Positions 1 through 64,000 of a stretch of 64,000 bases of DNA are shown in pieces. The notes under the pieces were generated by a model. That model made no database searches. It worked only from the letters and a program-made list of their open reading frames with translations, and was not told the origin of the DNA. The position numbers and the translations under genes were made by a program. This DNA is from Acetobacterium sp. KB-1 (GTDB lineage: Bacteria; Bacillota; Clostridia; Eubacteriales; Eubacteriaceae), in the NCBI RefSeq assembly GCF_003260995.1, contig NZ_CP030040.1, positions 2,775,176 to 2,839,175 on the forward strand. The letters are read 5' to 3'. Within the stretch, counting starts at the first letter, position 1. Each line of letters opens with the position of its first letter.

Positions 1-299
1 TCCTCACAGATTTCACCAACCCGGATATTGCCCTGATAGCTGGAGGATTGGAGCTGAACCCCCACCCGCTCAAAAAGATGTTTGCGGGCTTTAACCGGGT
101 TTAATCCCAGTACCGCGACCGAGCCGGTGTCAAAGGGTTTAAGACCCAGAATACAATCGATGGTAGTCGACTTACCAGCACCGTTGGGTCCGAGCAAACC
201 AAAGACCTCGCCTTTTTTAACCGAGAAGCTCAGGTTGTTGACGGCTACCCGGTTACGATAGTGTTTGGTCAGGTTTTTTACTTCAATACATGTTTCCAT
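1..299 (-). CDS. ABC transporter ATP-binding protein, 5' part only
   Basis: The reverse strand opens with ATG at 299 and stays open to the window edge, giving the first 99 residues of an ABC ATPase. A complete Walker A motif (GPNGAGKST) lies near residues 36-44, and the Q-loop region follows (VGVQLQ). The pattern of an ATPase with aspecific N-terminus KNLTKHY is typical of drug or lipid export ABC-2 systems, but the substrate cannot be told from this part. A strong Shine-Dalgarno (GGAGGT) lies 5-10 bases upstream. The promoter just upstream has the 19-bp spacer of MerR-controlled genes, so the system is probably induced by a ligand-binding MerR protein encoded outside the window. Confidence 0.9.
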   Translation of the reverse strand, partial: METCIEVKNLTKHYRNRVAVNNLSFSVKKGEVFGLLGPNGAGKSTTIDCILGLKPFDTGSVAVLGLNPVKARKHLFERVGVQLQSSSYQGNIRVGEICE

Positions 300-329
300 T
301 TATACCTCCAAGTTCTTACTTCACGTTGA

Positions 330-360
330 AGTATAGGGCCTCCCCTACGGGGAGAGTCAA
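330..360 (-). promoter_or_regulatory. MerR-family type promoter with 19-bp spacer
   Basis: On the reverse strand TTGACT (355-360) and TATACT (330-335) are separated by 19 bp, two more than optimal. The spacer holds the dyad CTCCCCGTAGGGGAG. An overlong spacer with a central GC-rich dyad is the hallmark of promoters activated by MerR-family proteins, which untwist the DNA. A second small dyad (ACTTCAACGTGAAGT) lies just downstream at about 319-333. Confidence 0.85.
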
Positions 361-397
361 GTGCGAAAAATCTTTTTAGGACAATATTGAAAGAAAC

Positions 398-427
398 TTG
401 CAAATTTTAAAACGAAAGTGCTATACT
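398..427 (+). promoter_or_regulatory. Putative sigma-A promoter of the hemerythrin gene
   Basis: TTGCAA (398-403) and TATACT (422-427) with an 18-bp spacer precede the hemerythrin start at 470 by about 40 bases. Confidence 0.55.
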
Positions 428-469
428 ATATAAATCAGAATGAGACGCAATTAAGAAAGGATTTATTTT

Positions 470-889
470 ATGCTTTGGAAAGATAAGTACGCGTTGGGTG
501 TGACTGTAGTGGACACCCAGCATCGGGAGTTATTTAATCGGGTTGAAAGCTTTATGCAGACGGTCCGCTCTTCGGAGTCCTGGGACACGAAGATCGAACA
601 GGTCAATGAAACCCTGGAATTTATGAAGGCTTATGTGGTGGAGCACTTTCGCGATGAAGAAGTCTATCAACAACAGATTGGCTATCCCGGCTATGAGGCA
701 CATAAGCAGATTCATGCAGATATGGTTAATTATGTGTTGGCGGTTTCTGCTCAGTATGAAAAAAGCGGCTTTGATGAACAATTAATGCAGCAGTTTGCCG
801 GGAAACTTTTGGCGTGGCTGATCAATCACGTTGCTTCAGAAGATCAGAAAATTGCCAATTATGTCTTGGAGACGGGAGGACAACAGTGA
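470..889 (+). CDS. Bacteriohemerythrin
   Basis: This 139-residue protein is a single-domain hemerythrin, a four-helix bundle that binds oxygen at a non-heme di-iron centre. All expected iron ligands can be read: His18, His59 and Glu63, His78, His82, and the His120/Asp125 pair. In anaerobes such proteins bind or sense oxygen and often sit near chemotaxis genes. The stop codon overlaps the start of a CheX-like gene (TGATG), so the two are translationally coupled and probably act in the same oxygen-response or taxis path. No membrane segment or signal peptide is visible, so it is cytoplasmic. Confidence 0.93.
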   Translation: MLWKDKYALGVTVVDTQHRELFNRVESFMQTVRSSESWDTKIEQVNETLEFMKAYVVEHFRDEEVYQQQIGYPGYEAHKQIHADMVNYVLAVSAQYEKSGFDEQLMQQFAGKLLAWLINHVASEDQKIANYVLETGGQQ

Positions 890-1338
890 TGCAGACACAG
901 GTTTACAATTCTTTTCTGGAGGCTACCAGCAATGTTTTTGGACTAATGATGGATCTTACAGACGTTACCGATGCTTTGGTAGAACGCTTCGAGTGTAACG
1001 GCGAGCTGGATATTGTCATCGGTGTGATTGGGGATTTAAAGGGAGAAGTGATTTATCGGTTTCCCCATGAGACATCACTGGGGATGGTAAAAATCATGAG
1101 CAATATGGAATTTGATGCGGTCGATGAGTTTGTGATTTCGGCAATTTCGGAGATTGCCAACATAATCAGCGGCAACGTGTTGACGATTCTTTCGGAAAAA
1201 AATCTAACCTGCGATATTCTCCCCCCGGTTCAGGGAATGGGTAAAGAAAACGCCGACTATAGCCTGCAGAAGATATGCTGTATGACCACGTCAGTGGGTG
1301 ATGTTGGTCTCGAAATACGTTTGAATCCAGCCAGCTGA
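889..1338 (+). CDS. CheX-like chemotaxis phosphatase domain protein
   Basis: The 149-residue product starts at the ATG that overlaps the hemerythrin stop; a longer in-frame reading from 814 would run inside the hemerythrin gene and is unlikely. The sequence SEIANIISGN (residues 87-96) carries the ExxN signature (Glu88, Asn91) of the CheC/CheX/FliY phosphatases, which remove phosphate from CheY-P. The fold-typical alternation of strands (DIVIGVIGDLKGEVIYRF) precedes it. Coupling to hemerythrin suggests that oxygen binding is linked to CheY dephosphorylation; that link is inference. A CheY partner is encoded 17 kb away in this window, but not beside it. Confidence 0.8.
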   Translation: MQTQVYNSFLEATSNVFGLMMDLTDVTDALVERFECNGELDIVIGVIGDLKGEVIYRFPHETSLGMVKIMSNMEFDAVDEFVISAISEIANIISGNVLTILSEKNLTCDILPPVQGMGKENADYSLQKICCMTTSVGDVGLEIRLNPAS

Positions 1339-1693
1339 GGCGGCCTTCGATAATTTTCTGGTGTATTCTTCATTGGGACTATCAATTTTGGTACGGATAA
1401 AGCCCTGCCGGCAGCAAGAAAAGCGGTCAGTCGGCGATATGTTCTAAGCGTAAATATGATTTAAAGCTAAGAAGCTCTGATATATTGTCGGAGCTTCTTT
1501 TAGGTCTTAATGAGTAATAAGAATGAAGCAGAAATACGATTGATGGAAGGAGGTATTGTTTTATTATCTTTTCTTTCAGCTGAACCTCTGTTAAAATACA
1601 GAGGAATCATCCAATCAAAAAACAAGTTGAACGATCAATCGTCAGCTGATAATTATTAAGCATGTGTTTAGATTAAAGGAATGGAGTGAGAAA
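1339..1693. other. Intergenic region of 355 bp
   Basis: This gap holds one clear intrinsic terminator (1469-1501) and a small dyad, CCTCTGT/ACAGAGG, at 1585-1604. A purine-rich AGGAGG at about 1549-1554 has no convincing start codon after it. I looked for cyclic di-GMP riboswitch motifs because the downstream operon makes or breaks that molecule, and found none. Confidence 0.6.
1469..1501 (+). terminator. Intrinsic terminator
   Basis: The arms AAGAAGCTC (1469-1477) and GAGCTTCTT (1491-1499) form a 9-bp stem with a 13-nt loop, followed by a short T run. It lies downstream of the hemerythrin-CheX operon. Confidence 0.75.
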
Positions 1694-3154
1694 ATGAAAA
1701 GAATGATTAAACTGGTTTGTCTGGCAATGGGGCTGTTAATGCTACTGACGGCCTGTTCAACAGGAACAAAAACCGCCTTGGATCCCAAGAATCCGGTATC
1801 CATTACCCTATGGCACTATTATGTCGGAGATAATAAGATCGCCCTGGAAACAGCTGCGGACACCTTTAACAAAAGCGTGGGCTCCGAAAAAGGGGTGGTA
1901 ATTAATACCGTGGCTAAAGGTAGTATTGCTGAGCTGGAAAAAGCCGTTACTGATTCAGCGAAAGGGGTTATTAATGCCGAAGCCATGCCGGAATTGTTTT
2001 CTTGTTATCCGGACAAGGCGTTAGAAATTAATGCACTCGGAAAGCTATGCGATCTAAACGTTTACTTATCAGAAGAGGAGAAGGCCCTGTACGTGGAAGA
2101 ATTTTTAAATGATGGCTTGTTCGATGGCGATCAGCTCTTAGTTCTTCCGATTGTAAAAAGTACCGAGCTGCTTTATGTCAACGAAACGGCCTGGAACAAA
2201 TTTGTCTTGGAAGGTGGAGGAGATGCAAATAAGCTAAATACCTGGGAAGGGGTTTATGAGGCATCCCGGGACTATTACAAATGGACGGATAACCTGACGC
2301 CAGAAACCATCTGGGATGGGAAAAGCATGGTTGGCATTGATTCGGTTGCTAATTATGTAATTATCGGCAATAAGCAATTGGGGGTAGAAGTCATTGATGG
2401 AGAAAATCAGCAGATGGTTTTGAATCGGGAAGTGATGAAAAAAGTCTTTGATACTTATTATGGCGCAATGAGCTTAGGGTATTTTAACGCCGTCGGTAAA
2501 TTTCGCTCAGACGACATTAAAGCCGGCGATCTGGTAGCCTACGTGGGTTCATCGTCGGGCGCGGCTTATTTTCCAACTTGGATCGAAAAAGATAATACCC
2601 AGGCCCCAATTGACTTTCTGGCCCTGTCTTATCCGGTCTTTGAAGGGGGAAATCCAGATGCGATACAGCAGGGGGCAGGGATGAGTATTGCAAATTCAAC
2701 GCCGGAAAAACAGGAAGGCGCAGCTGTTTTTCTGAAATGGTTCACCTCTGAAGCCCGGAATATTGAGTTTGCCATGACTACTGGCTACTTACCGGTACAA
2801 ACGGCTGCTTACGAAAATGCGGATTTTAAGGCATCGCTGGGAAATATGCGGGCAGGCGGGGCCGCCCAAAAAAATATTGCTGCAGTTTATGACATTGCCC
2901 TAAATCAGATTATGGAAAGGGATACCTATGCCTCATTACCTTTTAATGGAAGCTATGAGGTGCGAACCATTCTGGAAAAATCGCTGGAGGCCATGGGCGA
3001 ATCCGGACGTCAGAATGCCGCTACATTAAAGGCACAGGGGTTGTCAGAGGACGAAATATTAGCGCAATTGGATCTAAATGCCCAGTTCGAAGAATGGCTT
3101 TCAACTATTCGTAGCCAACTTGATGAACTGGGGATATCCTATACTGAAATTTAA
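1694..3154 (+). CDS. Extracellular solute-binding lipoprotein, sensor-associated
   Basis: The 486-residue protein starts with a lipoprotein signal (charged MKRMIK, hydrophobic core, LLTAC lipobox with Cys21) and continues as a family 1 solute-binding protein. I chose ATG 1694 over an in-frame GTG at 1664 because a GGAG-type ribosome site lies just before it and the signal peptide then starts correctly. No permease or ATPase gene is nearby. Instead, 31 bases downstream begins a membrane Cache/GGDEF/EAL protein on the same strand. The likely role is therefore to present a bound ligand to that receptor outside the membrane rather than to import it. The ligand is unknown; family 1 members often bind sugars. 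Confidence 0.85.
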   Translation: MKRMIKLVCLAMGLLMLLTACSTGTKTALDPKNPVSITLWHYYVGDNKIALETAADTFNKSVGSEKGVVINTVAKGSIAELEKAVTDSAKGVINAEAMPELFSCYPDKALEINALGKLCDLNVYLSEEEKALYVEEFLNDGLFDGDQLLVLPIVKSTELLYVNETAWNKFVLEGGGDANKLNTWEGVYEASRDYYKWTDNLTPETIWDGKSMVGIDSVANYVIIGNKQLGVEVIDGENQQMVLNREVMKKVFDTYYGAMSLGYFNAVGKFRSDDIKAGDLVAYVGSSSGAAYFPTWIEKDNTQAPIDFLALSYPVFEGGNPDAIQQGAGMSIANSTPEKQEGAAVFLKWFTSEARNIEFAMTTGYLPVQTAAYENADFKASLGNMRAGGAAQKNIAAVYDIALNQIMERDTYASLPFNGSYEVRTILEKSLEAMGESGRQNAATLKAQGLSEDEILAQLDLNAQFEEWLSTIRSQLDELGISYTEI

Positions 3155-3185
3155 GCCATAAAAATCATCTGATAAGGAAAAGTAT

Positions 3186-6128
3186 ATGAAAAAAACCTGG
3201 ACTCTCCGTAGACAGTTGAATATTTTACTGGCTTTGATTGTGATCTTTCAAAGCGTTGCCTTATTATTGGCCCTATGGGTATCCCAGGTGTTTTCCATGC
3301 TGGATGCGGAAGCGGTCCGTTTGCTAAGTAATACGACAAAAACCCGGATGGAAACATTTAATTCATCGGTTGGTCAGACAATTGCAAATATGGCTGACGA
3401 GACCGAACAATTGAGTTCAGAACTAACTTTATTATCGCAAGAACAGGAGCGTTCACCAGAGCGCTTGTATCTTGATGATGATTCGTATCATGAGGCGGCT
3501 ATGCTGGCCAGCGAGACATTGGTTTCAATCTTAAAAGAGAATCGGGTAACGGGTGCATTTTTTGTTTTAAACGGATCCAATTCAAACAAAGAGGATCCTT
3601 CTGCTCATTCGGCGGTTTATATTCGCAATCCCACCCCGGATAGCGGTAGGATGTCAAACTATTTGCTTGAAATTGGACCGATTGCGGTTTCCAAACACTA
3701 TACTATGGCAACCAGCATCCGTTGGGATCTGGAGATGCGATCAGATGAGTATAATGGCGCATTTGATTTTTATGAAAAGCCAATCTGGGCCAGTAGCCAG
3801 TTTAAAAATGCTGAAATGGAACGCTATGGCTATTGGTCAACGCCCCGGGATCTGCTAAACGACAGTCAACAAGTGGTTAGTTATACCCTTCCTATTTTAG
3901 ACGAAAATGGGAACGGCTATGGGGTGGTTGGGATCGAAATTGATATGCCTTATTTTTCTCAACAGTATCTGCCGGATTCGGACCTTCTTTATCCTAACAG
4001 CTTCTATGTTATCGCGGGATTAGAGGATAAAGTCTTGAATCTTGACTGGTTTATTCCCGGCGGGGTATTGGCAGAAACTTATTTAAAAAGTGGCGAGCAG
4101 CTGAAATTAAAGCCACTAAAAAATGAAGGAACCTTTGAAATTATGTTAAACGAGTTGGGACCGATGGTTTGTTCAATTCGGGAATTGAAGGTTTATAGCG
4201 ACAACTCTCCTTTTGCTGATCAAAACTGGAGCTTAGCCTGTTTTGTGCCCAGCGAAGTATTACGAGAAAATTCAATAACGGTACAGGAGAAGTTGATTTA
4301 TAGTATTTTGCTCACCACCTTGCTGGCATTCACGGCGGTTTTTGTACTGGTCTACTTTTTCACCCGCAAAATCTCACGGTTATCAAAATATGTTCGGGAG
4401 TTGTCGCCTTACGACGAAATTTATTTCAAACCAACCGGAATGCTTGAAGTGGATGATCTGACCTCGGCCGTTCAATTGCTAAATCAAAGACTAAAGAATG
4501 TTTCTAAAACTACCTCTAAAATCTTAGAACTCAGTTTATTGCCAATTGGTGGTTACGAAGTTCTAGATAGTAACAACCAGGTAATTTTCACGGACTTTTT
4601 ATACTGGCTGCTGCATGTGGACCCCGGCAGTCAAATTTCCCAGGCCGACTGGAGTAAATACTATCAGAAACTGACTCAGCAACCGGTGGAAGATCAGGAA
4701 AACATTTATGCGTATTATGATGACTACACCAAGAAACAGCTTTGGCTTCGTATTTTAGAGGCTAAATCACCCAACGGTGTGGTTGGTGTGATCCAGGATG
4801 TGACAGAAGATATCGAAGAAAAACGGCGTTTAACCAATGAGTTGGATTATGATGCGCTCACGGGCTTGTTTAGTAATACTGCTTTGAAACGGGAGACCAG
4901 TCGAATAATCAAAGAAAAGCCAGATGAAATCGGGGCCATGATTTTCATCGATTTGGATAATCTTAAATACATTAATGATAATTTTGGTCATGATGTAGGG
5001 GATCGGTTGATTATTCGGGCCAGTGAAATCTTCCGGTATTTCGAACAATATAACGGCATTGTTTCCCGGATTTCAGGAGATGAGTTTGCCATTTATTTGC
5101 ATAATTGCGGCAATCAGGAGGAAGTTCGAAAGATTCTAAAAAATCTCTATAATTATGGCAAGCAATTCTGTCTAACCACATCGGATGGCAGTGACAACCA
5201 GATCCGTTTTTCAGCGGGGGTTGCCTGGTATCCTCAGGACGCAACTGACGTGATGGATTTGTTAAAACTATCAGATTTTGCGATGTATGAGGCAAAACAC
5301 AAGGAAAAAGGGCGCTTGTTTGAATTTAATCGGGAATATTATCAAAAGATGTCCTATCTGCTGGAAAATCGCGAGGCGATCAATCGACTATTGGATGAAC
5401 AACTGATTCGCTTTGCCTTTCAGCCGATTATTGATTTGAAATCCGGCGAAATTTTAGGATATGAATTTTTAATGCGGCCATTGCTGGATAATTTTAAAAA
5501 TCCTGCTGAAATTCTGGCCGTTGCTGCCGCCCAGTCAAAATCAGCACAGCTGGAACGGATGCTTATTGTGATGGCATTTGAAACAATTGAAGCTCATGCT
5601 CAGGAATTTGGAGCGTGTAAAATATTTATTAATAGTATTCCCAGTCAGGTACTGAGCAACGAGGCGAATGAAAAAATCACATCCCGTTATAGTCACCACT
5701 TTAAAAATGTGGTAATCGAAATGACGGAAGAAGATGGTCGCAGTCCTGAAAGTTTATTAAAAAAGGTTGCTCATATCAAAAATAGTGGCATGCAGATTGC
5801 ACTGGATGATTTTGGTAGCGGTTATTCTAACGAAATTCGGATTTTATCGCTCTTACCGGATATCATAAAAATCGACATGGAGATGATTCAGGGTATTCAT
5901 TGTAATGTTGACAAACAAAATCTGGTTGCTAATCTGGTTGATTTTTGTCGTAAAAAAGGAGTTAAGGTGATTGCAGAAGGGATTGAAGACGCAATGGACC
6001 TGGCTACTGTCATTGTAATGGGCGTTGATTACGCTCAGGGCTTTTATCTGGGCCAACCGGAGTTTGAGATTTCAGCAATCAATCCGGAATTACAACAAGA
6101 AATTTTGAATGCGCATAAAAAAGCATAG
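3186..6128 (+). CDS. Membrane Cache-PAS-GGDEF-EAL cyclic di-GMP enzyme
   Basis: This 980-residue protein has an N-terminal membrane segment (about 12-34), a large external region of about 330 residues that fits a double Cache sensor, a second membrane segment (about 370-392), a HAMP-like linker, a PAS-like region (about 450-545), a GGDEF domain and an EAL domain. The cyclase signature reads SGDEF (near 629-633), a tolerated variant. The EAL domain keeps its Glu in EFLMR (near 759), DDFGSGYS (near 873), IKIDM and the late GVDYAQGFYLG, so phosphodiesterase activity is plausible. The upstream binding lipoprotein is probably its ligand partner. Which of the two activities dominates cannot be told from sequence. 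Confidence 0.93.
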   Translation: MKKTWTLRRQLNILLALIVIFQSVALLLALWVSQVFSMLDAEAVRLLSNTTKTRMETFNSSVGQTIANMADETEQLSSELTLLSQEQERSPERLYLDDDSYHEAAMLASETLVSILKENRVTGAFFVLNGSNSNKEDPSAHSAVYIRNPTPDSGRMSNYLLEIGPIAVSKHYTMATSIRWDLEMRSDEYNGAFDFYEKPIWASSQFKNAEMERYGYWSTPRDLLNDSQQVVSYTLPILDENGNGYGVVGIEIDMPYFSQQYLPDSDLLYPNSFYVIAGLEDKVLNLDWFIPGGVLAETYLKSGEQLKLKPLKNEGTFEIMLNELGPMVCSIRELKVYSDNSPFADQNWSLACFVPSEVLRENSITVQEKLIYSILLTTLLAFTAVFVLVYFFTRKISRLSKYVRELSPYDEIYFKPTGMLEVDDLTSAVQLLNQRLKNVSKTTSKILELSLLPIGGYEVLDSNNQVIFTDFLYWLLHVDPGSQISQADWSKYYQKLTQQPVEDQENIYAYYDDYTKKQLWLRILEAKSPNGVVGVIQDVTEDIEEKRRLTNELDYDALTGLFSNTALKRETSRIIKEKPDEIGAMIFIDLDNLKYINDNFGHDVGDRLIIRASEIFRYFEQYNGIVSRISGDEFAIYLHNCGNQEEVRKILKNLYNYGKQFCLTTSDGSDNQIRFSAGVAWYPQDATDVMDLLKLSDFAMYEAKHKEKGRLFEFNREYYQKMSYLLENREAINRLLDEQLIRFAFQPIIDLKSGEILGYEFLMRPLLDNFKNPAEILAVAAAQSKSAQLERMLIVMAFETIEAHAQEFGACKIFINSIPSQVLSNEANEKITSRYSHHFKNVVIEMTEEDGRSPESLLKKVAHIKNSGMQIALDDFGSGYSNEIRILSLLPDIIKIDMEMIQGIHCNVDKQNLVANLVDFCRKKGVKVIAEGIEDAMDLATVIVMGVDYAQGFYLGQPEFEISAINPELQQEILNAHKKA

Positions 6129-6129
6129 G

Positions 6130-6169
6130 AAAAACCCTTATCCACAATAGTGTCGGATAAGGGTTTTTT
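6130..6169 (+). terminator. Strong intrinsic terminator
   Basis: The arms ACCCTTATCC and GGATAAGGGT, extended by A and T runs on each side, form a long stem with an 11-nt loop right after the GGDEF-EAL stop. The flanking A and T tracts could let it work in both directions, serving the convergent MFS gene as well. Confidence 0.9.
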
Positions 6170-6199
6170 CAGGTGACGTAAAAGCGATAAAGAAATAAA

Positions 6200-7429
6200 T
6201 CAGGCTTCTCTGATTTTGCTAAGTAGCGGCGTTTTTGTGACTACCAGCCATAGTCCGCCCGAAAGCAGCCCCAAGATGATGTTAAGTGATCCGATGATGA
6301 GGATCAGGTTGTCCATGTTAAAGGAAATAATAATCATCCCCAGGCTTCCCATAATGGTGGCAAAAGACCCCATCAGTGAAGAGGCTGAACCGGCATCTTC
6401 GGTTTGCTGATCGAGCATCAGATAGGCACTGGGCGGCCGGGCGCAACTGCTGGCCAGGGTTGCCGGAAATAATGCCAGGGCAAAGATAAAGGGATTGCTT
6501 TGCCCAAACAGAAGAATAGCCAGACCGCTTAAAATGGTGATACCAAAACAAAGATTAATAATCGAAAAGCGTTTGAAGTGGTTGGACAGTTTGATATAAA
6601 TTAGTGGACCTAACATCATGGCCAGGGCGTTAAAGGCAAAAAAGTAACTGTAAATCTGGCTGCTAACGCCAAAATCATTTTGATAAATGTAGGAGGACGA
6701 TGAGATAAAGGCCAACCCTGAAATGCTAGATAAGGAAAAGATAAAAAGCAGGGACGTAAAGGCCGGATTTTTAAGCACCACCCCCAGTCGCCCCAGGGTA
6801 CGTAGAATGCTTCCAGAACCCCGTTTTTCAATGGTTTCCTGAAAGGCGATTGAACCCAGAAGAATGATGATACCAAGTAGGCCCTGAATGATAAAGATTC
6901 CCCGCCAGGAGGTAAGGGTCAATAGCAGCGCCCCGATCACGGGAGCAACAGCCGGAACAATGATAACCATCGACTGAACGATGGCCAGTGTTTTTTCCCG
7001 TTTTCTTTCCAGGTAGACATCTTTAACAATGGCTGTGGCCACCGCACTGGCCGAACTGCCGCCAATGGCTTGTAAGACCCGGAAAAAAATAAGCTGATAA
7101 ATGTTGCCTGAAACGGCACAGAGTAGGCCAGCGATGGCATAGCCGGTAACGCCCACCAGTAACACCGGTCGGCGGCCGAACTTATCACTGAGCGGTCCCC
7201 AAATTAACATCCCCACACTAAAGAAAATAAAAAATAGGATCAGGGTCAGGTTGGTCAGGTAGCCAGGCACATTAAAATAGGTGGTCATGGTGGGTAGGGC
7301 TGGCAAATAAAGGTCAGTTGACAGCGGCGCAAAAGCGCTCAAGAAAACCAGGAAAACCAGCAGGCCTCGATCACCCAGATATTTTTGTTTAGAGGTGCTA
7401 TCGTTTGAAGCATTTTTCGGATTATTCAT
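6200..7429 (-). CDS. MFS drug exporter, Bcr/CflA type
   Basis: The 409-residue protein has about 12 hydrophobic segments. The first loop reads STDLYLPALPTM, a stretch characteristic of the Bcr/CflA branch of the major facilitator superfamily, and the loop between segments 2 and 3 holds motif A (GPLSDKFGRRPVLL). Members expel bicyclomycin, chloramphenicol, sulfonamides or amino acid derivatives with proton antiport. The gene stands alone on the minus strand. A reasonable promoter lies upstream (TTGAAA, 16 bp, TATAAT). The true substrate is not predictable. Confidence 0.9.
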   Translation of the reverse strand: MNNPKNASNDSTSKQKYLGDRGLLVFLVFLSAFAPLSTDLYLPALPTMTTYFNVPGYLTNLTLILFFIFFSVGMLIWGPLSDKFGRRPVLLVGVTGYAIAGLLCAVSGNIYQLIFFRVLQAIGGSSASAVATAIVKDVYLERKREKTLAIVQSMVIIVPAVAPVIGALLLTLTSWRGIFIIQGLLGIIILLGSIAFQETIEKRGSGSILRTLGRLGVVLKNPAFTSLLFIFSLSSISGLAFISSSSYIYQNDFGVSSQIYSYFFAFNALAMMLGPLIYIKLSNHFKRFSIINLCFGITILSGLAILLFGQSNPFIFALALFPATLASSCARPPSAYLMLDQQTEDAGSASSLMGSFATIMGSLGMIIISFNMDNLILIIGSLNIILGLLSGGLWLVVTKTPLLSKIREA

Positions 7430-7733
7430 TTTTTCTCACATTCTGTAAATTTAGGATTATATTTTAACCATATTTAATATTATAGCCAATAAATATTATT
7501 TTTCAAGGATAGTTTGGGGTTTGTTATGCTTTTATTTTGCTAAAAGCAAAAATGAAGCACTTAAAATTGCATCTAAATAAGTAATTGTCTTTATAAAGCA
7601 ATAGCGGCCTTCCGGTCTGGTCGAAAAATAAAGACGCATTTGACATTGAATAAATGAAGCGTTATAGTAAACGCAGGCTTTTCTGACAGTCACCGGATAT
7701 TATTACAGAAAGGCCAGAACGTGAGGAGTCGAA
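7430..7733. other. Divergent intergenic region of 304 bp with two promoters
   Basis: The region holds a minus-strand promoter for the Bcr-like gene (TTGAAA at 7501-7506, TATAAT at 7479-7484) and a plus-strand promoter for the MutS-like gene (TTGACA at 7640-7645, TATAGT at 7663-7668, 17-bp spacer). Between them is a small dyad, TTTTGCT/AGCAAAA, near 7536-7552. No small gene is evident. Confidence 0.6.
7640..7668 (+). promoter_or_regulatory. Sigma-A promoter of the MutS-like gene
   Basis: TTGACA (7640-7645) and TATAGT (7663-7668) are separated by exactly 17 bp, about 65 bases before the start codon. Confidence 0.75.
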
Positions 7734-9407
7734 ATGGAGATATTGTTTTTTATCGCTATTGGCATCATAGCGATTTTCGTTGTTAGTCTAATTAGTAAAA
7801 GAAAAGCCGAAAAAAATTTAAGGAAACACTTAATAAATGCCTTTGGAAAGGCGCCAAGCAGTTTTGATCCGGATATCTGGGGAAGTGTATCCAATTATTG
7901 GGATAGAAAGCGCAAATATGAAACCATTGATGTAGCCATTGACGAATTAACCTGGAGTGATCTGGACATGGACGATGTCTTTAAACGGTTGAACACCTGC
8001 TTGTCCTCCGTTGGTGATGAGGTGCTGTATGCAACGCTTCATGAGCCAAGATGGGATGATAAACCGCTTAAGGCGAGAGAGAAGATAATTGCTTTTTTTG
8101 AGGACAATCCCAAAGAACGGCTGGAAATTCAAATCATTCTTTCTAAATTGGGCCGATCAAACTACAATGACGTTTCGGCATTGATTTTTGAAAGTCAGCT
8201 AAAAGCATTAAAAAATCCGTCAGTTTATACGATTCTAACGGTTATTCCATTTTTCTGCGCTGGGGTTTGTCTGATCAATCCAATGATTGGACTGGTAGGC
8301 CTAATTATTTCGCTCATAACCAACGGTGGCGTTTATTATTATTTTAAAAAGGAAATTGCAAAAAACTTATTGGTCATTCAGTATTTATCGGCCATACTCA
8401 GATGTTGCAATCGCTTATTGGCGTATCAAACAAGCGATGGACTAAAAGAGATTCTCGAACAAATCCGGGAAGATAATGAACCCTTCAAATTTCTCGCTGG
8501 CAAACTCTCGGGAATCATGATGGGAGCGGGTTCTGATCTTGATATATTGCTGGAATATTTTAAGATTATGACACTCTATGATTTCAGGACTTATAACAAA
8601 GCCATTGCATTGGTGACCAAAAATAAAGAAGCCTTTCACCGCATTTATCAAAATATCGGCGAATTGGATATATCCATCGCTTTGGCTTCTTTTCGCAAAA
8701 GTTTGTCGGGTACTGTGACCCCATCCTTCTCAGAGTCGTTTAACGTTGTCGCCACTGATTTATATCATCCACTGTTAGAATCACCGGTCCCCAATGATTT
8801 TGACCTTAGTCAAAACAGTTTAATCACCGGGTCTAACGCGTCGGGAAAATCGACCTTTGTTAAGGCCTTGGCCATTAACAGTATCTTTGCTCAAACCATT
8901 TACACCTGTACGGCTAGCAGTTTTTCTCTTTGCCATTGTCTGCCGATTACGTCCATGGCCGTGCGAGACGATATATTGACTGGCGACAGTTACTTTATGG
9001 CGGAAATCAAATCGCTGAAGCGGACCCTTGATCAGGTGAGCCATCATCCCTGCCTTTGTTTTATTGATGAAATACTAAAAGGCACGAATACCATTGAACG
9101 GATTGCAGCCTCATCAGCAATCCTTAATTATCTTGACCAGAAAAATTGTCTGTGTCTGATTGCTACCCATGACATCGAACTCACCAATATTCTATCGAAA
9201 ACCTATAATAATTATCATTTTCAGGAGACCATCACCGATGAAACCATTCTTTTTGATTATCAACTACACGCTGGCCCGGCGCAAACAAAAAATGCCATTG
9301 CCTTGTTAAATTATCTGGAATTTGACCAGACGATCATTAAAAATGCGAATGTACTGGTGGATACCTTTGTGGAAACTGAAAAATGGCCAGACTGCTTAAA
9401 ATGGTAA
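7734..9407 (+). CDS. Membrane-anchored MutS-like ATPase
   Basis: The C-terminal third of this 557-residue protein is a MutS-family ATPase domain: Walker A TGSNASGKST near 365-374, Walker B CFIDEILKGTNT near 442-453, and the ATHDIEL switch near 478. The N-terminus is a membrane helix (residues 1-20), and a hydrophobic hairpin spans about 163-204. The mismatch-binding and connector domains of MutS are missing, and there is no Smr domain as in MutS2. The family is present in many Firmicutes and has no settled function; a role in mismatch repair is unlikely for a membrane protein. It has its own promoter. The next gene encodes an M50-like protease 105 bases downstream. Confidence 0.85.
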   Translation: MEILFFIAIGIIAIFVVSLISKRKAEKNLRKHLINAFGKAPSSFDPDIWGSVSNYWDRKRKYETIDVAIDELTWSDLDMDDVFKRLNTCLSSVGDEVLYATLHEPRWDDKPLKAREKIIAFFEDNPKERLEIQIILSKLGRSNYNDVSALIFESQLKALKNPSVYTILTVIPFFCAGVCLINPMIGLVGLIISLITNGGVYYYFKKEIAKNLLVIQYLSAILRCCNRLLAYQTSDGLKEILEQIREDNEPFKFLAGKLSGIMMGAGSDLDILLEYFKIMTLYDFRTYNKAIALVTKNKEAFHRIYQNIGELDISIALASFRKSLSGTVTPSFSESFNVVATDLYHPLLESPVPNDFDLSQNSLITGSNASGKSTFVKALAINSIFAQTIYTCTASSFSLCHCLPITSMAVRDDILTGDSYFMAEIKSLKRTLDQVSHHPCLCFIDEILKGTNTIERIAASSAILNYLDQKNCLCLIATHDIELTNILSKTYNNYHFQETITDETILFDYQLHAGPAQTKNAIALLNYLEFDQTIIKNANVLVDTFVETEKWPDCLKW

Positions 9408-9512
9408 TCCCCCCAAAATTAATAACAGATTATATTTCAAATAATTATGCCCACAGGTCAAAAAAATTGACTTGGGTATTGAGACTGAATGTCAAAGTCA
9501 GGAGAATTGGAA

Positions 9513-10043
9513 ATGAATATCAAAACAAAGTATGTCTTATCAACAATACTAGCCACGGTGATTGCAGTCGTAACTTATATCACTTTGCATGAAGCAGGAC
9601 ATTGTCTGGTAGCATTGGCATGTGGAGCAAAAATCACAAAATTTAGCATTCTGAGTGCTAGTATGGCTTATGAAGGCGGTGTGTTTAACCGCTTTCAATT
9701 TGCCTTGTTTCATGCGGCAGGAGCATTATTCCCGATTATCGTTTGTTTTTTGCTGTTGTTTTTTTATCGACGAACCCAGAAGGGAATGCTCTATCATCAA
9801 TTCTATTTCATGTTTTCGCTGATCAGTATTGCTTCTGTATTTGCTTGGATTCTGGTGCCCATTTGCAGTATATTTACAGAAGTACCACAAGGGGATGACG
9901 TTACCAAATTTATGGTAGAAACTGGTTTTTCCCCGCTGATTGTCGTCTTTGGAGCATTGATGATTATTCTGCCGATGATTTTTCTGGTGAGAAAAAAAGG
10001 AGTGCTGGGGGTGCTCATTGATATCGCTAAAAAAGTTGCGTGA
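9513..10043 (+). CDS. M50-like membrane zinc metalloprotease
   Basis: The 176-residue product has four hydrophobic segments and the zinc-binding HEAGH motif at residues 26-30 inside the first helix, the arrangement of site-2 type (M50) intramembrane proteases. The start at 9513 is preferred over 9489 because AGGAG (9500-9504) is correctly spaced from it. The usual second ligand motif of M50 proteases is not obvious, so activity is uncertain. It follows the membrane MutS-like gene on the same strand and may share its transcript. Confidence 0.7.
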   Translation: MNIKTKYVLSTILATVIAVVTYITLHEAGHCLVALACGAKITKFSILSASMAYEGGVFNRFQFALFHAAGALFPIIVCFLLLFFYRRTQKGMLYHQFYFMFSLISIASVFAWILVPICSIFTEVPQGDDVTKFMVETGFSPLIVVFGALMIILPMIFLVRKKGVLGVLIDIAKKVA

Positions 10044-10152
10044 TATCGTGCAGCAGAGTAAATATGAGACTGGCATCGGCGGTATGGCGTTAATATCTTT
10101 AGACTACGTTTTTGCGTCTTTATAGGTATAAGCACATTCACGATTAAATTGC

Positions 10153-11418
10153 TTAAGCGTGTTCGATCTCCAAGCGACAGGCATTCATGTACTGGAGGAT
10201 TTTTGCGACACCAAAGGTCAAAGCGGTGATGATCAGATAAATTCCAATTAAACCAGAACTCAATTTATCATAGAGCTGGCCAAAAATAATTTGTCCAATG
10301 GGCATAAAAGCCGTGGATAGAGCGGTGGTCAGGGCCATGGTTTTACCCATTAAATTTTGGGGGACCTGCAGCTGAATAAAGGTCAGCGCCTGGATGTTGA
10401 CATTGGCAACAAAAAACATCAGTATAAATCCGAACAGGGTAAAGAGGATATAAGCGGTCAGATGCGGTGGAGTGCTACCAAGTAGCCAGGGGGTTAAACT
10501 CAAACCCATCCCCAGAATACCAATGCCCATAAGGATAAAGAGCCGATGCAGCTTTTCAAAAGGATTATATTTAGCAACAACTGTCGAAAAGATAGCTCCG
10601 ATAATCATCCCCATTCCCAGTAGGCCTTCAGAGATGCCGTAGAGTTGATCGGATACCCCCAGAATAATCTTTTCGACATAGGGCACACCCACCGTATAAA
10701 GTGGGGTCATAAAAAGATTGATTCCGGCTGCCATAAACAAGATGTATAAAACAAAGGGTTTATCCTGAGATAAGAATTTAAGCGTTGCTTTAATATCTTT
10801 GGCATAAGTCACAAGTGGCGAGGCGTTCATTTTGCTTTTTTTAAAAGGGATGGTTAAGAACAATTCCATTACACCAGAAACAAAAAAACTGATCATATTA
10901 ATTATCAGAATAACCTTAAGCCCCAAGATCCCATACAAGAATCCCGCTGAGATGGGACCGAGTAACATCGTTAGAGCACTGATCTGACTGATCATACTGT
11001 TTCCAGCATTATAATGTTCAGGGGCAATGACGCTGGGGATGCTGGCCCGGACAGTGGGCTCATAAACACTGTTAATAATCGACAAAACAAAGATGAGAAT
11101 CCCGATCCAGAGGATTTGCTGGTCATTGCCATAAATGAAAGCAGCAAAAAAAGCAATGATAATGGTGCAACAAAAATCGAGGACGACCATCATCCGTTTT
11201 TTACTCATCCGGTCGGCAATCGCACCGCCAATCGGTGCCAGGAAAATGGCCGGTAAAATGGATAGCGAAATAATCAGGGAAAACACCGCGGCCGAGCCGG
11301 TAAGATCAAGAATGTAAAGTGAAAAGGCGAAGCGCTGCATGGCATTGCCAAACATGCTGATGAATTGTCCGATGCCAATAATAACGAAATTTTTATTGAA
11401 TAATTTTTCTGCTTTCAT
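10153..11418 (-). CDS. MFS efflux transporter under TetR control
   Basis: This 421-residue protein has about 12 hydrophobic segments and the organisation of the MefA/EntS-like MFS group (early GGAIADRMSKKRMM loop). Such proteins export macrolides, siderophores or other small hydrophobic molecules. It is divergent from a TetR gene. The shared 180-bp region carries a near-consensus promoter for this gene flanked by two related palindromes, so it is almost surely repressed by the neighbour. Induction by a toxic substrate is the expected mode. Confidence 0.88.
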   Translation of the reverse strand: MKAEKLFNKNFVIIGIGQFISMFGNAMQRFAFSLYILDLTGSAAVFSLIISLSILPAIFLAPIGGAIADRMSKKRMMVVLDFCCTIIIAFFAAFIYGNDQQILWIGILIFVLSIINSVYEPTVRASIPSVIAPEHYNAGNSMISQISALTMLLGPISAGFLYGILGLKVILIINMISFFVSGVMELFLTIPFKKSKMNASPLVTYAKDIKATLKFLSQDKPFVLYILFMAAGINLFMTPLYTVGVPYVEKIILGVSDQLYGISEGLLGMGMIIGAIFSTVVAKYNPFEKLHRLFILMGIGILGMGLSLTPWLLGSTPPHLTAYILFTLFGFILMFFVANVNIQALTFIQLQVPQNLMGKTMALTTALSTAFMPIGQIIFGQLYDKLSSGLIGIYLIITALTFGVAKILQYMNACRLEIEHA

Positions 11419-11432
11419 ATCAACCTCCTAAA

Positions 11433-11513
11433 AATGAAATATAGTTCACTTTTATAATCAGTATAGGTTATCATAAATCGATTGTCAATAAAAAAAATGA
11501 ACGATAGTTCATT
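11433..11513 (-). promoter_or_regulatory. MFS promoter with two TetR-type operators
   Basis: On the reverse strand TTGACA (11483-11488), a 17-bp spacer and TATACT (11460-11465) form a near-perfect promoter. One operator, AATGAACGATAGTTCATT (11496-11513), lies just upstream of the -35 box. A related site, AATGAAATATAGTTCACTT (11433-11451), lies downstream of the start point. Binding at both would block the promoter. Confidence 0.85.
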
Positions 11514-11525
11514 TTTAACAAGATC

Positions 11526-11554
11526 TTGCAAAATAATCACTTTCAGACTATCCT
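11526..11554 (+). promoter_or_regulatory. Putative promoter of the TetR gene
   Basis: TTGCAA (11526-11531) and TATCCT (11549-11554) are 17 bp apart. The AATGAAC operator lies immediately upstream, so autorepression is possible. Confidence 0.5.
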
Positions 11555-11599
11555 TAAGAAGAGTTAGAGGATGTTTATAGAGAAGGCAGGGGTAGGAAA

Positions 11600-12208
11600 A
11601 TGGAGAAAGAAAAGAAAATCCAGGAGCGAACCATTTTAAATCGACAAAAAATATTAAAAGCGGCAAAACACTTGTTTAATGTGAAGGGTTATTATCATAC
11701 CAATACCAAAGAAATTGCCAAGGAGGCCGGGGTTGCAACCGGCAGCTTTTATAATTATTTTCCGGATAAATTAAGCATTTTTCAGGAGATTATGATCATC
11801 CATCTGGAAAGAAATGTTGCGGATTTATGCGAACTGACACAAAATCTCAATGAGAAGCCGGATCATGCCAAAGCGGCGATTATAAAATACGTTCATAATG
11901 GCATGGATCATGCGTTTGAAAATCAGGTTATGTTTCAGGACTTTGACAGTATTCTCCTGGCAAATCCTGAATTAAACAAAATTATCGGCGCGTTCTATGA
12001 CAAAATAATAACCGGAATTTATGACTTCTGTAAAGATAGTCCCCATGTCATAAAGCGCACCGCCAATCCTCTGGTGATGTCTCAAATGGCTTATTTTCTG
12101 GTTCAGGGCACCTCCGAATTAATGGCTAAACTACCGGAAGATGTCGACAAAAGAGAATATGAGGAGCAATTGGCACAAATTGTCTATTGGTATCTATTTG
12201 ATAACTAA
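11600..12208 (+). CDS. TetR/AcrR family repressor of the divergent MFS gene
   Basis: The 202-residue protein has an N-terminal TetR helix-turn-helix (about residues 12-58; TNTKEIAKEAGVATGSFYNYFPDK is the recognition region) and a helical ligand-binding C-terminal part. It is transcribed divergently from the MFS exporter, and paired palindromes lie between the two genes. It is therefore the likely ligand-responsive repressor of that exporter and perhaps of itself. Confidence 0.92.
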   Translation: MEKEKKIQERTILNRQKILKAAKHLFNVKGYYHTNTKEIAKEAGVATGSFYNYFPDKLSIFQEIMIIHLERNVADLCELTQNLNEKPDHAKAAIIKYVHNGMDHAFENQVMFQDFDSILLANPELNKIIGAFYDKIITGIYDFCKDSPHVIKRTANPLVMSQMAYFLVQGTSELMAKLPEDVDKREYEEQLAQIVYWYLFDN

Positions 12209-12264
12209 AACGCGTAAATATGAGGGGCCGGATGATAAATTAAAAAAAAGGTATTCTCACATTA

Positions 12265-12372
12265 ATGCGGTCGGAATTGCCATTCGCGGCCGTAGTATGT
12301 GTTGTTATTGGAGAAATCTATACAGGACCTGGTTTTCTTGCGGTCTCAACTTTATTATTGGGGTTCATATAG
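12265..12372 (+). CDS. Possible 35-residue membrane peptide or gene remnant
   Basis: An ATG-started frame encodes a short, largely hydrophobic peptide with a run AAVVCVVIG and a GPGFLAVSTLLLG segment. The ribosome site is weak (AAAGG). The composition resembles a fragment of a membrane transporter more than random sequence, but I do not recognise a family. It lies in the gap between the TetR gene and the convergent ABC operon and may be a decayed gene end. Confidence 0.25.
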   Translation: MRSELPFAAVVCVVIGEIYTGPGFLAVSTLLLGFI

Positions 12373-12398
12373 GGCTTATTTAATAATCTCAAATCCGC

Positions 12399-13412
12399 TC
12401 AAATCTTAAGACAATTACGCTTTTCAATCAGTAGATTAACCGTCGTGTGATCATCAAATAACTTAAAGCTGCGAAACAAAACATCCGCCTTTAGGGTGAG
12501 CCCATTAGCCTTGATCGTATAGCTTAAAATGTTACCCCTTAAGGTGTGCTCTTTAATGATGCCAGTGAACTGATAGGCTTCGTTTCGAAACGCATGGGGC
12601 TCGGACGAGATTTCCACTGTTTCCGGACGGATGGCGATTTTTTGTCCATCAGGATAATCTTCGCCGGAAATAGTTGAAAAGACCTGGCCGGGAATAATAT
12701 TGTAATTACCCATAAACTCTGCTGCAAAATAGGTGCTTGGTGCCGTATAGATGTCAAAGGGTTTTCCGGATTGCTCAATTTTGCCATTGTTAAACAGGTG
12801 AATGACATCCGACATAATCATCGCTTCATTTTGGTCATGGGTCACAAAAACGGAGGTGATCTTCATTTCGTTATGAATTTCTCTAATCCGGGCTTGTAGT
12901 GAACGCCTCAGTTTGGCATCAATGGCGCTTAGGGGTTCATCCAGTAACAGCACCTTGGGTTTGGTTACGATGGACCGGGCAATGGCAACCCGTTGTTGCT
13001 GGCCGCCGGAAAGCTGAGCCGGATAGTGGTGCTCCTTTCCTGTAAGTTCCACCATCTGGATGGCATTGCGAGCTTTTTCATCAATGATTTCCGGCTTCAT
13101 TTTTTTAAGCTTGAGTCCATAACGGATGTTCTCCAGAACAGTCATATTGGGAAACAGACTGTATTGCTGAAAAATCATCCCGATATCCCGATCCTTGGGG
13201 TCTTTATGGGTGATGTCCTGGCCACCTAAAATAATCTGGCCATCCGAAATGGTTTCCAGACCAGAAAGCACCCGCAGTAAGGTGCTTTTGCCGCACCCGG
13301 AAGGTCCGAGCAGGGTCACAAAACTCCCGGCTTCAATGACCAGATCAAGATTTTTTAAAACGTGATTTTTGCCATAAAAGTGATTGATGTTTTTTAATTC
13401 AATGGTTGCCAT
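12399..13412 (-). CDS. ABC transporter ATP-binding protein, phosphonate/spermidine/iron-type
   Basis: The 337-residue ATPase has Walker A GPSGCGKST (residues about 36-44), the signature LSGGQQQR and Walker B VLLLDEPLSAID, and a C-terminal TOBE-like regulatory region. This length and plan match PotA/FbpC/PhnT-type importers. It is the last gene of a five-gene minus-strand operon and starts one base after the upstream permease stop, with GGAGG as ribosome site. With the two permeases and the binding lipoprotein it forms a complete importer. The phosphodiesterase in the operon points to a phosphorus-containing substrate. Confidence 0.92.
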   Translation of the reverse strand: MATIELKNINHFYGKNHVLKNLDLVIEAGSFVTLLGPSGCGKSTLLRVLSGLETISDGQIILGGQDITHKDPKDRDIGMIFQQYSLFPNMTVLENIRYGLKLKKMKPEIIDEKARNAIQMVELTGKEHHYPAQLSGGQQQRVAIARSIVTKPKVLLLDEPLSAIDAKLRRSLQARIREIHNEMKITSVFVTHDQNEAMIMSDVIHLFNNGKIEQSGKPFDIYTAPSTYFAAEFMGNYNIIPGQVFSTISGEDYPDGQKIAIRPETVEISSEPHAFRNEAYQFTGIIKEHTLRGNILSYTIKANGLTLKADVLFRSFKLFDDHTTVNLLIEKRNCLKI

Positions 13413-14204
13413 TTAAATTTCCTCCTGGTCATGATGTGGCTTTTTATAGGCATATACACCGGCTGACAAGGCCATGGTGATGAGAAACAGGACAACGATG
13501 ATGGCACTACTCAATTGACCGGATCGGAATAGGGCGCGGTAGAGATAGATTTGAACCGTCTGATAATAGTTTCCGCCAATAATATTAACCACCACAAAAT
13601 CGCCAAAAATAATCGCCATGGATAACATCAGCGACACCTTAATGCCGGATAAAATATTCGGGATGATAATCGAAATAAAGGCATAGGCTTTGCTGGCACC
13701 AAGAATCTGGGCCGACTCGATTAAATTCTTGGCATTGATAGTTGTCATGCAATTCTTGATACCCCGATAAATATAAGGCAAAATGATAATACAATAGGTT
13801 CCGGTCAGCATCACAAAACGATTAGACAGAGGCATCGGTGCATTGGCATAGAGTGACAAGACCCCAATCGATAAGATGACTCCCTGAATAGAATAAGGGA
13901 TCATGGTGAGAATCTGCATGTATTTATCAAGCCCCGGTAAATAAAGTAAAATAACATACATCGCCAGGAGTACAGTAACCGTACAAATTACTACCGGTAC
14001 CACCGAAATAATAATGGTGCGAACAATGGCGATCAGAAACTCCATATCGGTAAAAATTTCAATATAATACCGGAAGGTCAGGCCATGGGGGAGAATATCC
14101 CGCCATTCCATACAAATGGAATAGATAAAGGTCATCAAAATTGGTAAGATCAGATAAAAACAAATCAACAGGATAATCGGCTTACTGTTTGGTTTTTCAG
14201 TCAT
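13413..14204 (-). CDS. ABC transporter permease
   Basis: This 263-residue protein has six membrane segments and the inner-membrane binding-protein-dependent transport signature around residues 165-185 (ESAQILGASKAYAFISIIIP, an EAA loop). It is the PotC/PhnV-like half of the channel. Its ATG overlaps the upstream permease stop by four bases (ATGA), which indicates translational coupling and matched amounts of the two permeases. Confidence 0.9.
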   Translation of the reverse strand: MTEKPNSKPIILLICFYLILPILMTFIYSICMEWRDILPHGLTFRYYIEIFTDMEFLIAIVRTIIISVVPVVICTVTVLLAMYVILLYLPGLDKYMQILTMIPYSIQGVILSIGVLSLYANAPMPLSNRFVMLTGTYCIIILPYIYRGIKNCMTTINAKNLIESAQILGASKAYAFISIIIPNILSGIKVSLMLSMAIIFGDFVVVNIIGGNYYQTVQIYLYRALFRSGQLSSAIIVVLFLITMALSAGVYAYKKPHHDQEEI

Positions 14205-15058
14205 TGATTTCGGCCTCCCTGTTTTTTTACCATGTAATTCTGGAGCAGCACTGCGAGTACCATCAAGAGCATCATGACGACTGCAAGGGCTGACCCGAAG
14301 GCCGGTCGTTGGACAATATCGCCCACAAACTGCTCGGTAATTCGGATTGGCAGTAACGAGAAATTATTCTGCAGCAGGGCATAAGCCGTTGCATAGGCAG
14401 CCAGAGCATTGGCAAAAAGAACACTCATGGTTCCCAGAATCGCTGGTGTCAGCACCGGGATTCCCACAGATTTCCAGAATTCCCACATCGATCCACCCAG
14501 CAGTTTTACCGAATCAATCCATTCCTTGCGGATTCCCTCAAAGGCCGGAAACAGTAACAGGGTCGCCAGCGGGATCTGAAAATAAATATAGATAAAAGCT
14601 AGTCCCGTTACCGTATAGAGATCAAAATGAGCCAGGGCATCAATCCCCAGTTTTGAACCGATGATGACAAATACGCCGGTAGAGCCAAACATAATCATGT
14701 AGGAAAAAGCCAGTGGCACCCCGGCAAAATTTGAGGTCATATTAAGAATCGTCATAAACCAGGTTTTGGTTTTGGAATCGGTGCTGTTTCCAGCCTTGGC
14801 TCCAAAGAAACCAATCACAATCCCCACGCAAGCCGAAGCGATCGAGATGATCAGACTGTTGACAATGGCCTGCTGATAAAGGGGCTTGGTGAAAATGGCA
14901 ACGTAGTGATCCAGGGTAATACCTGTGCCCCCTTCGACCATAAAGGAACGAAAAATCGTCATGACCAGGGGGATTATTTCAAAGAACAGAGTCAGCAGCA
15001 CAAAGGGAATCAAGGCTAAAAGGTAGGTGTCGATTTTTTTACGACTCAAGAAATTCAA
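14201..15058 (-). CDS. ABC transporter permease
   Basis: The 285-residue protein has about six membrane segments and an EAA-type loop (DSVKLLGGSMWEFWKSVGIP). It is the PotB/PhnU-like half of the importer. Its start lies 20 bases inside the end of the phosphodiesterase gene, so the operon is tightly coupled. Confidence 0.9.
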   Translation of the reverse strand: MNFLSRKKIDTYLLALIPFVLLTLFFEIIPLVMTIFRSFMVEGGTGITLDHYVAIFTKPLYQQAIVNSLIISIASACVGIVIGFFGAKAGNSTDSKTKTWFMTILNMTSNFAGVPLAFSYMIMFGSTGVFVIIGSKLGIDALAHFDLYTVTGLAFIYIYFQIPLATLLLFPAFEGIRKEWIDSVKLLGGSMWEFWKSVGIPVLTPAILGTMSVLFANALAAYATAYALLQNNFSLLPIRITEQFVGDIVQRPAFGSALAVVMMLLMVLAVLLQNYMVKKQGGRNQ

Positions 15059-15866
15059 TTTTCTGACTCCTTAAATCCTGCATCTCGCGACCTTCATTAA
15101 TCATCAGCAGTTTGCACAGTAAAGGCGCGATTAACTGTTGTGAGATGGGTTCATCGGTAAAAAATCCTGTTTTGACAGTGGGCGAACAAATATATAAAGG
15201 GACTGTTCGCTGATCGATGGTGTTTCCGCCATGAAAACCATACCGATTCATACCATGATCGGCACTCAGAACGATGGCATAGCCAGCTTCCATCCAGATT
15301 GAAATAAAGCTCGATAGGATCACGTTCATCTCCATGGCTTTTTGTTGATAGCGTTGCGGGTCCAGAACCCGATGATGTCCGGCATCATCAATGTTCATGG
15401 AGTGAACAAATAAAAAATCTGGCGCAAAGCGCGTTCTTAGAAACTCGCCATCTGAAAAAACATGGGAATCGGGATAGCTGTCATCAAAATAGTAGATGCC
15501 ATGGTCAATGCCATCGCCTTCCATTTGCAGGCGATCGGTTAAGGGGTTAAAGGGTGCTTTAACATAAAGCTCACTGATCCAATGATAGGCGGCAGCGGCG
15601 GTTACTAGGTTATTTTGATGGCACAAACGAAACAGGTTCTCCTTTTGGGAGTGGCGTACCACCAGATTGTTAACAATCCCGTGTTCACAAACCGGAAGGC
15701 CGGTAAACAGGGTCTCATAAATCGGCCGGGAGCTGGAGGGCAGCTCGCCCATGACCTTATATTTGGCACATCGCCCGGATTCCACCAGATGTTCCATAAA
15801 TCCAAAATTTTCGGTTGCCAGATCAAATCCGCAACCATCCACTAAGATAAAGACTGTTTTCCCCAT
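15039..15866 (-). CDS. Type I phosphodiesterase / alkaline phosphatase superfamily enzyme
   Basis: This 275-residue protein belongs to the nucleotide pyrophosphatase/phosphodiesterase-like branch of the alkaline phosphatase superfamily. Metal and catalytic positions are visible in order: Asp in ILVDGCG, a Ser/Thr nucleophile in SSSRPIYET, Asp and His in NIDDAGHH, Asp-His in SADHGMN and a final His in GFHGG. The ATG at 15866 has a GAGGGG ribosome site; a longer GTG start at 15896 would begin inside a hairpin. No signal peptide is seen, so the enzyme probably acts in the cytoplasm on the imported compound. Relatives split phosphodiesters or phosphonoacetate; the exact substrate is not known. 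Confidence 0.82.
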   Translation of the reverse strand: MGKTVFILVDGCGFDLATENFGFMEHLVESGRCAKYKVMGELPSSSRPIYETLFTGLPVCEHGIVNNLVVRHSQKENLFRLCHQNNLVTAAAAYHWISELYVKAPFNPLTDRLQMEGDGIDHGIYYFDDSYPDSHVFSDGEFLRTRFAPDFLFVHSMNIDDAGHHRVLDPQRYQQKAMEMNVILSSFISIWMEAGYAIVLSADHGMNRYGFHGGNTIDQRTVPLYICSPTVKTGFFTDEPISQQLIAPLLCKLLMINEGREMQDLRSQKIEFLES

Positions 15867-15883
15867 CGTTCCCCTCGTTATAA

Positions 15884-15913
15884 GCCCTGAATACACGGTC
15901 GTGTATTCAGGGC
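15884..15913 (-). repeat. Perfect 13-bp hairpin inside the ABC operon
   Basis: The arms GCCCTGAATACAC (15884-15896) and GTGTATTCAGGGC (15901-15913) are exactly complementary with a 4-nt loop. It lies between the binding-protein gene and the phosphodiesterase gene. No T run follows on the minus strand, so it is more likely an RNA-stability or partial termination element that raises binding-protein output over the downstream genes. Confidence 0.75.
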
Positions 15914-15991
15914 GATTTTAATTTGCTGTAATACAATTTTAAATATGATATTAAAACGATATTCAATACCATTTCGGAAGCTTAAGCTATT

Positions 15992-17098
15992 TTATTTGGC
16001 ATAAGCCATGACATCTTCCTGCCAGAGGGTGCCAATGGTTTCGGTTGTGGCAGTCCAGGCTTCCCGGTCTTTTACCATTCTGGCCTTGACATACTGTTCG
16101 TCGGGAATCATTTTAGCGGCGACTTCCTGCGGCAGAACAACGTCGCTGCGGATCGGTTTGGCAAAACCTTTAGCCAGGTTAATCTGGCCCTCGTCGCTTA
16201 AAATATATTCTCTGGCCAACGCCGCCGCATGAGGACGCTTGGAATAGGCGTTAATCACGGTAGCATAGCCACTTTGAATCGAACCGTCAACCGGGACATT
16301 TAACGCAAAGGCGGCATTGGGATTGTTGGTTAAAAACTGCTCCCGGTAACCCAGGGCGTTATAATCCCATAAAATAGCCACGGCCACCTCACCTTTTTCG
16401 AGGCGGGATAAAGACAACTCGCCCTTGTCCAGTCGACCCTGTTCAGCCAGCTTTTTAAAGAAATCCAGTCCGGGCTTAATATTGCTCTCAGATCCGCCAT
16501 TGGCAATCGCTGCGGCCAGCACGGCGTTTTGGGCCTGGGAGGCTTTGGTGACGTCCCCGACGGCGACAACATAATCCCCAGTCATAAGATCAGCAAAAGA
16601 TTTCGGCGGGTTTGGAACCAGGGCGGTATTGGTAATAAAGGCAATGGTGCCGTAATAACCAATAATCCAGTCGCCGTCATCATCCTTGGCCCAATCAGGA
16701 ATACTGTCCCAATAGCTGGTTTTATAGGCCTGCGTGAGCCCTTTTTCTTCGGCAACGGGACCAAAGGATTGACCAACATCACCGATATCTTTGGTGGCAT
16801 TATTTTTTTCGGATTCAAAAACGGCCAGCTCTTCCGCCGAGGACATATCCGTATCGGAATGCTCCAGCCCGTAAGTCGTTTTCAACTCTGACCAGGTTTC
16901 ACCCCAGTTGGCCCAGGTATCGGGCATGCCGACGGAATCGACCCGGCCTTCGGTCTTGGCAGCGGTCACAATTTCGTCCAGACTTAAGCTGTTTAGATCC
17001 ACTTTCTCGGCACCAGCACTCTGGGTACAGCCGGATAATAAGCTAACACCTAAAATAAAAGCCACGGCCACACTTATACTTCGTCTTTTCATCATCAC
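15992..17098 (-). CDS. ABC transporter substrate-binding lipoprotein
   Basis: The 368-residue product has a lipoprotein signal (LLSGC lipobox, Cys24) followed by an extracellular solute-binding protein fold of the iron/polyamine/2-aminoethylphosphonate group. It heads the operon with the phosphodiesterase, two permeases and ATPase. It delivers the substrate to the permeases at the outer face of the membrane. An upstream region with repeated TTAAC-type hexamers suggests control by phosphate limitation, in line with an organophosphate or phosphonate ligand. This ligand assignment is inferred from context, not from binding residues. Confidence 0.85.
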   Translation of the reverse strand: MMMKRRSISVAVAFILGVSLLSGCTQSAGAEKVDLNSLSLDEIVTAAKTEGRVDSVGMPDTWANWGETWSELKTTYGLEHSDTDMSSAEELAVFESEKNNATKDIGDVGQSFGPVAEEKGLTQAYKTSYWDSIPDWAKDDDGDWIIGYYGTIAFITNTALVPNPPKSFADLMTGDYVVAVGDVTKASQAQNAVLAAAIANGGSESNIKPGLDFFKKLAEQGRLDKGELSLSRLEKGEVAVAILWDYNALGYREQFLTNNPNAAFALNVPVDGSIQSGYATVINAYSKRPHAAALAREYILSDEGQINLAKGFAKPIRSDVVLPQEVAAKMIPDEQYVKARMVKDREAWTATTETIGTLWQEDVMAYAK

Positions 17099-17158
17099 TT
17101 TCTCCTTTAATCGGTTTAACTATTTAAAGAGCGGTCTGCTCTAATTTTTAAAGGTTTG

Positions 17159-17188
17159 ATCATATCGTTACACAGCATAACACATCAA
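17159..17188 (-). promoter_or_regulatory. Putative promoter of the uptake operon
   Basis: On the reverse strand TTGATG (17183-17188) and TATGAT (17159-17164) have an 18-bp spacer, about 60 bases upstream of the binding-protein start. The weak -35 box fits a promoter that needs an activator bound upstream. Confidence 0.5.
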
Positions 17189-17204
17189 TGAGCCTGGGTA
17201 ATTG

Positions 17205-17275
17205 TTAAAAAGGTTAAAAAAGGGTTAAAATTTGGAGAAAAGGGCACTTAACACAAATTTAACCAATTCTTAACT
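17205..17275 (+). promoter_or_regulatory. PHO-box-like direct hexamer repeats
   Basis: TTAACA (17248), TTAACC (17259) and TTAACT (17270) occur with an exact 11-bp period. Three TTAAAA hexamers at 17205, 17214 and 17225 extend the series. Tandem TTAACA-like hexamers spaced by about 5 bp are the binding pattern of the response regulator PhoP in Bacillus. They lie between two divergent promoters and could serve either or both. Confidence 0.55.
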
Positions 17276-17369
17276 CAAAAATTACCGGGAATGCCTTTTA
17301 AAGAGGGTTATGATCCGGGTACAATCTAAGATGAATAAATAATTTAGAATGATCGATAAACACTCTCTG

Positions 17370-17480
17370 ATTGATAATATTCTGATTGCCCCCCTGTACA
17401 ATCGAAATATTATGGTCAGAAGCGGGTTATTCTTTATTCACAGTCGGAGAGTTGCTTATTAATGAGCGACTCTTTGTTTT
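17370..17480 (+). promoter_or_regulatory. Structured leader with intrinsic terminator (attenuator candidate)
   Basis: In the leader of the CheX-fusion gene, AATATT-ct-GATTG (17376-17388) can pair with CAATC-ga-AATATT (17399-17411). A terminator hairpin follows: AGAGTTGCT (17448-17456) pairs with AGCGACTCT (17465-17473), then TTGTTTT. A folded domain ahead of a terminator 50 bases before a gene is the layout of a transcription attenuator. It matches no riboswitch class that I recognise. Confidence 0.5.
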
Positions 17481-17529
17481 AGTACGCAGACTGTTGATAC
17501 TATTTAAATCGTTATTGAAAGGAATTTTT

Positions 17530-18438
17530 ATGTTTAATCAGTATTTTGGCAATTATCTTCTGGAGAAAAATTTAATCAAACCAGAAGAACTCAGAATGGT
17601 TTTAGCACAACAGCAATCAGTCAAGGTGAAATTAGGTGTTCTGGCGATTGATGCTGGTTATATGAATGCAGAGCAAGTTGATAAAATCCATAAGCTTCAG
17701 GCAGCAAAGGATAAAAGATTTGGCGAATTAGCCATTGAGGAAGGGTACCTTATTGAAAATCAGGTGGTCGAACTGCTAAACGCCCAAAAAAAATCAAATA
17801 GTTTATTGGGACAGCTTCTTATTGAGAAGGGCATCTTTTCCCTGGGGCAATATGAAGACGCGATGCTTCAATACAAAGCAGATTCTAAGCTGACTGGCGA
17901 TGAGATCCAGGTGCTTAAAAACAATGACATCACGAAAATTGCAGAAATATTTCTAAAAAATTTATCAGGGGATGATGATCGAATACTTCGTGACTATTTT
18001 GAACTTTTCCTTAGAAATATTGTCCGCTTTATCGATGATGAAATCCGGATGGAAGCCGCAGTTACCGTGGATTCCTATGCCTATGATTATCTGGTTACTC
18101 AGGGAACTGAAGGCGAGTATAATTTCTTTAGCGGTTTTGCAGCTTCGGAAACAGTGCTGGCACAGTTTGCTGGTATTTATGCAGAAGAAGAGATTAGTGG
18201 GATGAACGAACTGGCGATCGATGCGTTGGGCGAATTTATGAACTGTCATAATGGGTTATTCTTATCTCAACTGGCCCATCGAGGGATTGAGCTGGATCTG
18301 CTGGTCACAGAAGTAAAAAAAGCTGGTGAGGTAAAACCAACAGGAGCACTGTACGTGATTCCCTGTTATTTAAGCTTTGGAAAAATCGATTTTCTGTATG
18401 CGGCTACCAGCCCAAATTTTGTTCTAAAAAACTGTTAG
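17530..18438 (+). CDS. Four-repeat MshEN-like domain fused to a CheX-like domain
   Basis: The 302-residue protein starts at ATG 17530 with GAAAGGAA upstream. Residues 6-115 hold four units of a repeat with an exact 29-residue period (FG at 6, LG at 35, FG at 64, LG at 93), each followed by a G/N-containing turn and a helix ending in Q. This resembles the motif pair of MshEN (type II secretion ATPase N-terminal) domains, some of which bind cyclic di-GMP. After a linker, the C-terminal half is CheX/CheC-like, with the ExxN phosphatase signature in GEFMNCHNG. CheY and a CheA-like kinase follow. A ligand-gated CheY phosphatase is the likely role; this is inference. Confidence 0.75.
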   Translation: MFNQYFGNYLLEKNLIKPEELRMVLAQQQSVKVKLGVLAIDAGYMNAEQVDKIHKLQAAKDKRFGELAIEEGYLIENQVVELLNAQKKSNSLLGQLLIEKGIFSLGQYEDAMLQYKADSKLTGDEIQVLKNNDITKIAEIFLKNLSGDDDRILRDYFELFLRNIVRFIDDEIRMEAAVTVDSYAYDYLVTQGTEGEYNFFSGFAASETVLAQFAGIYAEEEISGMNELAIDALGEFMNCHNGLFLSQLAHRGIELDLLVTEVKKAGEVKPTGALYVIPCYLSFGKIDFLYAATSPNFVLKNC

Positions 18439-18481
18439 TAACACCCTAGGATTTTAAAATAAGTAAGAGGAGGCGTTTCTT

Positions 18482-18841
18482 ATGGCTAAAATATTGATTG
18501 TGGATGACTCAGCAGTATCCCGAAAAAAACTCAGAAAAATATTGGAAACAGCAAATCACGAAATTATTGGGGAAGCCGGTGATGGCGCGGTGGGTCTTAA
18601 AAAATATCAAGACCTATCCCCTGATCTGGTCACGATGGACATTACCATGCCGGATGTCGATGGCATTACCGTTTTAAAAAATATTATCAAAGTTAATCCG
18701 GCGGCTAAAGTCGTGATGATTACCGCCCTCGGTAAAGGCAGTACGATTCTGGAGGCCCTTAATGCCGGTGCTAAAAATTATATTACCAAACCTTTTGCCA
18801 ATGATCAGGTGATCACGACGATAGCAGAAGCATTAGCTTAA
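18482..18841 (+). CDS. cheY: CheY-like single-domain response regulator
   Basis: This 119-residue protein is a stand-alone receiver domain. Acidic pocket residues Asp8/Asp9, the phosphorylation site Asp53 (VTMDITMPD), the conserved Thr/Ser after ALG and Lys in ITKPFAN are all present. It has a strong ribosome site (GAGGAGG) and lies between the CheX-fusion gene and the HPt kinase gene, which suggests a local circuit: phosphorylation by the kinase, dephosphorylation by the CheX fusion. Output could be motility or another process. The gene symbol reflects family only. Confidence 0.88.
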   Translation: MAKILIVDDSAVSRKKLRKILETANHEIIGEAGDGAVGLKKYQDLSPDLVTMDITMPDVDGITVLKNIIKVNPAAKVVMITALGKGSTILEALNAGAKNYITKPFANDQVITTIAEALA

Positions 18842-18875
18842 TTTTTAGCTTGATTTTGGAAGGACGAGAGATCTA

Positions 18876-20816
18876 ATGATTGAAACGATTGCTAAACTGG
18901 CGCAGGCGGTTCCAACCTTTTCGGCGATGGAGAGGGGAAACACGATTCATCATTACTTTGAACAAAACAAAGAAGCGGAAGGCGTTGTTATTGTCAATGA
19001 CGAACAACCAATCGGTATTTTGATGCGGAACGATTTCTACCAGAAAATAGGCAGCCAATTTGGCTATGCCTTGTATATGGACCGCGATGTGACCCTACTG
19101 ATGAAATCAGATCTGACCTGTGTGGATAAAAGCTGTGATATGGCTAAGCTTGGTTTTATTGCCATGAGCAGAAACCAGGACAGTATTTATGATTTTATCG
19201 TGATTCTCGATAATAAAAATTATGCCGGGGTTGTTAATATCAGAGAGTTTCTAATTGAAATGTCTAAAACCAAGGAACGAGAAATCAAACTTTTAAGTGC
19301 TCAGCAGCGGATCTTAAAGCAAACCCATGAAACCGAGAAACGGCATCGCATTGAGATTGAGCAAAAAAATGCCGCCATCAAGAATCTTTTGGATCATGCC
19401 GGACAAGGGTTTCTTTTCTTTGGCAATGACCTGCTTATTTCTGAAGAATACAGCCGGGAATGTGATAGTATTTTTGGCGTTTCAATCGGTCGGCAACCTT
19501 TTTTAGAAGTGCTTAAACGTTATGTTGACACCGACGGTATCAGGATGATGCAAAATGTTTTTGAAAATGTCTTTCTCAGTGGTGATGCAACACAAAATAA
19601 GGTTTACCTGTCGATCCTACCGCCGGAATTAAAAATTCATGAGCGGTATATTCACACGGAGTATAAAATTATTCCCCACGAGACGGGGAAATCAATTATG
19701 ATGATTCTGACGGATGTGACGCAAAAAAAAGCCTTGGAGCTAAAAACGATAGAAGAAAAAAATAATATTAAGCTGATTGTCCGGGCCATCAGCAGTAAAA
19801 GCGAAATTACTCAGTCCATCGAGGAATTGCAGAGCTTTATAAAAAAAGATGTCTTGCCGCTATTGGATAACAAGCAGAGCCCCCAATTAATTTTGCAGTA
19901 TGTCTTTCGGATTGTTCATACCATGAAGGGTGATTTTGCTCTGAATGGCCTTTTTCACACCTCCCAAGGTTTACATCGGTTGGAAGACGCTTTAAGTGAG
20001 ATGCAAAACCGGATAAAAACCATTACTAACGATGAAATCCGGAAATTTATTGAGCAGATTGACTGCGATCAACTGTTAGAAAAAGATAGCGAAATTATTA
20101 CTGAGGCGCTGGGAGCCCAGTATTTTGAAAATGAAGATCGCGTGACGGTCAGTCGGCAGCGGGTTGCCGAAATCGAAAATAAAATTGTGGCGGTGTTCCA
20201 AAAAGAAGAGCAAACTGAGATTATTAAGCTATTTCACAGTCTTTTCTTCATTAATGTAAAAGACCTGATTAGGGATTATAATGATTATGTAAAGACGCTG
20301 GCGGATCGTTTTGGCAAAGATATTGATGATATCATCATTAGTGGGGATGATGTGTTTATTGACAGAGATCGCTATGCTTCTTTTATGAAATCGCTGGTTC
20401 ATGTGTTTCGTAATATGGCTGACCATGGCATTGAAGACCCGGATGAGCGCGAGGGCGCGGGAAAATCGGAATGCGGGGAAATTACCTGTGAGCTTAAAAA
20501 TGAAGGCGACCACTTTTTAATCTCTCTGGCGGATGACGGCAAGGGCATTGATCTGGAGATTATCCAGAAAAAAGCACTGGAAAAGCAAATTTATTCAGCT
20601 GAAGAGTTTGCAACACTCACCCGGGAACAAAGACTGGCAACGATTTTTCTGGACGACTTTTCAACCAAAAACACCGTCGATTTGTATTCCGGCAGAGGTG
20701 TGGGTCTGGCCGCAGTCAATGCCGAAATCAGCGCGATCGGTGGCGAAATAGCAATCGACTCGGAGCTCGGTAAGTATACCCGTTTCACCTTTGTTGTGCC
20801 ATATGAGAAACAGTAA
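18876..20816 (+). CDS. CheA-like histidine kinase with CBS-like, PAS-like and HPt domains
   Basis: The 646-residue protein seems soluble. Residues 1-130 resemble a CBS-type pair as found in front of EAL or GGDEF proteins. A coiled-coil (about 131-170) and a PAS-like segment (about 171-285) follow. An HPt domain holds the phosphorylated His in VHTMKGDF (near 347). The C-terminal ATPase is CheA-like: N box FRNMADHGIEDPDERE (near 507), G1 LADDGKGID (near 552) and GRGVGLAAV (near 607). No CheW-like regulatory domain is present. The DHGIEDP box is specific for HPt-using kinases. It probably phosphorylates the adjacent CheY. Confidence 0.85.
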   Translation: MIETIAKLAQAVPTFSAMERGNTIHHYFEQNKEAEGVVIVNDEQPIGILMRNDFYQKIGSQFGYALYMDRDVTLLMKSDLTCVDKSCDMAKLGFIAMSRNQDSIYDFIVILDNKNYAGVVNIREFLIEMSKTKEREIKLLSAQQRILKQTHETEKRHRIEIEQKNAAIKNLLDHAGQGFLFFGNDLLISEEYSRECDSIFGVSIGRQPFLEVLKRYVDTDGIRMMQNVFENVFLSGDATQNKVYLSILPPELKIHERYIHTEYKIIPHETGKSIMMILTDVTQKKALELKTIEEKNNIKLIVRAISSKSEITQSIEELQSFIKKDVLPLLDNKQSPQLILQYVFRIVHTMKGDFALNGLFHTSQGLHRLEDALSEMQNRIKTITNDEIRKFIEQIDCDQLLEKDSEIITEALGAQYFENEDRVTVSRQRVAEIENKIVAVFQKEEQTEIIKLFHSLFFINVKDLIRDYNDYVKTLADRFGKDIDDIIISGDDVFIDRDRYASFMKSLVHVFRNMADHGIEDPDEREGAGKSECGEITCELKNEGDHFLISLADDGKGIDLEIIQKKALEKQIYSAEEFATLTREQRLATIFLDDFSTKNTVDLYSGRGVGLAAVNAEISAIGGEIAIDSELGKYTRFTFVVPYEKQ

Positions 20817-20906
20817 ATTTCGGACGCAGTAGAAAGATTTTTAGAGCCATAATCAAGAATTAAAACGAGATTCTAGGCACTCCTGCAATAGTTAGGGCAG
20901 TCAATA

Positions 20907-20935
20907 TTGACAGATGCAGCCAACTAATTTATAGT
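20907..20935 (+). promoter_or_regulatory. Sigma-A promoter of the 7TM-GGDEF gene
   Basis: TTGACA (20907-20912), a 17-bp spacer and TATAGT (20930-20935) precede the start at 20983. The arms AACTAA and TTAGTT flank the -10 box and may be an operator. Confidence 0.7.
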
Positions 20936-20982
20936 ATTTAGTTAGATGCACTGTCATTTAGTTATTTCAGTAGGAGAATAGA

Positions 20983-22719
20983 ATGGAAAGCGAACTCAGA
21001 AAGACAGAAAAAAGAAATAAGAGCGTCGTCATATCGGTTGTATTGATCTTTGTTGTGACGGTGCTCTTTTTAGCGAGTGTACACAGTAATGAGGATCTTA
21101 GTGTTATTGGAGAAAATGTGATAATCCTTTCTAAAAACTGGACAGTCGGTTATAACGAAGTGAAGGAGTCGGGCGTCAGTCTGCCGGTCGACCTTGAGGT
21201 TGAACCGGGTGCTACGTATGAGGCCTCAGTAATACTTCCAAAGGTTGCCAATCAGATGAATTATCTGCTGCTTCGATCATCAATGCAGGATATGATTGTT
21301 TATTTAGATGGCGAAGAAATCCATCGCGCGGAAAAACCTGTTGCCCGGGGAATAGCAGTTCCGGCGGCGAGTACCTGGGTGATGTTCAAGCTTCCTTCCG
21401 GTTTTCAGGGAAAAACCTTAAAACTGGTGTTAAAAAGTGGGGTAACTGCTTTTTCAGGTCATATTAATAAGGTCATCCTGGGAGAAGATTCGAGTCTGGT
21501 TTATTATGTGTTTAAGCAGGGGTTCAGCGGTTTTGTCGTTTTTCTGGTGTTATTCATCATGGGGATGATTTCGATTGTTTTTTCTTTTTTCTCAAAGAGT
21601 CTCGCCGACAATCGCTTTTTCTATTTAGGTTTACTAGTTGTATCAACCAGTGTCCTGATTTTATCGGAGGCCAGAATTTTGCAACTATTCACAGGAAATC
21701 GATACATTATCGGAGGGATCAGCTACCTGATGGTGCCGTTGATGGGATGCTTTTTTTCTTTGTATGTGAAAGAAACAATTTTTGTGAAACTACGGGACAA
21801 ACGGGTGATGCAGGTAACGGCGGGGCTGTACCTGGGTCTATTAATTACCGAAATACTCTTACAGGGATGGGGGCTCAGTGAATTTATTGAGATCATGAAC
21901 CTCATGTATTTCGTCATTTTTTTTAATGTCATCGTGTTTGTGCTGCTGATGGTGTCCGAGATTGTTAAAGAAAAAAATCAGAATGCAATACAATTTTTTA
22001 AATATATGAGTGTATTGTTCCTTAGTGTTATGCTTGAAGGGATTGCCTTTTTTACCAACCAATTTGACTATACATCGATTTTTTTAAGAATCGGCAGTCT
22101 TATCTTTTTTGGCTTGCTGTTGCTGGATTCCTATCTTTATTTTAAAAGGAGTCTTCAGAGTCAGAAGGAGCGAGATCTTTATGAAACCCTTGCCTACAAA
22201 GACGTTTTAACCGGTGGGAACAACCGGGCGGCATTTGAACGGGATTTTGAAAAAATCAGAAATAAAGAAGAACCTTTTAGACTGGTACTACTGGATTTAA
22301 ATGAACTGAAATACATCAATGATCACTATGGCCATACCGCTGGGGATGTCGCCATTAAGACCCTTTTTACAATGATGGATGAGGCGTTTAGGCCGGAGGG
22401 GGTGTGCTATCGAATTGGTGGCGATGAATTTGCCATCTTGATCGAAAATACCACCGAAACGGTTGTTAAGCTCAGTTCTCTCCAGCTGAGAAAACAGCTT
22501 AAACGGGCCGCCAGCCATTTTGAGTATCCCCTTGAAGTGGCAATCGGTACGGATGTTTACGAGGCTGAGGCCTGGGCGAATATAACCCGGTTTTATCATC
22601 ATGTGGATCAGAAAATGTATGCGGATAAACTTGAAATAAAGCAAATACGAAAAACAACGCTTGCGTCGAAGGCAAATAAAACAATCGGGTCGGTTCCTTC
22701 GCCGGTCTTGAAGAGGTAG
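20983..22719 (+). CDS. 7TM-DISM sensor diguanylate cyclase
   Basis: This 578-residue protein has an N-terminal membrane helix, an external beta-rich domain (about 40-175, DISM-type carbohydrate-binding-like), about seven membrane segments (about 180-395) and a C-terminal GGDEF domain. The catalytic motif is canonical (RIGGDEFAI, near 476-484), and the substrate-binding region LDLNELKYINDHYGH is intact, so cyclic di-GMP synthesis is expected. No inhibitory RxxD site is obvious. It follows the chemotaxis-like cassette but has its own promoter. The aldehyde dehydrogenase gene starts 9 bases after its stop. Confidence 0.92.
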   Translation: MESELRKTEKRNKSVVISVVLIFVVTVLFLASVHSNEDLSVIGENVIILSKNWTVGYNEVKESGVSLPVDLEVEPGATYEASVILPKVANQMNYLLLRSSMQDMIVYLDGEEIHRAEKPVARGIAVPAASTWVMFKLPSGFQGKTLKLVLKSGVTAFSGHINKVILGEDSSLVYYVFKQGFSGFVVFLVLFIMGMISIVFSFFSKSLADNRFFYLGLLVVSTSVLILSEARILQLFTGNRYIIGGISYLMVPLMGCFFSLYVKETIFVKLRDKRVMQVTAGLYLGLLITEILLQGWGLSEFIEIMNLMYFVIFFNVIVFVLLMVSEIVKEKNQNAIQFFKYMSVLFLSVMLEGIAFFTNQFDYTSIFLRIGSLIFFGLLLLDSYLYFKRSLQSQKERDLYETLAYKDVLTGGNNRAAFERDFEKIRNKEEPFRLVLLDLNELKYINDHYGHTAGDVAIKTLFTMMDEAFRPEGVCYRIGGDEFAILIENTTETVVKLSSLQLRKQLKRAASHFEYPLEVAIGTDVYEAEAWANITRFYHHVDQKMYADKLEIKQIRKTTLASKANKTIGSVPSPVLKR

Positions 22720-22727
22720 GTGATCAA

Positions 22728-24101
22728 ATGGATTCAATAAAAAAAGTAGTCGATGACCAACGAGCATATTTTTTAAGTGGTGAAACAAAAAGTATTGATT
22801 TCAGGAAAAAACAACTTAATATTTTAAAAAAGGCCATTCAAAAGAATGAACTGGCAATCATGGCGGCACTGAAAAAGGACTTAAACAAATCGGCGTTTGA
22901 AGCGTATGCAACCGAGATTGGCATTGTTTTAGAAGAAATCGGATTTATGCTTAAAAATATAAAGCGTTTAGCAAAATCAAAGCGTGTCAAGACGCCGATT
23001 ACGCAGTTCCTGTCAAGTAGTCGCGTTTATCAAGAGCCCTATGGTGTGGTGCTGATTATGTCACCATGGAACTATCCATTTCAACTGACCTTAGTTCCAC
23101 TAGTTGCAGCCATCGCAACCGGCAATTGTGCAATGATAAAGCCCTCAAATTATTCACCCCATACCTCAAAGCTGATTGGCGAGATCATCAGTTCGCATTT
23201 TGATCCCGGCTACATAAGCTTTACAGAAGGCGGGCGAGAGGCAAATGAGTCATTGTTAGAGCAAAAATTTGATTATATATTTTTTACTGGCAGTGTTGCG
23301 GTGGGAAAAACGATTATGGCAAAAGCAGCCGCGCATTTAACCCCGGTAACCTTAGAATTAGGTGGGAAAAGTCCCTGTATTGTCGACAAAACCGCCAATA
23401 TCAATCTGGCTGCCAGACGCATCGCCTGGGGAAAGTATTTAAACGCCGGCCAAACCTGCGTGGCACCGGATTATTTGGTGATTCACGAAAGCATCAAGGA
23501 CGAATTCATTAAGGCGTTGCAAAAAAACATCATCAAGATGTATGGAAAGAATCCGCTTAATAATAATGATTTCCCTAAAATAATAAACAAAAAACATTTT
23601 GACCGATTAACCGGTTTAATTGATGAACAAAATGTCATCATTGGCGGCAAGTCCAATTTGCTCTCGAATCAAATCGAACCCACTGTTTTAGATCCTGTCG
23701 GATGGGAAGATGTCATTATGCAGGAAGAAATCTTTGGACCCGTCTTGCCAATTATTGTCTTTCGCGAACTTAGTGAAGTTGTAAAAAAAGTAAGTCAGCG
23801 GCCAAAACCACTGGCACTGTATTTATTTACAACATCAAAACAAAACGAGAAAATCATCATTGATGGGCTTTCATTTGGCGGCGGCTGTATTAATGATACA
23901 GTTGTACAGGTGGCAAGCTCCTATATGGCCTTTGGCGGTGTAGGAGAAAGTGGTATGGGAAGCTATCATGGTGAAGCGAGTTTTAGGACCCTTTCGCATT
24001 GTAAAGGTGTACTAAAAAAGAGTAACAAGCTTGACATCTGCTTAAGGTATCCACCTTTTAATGATGCTCATCTCAAACGAGTAAAAAAAATAATGAAATA
24101 G
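22728..24101 (+). CDS. Aldehyde dehydrogenase, class 3-like
   Basis: The 457-residue enzyme has the length and plan of ALDH3-type NAD(P)-dependent dehydrogenases. Catalytic Cys244 (NAGQTCVAP), general base Glu210 (LELGGKSP), MSPWNYP with its Asn and the coenzyme-loop TGSVAVGK are present. Such enzymes oxidise medium or long-chain fatty and aromatic aldehydes. It directly follows the GGDEF gene and is probably cotranscribed, though a functional tie is not evident. A basic hydrophobic tail near the C-terminus might touch the membrane. Confidence 0.92.
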   Translation: MDSIKKVVDDQRAYFLSGETKSIDFRKKQLNILKKAIQKNELAIMAALKKDLNKSAFEAYATEIGIVLEEIGFMLKNIKRLAKSKRVKTPITQFLSSSRVYQEPYGVVLIMSPWNYPFQLTLVPLVAAIATGNCAMIKPSNYSPHTSKLIGEIISSHFDPGYISFTEGGREANESLLEQKFDYIFFTGSVAVGKTIMAKAAAHLTPVTLELGGKSPCIVDKTANINLAARRIAWGKYLNAGQTCVAPDYLVIHESIKDEFIKALQKNIIKMYGKNPLNNNDFPKIINKKHFDRLTGLIDEQNVIIGGKSNLLSNQIEPTVLDPVGWEDVIMQEEIFGPVLPIIVFRELSEVVKKVSQRPKPLALYLFTTSKQNEKIIIDGLSFGGGCINDTVVQVASSYMAFGGVGESGMGSYHGEASFRTLSHCKGVLKKSNKLDICLRYPPFNDAHLKRVKKIMK

Positions 24102-24169
24102 GGCTGGTTAGCAAAAGAATACGTGCTGCTGCTGGAATGAGGTGGATTTTGCAAATGTTAGCTCATGTT

Positions 24170-24931
24170 TTAATGATTAAAAAATGCTTCAGCTCTTTCC
24201 ACCCATTCTTCGGGATGATAAGCACTGATTTCGGAATGCCGATAACCCGGCAATTCAATTAATTGACAGTTCTTAACAGTGGCTTGGAATAACGCTCCGG
24301 ACGCTTTAATACACTTCATTTCCTTACTACCATACCAGTAAATGATATCGCTCTGGCTGTTTTTTAAACTGTCTTTCAGTTCATATTTGTAATAGGTGTA
24401 AAAAACCCGATTCATTGTTGCTACTTTAACAGCCGGGATATCTCGCAAATATAACTTGGCAATATCATCAGGTAAATGCATTTGTTTGGGAAGCATCGTT
24501 AGTGCCCACTGATTAAATTTTTTTGAAAACATCCATTTGCCAAAATGCTTATAGACAAAGAGACTGTATTTCAAAAGAGCTGGCTGGGGAATACACAGGC
24601 CACTTTCGATAATTGCTTTTTCGGCAAGGTTCGCTCTTCTTGATAAGAGTTCAATGGCGATCTGTCCGCCCAGCGAAACCCCACTAAGGGCGAAAAGTTT
24701 GCCATCATTGTTGTGATCAATGTAATCAAGTAATTGACTGGCAATTTCTTCAGTAGAGGTATAAGGAACTTCAGCTTCTTCGCCGTGTCCGTCGATTACC
24801 GGTAAGATCACATGGTATTTATGCTGCAATAATCGGGCTTCCTGTAAATAAAGCCAATAGGACCAACCGGCACCGTGAATGAGCATGATCGATGGTAAGT
24901 TTTTATCTCCGTATTCATAGAACTTCATCAT
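24170..24931 (-). CDS. Alpha/beta hydrolase
   Basis: The 253-residue protein has the HGAGWSYW oxyanion region (near 19-26), the nucleophile elbow GVSLGG with Ser86, an Asp in the region YWYGSKEMKC and a late His (GYRHSEIS). It lacks a signal peptide. The substrate is unknown; the fold covers esterases, lipases and C-C hydrolases. It forms a two-gene unit with the upstream TetR gene, with 20 bases between them, and so is probably derepressed by a ligand of that regulator. Confidence 0.85.
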   Translation of the reverse strand: MMKFYEYGDKNLPSIMLIHGAGWSYWLYLQEARLLQHKYHVILPVIDGHGEEAEVPYTSTEEIASQLLDYIDHNNDGKLFALSGVSLGGQIAIELLSRRANLAEKAIIESGLCIPQPALLKYSLFVYKHFGKWMFSKKFNQWALTMLPKQMHLPDDIAKLYLRDIPAVKVATMNRVFYTYYKYELKDSLKNSQSDIIYWYGSKEMKCIKASGALFQATVKNCQLIELPGYRHSEISAYHPEEWVERAEAFFNH

Positions 24932-24951
24932 TGTATTCCTTTCGTTGTCTG

Positions 24952-25533
24952 CTAAAATAATTCATCTAACATGTTTTCGATCAGCTGGAGGATCATTTTC
25001 TCAATCCCGGCTTTTACCAATATATCTTTATTTTGGAGGGTGAGATTCATGAGCTGAATCCAGTTAATGACTGCATCGAGATCATATTGCTCTTTTTTTT
25101 CGCTCGCATGGCGTAAATTTCTTTCCATTTCTGTTTTTATATCGGTCATTTTATGAAAACAGTCGCCGGGAAGTCTGGTGAATAAAAGCTGAAGATCTTC
25201 CCTTGTCAGAAAACGATAGACATTATTCTCATCGCTTAAAAACATGCAATCGTATAGTTCGCGCAAATCATTGCGTTCAAGGTGCCCCTTTGCTTTAATA
25301 ATTTCGTCAAGCTTATGATTTATGCTTTGCTGGTAAGCATTAGCAAGTTCATAAACCAACATTTCTTTTGAGTTAAAAAAATTATAAAAGGTCCCTTGAG
25401 CAATGCCTACGCTTTTTGTAAGCGCATGAATACTCATTTTTTTTAGACCATGTTGTTTGATGAGTTCCAAGCCAACGATCATAAGCTGATTTCTGATTTC
25501 TTGTCGTTTTTCGTTTGAATATATTTTTGGCAC
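24952..25533 (-). CDS. TetR family regulator of the hydrolase operon
   Basis: The 193-residue protein has an N-terminal TetR DNA-binding domain (about 10-56; SIHALTKSVGIAQGTFYNFF) and a helical C-terminal part. It is the first gene of the unit with the alpha/beta hydrolase. A perfect 15-bp inverted repeat lies 13 bases before its start, overlapping the transcript start region, so autoregulation is very likely. Confidence 0.92.
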   Translation of the reverse strand: MPKIYSNEKRQEIRNQLMIVGLELIKQHGLKKMSIHALTKSVGIAQGTFYNFFNSKEMLVYELANAYQQSINHKLDEIIKAKGHLERNDLRELYDCMFLSDENNVYRFLTREDLQLLFTRLPGDCFHKMTDIKTEMERNLRHASEKKEQYDLDAVINWIQLMNLTLQNKDILVKAGIEKMILQLIENMLDELF

Positions 25534-25545
25534 GCTTCACCTCTC

Positions 25546-25611
25546 AATAATATGAATATAGATAAAATATATTCATATTATTAGTATAGACCAGAATTAT
25601 TTTTTTGTCAA
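25546..25611 (-). promoter_or_regulatory. TetR promoter and perfect inverted-repeat operator
   Basis: On the reverse strand TTGACA (25606-25611), 17 bp and TATACT (25583-25588) form a near-consensus promoter. Immediately downstream, AATAATATGAATATA (25546-25560) and TATATTCATATTATT (25568-25582) are perfect 15-bp arms with a 7-bp centre, abutting the -10 box. Confidence 0.88.
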
Positions 25612-25764
25612 CGCATCGGTTATTCTGATAAAATTTTAAGTATTGACAGCGATCCAATTAAATTATAGTATTTGATAAAGCGAGTTACTCACCTAAAGAA
25701 ATAGGAAAACGTGAGTCATAAGCGGTTAAATCAGTAGATTTTAAATAAATGGGAGGTAATTTTT

Positions 25765-26217
25765 ATGGAAGATAACCTGATCGCACCCTGTGGCATGAAT
25801 TGCAGCTTGTGTGTCGCCTATCAAATGAAAAAAGGAGATTTGAAAAAGCAGGGATTTAATCGAAAATACTGTCCCGGCTGTATTCCCAGAGGTGAAAACT
25901 GCACCCACATGGGCGATCGGTGTGAGTTACTCAAAAATGGGCGGGTTCGTTTTTGTTATGAATGCGGTGAGTTTCCTTGTAAACGATTAAAGGGATTGGA
26001 TAAGCGTTATCGGACTAAATATCATATGAGTATGATTAAAAACCTCCAAGCACTTCAGAAAAATGGGATGGTAGCTTTTCTAGAGAGCGAAAAAAAACAG
26101 TGGGCGTGTCCCAAATGTGGCGAACCAATTTGTTGTCATAACGGTCTCTGTCTGCATTGTGATCTCGAGATTTTGCGAGAAAATCGCCGATACCGCTGGA
26201 ATGAAGAAGACGCCTGA
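25765..26217 (+). CDS. DUF3795 cysteine-rich protein
   Basis: The 150-residue protein begins with the APCGMNCSLCVAY block typical of DUF3795 proteins and contains about 15 cysteines, including a C-terminal zinc-ribbon-like pair (CPKCGEPICC and CLHCDLE). Metal binding, zinc or an iron-sulfur cluster, is likely. The family is common in anaerobic Firmicutes and archaea and its function is not known. A good ribosome site (GGGAGG) supports the start. The following AraC/GyrI-like regulator lies 90 bases downstream on the same strand. Confidence 0.8.
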   Translation: MEDNLIAPCGMNCSLCVAYQMKKGDLKKQGFNRKYCPGCIPRGENCTHMGDRCELLKNGRVRFCYECGEFPCKRLKGLDKRYRTKYHMSMIKNLQALQKNGMVAFLESEKKQWACPKCGEPICCHNGLCLHCDLEILRENRRYRWNEEDA

Positions 26218-26307
26218 CTAGCCAGAGTATTAAAAAAACACCGGGAACATGGCAAGACAGAGGACATGAATCGAAATGTGTAAGTTAAAGAATAGGAAAA
26301 GGGCGGT

Positions 26308-27141
26308 ATGGTTACAAATGAATTGGTCAGCAAAGCGATTGAGTATATTGTTGAAAACCTGAATGAGGAAATCACAATCGAAGATGTGGCGGATTATTGC
26401 CATTTGTCCAAATATTATTTTTGCAGAATTTTTAAAGCCGAAACAGGTGAAGGGGTCTATGCCTTTATCAAGCGCCTGAAAATGGAACAAAGCGCCATTG
26501 AAATGAAGCTTGGCAAGAATAAATCGATTACCGATATCGGGATGACCTATGGCTACAGTTCGTCAAATTACAGCACCGCCTTTAAGAAGCACCATCACCT
26601 TTCCCCGGCGGAATTTCGCAAAACCGTGAATGCCATCTGTGCCCCGCATCCGTATATTTCCGATCATCTGGCAAAATTTCAATCCTTTGAAGAATACAAC
26701 CAGAAGATTGAGATCAGAGAGTTAGCGGATTTTTGGGTGATCTATGAGCGGTATCTGGGAAATTATCTTGACCTGGGAGAGCAGTGGTTGACCTTTGTTG
26801 CGAAGTATCAAGCGTATGTCAATTGCGATGCCCTTCTTATTGAACGTTTTTACGATGATCCTTCCATTACCAAGGTTAGCCAATGTTTGTATGATCTTTG
26901 TATGACCGTTGATGCGAACTTAAGGCTTGAGAATACGACCAGCATTGAGGGCGGAAAATTTGCCATTTACCGCTTTGATGGGTTGATCAAGGATATCTAT
27001 GAGAGTCTTCAGGGCATTTTTAATATCTGGTTGCCAAACAGTGGTTATAAAATGGATGAGCGCTATGGACTTGATATTTATCGCAAGATTGATCGAGAAA
27101 ACAGTCATGTGATCATGGATTTGTGTATTCCCATTAAATAA
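26308..27141 (+). CDS. AraC-family regulator with GyrI-like effector domain
   Basis: This 277-residue protein has an N-terminal AraC DNA-binding domain with two helix-turn-helix units (about 8-105; YCHLSKYYFCRIF and ITDIGMTYGYSSSNYSTAFKKHH) and a C-terminal GyrI/SoxR-type small-molecule binding domain (about 125-277). This plan is shared by Rob/TipA-like multidrug regulators. The target genes are unknown; the downstream cysteine-rich gene and flavodoxin are candidates by position only. Confidence 0.88.
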   Translation: MVTNELVSKAIEYIVENLNEEITIEDVADYCHLSKYYFCRIFKAETGEGVYAFIKRLKMEQSAIEMKLGKNKSITDIGMTYGYSSSNYSTAFKKHHHLSPAEFRKTVNAICAPHPYISDHLAKFQSFEEYNQKIEIRELADFWVIYERYLGNYLDLGEQWLTFVAKYQAYVNCDALLIERFYDDPSITKVSQCLYDLCMTVDANLRLENTTSIEGGKFAIYRFDGLIKDIYESLQGIFNIWLPNSGYKMDERYGLDIYRKIDRENSHVIMDLCIPIK

Positions 27142-27330
27142 CGCAAGAATTCAGAAGTAATGACGCAGACTTTCTTTTATAATGATAATTGTCAAGGGAC
27201 AGCGGTCGGTTTAAAAGAGGTCTGTTTTTGATTTTTTGAAAATCTTTAATGTGAAACCTTATATAGAAAAGATACAGCAATCAATTAAGCCGATCAGTCC
27301 ATCAATAAAACAAAAATGGAGGAGTTTAAT

Positions 27331-27879
27331 ATGTTTGATATCAGAAAAATGCAGGAACAGGTTATTTATCAGGCGGTCAAAGATAAAAGCAATGAGGATA
27401 TCGCCAAAGCAATCGTTTTTGGCTCCGATAAACAGGTAAAAACCGAGGATAACCCGACATGGGTAAAAGTGACGATGGAACGGCTGGAAAATCAATTCGA
27501 TCAGGCTGGCGTTTTACAGATCCGGAGAAACTGTCAGTGCGGCTACGGCATGGATGAGAAATTGGCGCTGGTAAAAGAGCTGGTTGCAGCATCAGCGAGT
27601 TTGGAAGAATTCGGGAATCAGGATCGGGCCAATGCGGCGGGGCTTTATAGTGATAATGGTGAACTTTATCTGCAATTTCATTTTTGTCCCTGTCCCATGC
27701 TGGAAGGAGTTGATCGCCTGGAAACCGATACCTGGTGTCAATGTACCACTGGTTACAGCCAGGTGCTTTTTGAAAAAGCGTTTCAGTGTCAAGTTGAGGT
27801 GGAGCTCCTGAAAAGCATCAAAATGGGTGATGATAAATGCCTGATGAAGATTATTCCGCAAAAAAATATCTGGAAGTAA
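27331..27879 (+). CDS. Cysteine-containing protein of unknown function
   Basis: The 182-residue product starts at ATG 27331, preceded by GGAGGAG; an in-frame ATG at 27316 lies upstream of that site and is less likely. Two cysteine clusters stand out: NCQCGYG (near 66-72) and FCPCPML plus WCQCTTGY (near 112-138), followed by a C-terminal GDDKCLMKI that resembles the end of 4-vinyl-reductase or thiazoline-hydrolase-like small-molecule domains. I do not recognise the family with confidence. Metal or cofactor binding is possible. Confidence 0.6.
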   Translation: MFDIRKMQEQVIYQAVKDKSNEDIAKAIVFGSDKQVKTEDNPTWVKVTMERLENQFDQAGVLQIRRNCQCGYGMDEKLALVKELVAASASLEEFGNQDRANAAGLYSDNGELYLQFHFCPCPMLEGVDRLETDTWCQCTTGYSQVLFEKAFQCQVEVELLKSIKMGDDKCLMKIIPQKNIWK

Positions 27880-28020
27880 AGATTAAGACATCATCAGAAG
27901 AAATACAGAAGATCATAACCGAAATTTTGGCGTGCAAAAATGATTTGGCTTGGCGGTTCATGGGTATAAGCTAGTTTATAAAACAATTAAAGGGTGAATC
28001 GGAAAGGGGTCAATAGAAAA

Positions 28021-28503
28021 ATGAACACTGCGGTTATTTATTATTCACTACAAGGAAATATGGATTTAGTTGCCCGGAAAATTGGCGAAAATGAGGCCGT
28101 TGATCTATTCAGGCTGATTCCCCAAAAGAAATACCCGACTGGAAAAATTAGCAAATATTTATGGGGCGGTAAAAGTGTGACCTTTGGAGAACGGCCTAAA
28201 CTAACAAATCCGACCATCGACCTGGATCACTATGAGGTTCTGGTCATTGGCACACCGATTTGGGCCGGAACATGGACACCCCCACTGAATACCTTTCTTC
28301 ACGATTACAGCATTATCGGGAAAAAGATTATTCTGACCGCAACCCACCAAGGCGGTGGAGCCGACAAATGCTTTGAAAAAATGAAGGCAAGTCTTAATGG
28401 AAATACGATTGTCGGCACGTTTCAATTTAAGGAACCGCTCCAGCAGATGGATGCAAATATCGATGAAAAAATAGAAGAAATTAGAACCCTGATTGAAAAT
28501 TAA
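28021..28503 (+). CDS. Flavodoxin-like protein
   Basis: The 160-residue protein begins with a flavin-binding phosphate loop (YYSLQGNMD) and holds the flavodoxin-fold segment VIGTPIWAGTWTPPL around residues 75-90. It should bind FMN and carry electrons or reduce a small substrate. ATG 28021 is preferred over the in-frame GTG at 27994 because GGAAAGGGG lies between them at the proper distance. A strong terminator follows, so it ends its transcript. Confidence 0.85.
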   Translation: MNTAVIYYSLQGNMDLVARKIGENEAVDLFRLIPQKKYPTGKISKYLWGGKSVTFGERPKLTNPTIDLDHYEVLVIGTPIWAGTWTPPLNTFLHDYSIIGKKIILTATHQGGGADKCFEKMKASLNGNTIVGTFQFKEPLQQMDANIDEKIEEIRTLIEN

Positions 28504-28505
28504 GA

Positions 28506-28549
28506 AAAACTTCCTTATCCAAAGTATTGCGGATAAGGAAGTTTTCTTT
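28506..28549 (+). terminator. Intrinsic terminator
   Basis: AAAACTTCCTTATCC (28506-28520) and GGATAAGGAAGTTTT (28531-28545) form a 15-bp stem with a 10-nt loop, followed by CTTT. Confidence 0.9.
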
Positions 28550-28637
28550 AATTCTATTTCATGTTCTTACTGATCAGTATTGCCTCTCTGCTCGTGAGGA
28601 TTAGTAAAATAACCCAATACCTTGCTAAAAATAAATC

Positions 28638-28691
28638 TTGACAGATCGCATGATTTATTTTATTATTTAGTTATCGACCGACGGTCGATAA
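28638..28691 (+). promoter_or_regulatory. TetR promoter with palindromic operator
   Basis: TTGACA (28638-28643), 17 bp and TATTAT (28661-28666) are followed at once by TTATCGACC-GAC-GGTCGATAA (28671-28691), a perfect palindrome around a 3-bp centre. A near copy precedes the MFS gene at 29369. Confidence 0.88.
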
Positions 28692-28706
28692 AACAGGAGG
28701 CACTCA

Positions 28707-29330
28707 ATGAAGACAGTCAAAGAAGGAGAAGTCCGAAAACAGGAAATCCTCATGGTAGCCCGCGAGTTATTTGTAACAAAGGGCTACGAACAGACATCGG
28801 TGAATGATATTTTAAAAATCGTGGGTATCGCCAAAGGCACCTTCTATTATTATTTTAAATCCAAGGAAGAAGTGCTGGCCGCGATTATTCTGAATATTGT
28901 TGAAGAAGGTGCCAAACGGGCAGAACAAATTCTTAAGGACAAATCCGTGCCGCTGATTAGTCGGATGATGATGGCGATTATGGCCCAGTCCCCGGAGTTT
29001 GAAGGATCGGAGGCGATCAGGGACGAAATGCACAAGGTAGAAAATGCCAAACTGGAACAGTTTTACACCAAAGCCATGCTCAAACGGATGACCCCGCTAC
29101 TAGAAGATGCGGTTGCCGAAGGGGTTGAAGCCGATCTGTTTCATTTAAATTATCCCCGGGAAACGATTGAATCTATTTTACTGCTTGGTCATATGCTCTT
29201 TGACTGCAATATTATGGATTGGGAAGTAGAAGACTATCCGGAAAAAATCCAGAGCTATCTGGCCAATATGGAAAGAATGTTGGGGACAAAAGAAGGAGAA
29301 CTGAAGGACTTTTTACAAATGTTTGTCTAA
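28707..29330 (+). CDS. TetR family regulator of the export operon
   Basis: The 207-residue protein has a TetR helix-turn-helix (about 10-56; TSVNDILKIVGIAKGTFYYYFKSK) and a C-terminal ligand domain. Operator-like palindromes of the same sequence sit before this gene and before the following MFS gene, so it probably controls itself and the downstream MFS-ABC unit. Confidence 0.92.
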   Translation: MKTVKEGEVRKQEILMVARELFVTKGYEQTSVNDILKIVGIAKGTFYYYFKSKEEVLAAIILNIVEEGAKRAEQILKDKSVPLISRMMMAIMAQSPEFEGSEAIRDEMHKVENAKLEQFYTKAMLKRMTPLLEDAVAEGVEADLFHLNYPRETIESILLLGHMLFDCNIMDWEVEDYPEKIQSYLANMERMLGTKEGELKDFLQMFV

Positions 29331-29368
29331 CTTAAAAGTTGGCGGCATTTGTAAATTTTTTAGCCAGC

Positions 29369-29388
29369 TATCGACCGATGGTCGGTCA
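29369..29388 (+). promoter_or_regulatory. Second copy of the TetR operator before the MFS gene
   Basis: TATCGACC-GAT-GGTCGGTCA matches the operator at 28671-28691 at nearly every arm position. It lies 26 bases upstream of the MFS start. Confidence 0.8.
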
Positions 29389-29413
29389 ATGAATGTAATA
29401 AGGAGAAACAGAA

Positions 29414-30766
29414 ATGAAGCAACAAAAGATAATAGCAGGATTTCCAAATCAGAACGCCGCAATGAAAAAATTCAAGGTCCTGCTAGCAGGTGTTTTTATC
29501 TCCAGCATTGGCAGCGGCTTAACCGATTTTGGATTGGCGATCTATATTTTAAATCGAACCGGGTCGGTGAGTGCTACCGGAGTCTTTGCCGTTTGCGCCT
29601 TTCTGCCAGCGATACTGCTGGCGCCGGTGGGCGGGGTGTTGGCCGATCGTTATGACAGGCGACTGATGATGATTCTGGGTGAGCTGTTTTCCGGACTGGC
29701 ACTACTGATCTGTCTGGTAGCGGTGATGAGTTCTTACCCGTCGCTGGTGGCGATCTGTGTTGGCGCGGGTATTAGCTCGGTCTTTTCGGCTCTGACAGAA
29801 CCGGCTTTTAAGGCCACCATCACTGATCTCTTATCCGCTGCGGATTTTGCCCGGGCTGGCGGTATGGTTCAGTTGGCGAGCAGTGCCAAGCTGCTGATTG
29901 CTCCGGCTGTGGCTGGTTTGCTTTTGCAGGTAACGCCAGTGAGCAGTTTGATCATATTGGATATGCTGACGTTTTTTACCACAGTTTTGATCATCGCCTT
30001 TGTGAGAAAAGGTTTGGTTAGCAGAAAAAGAGCAGTAGCGAATTTGGATTTCATAAGTGAAATGAGCGATGGCATCACCGCTATCCGGAGCAAAAAGGGC
30101 ATTATGACGATGATTGCCATCATGACGATTACCACCTTCTGTCTGGGGTTTGTACAGATGTTAAGTAAGCCGCTGGTGCTAGCCATTGCCGGCGAAAGGG
30201 AGCTGGGGATTCTAACCACGGTGATTGCCATGGGAATGATGGCAGGAAGCCTTATTATCAGTATAATCAAACATCCAAAATCTTATGTGCAGATGCTATC
30301 GTTGGGATTGTTGGGTTGTGGAGTCTTTTTTGCATTGATTGGCATCAGTGAAAACCTGGTTCTGATAGCCGGGTTTGGATTTATGATGTTTGCCTTTATG
30401 CCAGCCATCCAAATTGGGGCGGAGGTGTTGATTCGAACCAATCTGGACAATACCGTTCAGGGCCGGGCTTTTGGTCTGATTGGTCTGATTACCCAGATGG
30501 GTTATATACTGGCCTTTATCGCCGCGGGAATTTTATCAGATCTAATCTTTGAACCTTTTATGCTGGGGAGCAGCAAACTGGCCATTCAAATTGGTGAAAT
30601 CATCGGCTATGGTGTGGGACGGGGTAATGCTCTGTTGATCATCATCACCGGAATCGGACTGCTCGTGGCCGGAATAGTGACGGCCCGGTTAAAAAGTGTC
30701 AGAACCCTGGAAAAGAAGGAGACTACTCATGAAACTTTTACTAAGTCTTATTCAAAAGGACTTTAA
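29414..30766 (+). CDS. MFS exporter
   Basis: This 450-residue protein has about 12 membrane segments and a motif A-like loop (GGVLADRYDRRLMM). It groups by eye with MefA/EntS-type exporters. It follows the TetR gene and its operator, and its 3' end overlaps the start of a MacB-like ABC permease gene. TetR, MFS, ABC permease and ABC ATPase thus form one export operon. The region is visibly richer in G and C than the 34-43 kb stretch, which may mark a different origin. Confidence 0.88.
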   Translation: MKQQKIIAGFPNQNAAMKKFKVLLAGVFISSIGSGLTDFGLAIYILNRTGSVSATGVFAVCAFLPAILLAPVGGVLADRYDRRLMMILGELFSGLALLICLVAVMSSYPSLVAICVGAGISSVFSALTEPAFKATITDLLSAADFARAGGMVQLASSAKLLIAPAVAGLLLQVTPVSSLIILDMLTFFTTVLIIAFVRKGLVSRKRAVANLDFISEMSDGITAIRSKKGIMTMIAIMTITTFCLGFVQMLSKPLVLAIAGERELGILTTVIAMGMMAGSLIISIIKHPKSYVQMLSLGLLGCGVFFALIGISENLVLIAGFGFMMFAFMPAIQIGAEVLIRTNLDNTVQGRAFGLIGLITQMGYILAFIAAGILSDLIFEPFMLGSSKLAIQIGEIIGYGVGRGNALLIIITGIGLLVAGIVTARLKSVRTLEKKETTHETFTKSYSKGL

Positions 30767-33059
30767 AAAAAATCCCGCCATTACCATGGCACTGGCGGTT
30801 TTTCTGATTCTGGCGGCGCTGTTGATGGCCGGTGGACTGCGGGTGGCGGGAACGATGATTTCCTCTTATGATGGGTTAGGCCAAAAGGCACTGCCTCCGG
30901 ATTACCTGCAGATTCATAAGGGCGAATATGAAGTCGCCGCTATGGATCGTTTTGCGGCGAGCCAGGACGGCATTGCAGATTTTCTTACCGTCAGGATGCT
31001 GACGATTAATAACGCTAACATTATCTATCATGGTGAAACTCTTGAAAAGGTACTGATGGATAACAGCTTTGTGGTTCAGAATGAGGGATTTGATTATTTG
31101 CTGGATATGGATAACCAGATCGCCACGGTTAAGGATGGAGAAATCGGGGTGCCGGTTTATTATGCCGAAACCCTGGGGATTGCTCCGGGCGATGTAATTA
31201 CCCTCAAAAAGGAAGGTTTTGTCAAAGCGTTAAAGGTTGCCACCATTATCCGGGATGCCCAGATGAATGTGGCGATGACCTCTTCGAAGCGGTTTCTGAT
31301 TAGTCCGGTCGATCAGGAAGCGCTCAGTCAGCACATGGGAGAATGGGAGGTTAGCTTTGAATTTTTGTTAAAAGAAGGGGTGGATACCGGGGTTTTGGAG
31401 CAAGCCTATCGGGCGGCCGAGCTGCCCGCCAATGGGGTAGCTATCACCGGTAGTCTGCTTAATCTTTTTAATGTGTTTTCTTATGGCCTGGTGGCTATGA
31501 TTATCATCGCGATTAGTCTGCTGTTGATTTTTATGGCGCTGCTCTGCCTGTCTTTTATTATCCGGGCAACCATGGCCGATGAGCAGGTATCCATTGGTGA
31601 GATGAAGGCCATCGGTTTTCCGGGAAAAGCCATCGCGACCCTGTACCAGTTGAAGTATCAGATTTTGATGGGGGTAGCCGGGATCATCGGTTATCTGGGT
31701 GCTATCCCATTTGGTAATTTCTTTTCGGTATCGGTGGTGCGTTATTGCGGAATGGGGAGTAGCCCAGGGCTAAAATGGGGGCTGCCGTTTATCGGCCTGC
31801 TGCTCCTAAGTGGCATGGTGGCTTGGGGATGCCATCGGGTTGTCAAAAAAAATCTGCGCAGCACCGTGGTAGAACTGCTTCGGGGCGCCGGGGGACGGCG
31901 TCGGGAGGGGCACTATACGCTGCCGTCCTCCGGCCTCAAACACCCCAATCTAACTATCGCCCTGGGGGAACTTGCCTGTAAATGGCGGGAATATGGGGTG
32001 ATCTTGCTGGTTTTTATTTTCTCGGCATTTTTGATGCTGTTGCCAATGAATATGAAACAGACCATTCAGGATCCGTCGTTTATTACCTATATGGGGGTGG
32101 GTGAATCAGATATTCGGATCGATATTAAGTATTCACCGCAGCTCACTCAGCAGCAGCAGCGGGTTTTGGCGATACTGGAGAATGATCCTGATATTGAGAA
32201 ATATGCCATTTATAAAAATGGCTATGTTCAGGCCGAAAACGACCAGGGTGAAGGGGTGAACATCCGGGTGGAAAGCGGCGATGAATCGGTTTTCCCGCTT
32301 GTCTATCTGGCGGGACAGGCACCGGTTGGCAAAAATGAGATCGCTTTGTCGTCAATGAATGCCGCGGAACTGGGGAAAAAAGTTGACGATGCGCTCGCAG
32401 TGGTTTATGGTGATGAAACCATGAACTTTAACGTCGTCGGGATTTATCAGGATATTACCTACGGCGGAAAAACGGCCAAGGCCGCCATTGACTTTAACAA
32501 TGAGGATGTTGAGGCCTATATCCTGTATCTGAGTCTGGCCGAAGGTGTCGATTTGGCTCTCAAAACCAATGAACTGCGCGGGGGGCTGCCGGATATCAAG
32601 GTCACCCCGGTGCCCAGCTTTATTGCCCAGACCCTGGGTGGGATTGTCGATAACCTGAGTCAGGTGGAAGCGGCGGCGATGGTGATTGCCTTAATGATAA
32701 GCGCACTAATCACAGTCATGTTTTTAAAACTGGTCATGGCTCGTGAACATAGTGCTATTGCGGTAAAAAAAGCGATCGGTTTCACTACCCGGGATATCCG
32801 CATCCAACTGGCGATCCGGATTCTGGTGATTCAAGGCCTTGGCATTTTGATTGGGACGGTGCTGGCCAATACCCTGGGTGAAGCGATCTTTAGCCTGATG
32901 CTGTCATCGATGGGGGCAACACGAATGACATTATTAATCCAACCGCTGAAAGCTTATCTGATTTGTCCAGCGGTACAGCTGCTGATGGTTGTCGTTGCAG
33001 TCATCGGTGTAACTCGGGCAGTCAAACAGTATCATATCAAAGAACAAATTATGGAATAG
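30729..33059 (+). CDS. FtsX/MacB-type ABC transporter permease
   Basis: The 776-residue protein has an N-terminal membrane helix, a large external domain, three membrane segments (about 255-385), then after a linker another helix (about 420-440), a second external domain and three C-terminal segments. This doubled FtsX plan fits BceB/YknZ-like or lipid-handling exporters. ATG 30729 with AAGGAG upstream is a better start than the in-frame GTG at 30696. The gene overlaps the MFS gene by 38 bases. It works with the ATPase encoded next, moving a peptide, lipid or antimicrobial compound. Confidence 0.88.
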   Translation: MKLLLSLIQKDFKKNPAITMALAVFLILAALLMAGGLRVAGTMISSYDGLGQKALPPDYLQIHKGEYEVAAMDRFAASQDGIADFLTVRMLTINNANIIYHGETLEKVLMDNSFVVQNEGFDYLLDMDNQIATVKDGEIGVPVYYAETLGIAPGDVITLKKEGFVKALKVATIIRDAQMNVAMTSSKRFLISPVDQEALSQHMGEWEVSFEFLLKEGVDTGVLEQAYRAAELPANGVAITGSLLNLFNVFSYGLVAMIIIAISLLLIFMALLCLSFIIRATMADEQVSIGEMKAIGFPGKAIATLYQLKYQILMGVAGIIGYLGAIPFGNFFSVSVVRYCGMGSSPGLKWGLPFIGLLLLSGMVAWGCHRVVKKNLRSTVVELLRGAGGRRREGHYTLPSSGLKHPNLTIALGELACKWREYGVILLVFIFSAFLMLLPMNMKQTIQDPSFITYMGVGESDIRIDIKYSPQLTQQQQRVLAILENDPDIEKYAIYKNGYVQAENDQGEGVNIRVESGDESVFPLVYLAGQAPVGKNEIALSSMNAAELGKKVDDALAVVYGDETMNFNVVGIYQDITYGGKTAKAAIDFNNEDVEAYILYLSLAEGVDLALKTNELRGGLPDIKVTPVPSFIAQTLGGIVDNLSQVEAAAMVIALMISALITVMFLKLVMAREHSAIAVKKAIGFTTRDIRIQLAIRILVIQGLGILIGTVLANTLGEAIFSLMLSSMGATRMTLLIQPLKAYLICPAVQLLMVVVAVIGVTRAVKQYHIKEQIME

Positions 33060-33070
33060 AGAGGACCGTC

Positions 33071-33814
33071 ATGATAAAAGTAGAACAGATCAGTAAATCC
33101 TTTAGAGTCAAGGCCCCGGTAGATTCGGCGATTGCAACAAGCATTTTAAAAGAGATCTCCTTTAACATTGGCAGAGGTGATTTTGTGGCTGTGATGGGCC
33201 CTTCCGGCTCAGGTAAATCCACCCTGCTTTATAGTGTCAGCGGAATGGATCAGGTAACCGCGGGGCGGATCGTCTTTGATGGGATCAACCTGACCGAAAT
33301 GAATGAGGAAAGCCTGGCCGGGTTGCGGCTGAACAAAATGGGTTTTGTTTTTCAGAATGCCCAGATGCTAAAAAATCTGTCGTTATTCGATAACCTGATT
33401 CTCCCGGGGCTGGTGGCTAAAAAAGAAAAATCGCAAGTCATCAGAAACCGGGCCCGGGATTTGATGAAGCGGATGGATATTGACGGGCTTGGCGGCCGGG
33501 ATATACGGGAAGTTTCCGGGGGGCAATTGCAGCGGGCATCCATCTGCCGGGCGATGATCAATAACCCGGAGGTGCTATTTCTGGACGAACCCACCGGCGC
33601 CCTGAACTCCGCAGCCACCGACCAGGTTCTGGATATTCTGGAAGCATTGAATGACGAAGGGATGACGATTATGACGGTTACCCATGATCCCCGGGTGGCT
33701 GTTCGAGCAAAAAAAGTCATTTATATCCGCGACGGCGAGATCGCCGGCGAGAAAGAACTCCAGGCCGGGGCAAATCGGGAGCAGGAGCTGGAGGACTGGT
33801 TGAAGCGTGTTTAA
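33071..33814 (+). CDS. ABC transporter ATP-binding protein, LolD/MacB type
   Basis: The 247-residue ATPase has Walker A GPSGSGKST (near 44-52), signature VSGGQLQR (near 149) and Walker B VLFLDEPTGALNSA. The DEPTGAL box is typical of the partners of FtsX-like permeases. The start at 33071, 11 bases after the permease stop, has GAGGA as ribosome site; a longer reading would run inside the permease gene. The last 202 bases have a degenerate copy about 1.1 kb downstream. Confidence 0.92.
   Translation: MIKVEQISKSFRVKAPVDSAIATSILKEISFNIGRGDFVAVMGPSGSGKSTLLYSVSGMDQVTAGRIVFDGINLTEMNEESLAGLRLNKMGFVFQNAQMLKNLSLFDNLILPGLVAKKEKSQVIRNRARDLMKRMDIDGLGGRDIREVSGGQLQRASICRAMINNPEVLFLDEPTGALNSAATDQVLDILEALNDEGMTIMTVTHDPRVAVRAKKVIYIRDGEIAGEKELQAGANREQELEDWLKRV
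33613..33814 (+). repeat. Direct repeat A: 3' end of the ABC ATPase gene
   Basis: This segment, which encodes the region after Walker B to the stop codon, matches 34884-35084 at about 80-85% by eye, with the first half best conserved. Confidence 0.85.
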
Positions 33815-33825
33815 TATTAGCCTGA

Positions 33826-33903
33826 CGGGGCTACAGAAAAGCCTTGTTAGCCAATGGTTATATTTTTGATGAACACCATGGGGTTTATCAAAAAGAAAAA
33901 TAA
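33826..33903 (+). pseudogene. Coding-like gene-end fragment
   Basis: After an in-frame stop, 25 codons read through a natural-looking C-terminus (KALLANGYIFDEHHGVY) to TAA. It has no start codon or ribosome site. I do not recognise the parent gene. Confidence 0.3.
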
Positions 33904-33927
33904 TACCTGAATAGCAGAGATGATTTT

Positions 33928-33967
33928 GAGCACCATATTGACAGATCAGTCAATATGGTGCTCTTTT
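33928..33967 (+). terminator. Intrinsic terminator of the export operon
   Basis: GAGCACCATATTGAC (33928-33942) and GTCAATATGGTGCTC (33949-33963) form a perfect 15-bp stem with a 6-nt loop, followed by TTTT. Confidence 0.9.
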
Positions 33968-34151
33968 GCGCGCCAGTAAGGAAGCAATCTAATTGGTAAA
34001 AGTCGAGTTTTTTCATGCCGTCATCAACATCGGATCAAACGGATTCATAAAGTTAAGAAAAGTTCTGAAAATGAAATAAGCGGGTTTGATCGATCAAATA
34101 AACGCGATCAGACAAATAATTAATGAAGTAGAAAAAACAAGTATAATCAAT

Positions 34152-34221
34152 TTATGGAAAGGACGCTTTACATTTGGAGACCAAGATGTTATGATGGATG
34201 TATGGAAAGCAGACTTTCCGT
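34152..34221 (+). promoter_or_regulatory. Promoter and paired operators of HTH module 1
   Basis: TTTACA (near 34167), a 17-bp spacer and TATGAT (near 34190) form the promoter. GGAAAG-type half sites pair with CTTTAC around the -35 box and with CTTTCC downstream (GGAAAGCAGACTTTCC at 34204-34219). The layout equals that of module 2 at 43218-43285. Confidence 0.75.
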
Positions 34222-34237
34222 TTGAAGGAGCATGAAC

Positions 34238-34453
34238 GTGAAGAATCGACTGGAAGAAGTTAGAAAATTAAATGGGATTAAGCAAGAAGAATTAGCTTTG
34301 GCTCTTGAAGTGTCAAGACAGACAATTGGTTCGCTTGAGAATGGCAGATATAATCCTTCAATTATATTAGCGTTTAAAATTGCCCGGTATTTTGAAATGA
34401 GTATTGAAGATATATTTATATATGAGGAGGAGAAAAATGAAGCGTCAGTTTAG
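34238..34453 (+). CDS. Small Xre-type HTH regulator, module 1
   Basis: The 71-residue protein is almost entirely one Cro/C1-type helix-turn-helix (KNRLEEVRKLNGIKQEELAL onward, recognition helix VSRQTIGSLENGRY). I place the start at GTG 34238, seven bases after GGAG, because the paralogue at 43303 begins at the same residue; the ATG at 34232 is too close to the ribosome site. The stop overlaps the next gene by 17 bases. Symmetric sites around its promoter suggest autoregulation. Proteins of this size often pair with a membrane protein that may tune them. Confidence 0.88.
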   Translation: MKNRLEEVRKLNGIKQEELALALEVSRQTIGSLENGRYNPSIILAFKIARYFEMSIEDIFIYEEEKNEASV

Positions 34454-34868
34454 AAATGTGGGTTTTGTCATAATCGGTTTAATATTAGTTGCTTCAGGAC
34501 TTGCCCTAGTCAAACTACTATCTAATCCCCAGGGGTTATTGTTGGCATTGCCTTATGTTTGCATTGGTCTTGGATGTGGTGTTTTTGGACAAGGTATAGG
34601 AGCGGTCATCAGTCAGAAAGTGATAAAAAATCATCCGGATATTGAAAAACAAATTGAAATTGATCAGAAGGATGAGCGAAATATCACGATTGCCAGACGT
34701 GCAAAGGCAAAAGCATATGATATCATGATCCCAGTGTTTGGTGCTTTGCTGCTGACATTTGCTTTAATGGGAGTGGATTTGATCATTGTTTTGTTATCGG
34801 TTAGTGCGTATTTATTTATTGTTTTTTATGGGATATATTATCGCTTCAAGTACGATCGGGAAATGTAG
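34437..34868 (+). CDS. Four-helix membrane protein of HTH module 1
   Basis: This 143-residue protein has two N-terminal membrane segments (about 8-27 and 32-55), a charged cytoplasmic loop rich in Asp, Glu and Arg (about 66-95) and two C-terminal segments (about 97-117 and 120-138). It overlaps the HTH gene by 17 bases and is translationally coupled to it, using GGAGG inside that gene. I do not recognise a named function. Its paralogue of identical length at 43502 is split by an insertion sequence. A role as membrane partner or sensor for the HTH protein is inferred from coupling only. Confidence 0.8.
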   Translation: MKRQFRNVGFVIIGLILVASGLALVKLLSNPQGLLLALPYVCIGLGCGVFGQGIGAVISQKVIKNHPDIEKQIEIDQKDERNITIARRAKAKAYDIMIPVFGALLLTFALMGVDLIIVLLSVSAYLFIVFYGIYYRFKYDREM

Positions 34869-34883
34869 CCGCGCTTTTACATT

Positions 34884-35084
34884 AGCCACCGACCAGGTTC
34901 TGGACATTCTGGAAGCTTTGAATGACAAAGGGATGACCATCATGACGGTTACCCATGATCCCCGGGTGGCAGTCCGAGCAAAAAAGTCATTTATATCCGG
35001 GCTGGCGAGGCCGCCGGCGGGAAAGAACTTCCGATGGGTTCGAATCGGGCGCAAGTGCTGGAAGGCTGGCTGAAGAGCGTTTAG
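34884..35084 (+). pseudogene. Degenerate 3' fragment of an ABC ATPase gene (direct repeat B)
   Basis: It matches the end of the ATPase gene at 33613-33814, from the codons after Walker B (ATDQVLDILEAL) to the stop, including VTHDPRVAVRAK. One A is missing from the poly-A run after ARG-AAA (near 34980), which shifts the frame. Mismatches grow toward the 3' end. It lacks a start and Walker motifs and is not functional. It begins 16 bases after the membrane-protein stop, so the HTH module lies between two copies of this ATPase end. Confidence 0.88.
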
Positions 35085-35353
35085 ATCTTCGGAGTTAGGA
35101 TCAGTTAAGATATGGAAGTAATCAGCATGGCACAATCATGTATAGTGTATTTTTTCATGCGATTGATGGAAAGAATGATTTTACTGATTTTTGATCATAT
35201 TCTTGAGAAGACTGGAAAGTGATGCAATTTTCTAAAAGTCTTGGAAATAAAAAAAGGTTGCATTTTTGTGATGATCCGACTAAAGCCGTCCCGTCCATAT
35301 CGGGCACTTATCGAAATTCTCAAGTACAATAGATCATGAAAGGAGATGAGGAG

Positions 35354-36220
35354 ATGCTAAAATGTCTGAATGAAGTGCTAAACTATATCGAAGATAATCT
35401 GGATGAAACCATTGAATTTGATGAAATTGAAAAAATTGCTGGTGTTACAGAATATCATTTTCGAAGAATCTTTTCATTTGTGTCGGGAATGCCGCTAAAT
35501 GAGTACATTCGTTATCGAAGGCTCTCAAATGCGGCCTTTGAGCTTCAGAATAAAGAGATTTCGGTCACCGAAATGGCTTTTAAATATGGTTATAACTCAG
35601 TGGATGGTTTTTCGCGGGCATTCAAAGAGTGGTGTAATATCAGTCCATCGGAGATCAGTAAGACAACACAGTTCCGAGCATTTCCAAAACTGACCTTTCA
35701 ATTAGCTATTTATGGAGGTGTTGATATGGATTATCAAATTGAGGAAAAAGAAGCGTTTAAAATGGTCGGGTTTAAAAAGAGGGTGCCCATTGTGTTTAAT
35801 GGAGAGAACAAAGAAATTATTGAATTAGCACAAGGAATCACCCCGATCCAGCGGAAAACCATGCATTCCTATGCAAACATTGAACCTGGTGAACCGATGA
35901 GCGCTTCGTTTAATTTTGATGAAGGGCGAATGAATGAACAGGGCAATCTTGATCATATGATTGGGGTAATTAGCACGCTGGAGGATTCATTTGAAGGTTT
36001 TGATGTGGTGGACGTGCCGCCGTTGAAGTGGGCTATTTTTATATCAGAAGGTGAGTTTCCGAAGGTAATGCAGAAGACCTGGGGTCAGATTTTTGCTGAG
36101 TGGCTACCTTCCTCGGACTATGAATTGGTTGATGCGCCGGAAATCTGTTTTATTGGTGACTTGTCGGATCGTTCAAAAGTGCGATGTGAAAATTGGATCG
36201 CAGTGAAAAAGATCAAATAA
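35354..36220 (+). CDS. AraC-family regulator with GyrI-like effector domain
   Basis: The 288-residue protein has an N-terminal AraC double helix-turn-helix (about 1-105; VTEYHFRRIFSFVSG and VTEMAFKYGYNSVDGFSRAFKEW) and a C-terminal GyrI-like ligand-binding domain (about 125-285). AAAGGAG at 35339-35345 fits the ATG at 35354; the ATG at 35336 lies before that site. It stands alone and ends at a terminator. The plan is the same as that of the gene at 26308, but the sequences differ clearly. Confidence 0.88.
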   Translation: MLKCLNEVLNYIEDNLDETIEFDEIEKIAGVTEYHFRRIFSFVSGMPLNEYIRYRRLSNAAFELQNKEISVTEMAFKYGYNSVDGFSRAFKEWCNISPSEISKTTQFRAFPKLTFQLAIYGGVDMDYQIEEKEAFKMVGFKKRVPIVFNGENKEIIELAQGITPIQRKTMHSYANIEPGEPMSASFNFDEGRMNEQGNLDHMIGVISTLEDSFEGFDVVDVPPLKWAIFISEGEFPKVMQKTWGQIFAEWLPSSDYELVDAPEICFIGDLSDRSKVRCENWIAVKKIK

Positions 36221-36265
36221 TAATTTCGGTCATATTTCCAATGAGAAAAATTACGAATCAGCAAG

Positions 36266-36304
36266 AAGACCATATGTTCATCAGAATATGTGGTCTTTTT
36301 GTTT
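36266..36304 (+). terminator. Intrinsic terminator
   Basis: AAGACCATAT (36266-36275) pairs with ATATGTGGTCTT (36286-36297) with a 2-nt bulge, followed by TTTTTG. Confidence 0.7.
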
Positions 36305-36314
36305 GTGGTCGGAA

Positions 36315-37034
36315 TTAATCGGGGGTGGATTTTAGCAAATTTCTGGTGGGGAGTATTAAAAATTGCAAATGCAAAATTGGTAACAAGGCGTTGATGTTCA
36401 GAATACATTGATCGATTTCAGTTTTTTGCTTTTCCGGAGATAGATGGTTATCGATCATCGGATTGCGGATATAATCAATAAATGTATCTTTTTCGAGATA
36501 AGCTAGCTCTTTCAATTTATTGATAATTTCTTCTACAATAGGAAGCGGTATGCCAACATCGGTAAAATATTTTATGAATTGACATACGGTTAAACTGTAG
36601 GCCGGAAATAGGGTGTTATCGGTATTGTCGGGAATAATAATGTTCATCTCAATCAGTTCGTTAATGAGCGTTTCGTCTAATCCAATGTCGCAAAGTTGTT
36701 TTTTTGTTACCAGATTTTCATCGACTCCGTAGGGGAGAAGTTTATTGACAGATTCTAGAATTTGAAAACAAAAATCATTGATCGTACCAGATTCACTGTT
36801 AATAAGTTTTTTAATCTGGGCAAGAGAATAGTGCTCTTTTTTCATGATTTCGATTAGTTTTAATTTTTCGACGAAGGTTTCATCATAATAAGCCATGTTT
36901 TTGGCAGATTTTTGGGGTAACGGTAAAATGCCTTCTTTAATATAATAATTAATGGTGGATCGGTTCATCGACGTTAATTTTTCCAGCTCACGCATGGGAA
37001 TTTTTTTTTCGAAATCGTTTGTATTGTTTTTCAT
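36315..37034 (-). CDS. MerR-family regulator
   Basis: The 239-residue protein has an N-terminal MerR winged helix (about 8-75; MRELEKLTSMNRSTINYYIKEGILP) and a long C-terminal helical effector region with two further MerR-like tetratricopeptide-free stretches. ATG 37034 with GAGGTG upstream is a better start than the GTG at 37043. It is divergent from a condensation-type acyltransferase gene, and the two -35 boxes lie only five bases apart, so it probably controls both. No cysteine-rich metal site is seen; a small organic effector is likely. Confidence 0.85.
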   Translation of the reverse strand: MKNNTNDFEKKIPMRELEKLTSMNRSTINYYIKEGILPLPQKSAKNMAYYDETFVEKLKLIEIMKKEHYSLAQIKKLINSESGTINDFCFQILESVNKLLPYGVDENLVTKKQLCDIGLDETLINELIEMNIIIPDNTDNTLFPAYSLTVCQFIKYFTDVGIPLPIVEEIINKLKELAYLEKDTFIDYIRNPMIDNHLSPEKQKTEIDQCILNINALLPILHLQFLILPTRNLLKSTPD

Positions 37035-37052
37035 AGCAATCACCTCATATAA

Positions 37053-37115
37053 AGTATAAACTATTGCTTAATACTTGTCAAAGGTATTGACAGAAACTTA
37101 GATCAGATATAGAAT
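37053..37115. promoter_or_regulatory. Back-to-back promoters of MerR and acyltransferase genes
   Basis: Minus strand: TTGACA (37076-37081), 17 bp, TATACT (37053-37058). Plus strand: TTGACA (37087-37092), 17 bp, TAGAAT (37110-37115). The repeat AATACTT occurs in and beside these sites (37070, 37126, 37133 regions), with the dyad AATACTTGTCAAAGGTATT across the minus-strand -35 box. Confidence 0.8.
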
Positions 37116-37187
37116 GTGAGAAGTAATACTTAATACTATTCAAAATGAAATTTAACGAGTATGATAATTTAAAATAAGGAGCAAAAC

Positions 37188-38498
37188 ATGAAAGTTAAAG
37201 CGGAAATATTTGATAAACTTCAATATTTATACGATATCACGGGGTTTAATGATCATCAACTTCACGGGGTGATTCAATTCGAGAATAAAGTGAATGCAAC
37301 AGTAATGCAAAAAGCGGTGAACTTATTGGTAAAAACGATACCAATGCTATCAAAAGCATATAAAAATGAGGCTGGAAATTCATATTGGGAAGAGATGGAA
37401 CCGGAAAACTGGGATAATATTTTTACGATTGTTTTTGAAAAAGATGATTTTGACCGATTCACTTTTTCTAAAACAGATGCAGAGGCTGGCCCGCAAATTA
37501 AGGTATGTTTGATGCAAGCCGACAGGGATTCAGTATCAATTGTCATGAACCATATGGTTTGTGATGGGGCGGGATTCAAACAATGTGTGTATCTGCTATC
37601 AGATATTTATTCGCATCTGATAAAAGAACCGGATTATTTACCGGACTACGTTATTGATGGAGAGCGTGGCTTCAAAAAAATCACGCAGTCAGTTAACTTT
37701 TTTTCTCGAATTGCGGCGCTTTTGTTTGAAAGCAAAGACAATAACCAAAATAGTGACTGTGAATTTCCTTTGATCAAATCAGAGGATGCAGTGCCTTTTA
37801 TTGCCACCCATGAAATTGATGCGTCTCTTTATCGGGAGCTTCGAAATATTTCTAAAAACGATAAGGTCACAATCAATGATGTGATCTTGACCGCCTACTT
37901 TCGGGCGCTTTCGGGATTGCTGGATATGAATGGGAAACCCTTTAATATTCCAATTATGATTGATATGCGCAGATATTTAGCAGACAAAGGATTTCAGGCG
38001 GTGACAAATCTTTCATCAACAGTTGCGATCCGAATTGCAGTTGTGCCGGGAGAAACCTTCAGTCAGACCTTAAATAAAATAAATACTGAAATGGCAGCAA
38101 AAAAATCAGGGAATTTAGGATTAAATACGTTTCTCAAACTGGATTTGTTATTCAAATTTTTTCCTAAAAGGAGTGATCAACTTTTAAAAAATTCGTTGAA
38201 TAATCCTAAAATATGTATGACTAATCTTGGAATAGTGGATTCAAAACAGCTTTATTTTGAGAAATCTCCGGTTTCCAATGCGATCGTGTGCGGCTCAATT
38301 AAATATCATCCCCATTTTCAAATGTCCGCAAGTACTTTTTCAGATAAAATGACTTTTTGCGTCAATCTTTATGGAAGTCAAAGCGATCGTGAGACGATTT
38401 CAAAATTCTTTGCTTTAATAGAAGAAGAACTGATCGGTTATATTTCAACGCATGCGGCAGAAAGAAATGATGCGAAAAATACTAAAACCTCGGAATAA
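37188..38498 (+). CDS. Condensation-domain-like acyltransferase
   Basis: This 436-residue protein has the HxxxDG active-site motif (NHMVCDGAG, near 124-132) of the chloramphenicol acetyltransferase/condensation/alcohol acetyltransferase superfamily, and a later DMRRYL region typical of its second half (near 263). Such enzymes transfer acyl groups to alcohols or amines or form esters and amides. No peptide-carrier or adenylation domain is present, so a stand-alone acyltransferase is likely. It is divergent from a MerR gene that probably regulates it. A two-component system follows 118 bases later. Confidence 0.82.
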   Translation: MKVKAEIFDKLQYLYDITGFNDHQLHGVIQFENKVNATVMQKAVNLLVKTIPMLSKAYKNEAGNSYWEEMEPENWDNIFTIVFEKDDFDRFTFSKTDAEAGPQIKVCLMQADRDSVSIVMNHMVCDGAGFKQCVYLLSDIYSHLIKEPDYLPDYVIDGERGFKKITQSVNFFSRIAALLFESKDNNQNSDCEFPLIKSEDAVPFIATHEIDASLYRELRNISKNDKVTINDVILTAYFRALSGLLDMNGKPFNIPIMIDMRRYLADKGFQAVTNLSSTVAIRIAVVPGETFSQTLNKINTEMAAKKSGNLGLNTFLKLDLLFKFFPKRSDQLLKNSLNNPKICMTNLGIVDSKQLYFEKSPVSNAIVCGSIKYHPHFQMSASTFSDKMTFCVNLYGSQSDRETISKFFALIEEELIGYISTHAAERNDAKNTKTSE

Positions 38499-38616
38499 TT
38501 AATGGTACAATAGAAGTTAGAAAAAGCTGGTTAGAAAAACTGACGGTTTAAAATTTAAAACGGGGTGGGATTCATTAAGACCGTGTCAAACGATACCTTA
38601 AACAAGGGGGAAGGGC

Positions 38617-39306
38617 ATGCAAATAAAAGTATTAATCGTCGAAGATAATAGGGCTTTAAACAAAAGTGTAATAAACCTGTTAAAAAAAGAAGGGTATGCG
38701 GCTTTTGGTGCAACTGAAGTTGAAGAGGCAAAAGACATTTTTTTAAAAGAAGCCCCACAAATCATTCTGCTTGATATTATGTTAAAAGATAGTAGCGGAT
38801 ATGAGTTAATTCCTTTTTTCAAAATGAACCCGGATAACTTCATTTTAATGCTTACCGCTTTAGATGATAAACAAAGCAAAGCCAATGCTTATGAAAATGG
38901 TGCCGATGATTATATCACTAAACCATTTGATCTTTATGAATTGATATACAAATTAAGAGCGATAAAACGAAGAATCAAAGCGCAGCAAAAAGTTTGCCAG
39001 GCGGGCGATGTTATTTTTGATATGGAATCAAATCAACTGACATGCAATGGTCAAACGTTTTCGATTCAGCCCAGTCAAGCAAAGTTTTTTAAAGCGTTGT
39101 ATCAAAAATATCAGGAAAATACTTATCTTGACAAAAAAGAAGCCATCGAATGGTTGAATCCTGGGGTTGATGAGAGTTTTCGTTTGCAAACGATGGTCGC
39201 ACGTCTCAGGAAAAATTTAGCGGATATTGGTAGCGAGTGTGTTATTATTGAAACTGTTTACGGAAAAGGATATCGTCTTGTTTTAATCGGCCAGAGGTCA
39301 GAATAA
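38617..39306 (+). CDS. OmpR-family response regulator
   Basis: The 229-residue protein has a receiver domain (about 3-118; Asp10 and phosphorylation site Asp53 in LLDIMLKD, Lys in ITKPFDLYE) and a C-terminal winged helix (about 130-225). Its last base is shared with the start of the kinase gene (TAATG), a classical two-component arrangement. The target is unknown. Confidence 0.93.
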   Translation: MQIKVLIVEDNRALNKSVINLLKKEGYAAFGATEVEEAKDIFLKEAPQIILLDIMLKDSSGYELIPFFKMNPDNFILMLTALDDKQSKANAYENGADDYITKPFDLYELIYKLRAIKRRIKAQQKVCQAGDVIFDMESNQLTCNGQTFSIQPSQAKFFKALYQKYQENTYLDKKEAIEWLNPGVDESFRLQTMVARLRKNLADIGSECVIIETVYGKGYRLVLIGQRSE

Positions 39307-41111
39307 TGGAATCGGGCGATATCAAAAAAACGGGATTAGTAGTCGTTCTCAGTGTACTTATCAATTTGATTGTTTTTAGTGGACTTAATTTAATTAATTT
39401 GCAGTTTACCGATGCGGTTGAATCAAGTGAAGGTGTGATGATTGCTGAAAACATCGCAAGTGATGAGGTGAAAACGGTGTTGCTTCAAGATCGTTCGGAT
39501 AATCGCTTTAAACTTGTTATTCAGTCAACCGAGCGTCTGGTTTTATCAATCATTTATGAAGATGCTTATACTGAATACGATCTTTATGTTAATGGGCAAT
39601 TAAAAGGCCAAAATCACAATCAAACAGCGAGAAAAGAGATTGCTTATGATGTGTTTGAGATTGAAAAAAACGATTATCAAGAGAATGATGGCATCGGCAT
39701 TGCTGAAATCGAACTGGTCAAAAGTGCCCCAATCGCCAAACCAAATAATGAGGTAGCTTTTATTATTGGATCAAAAGATGAAGTCAGAGACAGTTTAGGA
39801 TTAAGGACAATGTATAATACGGTGATGTTCATTTTTTTTGGAATGATCTTAGTTGTTAGTGCCATTGCTTATTATAAAGATCGAGTCAGTTACATGCGGA
39901 TCCTTTTACTGCTCAGTATTGTGGCGGTGATTAAAAGTATGATCATTGGTGAATTGCCATTGTTCAGGGATCTGTTAGGCATAACGTCAGGAAATTATTT
40001 TTATTATGATAGTGTTACCGGGATCGTGAGTTTCTTTTTATGCCAAGTGCTGTTTTGGGATTTGTTTCAGTTTAAAGTCAAAAAAGTTACGGCGATCTTA
40101 TATCTCGGGATCTTTGTTACGTTTGAATTGGGATATATTGTTACGCAGTATTTGGCGTTATTGGTAATGATGCATTTTATTGGAAGTTTGCTGATCGTGA
40201 TTATGGGTGCGCAAGCGTATATCAAAGGTAACCCTTACAGTCTGTTGCTTATCACGACATATAGTATTTTTTCGGGAACGGTTTTGTATCGAATATTAAT
40301 CACTGTGGGCTATTATAGTCGTGGATATATTTCCGAGATGGTATTCAGTCCGCAAATTGGGAATTTAATTTATCTTTCAAGCTTTTTATTTGTTGTCCTG
40401 ATGACCTATATCAATAAGCTTGAGGCGTATCGAAAACAAGAAATTACCGATGAAAAAATCGCGCTTATCAGAGGGATCAGCCATGATCTAAAATTACCGT
40501 TGTCAATCATTAAGTTAAATAATCAAATGATCGAAAAATATGAAATAACCGAAGCCGAAAAAAAAGAATATGCAAAAACAAGTCTGGAAGCAACATTGGA
40601 ACTGGAAAAAATGACGGATAATATTAATTGTTATTTAAATACAGAAATATTAGTAGATACGGATTATCAGACCAGTGTTAAAAATCGATTAATCATGATG
40701 AAAAGGCAATATGAAAATTATGGTAAAATGCACAGCATAAATTTTGTTGTCGAGATTTCCGGAGAAGATTGTTTTTTGCCAATCAAACCTCTTCACTTTG
40801 ATCGGATGCTTTATAATTTGGTGGATAATGCATTTAAGTATAATAAAGCTAGGGGGACGGTATGGGTTCGCTATAAAGCGGACAAAGAAATTACTTTAAG
40901 CGTCGAAGATAATGGGATCGGAATGGATTCTGAATTTATTAAGAGAATTTTCGAGCCATTTTTCAGAATCGATGTCAGTAAAAGAAAAGAGGGAACCGGA
41001 CTTGGTCTTTGTGTTGTTAAAGTAATTGTTGATAGTTTAAACGGGAAATTACAGGTAGAAAGTGAGATTAATAGAGGTACAATAATAAAAATTATTTTAC
41101 CGCGGGTGTAA
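39306..41111 (+). CDS. Membrane sensor histidine kinase
   Basis: The 601-residue kinase has one N-terminal membrane helix, an external beta-rich domain of about 140 residues, then about seven membrane segments (about 175-375), a 7TM-DISM-like plan. The phosphoacceptor is His393 in RGISHDLKLPLS. N box NLVDNAFKYNK, G1 DNGIGM, F box FEPFFRID and G2 GTGLGLC complete the ATPase domain. It should phosphorylate the adjacent OmpR-type regulator. A terminator follows the gene. Confidence 0.93.
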   Translation: MESGDIKKTGLVVVLSVLINLIVFSGLNLINLQFTDAVESSEGVMIAENIASDEVKTVLLQDRSDNRFKLVIQSTERLVLSIIYEDAYTEYDLYVNGQLKGQNHNQTARKEIAYDVFEIEKNDYQENDGIGIAEIELVKSAPIAKPNNEVAFIIGSKDEVRDSLGLRTMYNTVMFIFFGMILVVSAIAYYKDRVSYMRILLLLSIVAVIKSMIIGELPLFRDLLGITSGNYFYYDSVTGIVSFFLCQVLFWDLFQFKVKKVTAILYLGIFVTFELGYIVTQYLALLVMMHFIGSLLIVIMGAQAYIKGNPYSLLLITTYSIFSGTVLYRILITVGYYSRGYISEMVFSPQIGNLIYLSSFLFVVLMTYINKLEAYRKQEITDEKIALIRGISHDLKLPLSIIKLNNQMIEKYEITEAEKKEYAKTSLEATLELEKMTDNINCYLNTEILVDTDYQTSVKNRLIMMKRQYENYGKMHSINFVVEISGEDCFLPIKPLHFDRMLYNLVDNAFKYNKARGTVWVRYKADKEITLSVEDNGIGMDSEFIKRIFEPFFRIDVSKRKEGTGLGLCVVKVIVDSLNGKLQVESEINRGTIIKIILPRV

Positions 41112-41129
41112 AGCTCTGCAAAAACTAGA

Positions 41130-41165
41130 ATGAAATCTTACCAAATGGTAAGATTTCATTTTTAT
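41130..41165 (+). terminator. Intrinsic terminator of the two-component operon
   Basis: ATGAAATCTTACC (41130-41142) and GGTAAGATTTCAT (41147-41159) form a perfect 13-bp stem with a 4-nt loop, followed by TTTTTATT. Confidence 0.92.
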
Positions 41166-41256
41166 TATAGTTAAACGATTATAATAAAGTAAAATGGTCT
41201 TTCAGGCAACTGCAATTCATAGTGAAAAGGTAAGCGTTTAAATTAAAAATAGGAAA

Positions 41257-41294
41257 TTGCGAAAGAGATCTTAAAGTTCGCAAAATTTTCGCAA
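41257..41294 (+). promoter_or_regulatory. Repeated TTCGCAA / TTGCGAA sites upstream of the DUF3089 gene
   Basis: TTGCGAAA (41257-41264) is inverted against TTCGCAA (41277-41283) and TTTCGCAA (41287-41294). Three half sites in the 5' region of one gene suggest a regulator-binding site; no regulator is assigned. Confidence 0.45.
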
Positions 41295-41324
41295 TCAACT
41301 AAAATGTGAAAGGTAAAGTGAGGG

Positions 41325-42308
41325 ATGAAATTGTTAAAAAAGAAAATGTATATCGTGTTATTAAGTATTCCGCTGGTGATGTTATCACTTGTTGGGTGTG
41401 GTGAAAAAGTTAGTCAAAATGAGATGAATCAAGTTGATTATGCCAAAGAAAGTAATTGGCTGGCGCTCCCAGAAGATGCGAATGCTCATGATGTTGATGT
41501 TTTTTATGTTTATCCGACGATTTATCAAGGTGACGGATTACAGGATATCAGCGATCCAGAGCAGGTGGAAGCATCACAAGTACCGCTCCGAACCCAGGCG
41601 AGTGTATTTGCGGATTCGGCAAATATTTATGCGCCGATGTATCGGCAGGTCGGTAAGGATGGTTTTAATAACACGGAAAACCTTGACAGTTTTTTACAAG
41701 TGGCTGAAGAAGATGTCAAAGATGCGTTTTTATATTACCTGGAGAATTACAACAATGGGAAGCCATTTATCATTGCCGGTCATAGCCAGGGATCGAGCAC
41801 GTTGATCAGTCTGTTGACTAAAATATGGGGAACGACAGGTGCTGAAGATCGGATGATTGCTACCTATATTATTGGTTTTAGTGTGACTGAATCCGATATT
41901 GAAGCGAATCCGAAGATCAGGATGTGTGAAAATCCGACGGATATCGGTTGCTTTATTTCTTATAATTCCCTGAAAGACGGACTGCAAAGTGAGTCGGTAC
42001 AAATATTGGAAGGCGCCATTGTAACAAATCCGTTATCTTGGGAAAGTAGCCGGGAAGATGGGATAGTTGTTCCGGCATCCGAAAATAAAGGATCGGTATT
42101 TTTTTCCGAGGAGGGGTATTCGCCTACTTTGTATAAAAATTTTACGTCAGCTCAGATTAAGGATCACGGTCTTGTTTGTGAACCGGCCGATCTATCTATC
42201 CTTTCATCTTATCCGATAGAAGGTATCTATCATCCGGATGATTATTCCCTTTTTTATGAGAATATTAAAGAAAATATTGCCGTTAGAATTAATGCTTATT
42301 TTAACTGA
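41325..42308 (+). CDS. DUF3089 alpha/beta-hydrolase-like lipoprotein
   Basis: The 327-residue protein has a lipoprotein signal (LSLVGC, Cys25) and matches the DUF3089 family: DVFYVYPTIYQGDG near residues 52-65 and the nucleophile elbow GHSQGS near 151-156. The fold is alpha/beta hydrolase, so an esterase-type reaction on the outer face of the membrane is probable. The substrate is unknown. Three TTCGCAA-type sites precede it. Confidence 0.85.
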   Translation: MKLLKKKMYIVLLSIPLVMLSLVGCGEKVSQNEMNQVDYAKESNWLALPEDANAHDVDVFYVYPTIYQGDGLQDISDPEQVEASQVPLRTQASVFADSANIYAPMYRQVGKDGFNNTENLDSFLQVAEEDVKDAFLYYLENYNNGKPFIIAGHSQGSSTLISLLTKIWGTTGAEDRMIATYIIGFSVTESDIEANPKIRMCENPTDIGCFISYNSLKDGLQSESVQILEGAIVTNPLSWESSREDGIVVPASENKGSVFFSEEGYSPTLYKNFTSAQIKDHGLVCEPADLSILSSYPIEGIYHPDDYSLFYENIKENIAVRINAYFN

Positions 42309-42400
42309 GAATGGTTAAGATCGCTTTACCTTTAGTAGATAATGAAGAAAGTGTTGAGGAACAATAATTTATGCTCATGCGGCAGAAAGAAATGATTGTA

Positions 42401-42470
42401 AATGTAAAAAACATTTGACATTTCCTAAAAAAAGTGTTAGGCTTAGAATGTAAAAAGAATTTGACATTTT
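42401..42470 (+). promoter_or_regulatory. Tandem 23-bp direct repeats at the promoter of HTH module 3
   Basis: AATGTAAAAA-N2-ATTTGACATTT occurs at 42401-42423 and again at 42447-42469 with only the two central bases and the last base context differing. The TTGACA of the first copy (42415-42420) can act as -35 box with TAGGCT 17 bp downstream. The second copy runs into the AGGAGG ribosome site. Confidence 0.75.
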
Positions 42471-42482
42471 AGGAGGTTGATT

Positions 42483-42803
42483 ATGTTTAAGATTAGAAGA
42501 ACTGGTGATATGGATGAAATGGAAAAAGATATTGCATTAAAAAGTATGCGATGGGGTTATGCATTTACGTTATTAGTGTTAGGAATATGGATGATAGCTG
42601 CAAATATTACCGGAGGAGCCTGGCAATTACCATTTTACATTATATGTGGTCAGAATATCGTTTGTTTTTTTGCAAGACAACTTTATCGTAAGCAGGTAGA
42701 TGATGAAGGATGGAAAAAAGATATCAGTAGATTTGTTATTGCTTTTGTGATAATTCTTGCGGCTGGATTGTTTATCCCGTTATTTTTATTAGGTTTAAAA
42801 TGA
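42483..42803 (+). CDS. Small membrane protein of HTH module 3
   Basis: The 106-residue protein has a charged N-terminus (RRTGDMDEMEKDIALKS), two membrane segments around 25-65, a charged loop and a C-terminal membrane segment (about 83-104). ATG 42483 is six bases after AGGAGG; a TTG four residues... upstream at 42477 lies too close to that site. An Xre-type HTH gene starts five bases after its stop. This membrane-protein/HTH order is the reverse of modules 1 and 2. Function is not known. Confidence 0.75.
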   Translation: MFKIRRTGDMDEMEKDIALKSMRWGYAFTLLVLGIWMIAANITGGAWQLPFYIICGQNIVCFFARQLYRKQVDDEGWKKDISRFVIAFVIILAAGLFIPLFLLGLK

Positions 42804-42807
42804 TAAT

Positions 42808-43002
42808 ATGAAAAACAAAATTAAAGAGTTAAGAAAAGCCCGAAAAATGAGACAAGAGGACTTGGCTAAACAATTAAATGTCACCAGACAAACGATTAAT
42901 GCAATCGAAAATAACAAGTATAATCCAACCCTGGAACTTGCCATGAAACTGGCCAGGCTGTTAGAATCTACAGTGGAAGAGCTTTTTAGCTTGGAAGAGT
43001 GA
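42808..43002 (+). CDS. Small Xre-type HTH regulator, module 3
   Basis: The 64-residue protein is one Cro/C1-type helix-turn-helix (KIKELRKARKMRQEDLAKQ, recognition helix VTRQTINAIENNKY). It is shorter than and clearly diverged from the module 1 and 2 proteins, and resembles the small YozG-like regulators that accompany membrane proteins. It is cotranscribed with the gene before it. The direct repeats at the promoter are its likely targets. Confidence 0.88.
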   Translation: MKNKIKELRKARKMRQEDLAKQLNVTRQTINAIENNKYNPTLELAMKLARLLESTVEELFSLEE

Positions 43003-43155
43003 GATTGATTGATGGGTGATGACGTTTGAATGATGTTTGGCGATTTAGCCAGACATTAAATAAAAATTGGTCGTATTAATTATAAACACAGATACGAGCA
43101 GAACAATTAAATTAAGTGTGATTATAAAAGATATCTTTTGTATAGCAATTACGTG

Positions 43156-43185
43156 ACCATCAGTCTTAGGCTTGGTGGTTTTTTT
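43156..43185 (+). terminator. Intrinsic terminator
   Basis: ACCATCA (43156-43162) pairs with TGGTGGT (43173-43179, one wobble), followed by a run of seven T. Confidence 0.75.
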
Positions 43186-43217
43186 GATTTAAAAGCTCAG
43201 CTATAAAGGATCGTTAT

Positions 43218-43285
43218 TTATGGAAAGCAAGCTTTACATTAGCAGAACAATCTGTTATGATGAACATATGGAAAGCAAGCTTTCC
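43218..43285 (+). promoter_or_regulatory. Promoter and paired operators of HTH module 2
   Basis: TTTACA, a 17-bp spacer and TATGAT (ending near 43261) form the promoter. GGAAAGCAAGCTTTAC overlaps the -35 box, and the symmetric GGAAAGCAAGCTTTCC (43270-43285) lies just downstream of the start point. The arms GGAAAGC/GCTTTCC are perfect. Confidence 0.82.
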
Positions 43286-43302
43286 GTGTAAGGGAGATGA
43301 TC

Positions 43303-43518
43303 ATGAAGAATCGACTGGAAGAAATCCGGAAATTAAATGTTATTAAACAAGAAGAATTAGCTTTGGCCCTTGAAGTATCAAGGCAAACCATTGGTTCACT
43401 GGAAAATGGCAGATATAATCCATCCATTATTTTAGCTTTTAAAATTGCCCGGTATTTTGAAATGAGTATTGAAGATATTTTTATCTATGAGGAGGAGAAA
43501 AATGAAGCGTCAGTTTAG
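43303..43518 (+). CDS. Small Xre-type HTH regulator, module 2
   Basis: The 71-residue protein is a near-identical paralogue of the module 1 regulator at 34238, differing by only a few residues in the first 15. ATG 43303 lies at the proper distance from GGGAG; the ATG at 43297 is too close. The downstream membrane gene overlaps its 3' end by 17 bases, as in module 1. It should bind the GGAAAGC palindromes at its own promoter, and, given near-identity, those of module 1 too. Confidence 0.88.
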   Translation: MKNRLEEIRKLNVIKQEELALALEVSRQTIGSLENGRYNPSIILAFKIARYFEMSIEDIFIYEEEKNEASV

Positions 43519-43750
43519 AAATGTGGGTTTTGTCATAATCGGTTTAATGTTACTTATTTCAGGTCTGGCCCTGGTTAAACTGTTGTCTGATCCCCATGGG
43601 TTGCTGTTGGCATTACCTTATGTTTGTATTGGTCTTGGGTGTGGTATTTTTGGACATGGTATGGGAGAGTTAATTAGTCAGAATATAATGTACACGCTTG
43701 TCAAGACACGAAATTAGAAATTTTTAGATAAATCTCCTTTCGCGTTTTGA

Positions 43751-44596
43751 TTAGGCAGCCAATGCCATATTTTCATAGAATACAGCTGCCGGTGTTTTGT
43801 AATTGAATCGCTGGTGACCTCGCTCATTGTTATATTTAGCGATGTATTCCTTTGTCATGGCTCTCACTTCAGTGACGGTTTCCGGGTACAGCAAATACAG
43901 GCGTTCCCATTTATATGATCGAAAAAACCGTTCAATGGCAATATTGTCGGTAGCACGGCCTTTACCGTCCATGCTGATTTTTGTCGTTTTAAAGCTTTTA
44001 ATCAGGTCAATATAGGCATTTGACGTAAACTGACTGCCCTGGTCACTGTTAATGATCTCAGGTGCACCATAGGTTTGAATGGCGGTTTTTATAACACGGG
44101 TGACCATGTCGGTTTGCAAGGTGTTGCTGATGGTGTATCCCACAATATAACGGGAATACCAGTCAATAATAGCGGTTAAATACACAAATCCATTTGGGGT
44201 TCCTATATAAGTAATGTCAATGGACCACACCTGATTCGGTTGGTTAATTTCAAGATTTCTCAGCAGGTAGGGATAAGTTTTGGCTGCTTTGGCTCGCTTA
44301 CTCAGATTGGGGCCGGGATAGAAACAAACAATATCCATTTCCATCATATAACGCCTGACAAGACGCCTGCCTACTTGATGAAAGCCCAGTTTATGCAATT
44401 CATTCCTGATTCGTCTGACGCCATAGGCTGGCTCCTCAAAATGAATACGATCAATGGCGTTTTTGATATTGATTTCATCTTTGGATGGCGCAACATCTAT
44501 GGGTTCATGATAAGCTGTTGATCGCGATAGCGTCAGAAGTTGGCACTGTTTTTTTATGGTTAAGAAAGGGTGCTTCCAATCAATTAACGTTCTTTT
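43751..44596 (-). CDS. IS3-family transposase OrfB (DDE integrase core)
   Basis: The frame is open from about 44596 to the stop at 43751, about 280 residues. It has no good start of its own and is expected to be made as an OrfAB fusion by -1 frameshifting in the A6 run near 44593-44598, inside the end of orfA. The early part contains the HTH_21-like stretch (AYGVRRIRNELHKLGF). The rve core follows, with Asp in WSIDITYIG, Asp in NSDQGSQF and Glu in DNIAIERFFRS, the complete DDE triad with the usual spacing. Confidence 0.9.
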   Translation of the reverse strand, partial: KRTLIDWKHPFLTIKKQCQLLTLSRSTAYHEPIDVAPSKDEINIKNAIDRIHFEEPAYGVRRIRNELHKLGFHQVGRRLVRRYMMEMDIVCFYPGPNLSKRAKAAKTYPYLLRNLEINQPNQVWSIDITYIGTPNGFVYLTAIIDWYSRYIVGYTISNTLQTDMVTRVIKTAIQTYGAPEIINSDQGSQFTSNAYIDLIKSFKTTKISMDGKGRATDNIAIERFFRSYKWERLYLLYPETVTEVRAMTKEYIAKYNNERGHQRFNYKTPAAVFYENMALAA

Positions 44597-44904
44597 TTCT
44601 TCATTTGAGAGATTTGGATTTGTTTTTTTTTAAGCCAATCGACATCCAATGTTAATTCGCCTATTTTCTTTACGAGCAGCTCCTTTTCATCTTCATGCTC
44701 TTGTTTGAGTTTGTCAACATCTTCATTTTTCTTATTGAAGACGGCGGACATATTGGCGATAAATTCGGTTTTCCAGCGGCTTAATAATTGCTGAGATACA
44801 TCATACTTCTTAGAGATCTCGGCTAACGTATTTTCTTCTCTGAGGATTTCCAGCACGATGGCTGCTTTTTCCTCTGGGGTCCAGGTTCGTCGTTTTCTAC
44901 TCAT
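44584..44904 (-). CDS. IS3-family transposase OrfA
   Basis: The 106-residue protein has an N-terminal helix-turn-helix (RRTWTPEEKAAIVLEILRE to QQLLSRWKTEF) and a C-terminal leucine-zipper-like coiled coil (about 60-100). OrfA binds the terminal repeats. Its end contains the A6 slippery run that joins it to OrfB. Confidence 0.92.
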   Translation of the reverse strand: MSRKRRTWTPEEKAAIVLEILREENTLAEISKKYDVSQQLLSRWKTEFIANMSAVFNKKNEDVDKLKQEHEDEKELLVKKIGELTLDVDWLKKKQIQISQMKKKER

Positions 44905-45294
44905 GTGTATAGTTTATCTTATTTTCTGGATTTTGTGTCCAACTATTTGTGGACATTATAGAAAGCGATAAAAAATCATCCCGATATTGAAAAACAAATA
45001 GAAATTGATAAGAAGGATGAGCGAAATATTGCAATTGCCAGACGCGCCAAAGCCAAAGCCTATGATATCATGATCCCTGTGTTTGGGGCGTTTTTACTGA
45101 CAGTTGCTCTAATGGGGGTTGATTTGATCATTGTGTTATTATTGGTTAGTGCATATTTGTTTGTTGTTTTTTATGGGTTGTATTATCGAGTCAAATATGA
45201 TCGGGAAATGTAGTTTTTTTCTTTCGAAGGATGGATTGACTTTAATTAATTCTTAAAATGGGATAGCAGAGAAAGATCAAATAAGGGCGCCCTA

Positions 45295-45350
45295 TTGACT
45301 TGTCAGTCAACAGGGCGTATACTTTACTTAAATATTGACTCACTAGTCAA
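45295..45350 (+). promoter_or_regulatory. TetR-ligase operon promoter with two identical-arm operators
   Basis: TTGACT-tgtc-AGTCAA (45295-45310) and TTGACT-cact-AGTCAA (45335-45350) are 16-bp palindromes. The first contains the -35 box of a promoter whose -10 box TATACT (45318-45323) lies 17 bp on. The second ends just before the AGGAGG ribosome site. Confidence 0.9.
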
Positions 45351-45361
45351 AGGAGGTTTTT

Positions 45362-46006
45362 ATGTCAATTGAATCTTTTGAAAAAGTATCAGATGAAAAA
45401 AAAGCGGCCATCATCCAAAGCGGAATTGCGGAATTTTCGAACAAATCCTATATGGATGCCAGTACCGATGAAATAACAAAAAACGGTGGCATCTCCAAAG
45501 GGATCTTGTTTCATTATTTTGATAACAAGAAAAATTTTTATCTTTATTGCCTGGAAGTTGCGTTGAAACGTCTTCTTAGAGATATCCACAAACCAAATCA
45601 ATCAGATTTTTATGGGATTATCTTTTCTTATGCCGATGAAAAATTTAAATTGTGCCAAGAATATCCCAATGAAATGCGGTTGGTCAATATGGCGGCCCGG
45701 GAAATGAGCACTAAAATACTTGAAGAAAAAAATGCACTGATGATACGCTATATGATCAGTACGCGAAAGAAATCACAGGAGATTATGGCGAAAGCCATCG
45801 CTGCTATTACATTAAAAGATATTGATGGCGAAAAATTAAAAGACGCTATAACTTTATATCTGGGGGCGATTATTAACAAATATCTGGAGCGGTATAAAGA
45901 GACCCCAGAGTTATTTTTCGAGCGTTCAGCAGAGATTAAAGCCGAAATAAAAGAGTACCTTGATTTTATGTTAAATGGAGTAGTGAAGGAAGGCGAATCG
46001 TCATGA
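45362..46006 (+). CDS. TetR family regulator of the CapK-like ligase operon
   Basis: The 214-residue protein has a TetR DNA-binding domain (about 10-58; STDEITKNGGISKGILFHYFDNK) and a helical ligand-binding part. Two operators bracket its promoter start region. Its stop overlaps the ligase start (ATGA), so both are one regulated unit. Confidence 0.92.
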   Translation: MSIESFEKVSDEKKAAIIQSGIAEFSNKSYMDASTDEITKNGGISKGILFHYFDNKKNFYLYCLEVALKRLLRDIHKPNQSDFYGIIFSYADEKFKLCQEYPNEMRLVNMAAREMSTKILEEKNALMIRYMISTRKKSQEIMAKAIAAITLKDIDGEKLKDAITLYLGAIINKYLERYKETPELFFERSAEIKAEIKEYLDFMLNGVVKEGESS

Positions 46007-47370
46007 AAAAAATTAGTTTAATCAAGTCAATTTGGCTTTGTTCCCGATATCCGAAAAAAAGTGATTTAGACAAGGCCAGAATTAGAGCAGAACGGCTTAA
46101 TCGTCTGGTTGATTATGCAGAACAAAACAGCCCTTATTATCAAGCGCACTATCAAAATATTGGAGAGAATTTTAAGCTAAGTGATTTACCACCAACGAAT
46201 AAGGTCGATCTGATGGCGCATTTTGATGAGTGGATAACGACAAAGGATGTTACCTTAAATGAAGTAGAAATTTTCCTGAAAGATTTGGACAATATCGGAC
46301 GAAAAATCAAGGGAAAATATCTGGTGTTTACCACCAGCGGCTCTACGGGAAACCCCTTGGTCGCTCTATATGATCAATCCACCAATAATGTTATGACCGG
46401 AATAAACATGATGCGAAGTTTTGCCAGAAAAGCAGATTTTATGGCCTTTATAAAAGGCGGCGGAAAAGCCATGGGAGTGTTTGCTACCGGTGGTTTTTAC
46501 TTGGGAAATAGTTCGGTCCGGGCGCGCTTATTATCGATGCCCTGGAAAAAAAGACAGTTTGGCGTAACCAGTGCCTTATATCCGATTGCTCGGATCGTCG
46601 CTGAGTTGAATGCTTTTAAACCGACGATGTTGGGGGGCTATCCGACCATTCTGGAACTGCTGATTGATGAACGGAAAAAGGGGCGGCTACAGATTCAGCC
46701 AATTTTAATCATGACCGGTGGCGAATACCTGAGTCCGCAGCTGCGAAGTTCCTTGGAAGAGGCTTTTGGATGTACCGTTCAAACCTCTTATTCTTGTACT
46801 GAAGGCGGAACCATTGCGTGTGAATGTCCGGAAAAACATTTTCATATTAATGATGATTGGATCATTGTGGAGCCGGTTAACCATCAGAATGAACCGGTGG
46901 CGGATGGGGTACAGTCAGATAAAATCCTGATCACCAACCTATCTAATTATACCCAGCCTTTTATTCGATACGAGGTTACTGACCGGGTGATTATGCATCA
47001 TGAACCCTGCTCTTGCAACAATCCGTCACCTTGGCTGACCCTTGAGGGACGTACCGACGACATCCTGACTTTTCACGAAGATGGCAAGATGATTAAAATT
47101 TCGCCACTGGCTATTTATGCAACGCTGAAAGAAATCCATGGGATCATTCGGTTTCAACTGATTGCTGAAGGAGAGAATAAGCTTGAATTGAGAATCACAC
47201 CCGGGATCGGCGACGATCCACAGCGCTTATTTGAAGAAGCGCAGAAGAAACTATCGGCTTTTCTGGCCAGTCATGGAGTGACGACTGCCCATCTCTCTTT
47301 TTCTGATTTGACACCGGTGCAGCATCCGCAAAGTGGAAAGTTTAAGCATATTATTAATAAAACTGAGTGA
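46003..47370 (+). CDS. CapK/PaaK-like adenylate-forming enzyme
   Basis: This 455-residue protein belongs to the CapK/phenylacetate-CoA ligase branch of the AMP-forming superfamily. The phosphate-binding loop TTSGSTGNPLV lies near 108-118; the C-terminal SGKFKHIINK matches the conserved end that holds a Lys. Relatives activate aromatic or other acids as adenylates or act in cell-surface polymer assembly. No CoA-binding evidence can be read. Control by an adjacent TetR suggests that a small acid or its derivative is both inducer and substrate. Confidence 0.8.
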   Translation: MKKISLIKSIWLCSRYPKKSDLDKARIRAERLNRLVDYAEQNSPYYQAHYQNIGENFKLSDLPPTNKVDLMAHFDEWITTKDVTLNEVEIFLKDLDNIGRKIKGKYLVFTTSGSTGNPLVALYDQSTNNVMTGINMMRSFARKADFMAFIKGGGKAMGVFATGGFYLGNSSVRARLLSMPWKKRQFGVTSALYPIARIVAELNAFKPTMLGGYPTILELLIDERKKGRLQIQPILIMTGGEYLSPQLRSSLEEAFGCTVQTSYSCTEGGTIACECPEKHFHINDDWIIVEPVNHQNEPVADGVQSDKILITNLSNYTQPFIRYEVTDRVIMHHEPCSCNNPSPWLTLEGRTDDILTFHEDGKMIKISPLAIYATLKEIHGIIRFQLIAEGENKLELRITPGIGDDPQRLFEEAQKKLSAFLASHGVTTAHLSFSDLTPVQHPQSGKFKHIINKTE

Positions 47371-47727
47371 TTTTGGAGACTCAATCCTTGCAAAATTAGC
47401 GGACGCAGATATCCAGATCAAAATAAAGATCCTATAGAGAGTTTAAATCAATTAGCTTCATAGATCAAGAAAGGTCAGAATTGATTTGTTATTTTCACTT
47501 GACACTGAGATACATTACGGTGAAAATGATTGTATCTTATTGCATGATCGGGTAGTTGTTTAAAAAATAAACAAGCTTAGTTTTTGTCATAATGGGATCC
47601 TTTGTTTGACTAATACCATGATGTTGGGTGAGTTTTAAATTGAAACATGGCGCCATCATAATCCAAAGTCAAAATCTTGCACTTAATTAATGCATAACAA
47701 CGTTAAGAAAGTTGGGAGTTTTTTAAA
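47371..47727. other. Intergenic region of 357 bp
   Basis: No gene is evident. One inverted repeat, ATTTTCAC (47491-47498) and GTGAAAAT (47520-47527), brackets a TTGACA-like hexamer at about 47499-47504 and may belong to a promoter or operator for the TetR gene at 47728. Confidence 0.5.
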
Positions 47728-48396
47728 ATGAAAAAAATGAAACCGGAAACAGAAATGAAAGAAAAAATATACAATGCTGCAAAAGTGCTTTTTTATGAAA
47801 ACGGTTATATCAAGACGACTTATAAGCAGTTAGGGGAAGCGGTCAATGGGAATGGTGCGTTGGTGGCTTATTACTATGGATCAAAAGGAAAACTGGCTAC
47901 CTTGGTTTACAACGAGTATATGAATCAAATAAAGAACATGGTCAGAGAACAATTTAATATAAATAATATCAGTTACGATGTTCTTCTTGCAACTGCCATT
48001 GAAATTCGGGTTCATGGGAGTCTGATGAGTACTAATCGGAATCTGAATCTTTTTTATTGGGAGATTATGAATGAAAACATTCAGATAAAAGAAGAGGCTG
48101 TTAATGAAGAGTATTTTCAGGAGTTAGTTAAAATCTGCAAATTGGATTTGCCGATTTACAAATTAAAGCTGCTTAATTATGGAGAGTTCGGATTTCGTCA
48201 GGCTACGTGTCTGGCTCATCAAATGGGAAAAGTCGATTGTTCCTATAAAGAGTTTACAGATGCTGCGATTGAAACATTACTGTTGTTGTTAAGACAGGTT
48301 GATCGGATTGATGAAATTTTAGCTGTTTCGGAAGAATTTGAAAAAAACATGCCAGAATTAGCGATTAAAAAAAACTTTGTAATTGACTTTAAATAA
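47728..48396 (+). CDS. TetR family regulator
   Basis: The 222-residue protein has a TetR-type helix-turn-helix (about 10-58; TTYKQLGEAVNGNGALVAYYYGSK), with a less usual recognition helix, and a helical effector domain. It precedes the ene-reductase gene by 225 bases on the same strand. An ATATTAAT/ATTAATAT palindrome lies in that gap and is a candidate target. The link is positional. Confidence 0.85.
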   Translation: MKKMKPETEMKEKIYNAAKVLFYENGYIKTTYKQLGEAVNGNGALVAYYYGSKGKLATLVYNEYMNQIKNMVREQFNINNISYDVLLATAIEIRVHGSLMSTNRNLNLFYWEIMNENIQIKEEAVNEEYFQELVKICKLDLPIYKLKLLNYGEFGFRQATCLAHQMGKVDCSYKEFTDAAIETLLLLLRQVDRIDEILAVSEEFEKNMPELAIKKNFVIDFK

Positions 48397-48525
48397 CATG
48401 ATTTATTCTGATCAAGGGTTACCGTTTGTAAAAGCTTAATATTACGGAAAAACTAATTTCAATTAGCGGCTATAATTTTTATACAATGCTTATTTATAGC
48501 CATTAAAAAGCTTAATAATTTCTTG

Positions 48526-48545
48526 ATATTAATTGTGATTAATAT
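48526..48545 (+). promoter_or_regulatory. Palindrome upstream of the ene-reductase promoter
   Basis: ATATTAAT-tgtg-ATTAATAT is a perfect 8-bp inverted repeat. It sits about 7 bases upstream of a weak promoter (TTGCGT, 18 bp, TATACT near 48575-48580). Confidence 0.55.
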
Positions 48546-48621
48546 TACTCTTGCGTTTTTTTTAATTTTCATGGTATACTTACTTTCGTAAAATAAATTA
48601 AATAACGAAAGGGTATAAACT

Positions 48622-50613
48622 ATGAATAATTATCCCCATGTTTTTGAGTCCATTCGCATCCGTGGTGTTGATTTTAAAAATCGCATCGAGATGGCACCGC
48701 CATCACCAAACCGTGCTGACCGGGATGGCCGGGTTTCCCGGGAATTTATTGACTGGTTCAAACCCATCGCTGAGGGTGGAACGGCCATGATCCATGTTGG
48801 CAATTCGGTGATTGATCGGGCCGAATCCAGCGATGAAGAACGTCAGTTAGATTTAGGTACCGACGGATGTATTCTTCCGCTTTCTCAATTTGCCGAAATG
48901 TGTGAAAGTTTTGGGTGTCAGGCTTCGCTTGAAATCAATCATTGTGGCATGGATTCTGATCCTTTCAGAATTGGACATCCGGCTATTTCAGCTTCTTCCA
49001 TCATCACTCCGGCAGAAATGGGACGTGCTAAGGCCGGTGGGCGGGAGCCTATTCCTACCATTGAAATGAGCCATGAAAAAATCAAAGAAACCGTTGATAA
49101 ATATGCGATGGCCGCTTACCGTTGTCAGAAAGCCGGTATGAAAGTCTGTATGATTCACGGTGGACACGGGAATCTGATCTCTCAGTTTGCCAGCAAACTC
49201 TTTAATAAACGCACCGATGAATATGGTGGTTCCCTGGAAAACCGGGCCCGGTTCTGTGTCGAAGTGCTGGATGCTGTGCGACAGAAAGTGGGGGAAAATT
49301 TTGTCATTGAATTTCGGATTTCAGCAGATGAAATTCATCCTGACGGTATGCATTTTGAAGAGACCCTTGAGTTTATTGAATTGATTAAAGATAAAATTGA
49401 TATTCTTCATGTTTCCGCGGGAATTCACGGCGATTTTGCGTACATGCGTTATTGGTGGCAAAACTCCATGATGGACCGGATGTATAATGTTCATTTTGCT
49501 GCGGATATCAAAAAACGCTTCCCAGATTTACTGATTGCTACCGTTGGTTCGATTATGAATATCAAAGATGCGGAAGCGATTATTGCCTCTGGAAAAGCAG
49601 ACTTTGTCGCGATGTGTCGTCCGCTAATTGCTGATCCGGCGATGCCACGAAAATATGCCCTTGGTCAGGAAGAAGACCATCGACCATGTATACGTTGTCA
49701 GTATTGCGGTAAGAGATTGATTATGCCCCGAGTAATCGGCTGTGCGGTTAACCCACTCTGTGCTAATATTGATGAATTTCCCTATGGTAAAATTCCTAAA
49801 GCTGAGATAAAAAGGAAGGTTGGCGTAGTTGGTGGCGGTCCAGCCGGCATTCAGGCTTTATTGACTCTTTGTGAACGGGGGCACGAGGTTGTTCTTTACG
49901 AAAAAGAAGATCAACTGGGCGGGAATGTTATTACTGCGGCTTCGCCCAAATTTAAGATTGACATGCAGGATTATCGGGATTATCTGGTTCGTCAAGCTGA
50001 AAAATCATTGGGAACGATTCATTTGAATACTGAAGTAACGGCAGAAATGCTGGATGCTGAGCAATTTGATGCCCTGATTTTGGCAGTAGGAGCCGATCCT
50101 CTGATTCCAAATCTTCCCGGGGTCGATTTACCGCATGTTCATTGGGCACCTGATGGTGAAATGGGATGTGTTACTGTGGGAGAACAGATCGTGATCATTG
50201 GTGGTGGTGCGATTGGAATTGAATCGGCCATTGAACTGACTGAAAAAGGAAAGCAGGTAACGGTACTTGAAATGGCGCCAGATCTGTCTAACCTCTTTAT
50301 GACCGCCAGTGGTACGATGCAGGATCTATTGGAAAAGATAGAAACGCTAAAGATTCCAGTAATCACCAGCGCAAAACTCAAGTCCATTGATGAGCAGACT
50401 GTTTACTACGACGATTTAACCACCGGAGCTGAGCATACCCTGCCTGCGGACACGGTGTTACTGGCGGTTGGAATGGTTCCAAGACATCAGTTGGTTGATG
50501 AACTGCGTCAGAGTGCGCCGCCAACTGAAGTTTTTGTGGTTGGAGATGCGATTGAAGTTGGTAATATTGCCGAAGCTGTAAATAGTGCGTTTAAAATAGC
50601 GGTTCATCTATAA
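48622..50613 (+). CDS. NADH:flavin oxidoreductase / 2-enoate reductase family, FMN-FeS-FAD
   Basis: This 663-residue protein has the three-part plan of 2-enoate and 2,4-dienoyl-CoA reductases. An old-yellow-enzyme TIM barrel (about 1-330) binds FMN. An iron-sulfur site follows with Cys in CIRCQYC and GCAVNP (about 352-375); the spacing CxxCxxC is one residue shorter than the usual CxxCxxxC. A FAD/NAD(P) module has two Rossmann motifs (VGGGPAGIQA near 398 and IIGGGAIGIES near 522). It should reduce an activated C=C bond with NADH. The substrate is unknown; the neighbouring methyltransferase hints at plant-type aromatic compounds, as in acetogens. Confidence 0.9.
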   Translation: MNNYPHVFESIRIRGVDFKNRIEMAPPSPNRADRDGRVSREFIDWFKPIAEGGTAMIHVGNSVIDRAESSDEERQLDLGTDGCILPLSQFAEMCESFGCQASLEINHCGMDSDPFRIGHPAISASSIITPAEMGRAKAGGREPIPTIEMSHEKIKETVDKYAMAAYRCQKAGMKVCMIHGGHGNLISQFASKLFNKRTDEYGGSLENRARFCVEVLDAVRQKVGENFVIEFRISADEIHPDGMHFEETLEFIELIKDKIDILHVSAGIHGDFAYMRYWWQNSMMDRMYNVHFAADIKKRFPDLLIATVGSIMNIKDAEAIIASGKADFVAMCRPLIADPAMPRKYALGQEEDHRPCIRCQYCGKRLIMPRVIGCAVNPLCANIDEFPYGKIPKAEIKRKVGVVGGGPAGIQALLTLCERGHEVVLYEKEDQLGGNVITAASPKFKIDMQDYRDYLVRQAEKSLGTIHLNTEVTAEMLDAEQFDALILAVGADPLIPNLPGVDLPHVHWAPDGEMGCVTVGEQIVIIGGGAIGIESAIELTEKGKQVTVLEMAPDLSNLFMTASGTMQDLLEKIETLKIPVITSAKLKSIDEQTVYYDDLTTGAEHTLPADTVLLAVGMVPRHQLVDELRQSAPPTEVFVVGDAIEVGNIAEAVNSAFKIAVHL

Positions 50614-50795
50614 ATTGGCGCTGTCTGTTCGAGAGCGTAAAAAACCTGAATCGCTTAGATACAGATGCGGTGTAAAAAACAAGTTTTTATAGGCATAGTC
50701 CAGATCGTAGTGATAGGCAAAATTAAGTTTGAGGTTTTCGGTTTTTGGGAGATGCTCAATGAGAGGCACTGTGTTATCTTGTAGGAGGAACAATA

Positions 50796-51875
50796 ATGAG
50801 TAAATTTATGGAAGTGGCAGCAAATCGGGATTATTCAAAGTCATGGCAGGCACCAGGGAGTTTCCCCTGGATTTTTCAACAGCCTAAACCACCCATTGAG
50901 AAACGGGTGATCGGTGTCAGGGAGAATTATATTCGCTGTGCCAAAGGTGAGCAGCCCTATTGGATGCCAGCTTATTTTTATGAATCCAATATTGTCTGGC
51001 CGGACGCGATGGAAGAGCACCCGGTGCCTGAGGTCGATGGCTATGATTGGTGGGGTGTCAATTGGATAATGGTTGATTCAGCTGGTGGAATGATTACCAA
51101 GCCAGATACCCGAGCCATTTCAGATTTTTCGCGTTGGAAGGAAGAACTGAACTGGCCGGATTTATCCCTGGTGGATTTTAGAACCGATGGGCAGAAGATC
51201 CAGAAAATGTTGGACCCGGAACGGCCCCATGTCTATGAATGTGTGGAAGGCATTTTTGAGCGGCTCCACGAAATGCTTCCCTTTGAAGAAAGCCTGATGG
51301 CATTTTATGAAGAACCGGAGTTACTGGAAGAATTTTTTCAGAAAATGGCGGATTACAAGATTGAATCGACACAAAAGATCATTGATTATTATGGTAGAAT
51401 CGATGGGGTTCTTTATCATGATGACTGGGGTACCCAGCGATCCGGTTTTTTTTCCAATGAGATGTTTCGGGAACAGATCATGCCAGCCACCAAACGATTT
51501 ATGGACTATCTAAAGAAAAAGGTTGCCTTTATTGAACTCCATTCCTGCGGCAAGAATATTCAATATGTGCCGATGATGCTGGAAATGGGAATAGATATGT
51601 GGACTCCCCAGCTATTTATTAATGAACCGGATTATCTTCATTCCACCTATGGAAAAGTAATGACTTTTACCTTTCCGCTGATGATTGAGCCTCAATGGAA
51701 AGAAGATGAAATACGCAGAGCGGTTCGGGAATTTGTCGATCATTTTGGTGAAAATGGTCGGGTTATGTGCTGGATCATGACCGAAAATTTTAATCAGGAT
51801 CAGGAAGACATTGCCAGAGATGAGCTGTATCGTTATTCGCTAACCTATTACAATCAGCGCTTTGGTCGAAATTAA
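50796..51875 (+). CDS. UroD-family methyltransferase-like protein
   Basis: The 359-residue protein has the uroporphyrinogen-decarboxylase fold used by MtaA/CmuA-type corrinoid methyltransferases. HSC in ELHSCGKN (near 249-251) and a later Cys in VMCWIM (near 326) fit the zinc ligands HxC...C of those methyltransferases, and heme-pathway Arg motifs of true decarboxylases are not seen at the N-terminus. In acetogens such proteins move methyl groups from methoxylated or methylated substrates to a corrinoid protein or onward. No corrinoid protein gene is adjacent. GTAGGAGGAA is a strong ribosome site. Confidence 0.82.
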   Translation: MSKFMEVAANRDYSKSWQAPGSFPWIFQQPKPPIEKRVIGVRENYIRCAKGEQPYWMPAYFYESNIVWPDAMEEHPVPEVDGYDWWGVNWIMVDSAGGMITKPDTRAISDFSRWKEELNWPDLSLVDFRTDGQKIQKMLDPERPHVYECVEGIFERLHEMLPFEESLMAFYEEPELLEEFFQKMADYKIESTQKIIDYYGRIDGVLYHDDWGTQRSGFFSNEMFREQIMPATKRFMDYLKKKVAFIELHSCGKNIQYVPMMLEMGIDMWTPQLFINEPDYLHSTYGKVMTFTFPLMIEPQWKEDEIRRAVREFVDHFGENGRVMCWIMTENFNQDQEDIARDELYRYSLTYYNQRFGRN

Positions 51876-51903
51876 TAGCGAAAAAATAACTTTAAAACCT
51901 GAC

Positions 51904-51951
51904 TTGACAGGCTAGCGTTCATTAGCTATAATAAAGCTAATGAACGCTAGC
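51904..51951 (+). promoter_or_regulatory. Perfect consensus promoter enclosed by 16-bp operator arms
   Basis: TTGACA (51904-51909), 17 bp and TATAAT (51927-51932) match the sigma-A consensus at all twelve positions. The arms GCTAGCGTTCATTAGC (51911-51926) and GCTAATGAACGCTAGC (51936-51951) are exactly complementary. The first arm fills the spacer and the -10 box occupies the 9-bp centre. Each arm is itself roughly palindromic (GCTA...TAGC), so two TetR dimers may bind. Confidence 0.93.
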
Positions 51952-51984
51952 TTTAATTTTTGACAGGAAGTTTAAGGAGAAGTG

Positions 51985-52620
51985 ATGACAAAACGCAATA
52001 CCAGAGAAATAATATTAGAGGAAGCACTGAATCTGTTTTCGGTAAAAGGCTATCAAAGTGTGACGGTTAAAGAAATCGCCCAGGCAGTGGGAATTAAAGA
52101 CAGCTCACTGTATAAGCATTTTGCCAGTAAGCAGGCCATTTATGACACCTTGCTTACGTGGATGAATGAAAAATTTGAAGAAACCGTAACCTTTTACCGG
52201 TTGCCTCAGGGTGAGTTAGAAAGTGTCGCCAGGGAATATGGCCGCAATGATCTGGTCTGGCTTAAAAAAGCCTGTGAGGCTGTTTTTCTTTTTTTTCTTA
52301 AAGATCCACAGGCATCAAAGTTTCGTAAAATGTTAACCATCGAGCAGTATAAAAACAGTGATGCAGCTAAGACATTATGCAGTTGGTTTTTTAATGACGC
52401 CATCCAGTTTCAAACTGATTTATTTACTGAGATGATCAGGCAGGGAACCTTTAAAGAAGGTCCGCCCCAGATTATGGCGTTGCAGTTTTATTCACCATTT
52501 TACACGCTTTTATGCCAATACGATAGTATGCCGGAAAAAGAAGACGAAGCAATGGCTCTGCTGATAGCACACATCGAACAATTTGCATCAATTTATCAAA
52601 TAAGAAATGAGGAAAGCTGA
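51985..52620 (+). CDS. TetR family regulator of the radical SAM operon
   Basis: The 211-residue protein has a TetR helix-turn-helix (about 8-55; VTVKEIAQAVGIKDSSLYKHFASK). I choose ATG 51985 rather than the GTG at 51982 because the AAGGAGA site is better spaced. Its TGA overlaps the ATG of the radical SAM gene. The very strong promoter is sealed by the operator arms, so the pair should be silent until an inducer frees the repressor. Confidence 0.92.
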   Translation: MTKRNTREIILEEALNLFSVKGYQSVTVKEIAQAVGIKDSSLYKHFASKQAIYDTLLTWMNEKFEETVTFYRLPQGELESVAREYGRNDLVWLKKACEAVFLFFLKDPQASKFRKMLTIEQYKNSDAAKTLCSWFFNDAIQFQTDLFTEMIRQGTFKEGPPQIMALQFYSPFYTLLCQYDSMPEKEDEAMALLIAHIEQFASIYQIRNEES

Positions 52621-53693
52621 TGAATTTAAATAGTATGATGGACCAGGGAATCACCCAAATCATGAAAACCGCCGGTCGATTCTATCTGGGGAATAACAAA
52701 GGCCGCGCATTTTTGATGAGCGTTCTACCGGAGATGGCAAAAAGCACGGCCAGAAGAAAAAAACAGGAAAAAGAAGGCTTGCATGTGCCGCCATTTCTGA
52801 TCGCCAGTATCGCTTCCCAATGTAATCTGCACTGTGCCGGATGTTATGCCAGGGCTGGCGGAGGCTGTGGTACAACGACTGGCAAAGCGGAGATGAAGGC
52901 CGGTCAATGGGGAAATATTTTTGACCAGGCGGGGCGCCTTGGGGTCGCTTTTATTCTGCTGGCTGGTGGAGAACCTTTTTTACGCCGGGATATTCTTACG
53001 CTGGCCGGGGAGTATCCAAACATCATCTTTCCGATCTTTACCAATGGTACCATGTTGGATCAGGAGACCATTGCATTTCTTGATCAACATCGCAATCTGA
53101 TCCCCATTTTCAGTATCGAAGGCAATGCCGAAGAAACCGATTCCCGCCGCGGGGTGGGTACCTATGAGCAGATTGAAGCGGCCATGGCAGCCTTGAAAAA
53201 GCGCAAAATCCTGTTTGGGGCATCGATTACGGTGACTAAAGAAAACATGGGGCTGGTAACCAGAAAGAATTTTCTTGAAGCTTTGGAGGACAAAGGCTGC
53301 GGCGTCAGCCTGTATATTGAATATGTCCCGGCAGAAGAGGGAACCGAATATCTGGAATTGGGAGAAGCAGAGATTAAGCAATTACAGGAAATTTGTATAC
53401 AATTGAAAAAAAACTTTAGTAAGATGGTGATTCTATCATTCCCCGGCGACGAGGAGGAAATGGGCGGATGTCTGGCTTCGGGACGGGGATTTTTTCATAT
53501 TAATCCCTATGGTGATGCCGAGCCCTGCCCCTTTTCACCCTATGCCATTCAAAACCTGACCAGTGATTCGGTGGAAGCTGTGCTTCGCTCCCAGTATTTT
53601 TTCGATCTCCGGGAGATTGCTAAAAGTGCCGGAAACCATGGCGGATGTACCTTGTTTGAGGTGAAAGATCAGGTTGAAGAATTGTTGGCATAA
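52620..53693 (+). CDS. Radical SAM protein with SPASM-like C-terminus
   Basis: The 357-residue protein has the radical SAM cluster motif CNLHCAGC (Cys68, Cys72, Cys75), the GGEP motif (LAGGEPFLRRD near 119) and a C-terminal cysteine group (GGCLASGRGFFHINPYGDAEPCPF near 283-305, and a final GGC) that fits an auxiliary iron-sulfur cluster of the SPASM/twitch type. Such enzymes modify peptides or cofactors or act in anaerobic maturation. No precursor peptide gene is visible nearby. It is coupled to TetR, unusual for a peptide-modifying enzyme. Substrate unknown. Confidence 0.88.
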   Translation: MNLNSMMDQGITQIMKTAGRFYLGNNKGRAFLMSVLPEMAKSTARRKKQEKEGLHVPPFLIASIASQCNLHCAGCYARAGGGCGTTTGKAEMKAGQWGNIFDQAGRLGVAFILLAGGEPFLRRDILTLAGEYPNIIFPIFTNGTMLDQETIAFLDQHRNLIPIFSIEGNAEETDSRRGVGTYEQIEAAMAALKKRKILFGASITVTKENMGLVTRKNFLEALEDKGCGVSLYIEYVPAEEGTEYLELGEAEIKQLQEICIQLKKNFSKMVILSFPGDEEEMGGCLASGRGFFHINPYGDAEPCPFSPYAIQNLTSDSVEAVLRSQYFFDLREIAKSAGNHGGCTLFEVKDQVEELLA

Positions 53694-53724
53694 ATCGTAA
53701 AGCGTTTATTAAAGTCTTCAAATA

Positions 53725-53767
53725 AGAACAGGTTAATGTGTTTAAAATAAACACATTAACCTGTTCT
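53725..53767. terminator. Perfect 20-bp hairpin between convergent genes
   Basis: The arms at 53725-53744 and 53748-53767 are exactly complementary with a 3-nt AAA loop. It lies 30 bases after the radical SAM stop and 50 bases from the end of the convergent PII-like gene. There is no T run on either side, so it is either a factor-assisted bidirectional terminator or an mRNA end-protecting structure. Confidence 0.65.
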
Positions 53768-53818
53768 GGTCTCCGGCCGGAAGCGTCAATTAAAAAAAGC
53801 TACCGAATCAGGGTCAGA

Positions 53819-54502
53819 TTAATGATTGTTCTGGTACAGCCCATAGGTTCGGTTTACACCAATGGTAAAAATAATCCCATTCCCGGGTTTGCTCATTTCA
53901 GTAGCGTCCTGAATAGCGTTGACGACTGTTTCTGTTTTCGCAGTTTCCAGGATTAGCATTACTACTTCTTTTTCCGGTTCAATATCCATGGCAAAGAGTT
54001 TTGAATACTCATGAATTCCCGAGCCTCGGGCATTCATGATGGTTCCACCCTTAGCACCGGCTGCTTCTGCTGCACCGACAACCGTTTCAGCATTGCCGCG
54101 ATCGACAATCACAAATATCGCTTCATACATTGTTTTATTGACTCCTTTTTCTTCATGCGTTTTATCATAGAAACAATTTCGAACGCCTAAAAAATTATTA
54201 AGCGCCGCCGTAAAGGCAATGCCATGATTGGCTTTGGCGAATTTAAATTTCTGGCTAATCGCCTCAGCGGCTGATTCGATTTTTTCAGTTTGGGCGATCA
54301 TTAGAACCACTTCCACCCGTTCATCACAGATATCAAAAAAATCGTTGAGCAAACAGTGCTGGGTGCCTTTTCCCAGAAAAATGGTTCCCCCAGAAATTCC
54401 ATATTTTTTTCCCAAATGCAAAACCTTGGAACCAACGCCGAAATTGACAATGACAGCCAGCATTTCATAGCTTTTTTTTAGTGTGTTTTCAAGTGTGTTC
54501 AT
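53819..54502 (-). CDS. Tandem PII-like regulatory protein
   Basis: This 227-residue protein holds two PII-type domains in one chain: about 10-115 (MLAVIVNFGVGSKVL, then GGTIFLGKG, then VEVVLMIAQ) and about 125-225 (AIFVIVDRGNAETVV, then GGTIMNARGSG, then KEVVMLILE). The strand-helix-strand order matches GlnB-like proteins, but the long T-loop with its modifiable Tyr is missing and the B-loop differs. It overlaps the DUF1538 membrane-protein gene by 14 bases and probably binds that channel or transporter to regulate it, as GlnK does for AmtB. The ligand is unknown. Confidence 0.82.
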   Translation of the reverse strand: MNTLENTLKKSYEMLAVIVNFGVGSKVLHLGKKYGISGGTIFLGKGTQHCLLNDFFDICDERVEVVLMIAQTEKIESAAEAISQKFKFAKANHGIAFTAALNNFLGVRNCFYDKTHEEKGVNKTMYEAIFVIVDRGNAETVVGAAEAAGAKGGTIMNARGSGIHEYSKLFAMDIEPEKEVVMLILETAKTETVVNAIQDATEMSKPGNGIIFTIGVNRTYGLYQNNH

Positions 54503-55991
54503 CTTCGAAAATGCCTCCTTTTACCGTTTTTATTTTGAAGATCAGGCCTAGAATCTCCAAAGCAATGATTGGCATCAGGGCCACCATGGCAATTAGTCCA
54601 AAACCGTCTATCAGTACATTCGCTCCTTCGATGGATGCGGCGGCACCTTGGGCAAAAGCAAGAATAAAGGTAGCCGTCATGGGGCCGGATGATACCCCGC
54701 CAGAGTCAAAAGACATCCCCACAAAAAGCTTCGGTACCAGATAGCTTAGAACAATGGCAAGAAGATAACCCGGCAACAGATAGTGCCAGAGTTTGATTTC
54801 CGGAATGACGATGCGCAACATCGACAAGCCTACAGCGAGAGATACCCCCAGGGATAAGGCAACCAGTACGACCCGTCGTTTTAGGTAGCCGCTGGTGACA
54901 TCTTCAATTTGCTTGGTAAGGACATAAACCGCCGGTTCAGCCAGAATCACCACCAGTCCAAGCAGACCGCCAATGCCAACCAGGATGGCTTTATTATCAA
55001 AGTTAGCAATGGTATAACCGACCAGGGTTCCCACTTCCATAAACCCGGCGTTAACGCCAGTTAAAAAAAGAACCAGACCAATTAGGGTATAAATCAGGCC
55101 TTTGATGATTCGTTTAAGGGGCTTCTTTTTTAGTTTAAAGGCGAGCATCTGAAAAACAACAAAGACAATGACAATCGGCAAAAGGGCCAGGGCGACTTCG
55201 TAAAGCATGGTCGGCAGCTTTTGGATAAATGGCAGGAAAACAGCGGTTGAATCGGACAATTCACTGTCAAGGCTGCCGCCTATTTCTTTGGTCCCCTTTA
55301 ACACACTCATCAGCATCACCGCAAGAATGGCACCGGTGGAGGCAATGCCAACCAGACCAAAGCTGTCATCCTCGGAGGCGCGTCCCCTTTTTAATGAAGA
55401 GATCCCCATCGATAGAGCCAGAATAAAGGGAACGGTCATCGCCCCAGTGGTGGCTCCAGAGGCGTCAAATGAAATGGCCAGAAATGCTTCGTTGGTAAAA
55501 AGAGAAACGATTAGAATCAGCCCATATAGGATGGTCAACAGAATACTTAAAGATTTGTTATAAATAATTCTTAAAAAACCAACGGTTAACAGTAAGGCGA
55601 TTCCAACGGACACATAGATAATGATTTCAGTTTTAGTAATAACATTGGCAGAAACAAGGGCTACCTGACCAGCTAGAATATGGAGGTCGGGTTCGGCAAC
55701 GGAGATAAAAAAACCAAGCAGTAAGCCTGAAACAATGACAATCCAGACCTTATTGCTTTTGGTAATATGCGTTCCCATCAAATTTCCAATTGGTGCAATA
55801 CCCAGATCCACGCCGAAGAGAAAAATCGTCAGACCAACGACAATAAAGAGTGCACCCAGCAGAAAGCGCAACATAATCGGGACTTCAATGGAAACGAGAG
55901 TAAAACTTAGAATAACGACAATTAGCGTAATCGGCAAGACTGAAACCAGAACCTCTCTGAATTTCTCGAAAAGAATGCTAATAATAACCAA
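54489..55991 (-). CDS. DUF1538 family membrane protein, two-domain
   Basis: The 500-residue protein has about 12 membrane segments arranged as two similar halves (about 1-235 and 260-490), each with a motif containing AEPDLHIL or AEPAVYVL and a SFDSGG/SFDASG region near its end. These repeats are the DUF1538 signature; the family is a predicted transporter or channel of unknown substrate. It is coupled to the tandem PII-like gene, so its activity is probably gated by that protein. A promoter (TTGTCC, 17 bp, TATAAT) lies about 120 bases upstream. Confidence 0.85.
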   Translation of the reverse strand: MVIISILFEKFREVLVSVLPITLIVVILSFTLVSIEVPIMLRFLLGALFIVVGLTIFLFGVDLGIAPIGNLMGTHITKSNKVWIVIVSGLLLGFFISVAEPDLHILAGQVALVSANVITKTEIIIYVSVGIALLLTVGFLRIIYNKSLSILLTILYGLILIVSLFTNEAFLAISFDASGATTGAMTVPFILALSMGISSLKRGRASEDDSFGLVGIASTGAILAVMLMSVLKGTKEIGGSLDSELSDSTAVFLPFIQKLPTMLYEVALALLPIVIVFVVFQMLAFKLKKKPLKRIIKGLIYTLIGLVLFLTGVNAGFMEVGTLVGYTIANFDNKAILVGIGGLLGLVVILAEPAVYVLTKQIEDVTSGYLKRRVVLVALSLGVSLAVGLSMLRIVIPEIKLWHYLLPGYLLAIVLSYLVPKLFVGMSFDSGGVSSGPMTATFILAFAQGAAASIEGANVLIDGFGLIAMVALMPIIALEILGLIFKIKTVKGGIFEDEHT

Positions 55992-56108
55992 CTCCTTTCT
56001 AAACTTTTATTGTGGTGGAGGAAATTACGAGAATCAACAAGCAGAACGATCTTACCGGGCAACTAGTGGATTTTAAAAATTTATGAGGTAACGAATAATT
56101 ATGGCATC

Positions 56109-56137
56109 ATTATACCAAAGAAGACAAATAAGGACAA
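56109..56137 (-). promoter_or_regulatory. Promoter of the DUF1538-PII operon
   Basis: On the reverse strand TTGTCC and the perfect TATAAT are separated by 17 bp. Confidence 0.7.
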
Positions 56138-56190
56138 CCGTAGTCCTAAATTTGGCTAATGGCGTATTTTAGTTTAATTAAGACAATGAT

Positions 56191-56234
56191 AAAAAAACAG
56201 AGACAACCTTGATTGAAGAGGTGTCTCTGTTTTA
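56191..56234 (-). terminator. Intrinsic terminator of oleate hydratase
   Basis: On the reverse strand AAACAGAGACACC and GGTTGTCTCTGTTT pair (one bulged base), followed by TTTTTTT. Confidence 0.9.
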
Positions 56235-56321
56235 GGGAGGAATATTTTGCCGGTTTTTCTAAAATCGCTAGAAATAGTGTAATAGAGGTCGGCTTATTGA
56301 TGCGAGATAGATTATTCTAAC

Positions 56322-58097
56322 TTAAAATAGTTGATACGTCTTTAGCAACTTTTCAAGGTCAGTTCCCTGAATTCGTCTGAATACTTCAAACAAAGCCAGT
56401 TTCTCCTGATCACCCAGATCGAGATCAGTTATTTTCTTGCCATCACGAAGCTTGACGGTTGAGGTCAGGAGATCGCGGATATCGTAAGTACTTCCCCATA
56501 CTTCCGGTACGCCGCGATCAATATCAAGAAGTGTGTAGACGGCTTCCATGGCGGTGCGGATTGAGTATTCCGTCGTGAAAATGGTGTCGCGTCTTGTTTC
56601 TGCAAACTGACCCAAGAAGGCAAAGTTCACTGCATTTTCAGGAACGACTAAAGGCCGGTCTCCAGCTTCACGAGGCATGAAAAAGGCGGTGATATAAGGC
56701 ATCATGCAAGGGATGGTGTTAGCACTATTTTGAGCAAGTGAAGGAATTTCGCTTTCCGGCACACCAAGATGATACAGCCATTCCATACATATCTCGATGC
56801 CGGTACATTCGCGCATGGTCTTTTTTACATAGTTGCCGGGTTTATCACTGAACAGGCCATAAATCCAACCGACGAGTTGACCTTCCGGCTGGGAGCGAAA
56901 CTGCGGTTGACGATTGAAGGTCCAGCTCAACAACCAGTTAGAATCCCTGGCGGTTACAATACCTCCGGTAACCGTTTTCCCGGAGAAAGGATCGCGCTGA
57001 CAGATTTTTTGAATATAAGGTGGAATTTTATCGTCAAGAGTGGTGACGGTGGCACTCATCCAGTTGGTTTGTTCGGGATCATAGCAAAATTTATCGGGAT
57101 TTCCGAAGGATGGATCTTGAACAGCGATTTTGCGCCACATATCCCATCCACCACCCTCGTTGATTTCTTTATTGTAAGGGGCGGGTTCATTTTGGCTGCC
57201 CAGCGTCGAATTTTCCACACAGCCGCCATTGGTAATGAAAATGAGATCATTCTCGGTCAGATCAATGCATGAGTTTTTTCCATCCTGAAAAACAACAATT
57301 TGTGTGGCCTTTTTTTGGTTCATGTTAATATCAAATTCGACATTGACAACTTTGGTATTGTAATGAAATTGGACACCAAAAGACTCTAAGTAGTTGATCA
57401 TTGGCAGAATCATCGATTCGTACTGATTGTATTTGGTAAAGCGCAGAGCGGTGAAGTCGGGAAGACCGCCGATATGGTGAACAAATCGTTTAATATAAAG
57501 TTTCATCTCTAATGCCGAATGCCAGTTTTCAAAGGCAAACATGGTTCGCCAGTATAGCCAAAAGTTGGAGTCAAGGACTTCATTACTGAAACATTCGTCG
57601 ATACGCTTATTGTAGAGCTGTTCATCTGGGGTGAAGAAAAGATGCATAATTTCCATCGCACCTTGATCCGAAAGACCGAATTTTTTATCGGTGTGGGCAT
57701 CTTCGCCACAATTGACAGTCGCTCGCATCAGTGAAAAATTTGGATCGGCTTTGTTGAGCCAATAATACTCATCAAGAACACTGATACCTGCGGTTTCGAT
57801 TGAGGGAATTGATCGAAACAGATCCCACATACATTCAAAGTGGTTATCCATTTCACGTCCCCCCCGCATCACATAACCAAGACCTTCATAGAGAAATCCA
57901 TCACAGGCTCCGCCTGGAATCGGATCTTTTTCGAGAATGTGGATATGTTTACCTTGCATTTGACCGTCACGAATCAGGAAACAGGCCGATGCCAGAGCAC
58001 CAAGTCCAGAACCGACAATGTAGGCTGATTTTTGGTCAACGCCGTCCGGTTTTAATGGGTGTGCAAAAGCTTCATAATTTCCGCTGGAATAATACAT
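56322..58097 (-). CDS. ohyA: Oleate hydratase
   Basis: The 591-residue protein is a myosin-cross-reactive-antigen type oleate hydratase: FAD-binding motif GSGLGALASACFL near 29-41, the GGREMDNHFECMWDLF block near 80-95, and the late MPYITAFFMPREAGDRP stretch, all typical of the family at its usual length. It adds water to the cis-9 double bond of oleate to give 10-hydroxystearate and uses FAD without net redox change. It protects against toxic unsaturated fatty acids. The upstream TetR gene is likely to sense fatty acids. GGAGG precedes the start. Confidence 0.93.
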   Translation of the reverse strand: MYYSSGNYEAFAHPLKPDGVDQKSAYIVGSGLGALASACFLIRDGQMQGKHIHILEKDPIPGGACDGFLYEGLGYVMRGGREMDNHFECMWDLFRSIPSIETAGISVLDEYYWLNKADPNFSLMRATVNCGEDAHTDKKFGLSDQGAMEIMHLFFTPDEQLYNKRIDECFSNEVLDSNFWLYWRTMFAFENWHSALEMKLYIKRFVHHIGGLPDFTALRFTKYNQYESMILPMINYLESFGVQFHYNTKVVNVEFDINMNQKKATQIVVFQDGKNSCIDLTENDLIFITNGGCVENSTLGSQNEPAPYNKEINEGGGWDMWRKIAVQDPSFGNPDKFCYDPEQTNWMSATVTTLDDKIPPYIQKICQRDPFSGKTVTGGIVTARDSNWLLSWTFNRQPQFRSQPEGQLVGWIYGLFSDKPGNYVKKTMRECTGIEICMEWLYHLGVPESEIPSLAQNSANTIPCMMPYITAFFMPREAGDRPLVVPENAVNFAFLGQFAETRRDTIFTTEYSIRTAMEAVYTLLDIDRGVPEVWGSTYDIRDLLTSTVKLRDGKKITDLDLGDQEKLALFEVFRRIQGTDLEKLLKTYQLF

Positions 58098-58125
58098 AGT
58101 AATAACCTCCGTTTATTGTTCAAAT

Positions 58126-58175
58126 TTGTTTATGGGTTCATTGTAGTAAAGATCGTCATAATTTGATATAAACAA
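58126..58175 (-). promoter_or_regulatory. Inverted repeat around the oleate hydratase promoter region
   Basis: TTGTTTAT (58126-58133) and ATAAACAA (58168-58175) are perfect 8-bp arms 34 bases apart. A TACAAT -10 candidate (minus strand, near 58142) lies between them. It may be a looping or paired-operator site for the TetR protein. Confidence 0.45.
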
Positions 58176-58217
58176 AAAGAGTGATTTGATAAAACTCTGA
58201 TCAAAGCACTCTTTTTG
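58173..58217. terminator. Bidirectional-type terminator after the TetR gene
   Basis: CAAAAAGAGTG (58173-58183) and CACTCTTTTTG (58207-58217) form the outer stem; TTTGAT and ATCAAA extend it after one mismatch. The poly-T arm lies at the end in both directions. Confidence 0.75.
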
Positions 58218-58228
58218 TAATAGGTTGT

Positions 58229-58807
58229 TCATAGTATAGACCTGGGCGGTCGATCGGTGCGGAATTGGTTAAGGGCGGTGGCAACTTGTCCTTGTAGTAG
58301 TGTAGCAAGGCGATCGATTAGGATTTTAGGATCTTCCTGCATGGCACCACGGATCCATTCAAGCATTAAGCCGACAAAGGCGTACTTATAAAAATCGGCG
58401 ATGAATTTTTTATCCGCTTCACGGATGGTTATACCGATCGCTTGTTCTTCAACAACATCAATCATCAGTTTGTAGGTTAATTTATAAAGATATATTTCAA
58501 CTTGCTCACGACTGACGGAATGATAGACATTCATAATAAAGGGCTTGTTGTCGAGCACGACTTCAAAGATTTGTAAAAATCCCTGTTGCCAGGTATCGTA
58601 GGTTTTTTTACCATTGAGAGCCTTTGAAGCATCTTCGACACAGGACCATTCCACGAGGTCATAGATATCTTTAAAATGATAGTAAAAGGTCATTCGGCTA
58701 ATTCCACAGTCCGAGGCAATATCATTAATTGTAATTTTATCCAAGGGCTTTTTTAAAAGCAGATTTTTTAACGAAATTTCCAGCGCTTTTTTGGTGGTTT
58801 GTGACAT
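58229..58807 (-). CDS. TetR family regulator, likely of oleate hydratase
   Basis: The 192-residue protein has a TetR helix-turn-helix (about 8-55; ITINDIASDCGISRMTFYYHFKD) with the DhaS-like recognition helix and a C-terminal TetR_C_8-like region. The ATG at 58807 follows GGGGGAGGT; a TTG five codons upstream overlaps that site. It lies directly upstream of oleate hydratase on the same strand, separated by a terminator and an inverted repeat, so it probably regulates it in response to fatty acids. Confidence 0.88.
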   Translation of the reverse strand: MSQTTKKALEISLKNLLLKKPLDKITINDIASDCGISRMTFYYHFKDIYDLVEWSCVEDASKALNGKKTYDTWQQGFLQIFEVVLDNKPFIMNVYHSVSREQVEIYLYKLTYKLMIDVVEEQAIGITIREADKKFIADFYKYAFVGLMLEWIRGAMQEDPKILIDRLATLLQGQVATALNQFRTDRPPRSIL

Positions 58808-59166
58808 TTTTACCTCCCCCAAATGTATTGATTGATCTTTTATTGAAGTATATCATATTTTTTGCGGGCGAATGCTTAACAAATCTTTAACATCATCAGG
58901 ATATGATATCATGTAGTTGAATTTAGCAAAGCTATCAATGAACATTCAGTGAAGAAATTACACGCTCAATAGGATTGCTTCGATGACCATTGCAGCACTA
59001 ACATTTTTAAAAGACTGCCAGTATTTAAAAGAGTGGATTACATTAAAATATGACAAGCATAAATCAATCAAAGCGGCCATCGGGATGACTTGTCAAGTGG
59101 ATCAGATTATGATAGTATGAATAACTCGTACCACGAGAAAAACCAATTATGAATGGAGAACAATAC
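58808..59166. other. Divergent intergenic region of 359 bp
   Basis: It holds a 45-codon open frame (58983-59120), the palindrome ATGATATCAT near 58901-58912, and a promoter candidate for the PhnA-like gene (TTGTCA 59090-59095, 17 bp, TAGTAT 59113-59118). Confidence 0.55.
58983..59120 (+). CDS. Possible 45-residue protein
   Basis: An ATG frame with AGGA eight bases upstream encodes a 45-residue, mixed, lysine-containing peptide (begins MTIAALTFLKDCQYL). It overlaps the promoter of the next gene at its 3' end. I recognise no family. It may be chance. Confidence 0.3.
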   Translation: MTIAALTFLKDCQYLKEWITLKYDKHKSIKAAIGMTCQVDQIMIV

Positions 59167-59508
59167 ATGGAACAATTGCCGAATTGCCCTAAATGTAATT
59201 CAGAATATACCTATGAAGATCGAGAACTGTTGATCTGTCCAGAGTGTGCTCATGAGTGGACAATAGATGCAACAGACGAAAACAGTGACGATGAAAAGAG
59301 TATCAAAGATTCAAACGGAAACGTCTTAAGTAGTGGTGATACGATTATCTTAATCAAAGACCTTAAAGTAAAAGGCAGTTCCCAGGATCTCAAAAAAGGC
59401 ACCAAGGTAAAAAATATCCGTCTGGTTGACAGCGATCATAACATCGATTGTAAAATTGACGGTTTTGGAGCCATGTCGCTAAAATCAGAGTTTGTTAAAA
59501 AGGCATAA
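59167..59508 (+). CDS. yjdM: PhnA/YjdM family zinc-ribbon protein
   Basis: The 113-residue protein has an N-terminal zinc ribbon (CPKC and CPEC near 8-29) and the C-terminal beta domain [25 protein letters not shown]...[10 protein letters not shown] typical of the PhnA/YjdM family. Despite the old name, no role in phosphonate breakdown is established. The start at 59167 is supported by GGAG at the proper distance; the ATG at 59149 precedes that site. It ends at a strong terminator. Confidence 0.88.
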
Positions 59509-59575
59509 TCATTAGCACTAAAATGGTACAGACTCGCCTAGGAAAAAACTAAAAAAGCAAAGTGAAACAAACAAA

Positions 59576-59620
59576 AGCCCACTGATTTTTACTGGCAGAA
59601 AATCAGTGGGCTATTTTTTT
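59576..59620 (+). terminator. Intrinsic terminator
   Basis: AGCCCACTGATTTT (59576-59589) and AAAATCAGTGGGCT (59599-59612) form a perfect 14-bp stem with a 9-nt loop, followed by seven T. Confidence 0.93.
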
Positions 59621-59694
59621 GAATTGACGAAATCAAATATTTAAATCTTCGTAAGGTAGTTATAGGCCGATTTAAAAAAATAAAAGATTTTAAC

Positions 59695-59723
59695 TTGGAC
59701 TAAAGATCAGATAGTAGTATAGT
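59695..59723 (+). promoter_or_regulatory. Promoter of the aldo/keto reductase gene
   Basis: TTGGAC (59695-59700), a 17-bp spacer and TATAGT (59718-59723) lie about 85 bases upstream of the start. Confidence 0.65.
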
Positions 59724-59809
59724 AATAGTAGACAAATAATTCAATACAAATTAATTAGACTAAACAGTTTATCGCAAATTGTTTAAATTTATAATTAGGG
59801 AGAAAAAAG

Positions 59810-60961
59810 ATGTTGTATCGAAAATTCGGAAAAACAAATGAAGAGGTTTCAGTTTTAGGGTTTGGTTGTATGCGGTTGCCGGTTATCGACGGGGTTCAAT
59901 CCAATATCGATGATGAAAAAGCCATCAAGATGTTAAGGTATGCCATTGATCATGGTGTGAACTATATCGATACGGCCTATCCTTATCATGGCACTGGTTT
60001 TGACAAAGGTGGAGAGAGCGAGCTTTTTGTGGCCCGGGCCTTAAAAGATGGTTATCGTGAACGGGTTAACATCGCGACCAAGCTGCCGTCATGGTTAATT
60101 CAGTCACGAGCCGATATGGACCGATTATTGGATGAACAGTTAAAACGGCTGGAAACGGATACAATCGATTTTTACCTGCTGCATGGACTCAACAGAGGTT
60201 TTTGGCAAAACCTGAAAAATCTGGGAGCCCTTGAATTTCTTGATCAGGCGATCAAAGACGGAAAAATCAAATACGCCGGTTTTTCGTTTCATGATGATGT
60301 TGATTTATTTGTCGAAATTGTCGATGCTTATGATTGGTCTTTTTGTCAAATCCAATATAATTATCTGGACGAAAACTATCAGGCCGGTAAGAAAGGCCTG
60401 GAATATGCGGCCAGCAAAGGAATGGGAATCACCATTATGGAACCAGTCAGAGGCGGCGCTCTGGTTGATAAATTACCCCAGGAAGTTTTAGCCGCCTGGA
60501 ACGAAGCGCCAATCAAAAGAACTCCGGCTCAATGGGCGCTGCGGTGGGTCATGAATCATCCTGAAGTTTCCGTGGTCCTCAGTGGTATGACGACGATGGA
60601 GCAGGTGATCGATAATATCAATACTGCCAATGCAGGTGCAGCCAATTCACTAACCAATCAAGAACTGGCGTTAGTGGATTTTGCCAAGAAAACAATAACA
60701 GAAAAAATGAAGGTCAACTGTACAAATTGCCGGTATTGTATGCCATGTCCATCCGGAGTTGATATTCCGGGACATTTTTCGCTTTATAACAATGCCTATC
60801 TCTTTGATACCCTTGAAAAAGCTAAATCTCTCTATAGCACAATGTTTCCTCAAGATGCCAAAGCCTCTCATTGCGTTGAGTGTGGAAAGTGTGAAGAACA
60901 TTGTCCTCAGAATATTGCCATTATCGAGGAATTAAAAAATGTCAGAGCAGCCTTAGAATAA
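59810..60961 (+). CDS. Aldo/keto reductase with ferredoxin-like domain
   Basis: This 383-residue protein joins an aldo/keto reductase barrel (about 1-285; catalytic Asp and Tyr in YIDTAYPYHG, Lys in IATKLP, His in YLLHGL) to a C-terminal segment with two cysteine groups, CTNCRYCMPCPSGV (near 304-316) and CVECGKCEEHCPQNI (near 349-363), fit for iron-sulfur clusters. This plan is frequent in strict anaerobes and acetogens. It may reduce an aldehyde or ketone with electrons from ferredoxin or NAD(P)H. The gene stands alone. Confidence 0.9.
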   Translation: MLYRKFGKTNEEVSVLGFGCMRLPVIDGVQSNIDDEKAIKMLRYAIDHGVNYIDTAYPYHGTGFDKGGESELFVARALKDGYRERVNIATKLPSWLIQSRADMDRLLDEQLKRLETDTIDFYLLHGLNRGFWQNLKNLGALEFLDQAIKDGKIKYAGFSFHDDVDLFVEIVDAYDWSFCQIQYNYLDENYQAGKKGLEYAASKGMGITIMEPVRGGALVDKLPQEVLAAWNEAPIKRTPAQWALRWVMNHPEVSVVLSGMTTMEQVIDNINTANAGAANSLTNQELALVDFAKKTITEKMKVNCTNCRYCMPCPSGVDIPGHFSLYNNAYLFDTLEKAKSLYSTMFPQDAKASHCVECGKCEEHCPQNIAIIEELKNVRAALE

Positions 60962-60994
60962 AGTGGATGCCTTTAAAATAAATTTCAAAAGGGA

Positions 60995-61040
60995 TTGACA
61001 AGAACAGAAACTCTTGCTAATATGTTAGCAAAAGCTAACA
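60995..61040 (+). promoter_or_regulatory. Promoter with overlapping palindromes upstream of the flavodoxin gene
   Basis: TTGACA (60995-61000), 17 bp and TAATAT (61018-61023) form the promoter. TGTTAGC-aaaa-GCTAACA (61023-61040) starts at the last -10 base, and GCTAA-tatg-TTAGC (61016-61029) overlaps it. A further CTAACA follows at about 61047. A MarR- or TetR-type repressor site is likely; its protein is not adjacent. Confidence 0.75.
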
Positions 61041-61118
61041 CAAAACTAACATAGAGTAAAGAGAGAACCGATGAGTTGATTAGATCGATGTTCGCTGATA
61101 TCAAAATTGGAGGTAAGC

Positions 61119-61172
61119 ATGACCCTGAATTGGAAAAAAACCCTTAAACAGATCACCAATAATGTCTGTTAA
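61119..61172 (+). CDS. Possible 17-residue leader peptide
   Basis: ATG 61119 follows GGAGGT at ideal spacing, and 17 codons rich in Lys, Thr and Asn run to TAA. It lies in the leader of the flavodoxin transcript, 44 bases before that gene. It could be a leader peptide or the start of a decayed gene. Confidence 0.4.
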   Translation: MTLNWKKTLKQITNNVC

Positions 61173-61215
61173 ATTGGAAATGATTTAGCAAAAATTATTC
61201 AGATCAGGAGAATTT

Positions 61216-61647
61216 ATGATGAAAAAAGTATCAATTGTTTATTGGAGTGGAACCGGAAATACTCAGGAAATGGCCGAAGCAGTTGCCGCTGGAGCAGAGG
61301 CTGGTGGTGCTGAAGTAAAGGTACTTAGTGTGGATAAGGCCAATATTGAAGAACTGTTAAGCAGTGATGCCATTGCTTTGGGTTGCCCTTCCATGGGTGC
61401 CGAAGAACTGGAAGATCAGGAAATGGAGCCTTTCGTCGCTGAACTTGAAAAAGAAAGTCTAACCGGAAAACCTTTGGCCTTATTTGGATCCTACGATTGG
61501 GGCGATGGCCAATGGATGGATGAATGGGAAGAAAGAATGAAGAAAACTGGGGTCAATCTAGTCGATGATGGCTTAAAAATCAATGATGCCCCCGACGATG
61601 CTGGCTTGGAAGCCTGCAGAGATTTAGGCAAACGACTGGCTTCATAG
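61216..61647 (+). CDS. Flavodoxin
   Basis: The 143-residue protein is a short-chain flavodoxin: the FMN phosphate loop SGTGNTQEMA near 10-19, the first ring-stacking region around LGCPSMGAEELED (near 57-69) and the second, GSYDWGDGQWMDEW (near 93-106), with its aromatic residues. It carries low-potential electrons in place of ferredoxin. Either ATG at 61216 or 61219 may be used after AGGAG. A palindromic promoter region upstream suggests induction. Confidence 0.95.
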   Translation: MMKKVSIVYWSGTGNTQEMAEAVAAGAEAGGAEVKVLSVDKANIEELLSSDAIALGCPSMGAEELEDQEMEPFVAELEKESLTGKPLALFGSYDWGDGQWMDEWEERMKKTGVNLVDDGLKINDAPDDAGLEACRDLGKRLAS

Positions 61648-61755
61648 CAGTATCTAAGTAAAAAAGCACGGCAATCACGAAATAAAACCATGGACTGTTT
61701 AGCGCCATGGTTTTGTTTTTTTAGAGGTTTGAAAAAAGTCGACAGGTCTGAAAAC

Positions 61756-62181
61756 TTAGCCTTTCTTTTTTTGCATTTCCAGTTTTTTTAGCTCAAATTT
61801 CTTTTTATAGTAGCAAGCATAGACTTGAGCATTTTGTTCCTGTTGTTCGCTGACAGAAAGTAAGCGGCACTTGTTGATGACCATCATCTGCCCTTTAAAA
61901 ATGAGATAGATATCTTCCACATCGCGGAGCTCTTTGTTAGGATCCGATAATTGATTCATTGTTTCTTCAGCTAAGATGAGTAATTGTTTTTTTATTTCAG
62001 AATCTGATAGCTTTACGGCGAAACCAACCTTTTTTTTATTCTTTTCCGGAAGGTCAGTTGAAGCGTTTAATGGTGATTCTGAAGGCATTGGTTTTTTGGG
62101 GGATGCTTCTACAATGGGTTCTTTTTTATCTTTTTTTGTTAGCTTTGTTCGTCCATGGAATTCGTCTCGTGTGATTCGCAA
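61756..62181 (-). CDS. Basic protein of unknown function
   Basis: The product has about 141 residues and probably starts at TTG 62181, seven bases after GGAGGT; the TTG at 62196 overlaps that site. Residues 1-55 are rich in Lys, Pro and Ser and look disordered. The rest is helical with a conserved-looking core (LSDSEIKKQLLILAEETMNQL and VEDIYLIFKGQMMVINKCRLL) and a Lys-rich end. I do not recognise it. No membrane segment is seen. Confidence 0.6.
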   Translation of the reverse strand: MRITRDEFHGRTKLTKKDKKEPIVEASPKKPMPSESPLNASTDLPEKNKKKVGFAVKLSDSEIKKQLLILAEETMNQLSDPNKELRDVEDIYLIFKGQMMVINKCRLLSVSEQQEQNAQVYACYYKKKFELKKLEMQKKKG

Positions 62182-62340
62182 GGTGGTTACCTCCAATAAG
62201 TATGGGAATAGGTTTGTTTAATGGAAATTGATGTAAAAATAAGATTTCATAATTGTCTTATTCTATCACCTTTTAGGGGAAATGACTATTAATAAATTTG
62301 GTCAAGTTGAGCAACTTTGAAAAGCACAGTAAATGTTATT

Positions 62341-63714
62341 TTACTGATCTTGATTCAAAGGATAAGTTGCGATTCTTTTAATCCATTTTCGGCTCTTCAA
62401 TCGATAGATACACCAGATCGCTTTGATAATCTGGTCAATTTTCAGTAGCGTATAGATCCAAAATGCCGGTAAATGCCAGACGAAACCAGCCATTGCTCCA
62501 AGCGGAACCGAGGCAGCCCATAAGAAGATAATATCCGCCACCATTAAAAATCGGGTGTCTCCACCGCCGCGAAGAACCCCCTTGGTCAGGATACTGTTGG
62601 TCGATTGAAAAATAACAATAAAACCGATGGCAAACATTAGTTGAGCCGCAATTTGTTGAGTCTCTGGGGTCAGGTTGTAGAGACCAATCATCGGTTTGCT
62701 GGTGATCCAGATAAGCATAGCACTACAGAGGCCGATGGCGATGCCCAGATATAAAAAGGTGACGCCTTGCTGCTGAGCAGTTTCCTCATCACCCCGCCCC
62801 AGGGTGTGACCTGTGATAATAGCACTGGCGTTGGCAATCCCCTGGATAAGCACCGTACTCAGTTGCTGAAGAACCATCGTGATGGCATTAGCAGAAACAA
62901 AACTGACGCCTAACCGTCCAATCACCATCGCCACAGCATTATTGCCAAGGGCGAGTAAAACATCACTGATCAAAACCGGAATAGCGATGTTAATGTATTC
63001 CCTTAAGATATCCCGACATCGCATAAAGAGATGAAAGAGGCGATAACGGATTTTTTTGTCAATAAAAAATAGATAACCGCAAATAAACGAAAACTCAAAA
63101 ATTCTGGCAATTAATGTTGATAGGGCAGAACCCTCAATACCCATCCGGGGGGCTCCCAAATTGCCAAAGATAAACAGGTAGTTAAAGAAAATATTGATGA
63201 TAAATGCAAAAATCGATGAAACTAAAGGGAGTCGAACTTGACCGACACTTCGTAGTACAATGGTGGATGTCAGCGAGAGTCCTAAAAGCAGATAGCAGGG
63301 AACTGCCCATTTAAAATAGCGCGTACCTTCTTGGATAATTTCTGGATCGGTCGTATAGATACGCATGATCGCTTCAGGAGCAAAAAAGGTCACCAATGAA
63401 AAAAGCAAAGCAAAACCAATGCAGATGCGGAACATAATGGTAATTGATTTTTTTAAGGCATCAGGGTTTTTCATTCCCCAGAAACGAGAGGTGAGTACAG
63501 AGGCACCCATGCCAATCCCCATGCAACAGATCTGAAAAACCATAATGAACTGATTGGCCAGGGAAGCACCAGACAAGGGCAGTTCTCCCAGCGCCCCCAC
63601 CATTATTGTATCGGTCATGTTAATGCCAATGGTAATGAGGCTTTGTAAGGTGATCGGAATGGCAATAGCAGCCACCATTTTATAAAAGGATTTATCTTTG
63701 ATGATATATTTGAT
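62341..63714 (-). CDS. MATE family efflux protein, probable ATC start
   Basis: The protein has 12 membrane segments and the MATE plan (early GINMTDTIMVGALGELPLSGASL, mid-protein GNLGAPRMGIEGSALST). It exports cationic drugs or metabolites by ion antiport. The first standard start in frame is ATG 63678, but it has no ribosome site, and the codons just upstream (IKDKSFYK) match the usual N-terminus of the family. A perfect GGAGGT (63721-63726) lies six bases before an ATC codon at 63714, and the only in-frame stop is the TAG of the preceding gene. Translation may therefore start at ATC 63714, giving 457 residues; otherwise 445 from 63678. Confidence 0.85.
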   Translation of the reverse strand: MKYIIKDKSFYKMVAAIAIPITLQSLITIGINMTDTIMVGALGELPLSGASLANQFIMVFQICCMGIGMGASVLTSRFWGMKNPDALKKSITIMFRICIGFALLFSLVTFFAPEAIMRIYTTDPEIIQEGTRYFKWAVPCYLLLGLSLTSTIVLRSVGQVRLPLVSSIFAFIINIFFNYLFIFGNLGAPRMGIEGSALSTLIARIFEFSFICGYLFFIDKKIRYRLFHLFMRCRDILREYINIAIPVLISDVLLALGNNAVAMVIGRLGVSFVSANAITMVLQQLSTVLIQGIANASAIITGHTLGRGDEETAQQQGVTFLYLGIAIGLCSAMLIWITSKPMIGLYNLTPETQQIAAQLMFAIGFIVIFQSTNSILTKGVLRGGGDTRFLMVADIIFLWAASVPLGAMAGFVWHLPAFWIYTLLKIDQIIKAIWCIYRLKSRKWIKRIATYPLNQDQ

Positions 63715-63732
63715 TGGTCTACCTCCAGAAAA

Positions 63733-64000
63733 CTACAGTATTATTTCGTCATTGGGTTCTAAAATCAGGCGGCCTTCAGCCACAAAGGCTTCGGCAATTT
63801 TACGATCAAACAAAGCACCCGGTTTCATATGAATGGGGATGGTATGGACGGCACCGATGACTGCTGCACAGTCGGAGGCTTCCTTGGGATCCATATTATA
63901 AAAGCCATCAGTCGGCAACAAGGCATAGTCAAGTTTTTCTTTAGATAAAACGTCTTTCATATAGTCGGTGGTGGAAGTATCACCGGAAGCATAAATTTTA
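63733..64000 (-). CDS. Metallo-beta-lactamase-fold hydrolase, 3' part only
   Basis: The frame is open from the window edge to the TAG at 63733-63735, giving the last 88 residues. IYASGDTSTTDYM at its start resembles the SGDT motif of UlaG/YtkL-like MBL-fold hydrolases, and VIGAVHTIPIHMKPG near the end carries the late metal-ligand His region. It precedes the MATE gene by 18 bases, so the two are cotranscribed. The N-terminal HxHxDH motif lies outside the window. Confidence 0.8.
   Translation of the reverse strand, partial: KIYASGDTSTTDYMKDVLSKEKLDYALLPTDGFYNMDPKEASDCAAVIGAVHTIPIHMKPGALFDRKIAEAFVAEGRLILEPNDEIIL

Follow-up and report, generated by a model that had tools for sequence, protein, structure and literature searches.

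A route from c-di-GMP to the chemotaxis phosphorelay is usually pictured via motor brakes (PilZ proteins) or via receptors. ExxN-type removal of phosphate from CheY is established in other CheX proteins. The CheX structures of T. maritima (1SQU/1XKO) and B. burgdorferi (3HZH) are of CheX alone. For B. burgdorferi, c-di-GMP signalling has been proposed to affect CheX or CheY3 (PMC4013479). In that account PlzA is a separate protein with an indirect effect, whereas the gene described here is a direct fusion.

On the c-di-GMP side, the closest described system is the MshEN domain of V. cholerae MshE (5HTL, PMC5013675). Changing its conserved hydrophobic residues makes affinity more than 10-fold weaker, and several Ala variants are still stabilised by c-di-GMP (PMC5013675). 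L29 of MshE is a Leu that stacks on guanine (Wang et al. 2016, PMC5013675); in XpsE, a non-binder, L29R is one of eight changes (PMC5013675). In the GSPII-B domain of T. thermophilus PilF, a pilus ATPase, Lys at position 1 accompanies high affinity (PMC11731258).

The association of MshEN with CheX has already been named, in one clause, by Wang et al. 2016 (PMC5013675). The domain combination is therefore shared with that work; a partner CheY, a kinase and the motif register do not appear in the accessible portion of its text. Literature searches, with most subscription papers outside their reach, found no experimental study of an MshEN-CheX fusion.

The window, which is the whole stretch of 64,000 nucleotides that was analysed, comes from Acetobacterium sp. 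KB-1. It holds three adjacent open reading frames, placed and typed as in the original prediction. All coordinates below are on the forward strand. The first encodes the MshEN-CheX fusion protein (302 aa, 17530..18438). It is followed by a stand-alone CheY (119 aa, 18482..18841; PF00072, 98.5 bits), with phospho-acceptor D53 at codon 18638-18640, and by a kinase of 646 aa (18876..20816).

In the fusion gene, a likely c-di-GMP sensor is joined to an enzyme by which the motility regulator CheY is probably turned off. Put in full, the first gene is predicted, from sequence and a structure model, to encode a CheY-P phosphatase (CheX) with c-di-GMP sensed by an N-terminal array of four MshEN motifs. 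The probability of this reading is put at roughly 0.6. The fusion suggests that c-di-GMP signalling and CheY, usually thought separate, are directly linked. If true, a phosphatase with its own c-di-GMP sensor and its own CheY would be a very short link between both signalling systems. Acetogens and other Clostridia would then gain a defined candidate tie between surface or biofilm state and motility.

The four repeats have an exact period of 29 residues, as first noticed, with F6G7, L35G36, F64G65 and L93G94 at equivalent places. In a BLOSUM62 self-comparison of residues 5-116, lag 29 comes first at 0.80 per residue and lag 58 second. Across lags 5 to 59, not one of 5000 shuffles attains 0.80. 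The 29/29/29 spacing is found in all 35 aligned members of the family, the one in the window included. The repeats are however not equivalent, since the ligand-contact residues of MshE occur only in motifs II and III.

The identity of the array was established in several ways. The fusion protein matches NF053729, the NCBIfam MshE-related c-di-GMP domain, at 64.4 bits (cut-off 38), and all 35 members match it at E<=0.001. Its best stretch in the fusion protein is residues 6-55, which is motifs I-II and not II-III. A profile of the family matches PilF (E 1.3e-8) and MshE 5htl (E 1.3e-6). Weak overlaps on the repeats were also seen with FumaraseC_C (27/35) and DUF4388 (25/35), both at E<=0.01, and with EpsG (34/35, E<=0.001). 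For the fusion protein, all three stay under their cut-offs.

An AlphaFold model from a 35-row alignment (pLDDT 86.1, pTM 0.69) replaced an earlier, poor one from a 9-row alignment (pLDDT 49.8). Residues 32-89 of the model superpose on residues 7-64 of c-di-GMP-bound MshE 5htl with Z 11.1 and rmsd 1.6 over 58 aligned residues. A c-di-GMP-bound PilF GSPII-B mutant gives Z 10.1. In this VIA-align comparison, helical repeats may attain about Z 13 through their common arrangement. MshE is not among the best 50 plain Foldseek matches of the model, and was seen in the VIA-align comparison. Structural similarity of the repeats to MshEN had been set beforehand as a point on which the original prediction could fall; it is present, in the profile match to MshE and in the model.

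Sensing of c-di-GMP would most likely take place through motifs II-III (residues 34-86, 17629..17787), whose 24+5+24 arrangement suits the c-di-GMP site of MshEN. Shared with MshE are this spacing and the contact positions occupied by Gly, Gln, Lys/Arg and Leu/Phe. Position 1 is Lys or Arg in 35/35 members for motif II and in 34/35 for motif III, and the Gly is present in every member in both. The same is true of the final Gln (Q57 and Q86). As in PilF, position 1 is Lys in the first motif, but the second PilF motif has Leu there, where 34/35 of the fusion family have Arg or Lys (PMC11731258). Counting contact positions 1, 2, 3, 17, 21 and 24 of both motifs, 11 of 12 fit in 26 to 35 of the 35 members. 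Wang's relaxed motif is satisfied by motif II in 2/35, by motif III in 29/35, and by motifs I and IV in 0/35.

Within motifs II-III, contact columns have a mean entropy of 0.56; the hydrophobic core comes to 0.77 and the rest of the columns to 1.91. Only 1 of 20000 permutations of contact and remaining columns was equally low. In motifs I and IV, the contact columns have entropies of 1.16 and 1.40. Unlike MshE, the fusion has four motifs in a row of which the outer two are degenerate, and its output is CheX and not an ATPase. In motif I (residues 5-28, 17542..17613) Tyr replaces Arg at position 1, where R or K is found in 0/35 members; the final Gln is kept in 25/35. Motif IV (residues 92-115, 17803..17874) has Leu at position 1, and Tyr115 replaces a final Gln that is present in 0/35; Tyr is found in 33/35.

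The key residues are thus kept in homologues for motifs II-III, as originally expected, with one deviation. Position 21 of motif II, the counterpart of L29 in MshE, is His54 here. His or Asn occurs there in 31/35 members and the expected type in 2/35. This deviation fits a different idea, namely that the MshEN-like array has lost c-di-GMP binding and is a protein-protein or dimerisation module, docking CheX on CheY, on the kinase or on a motility machine. D61 and Q95 are invariant, Y115 is nearly so, and none of these has a role in the known site. The invariant Gly residues argue against such a loss, as do Q57 and Q86, which are c-di-GMP contacts in MshE, and the retained Lys or Arg at position 1. 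In addition, GGDEF matches are present in all 20 carrier genomes of a class sample of 391 genomes. On balance a docking module is judged rather unlikely, and a c-di-GMP sensor is preferred.

The second half of the fusion was originally described as a CheX-like ExxN domain, and the fold bears this out strongly. Residues 145-293 (17962..18408) of the model, the predicted phosphatase domain, match CheX 1squ with Z 17.6 and rmsd 2.3 over 146 residues; 1xko and 3hzh both give Z 16.7. With these three proteins the fold is shared over 144-147 residues, as are ExxN and the CheY partner, the difference being the fusion to MshEN. The ExxN motif (18232..18243) consists of E235 and N238, which align with the same two residues in 1xko. 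Across the 35 members the first residue is E in 33 and D in 2, and N is found in all 35, so that both are kept in 33/35.

By sequence the match is fainter. Pfam PF13690 scores 20.2 bits on the fusion protein, below its cut-off of 27, and it matches 30/35 members at E<=0.01 (best 1.1e-10). The NCBIfam Thermotogales CheX model matches only 3/35. This low score, and the fact that fold matches reach FliM, FliY and CheC, would suit a protein of the CheC/CheX/FliY/FliM fold that binds or serves as a scaffold and is no phosphatase. That is improbable, given that CheX proper is nearer (Z 15.2-17.6, versus 10.0 or less for FliM, FliY and CheC), that ExxN is kept, and that a CheY with intact D53 lies next door. 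A phosphatase is the better reading of this domain.

What is conserved is the pair of MshEN-CheX fusion and stand-alone CheY. A CheY adjoins the fusion gene in 33 of 34 other loci, starting within 90 bp on the same strand. Six of the 14 loci from one search were left out of the counts, being duplicates of genomes already included. L087 is without CheY, and in L030 the CheY is degraded. Residues D8, D9, D53, T81 and K103 of CheY were compared over the loci; D53 is kept in 33/34 best CheY matches per locus and lost in the degraded L030 copy. Almost every relative of the fusion has a CheY gene of its own next door, a pairing which suggests that c-di-GMP and CheY signalling are directly connected.

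The kinase is less constant. A CheA-like kinase without CheW-like domain comes third in 12/34 other loci, one of them interrupted. All 12 are among the 16 closer relatives, and 0/18 distant loci have a kinase within 1.5 kb. In L089, one of the distant loci, a kinase farther on would not be visible, because this is a 5.2-kb contig. Carriers of the kinase include some Acetobacterium, other Firmicutes and two sulfate-reducer loci. The original prediction of a conserved gene order hence holds for fusion and CheY, but the full three-gene order is found only in one subfamily. The compact three-gene circuit is that subfamily's form, and the wider conserved unit is the pair.

The kinase itself was correctly recognised as a CheA-like HPt kinase that lacks a CheW-like domain. 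It runs from a CBS region over a linker to an HPt domain and a CheA-type ATPase. The CBS match (residues 75-128, 19098..19259) is weak, at 23.6 bits against a cut-off of 24 for PF00571 on an N-terminal piece. The HPt domain (residues 322-393, 19839..20054) scores 25.9 bits for PF01627 on the isolated piece (cut-off 24.6), 22 bits in the whole protein, and E 0.0032 against P1 of T. maritima CheA. Its H348 (codon 19917-19919) is invariant in 4/4 aligned kinases. The ATPase domain (residues 506-644, 20391..20807) has 60.9 bits for PF02518 and E 1.6e-30 to CheA P4 1i5d.

The kinase thus shares sequence matches to P1 (HPt) and P4 (ATPase) with CheA, but differs from it in the rest. The P5/CheW-like domain is reported as core in all surveyed CheA (PMC10782961). 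Up to E=1, PF01584 finds no such domain in the kinase, and the 7 CheW matches in the genome all lie outside the kinase gene. For the P3 dimerisation domain, Pfam gives nothing up to E=1 either, a search that a divergent P3 could escape. With no P5/CheW-like domain, no detected P3 and an N-terminal CBS region of its own, the kinase is probably not coupled to chemoreceptors in the usual way.

From the domains and the gene order, a mechanism can be proposed. The soluble CBS-HPt kinase would autophosphorylate at His348 and hand the phosphate to Asp53 of the neighbouring CheY. Where relatives lack this kinase, the phosphate would come from a canonical CheA. CheX would take the phosphate off CheY again via E235/N238, as its fold and motif indicate. 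Binding of c-di-GMP at residues 34-86 might, by way of linker helices 123-141, shift how the repeat array packs against CheX, and this could alter phosphatase activity in either direction.

A broader proposal can be made more tentatively than the main reading. MshEN-CheX with its own CheY may be a widespread module in which c-di-GMP directly sets the lifetime of CheY-P. The receptor-free CBS-HPt kinase, added in some, would make it a self-standing chemosensory-like relay, and His/Asn at the stacking position of motif II would make this a new form of c-di-GMP site.

Directly downstream of the kinase lies a GGDEF ORF (20983-22719), as originally noted. It starts 166 bp past the kinase stop on the same strand, an arrangement that would suit a dedicated partner making the c-di-GMP read by the MshEN-CheX phosphatase. 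Such a role in the circuit is very improbable. The ORF is not conserved at this place: no GGDEF match stands beside the 8 other Acetobacterium loci, of which L024 ends about 1.3 kb past the kinase. A directly downstream GGDEF on the same strand occurs in 0/34 loci, with GGDEF-like ORFs within 6.5 kb in L042, L047, L085 and L087. GGDEF matches number 45 across the genome (E<=1e-20). There is also a promoter-like site ahead of the ORF at 20907-20935 (11/12 matches; a consensus match only).

In a check for a c-di-GMP riboswitch ahead of the operon, the window had no Rfam match at gathering score, and at E<=5 only implausible matches between 17100 and 17600. The fusion protein had no match in viral contigs.

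In most carriers CheY-P would act on the flagellar switch; in the two that have no flagellar markers, type IV pili are a possible target. All 20 carriers have CheW. FliM is found in 18/20, compared with 145/391 genomes overall, where Fisher tests ignore phylogeny. Counted by genus, it is found in 12/13 carriers versus 74/209 others. The carrier sample contains 5/20 from one genus and 10/20 from one family. Seven proteins near distant loci L091 (three), L082 (three) and L080 (one) include no motility gene: they are a dehydrogenase, HAD hydrolase, pyridine-nucleotide oxidoreductase, citrate transporter, LytTR response regulator, GHKL kinase and SNF2 helicase.

It is possible, if not the likelier case, that the unit acts on type IV pili and not on the flagellar motor, with CheY-P and the phosphatase adjusting pilus extension and retraction. 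This is a question of output, compatible with a c-di-GMP-responsive phosphatase. A strong match to the PilT family (E<=4.9e-99) is present in every one of the 20 carriers, in a sample where 187/391 genomes exceed the family cut-off; the frequency of FliM among the same carriers speaks for flagella. Carriers G197 and G413 are without FliM and FliG, yet have PilT matches and an ORF of PilB size (577 and 586 aa) with an MshEN match, PilB being inferred from size; both belong to one genus. In A. tundrae the second copy, which is L030 with its degraded CheY, has a PilT-like ORF about 450 bp upstream, identified by inspection of the ORF's sequence.

The fusion gene (17530-18438, 302 aa ORF), the CheY gene (18482-18841, 119 aa) and the kinase gene (18876-20816, 646 aa) lie consecutively on the plus strand of a host genome of 3,988,268 bases. 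The original prediction of four repeats with a 29-residue period in the first protein holds up well. Over residues 5-116, lag 29 scores 0.80, a value that none of 5000 shuffles meets at lags 5-59. The expected relation to MshEN is also found: the NCBIfam MshE-related c-di-GMP domain matches at 64.4 bits, over a cut-off of 38, and it is present at E<=0.001 in 35/35 aligned members, window included.

The CheX-like part gives a mixed result. In the C-terminal part Pfam CheX scores 20.2 bits, below the cut-off of 27, but a predicted fold does point to CheX. The AlphaFold model, built from 35 rows (mean pLDDT 86.1, pTM 0.69), superposes on Thermotoga CheX with Z 17.6 across 146 residues, and on c-di-GMP-bound MshE with Z 11.1 across 58 residues. 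In plain Foldseek with this model CheX-like chains rank first, and MshE is absent among the best 50 matches listed. With sequence alone, the family profile finds PilF (E 1.3e-8), MshE (1.3e-6) and CheX (8.6e-4) in the PDB.

The proposed ExxN motif is clearly there. E235 is retained in 33/35 members, with Asp in the other two, and N238 in all 35; both align to the motif's Glu and Asn in CheX from Thermotoga. The CheY of the window has D8, D9, D53, T81 and K103. Of the 34 best CheY hits per locus, one of them non-adjacent, 33 retain D53.

According to the available text of Wang et al. 2016 (PMC5013675), MshE carries the motif RLGxx(L/V/I)(L/V/I)xxG(L/V/I)(L/V/I)xxxxLxxxLxxQ, in two copies with 5 residues between. 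In the 35-sequence alignment, motifs II (residues 34-57) and III (63-86) have Lys/Arg at position 1 in 35/35 and 34/35 members, and both have Gly at position 3 and the final Gln throughout. Motif I has Lys/Arg at position 1 in no member, and motif IV never has the final Gln (Tyr in 33/35). The MshE superposition on the predicted model falls on residues 32-89, and the top-scoring HMM stretch in the window fusion is motifs I-II (6-55), so that II-III is only a candidate binding pair.

Mean entropy in motifs II-III is 0.56 for contact columns, 0.77 for core columns and 1.91 for the remaining ones; with 31 sequences once near-duplicates are removed, contact versus remaining columns is as low in 1/20000 permutations. 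MshE has a guanine-stacking Leu (L29) at position 21 of motif II, where the fusion family mostly has His (21/35) or Asn (10/35). The predicted c-di-GMP site is thus highly conserved, yet it departs from the canonical form.

Very tight binding would be possible with Lys at position 1: PilF, as far as the accessible part of PMC11731258 goes, has Lys there and binds c-di-GMP at 6 nM. Wang et al. 2016 report that mutating conserved hydrophobic residues lowers affinity more than 10-fold; several Ala variants are still ligand-stabilised, and in the non-binder XpsE L29R is one of eight changes. Across the 35 members (window 17530-17880), G7, D61 and Q95 never vary, and Y115 hardly does. D61, Q95 and Y115 are without a role in the known site, and could be contacts to CheX or CheY.

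Counting full or near-full-length fusions only, there are 9 loci in 8/61 genomes among 60 relatives plus the own genome, all within the genus, and 21 loci in 20/391 genomes of the class sample. A named-genome scan gave 14 loci, 6 of them duplicates; carriers include Candidatus Formimonas warabiya, Clostridium akagii, a Pelotomaculum-labelled MAG, Desulfobacter vibrioformis and a Desulforhopalus MAG. In another Clostridia genome, an MshEN-like match lies within a 2730-residue open frame (G192:C1:979440-979607).

The predicted three-gene order is conserved in part. A same-strand CheY adjoins the fusion in 33/34 non-window loci (downstream in 24, upstream in 9), the exception being L087, source of the non-adjacent hit. 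The kinase, however, follows with CheY between in only 12/34, all within the 16 closest relatives. Fusion and CheY therefore are the wider unit, and the kinase is an addition or loss.

Four of these 16 (L026, L027, L028, L030) lack the kinase. L030 is a second A. tundrae copy, with the fusion ORF still open, a PilT-like ORF upstream and a degraded CheY at 10239-10512 (frame broken, a stop, the D53 position lost), the one D53 exception. In L031, an Acetobacterium relative counted among the 12, a transposase-like ORF (11315-12772, recognised by reading) splits the kinase gene, and fusion and CheY keep open frames. L040 has a tandem pair of CheY genes between fusion and kinase (6939-8003), with 73% and 67% identity to the window CheY. 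Among 19 genomes of the genus, some of them 81-87% complete, 5 have a kinase orthologue; one orthologue is split, and every one is beside a fusion. Other matches at E<=1e-30 cover the C-terminal half only, inside larger CheA-sized ORFs.

The description as a CheA-like HPt kinase without a CheW-like domain is borne out. The ATPase matches CheA P4 (1i5d, E 1.6e-30) and the HPt CheA P1 (E 0.0032), the CBS match of 23.6 is marginally below a cut-off of 24, and a profile search of protein and genome found no CheW-like domain in the kinase. Since P1, P3, P4 and P5 are present in all CheA surveyed in PMC10782961, as its available text has it, the predicted protein falls outside CheA by that criterion. 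Its mode of action is probably that of a CheA minus the receptor-coupling part.

The available text of Wang et al. 2016 describes MshEN in association with CheA and also with CheX, a phosphatase, so the fusion as such is already in print; no experiment on it was found in the literature searched. Possibly new relative to that text are the register of the motifs, the unusual His or Asn in motif II, the almost constant presence of CheY, a kinase that lacks a CheW-like domain, and the distribution of the fusion.

A GGDEF gene (20983-22719) does sit directly downstream of the kinase gene, but its membership of the circuit finds no backing. It has a match in 0/8 other Acetobacterium loci. Among 34 loci, none carries a GGDEF gene as its immediate same-strand downstream neighbour, and in 4 of them a GGDEF-like ORF lies no more than 6.5 kb away. 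The genome has 45 GGDEF matches, and a promoter-like site precedes the gene (weak evidence as one site, the scan giving 14 sites versus 9.6 expected). The location of this gene gives the proposed circuit no support.

All 20 class-sample carriers have GGDEF matches, CheW matches and a strong PilT-family match. FliM is found in 18/20 versus 145/391 genomes overall; the two without it also lack FliG. By genus the FliM count is 12/13 versus 74/209 (Fisher 6e-5, in a test that ignores phylogeny). From this co-occurrence the output is probably motility in the broad sense, flagellar switch or pilus.

A terminator-like hairpin lies at 17445-17476 (+), ~54 bases 5' of the fusion start codon. It is without an Rfam match, and a similar stem is alignable in 5/7 leaders compared. 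Of 12 predicted pairs, 4 are changed on both sides with pairing kept, and 5 are disrupted in one or two sequences. It is possible that this is an attenuator.
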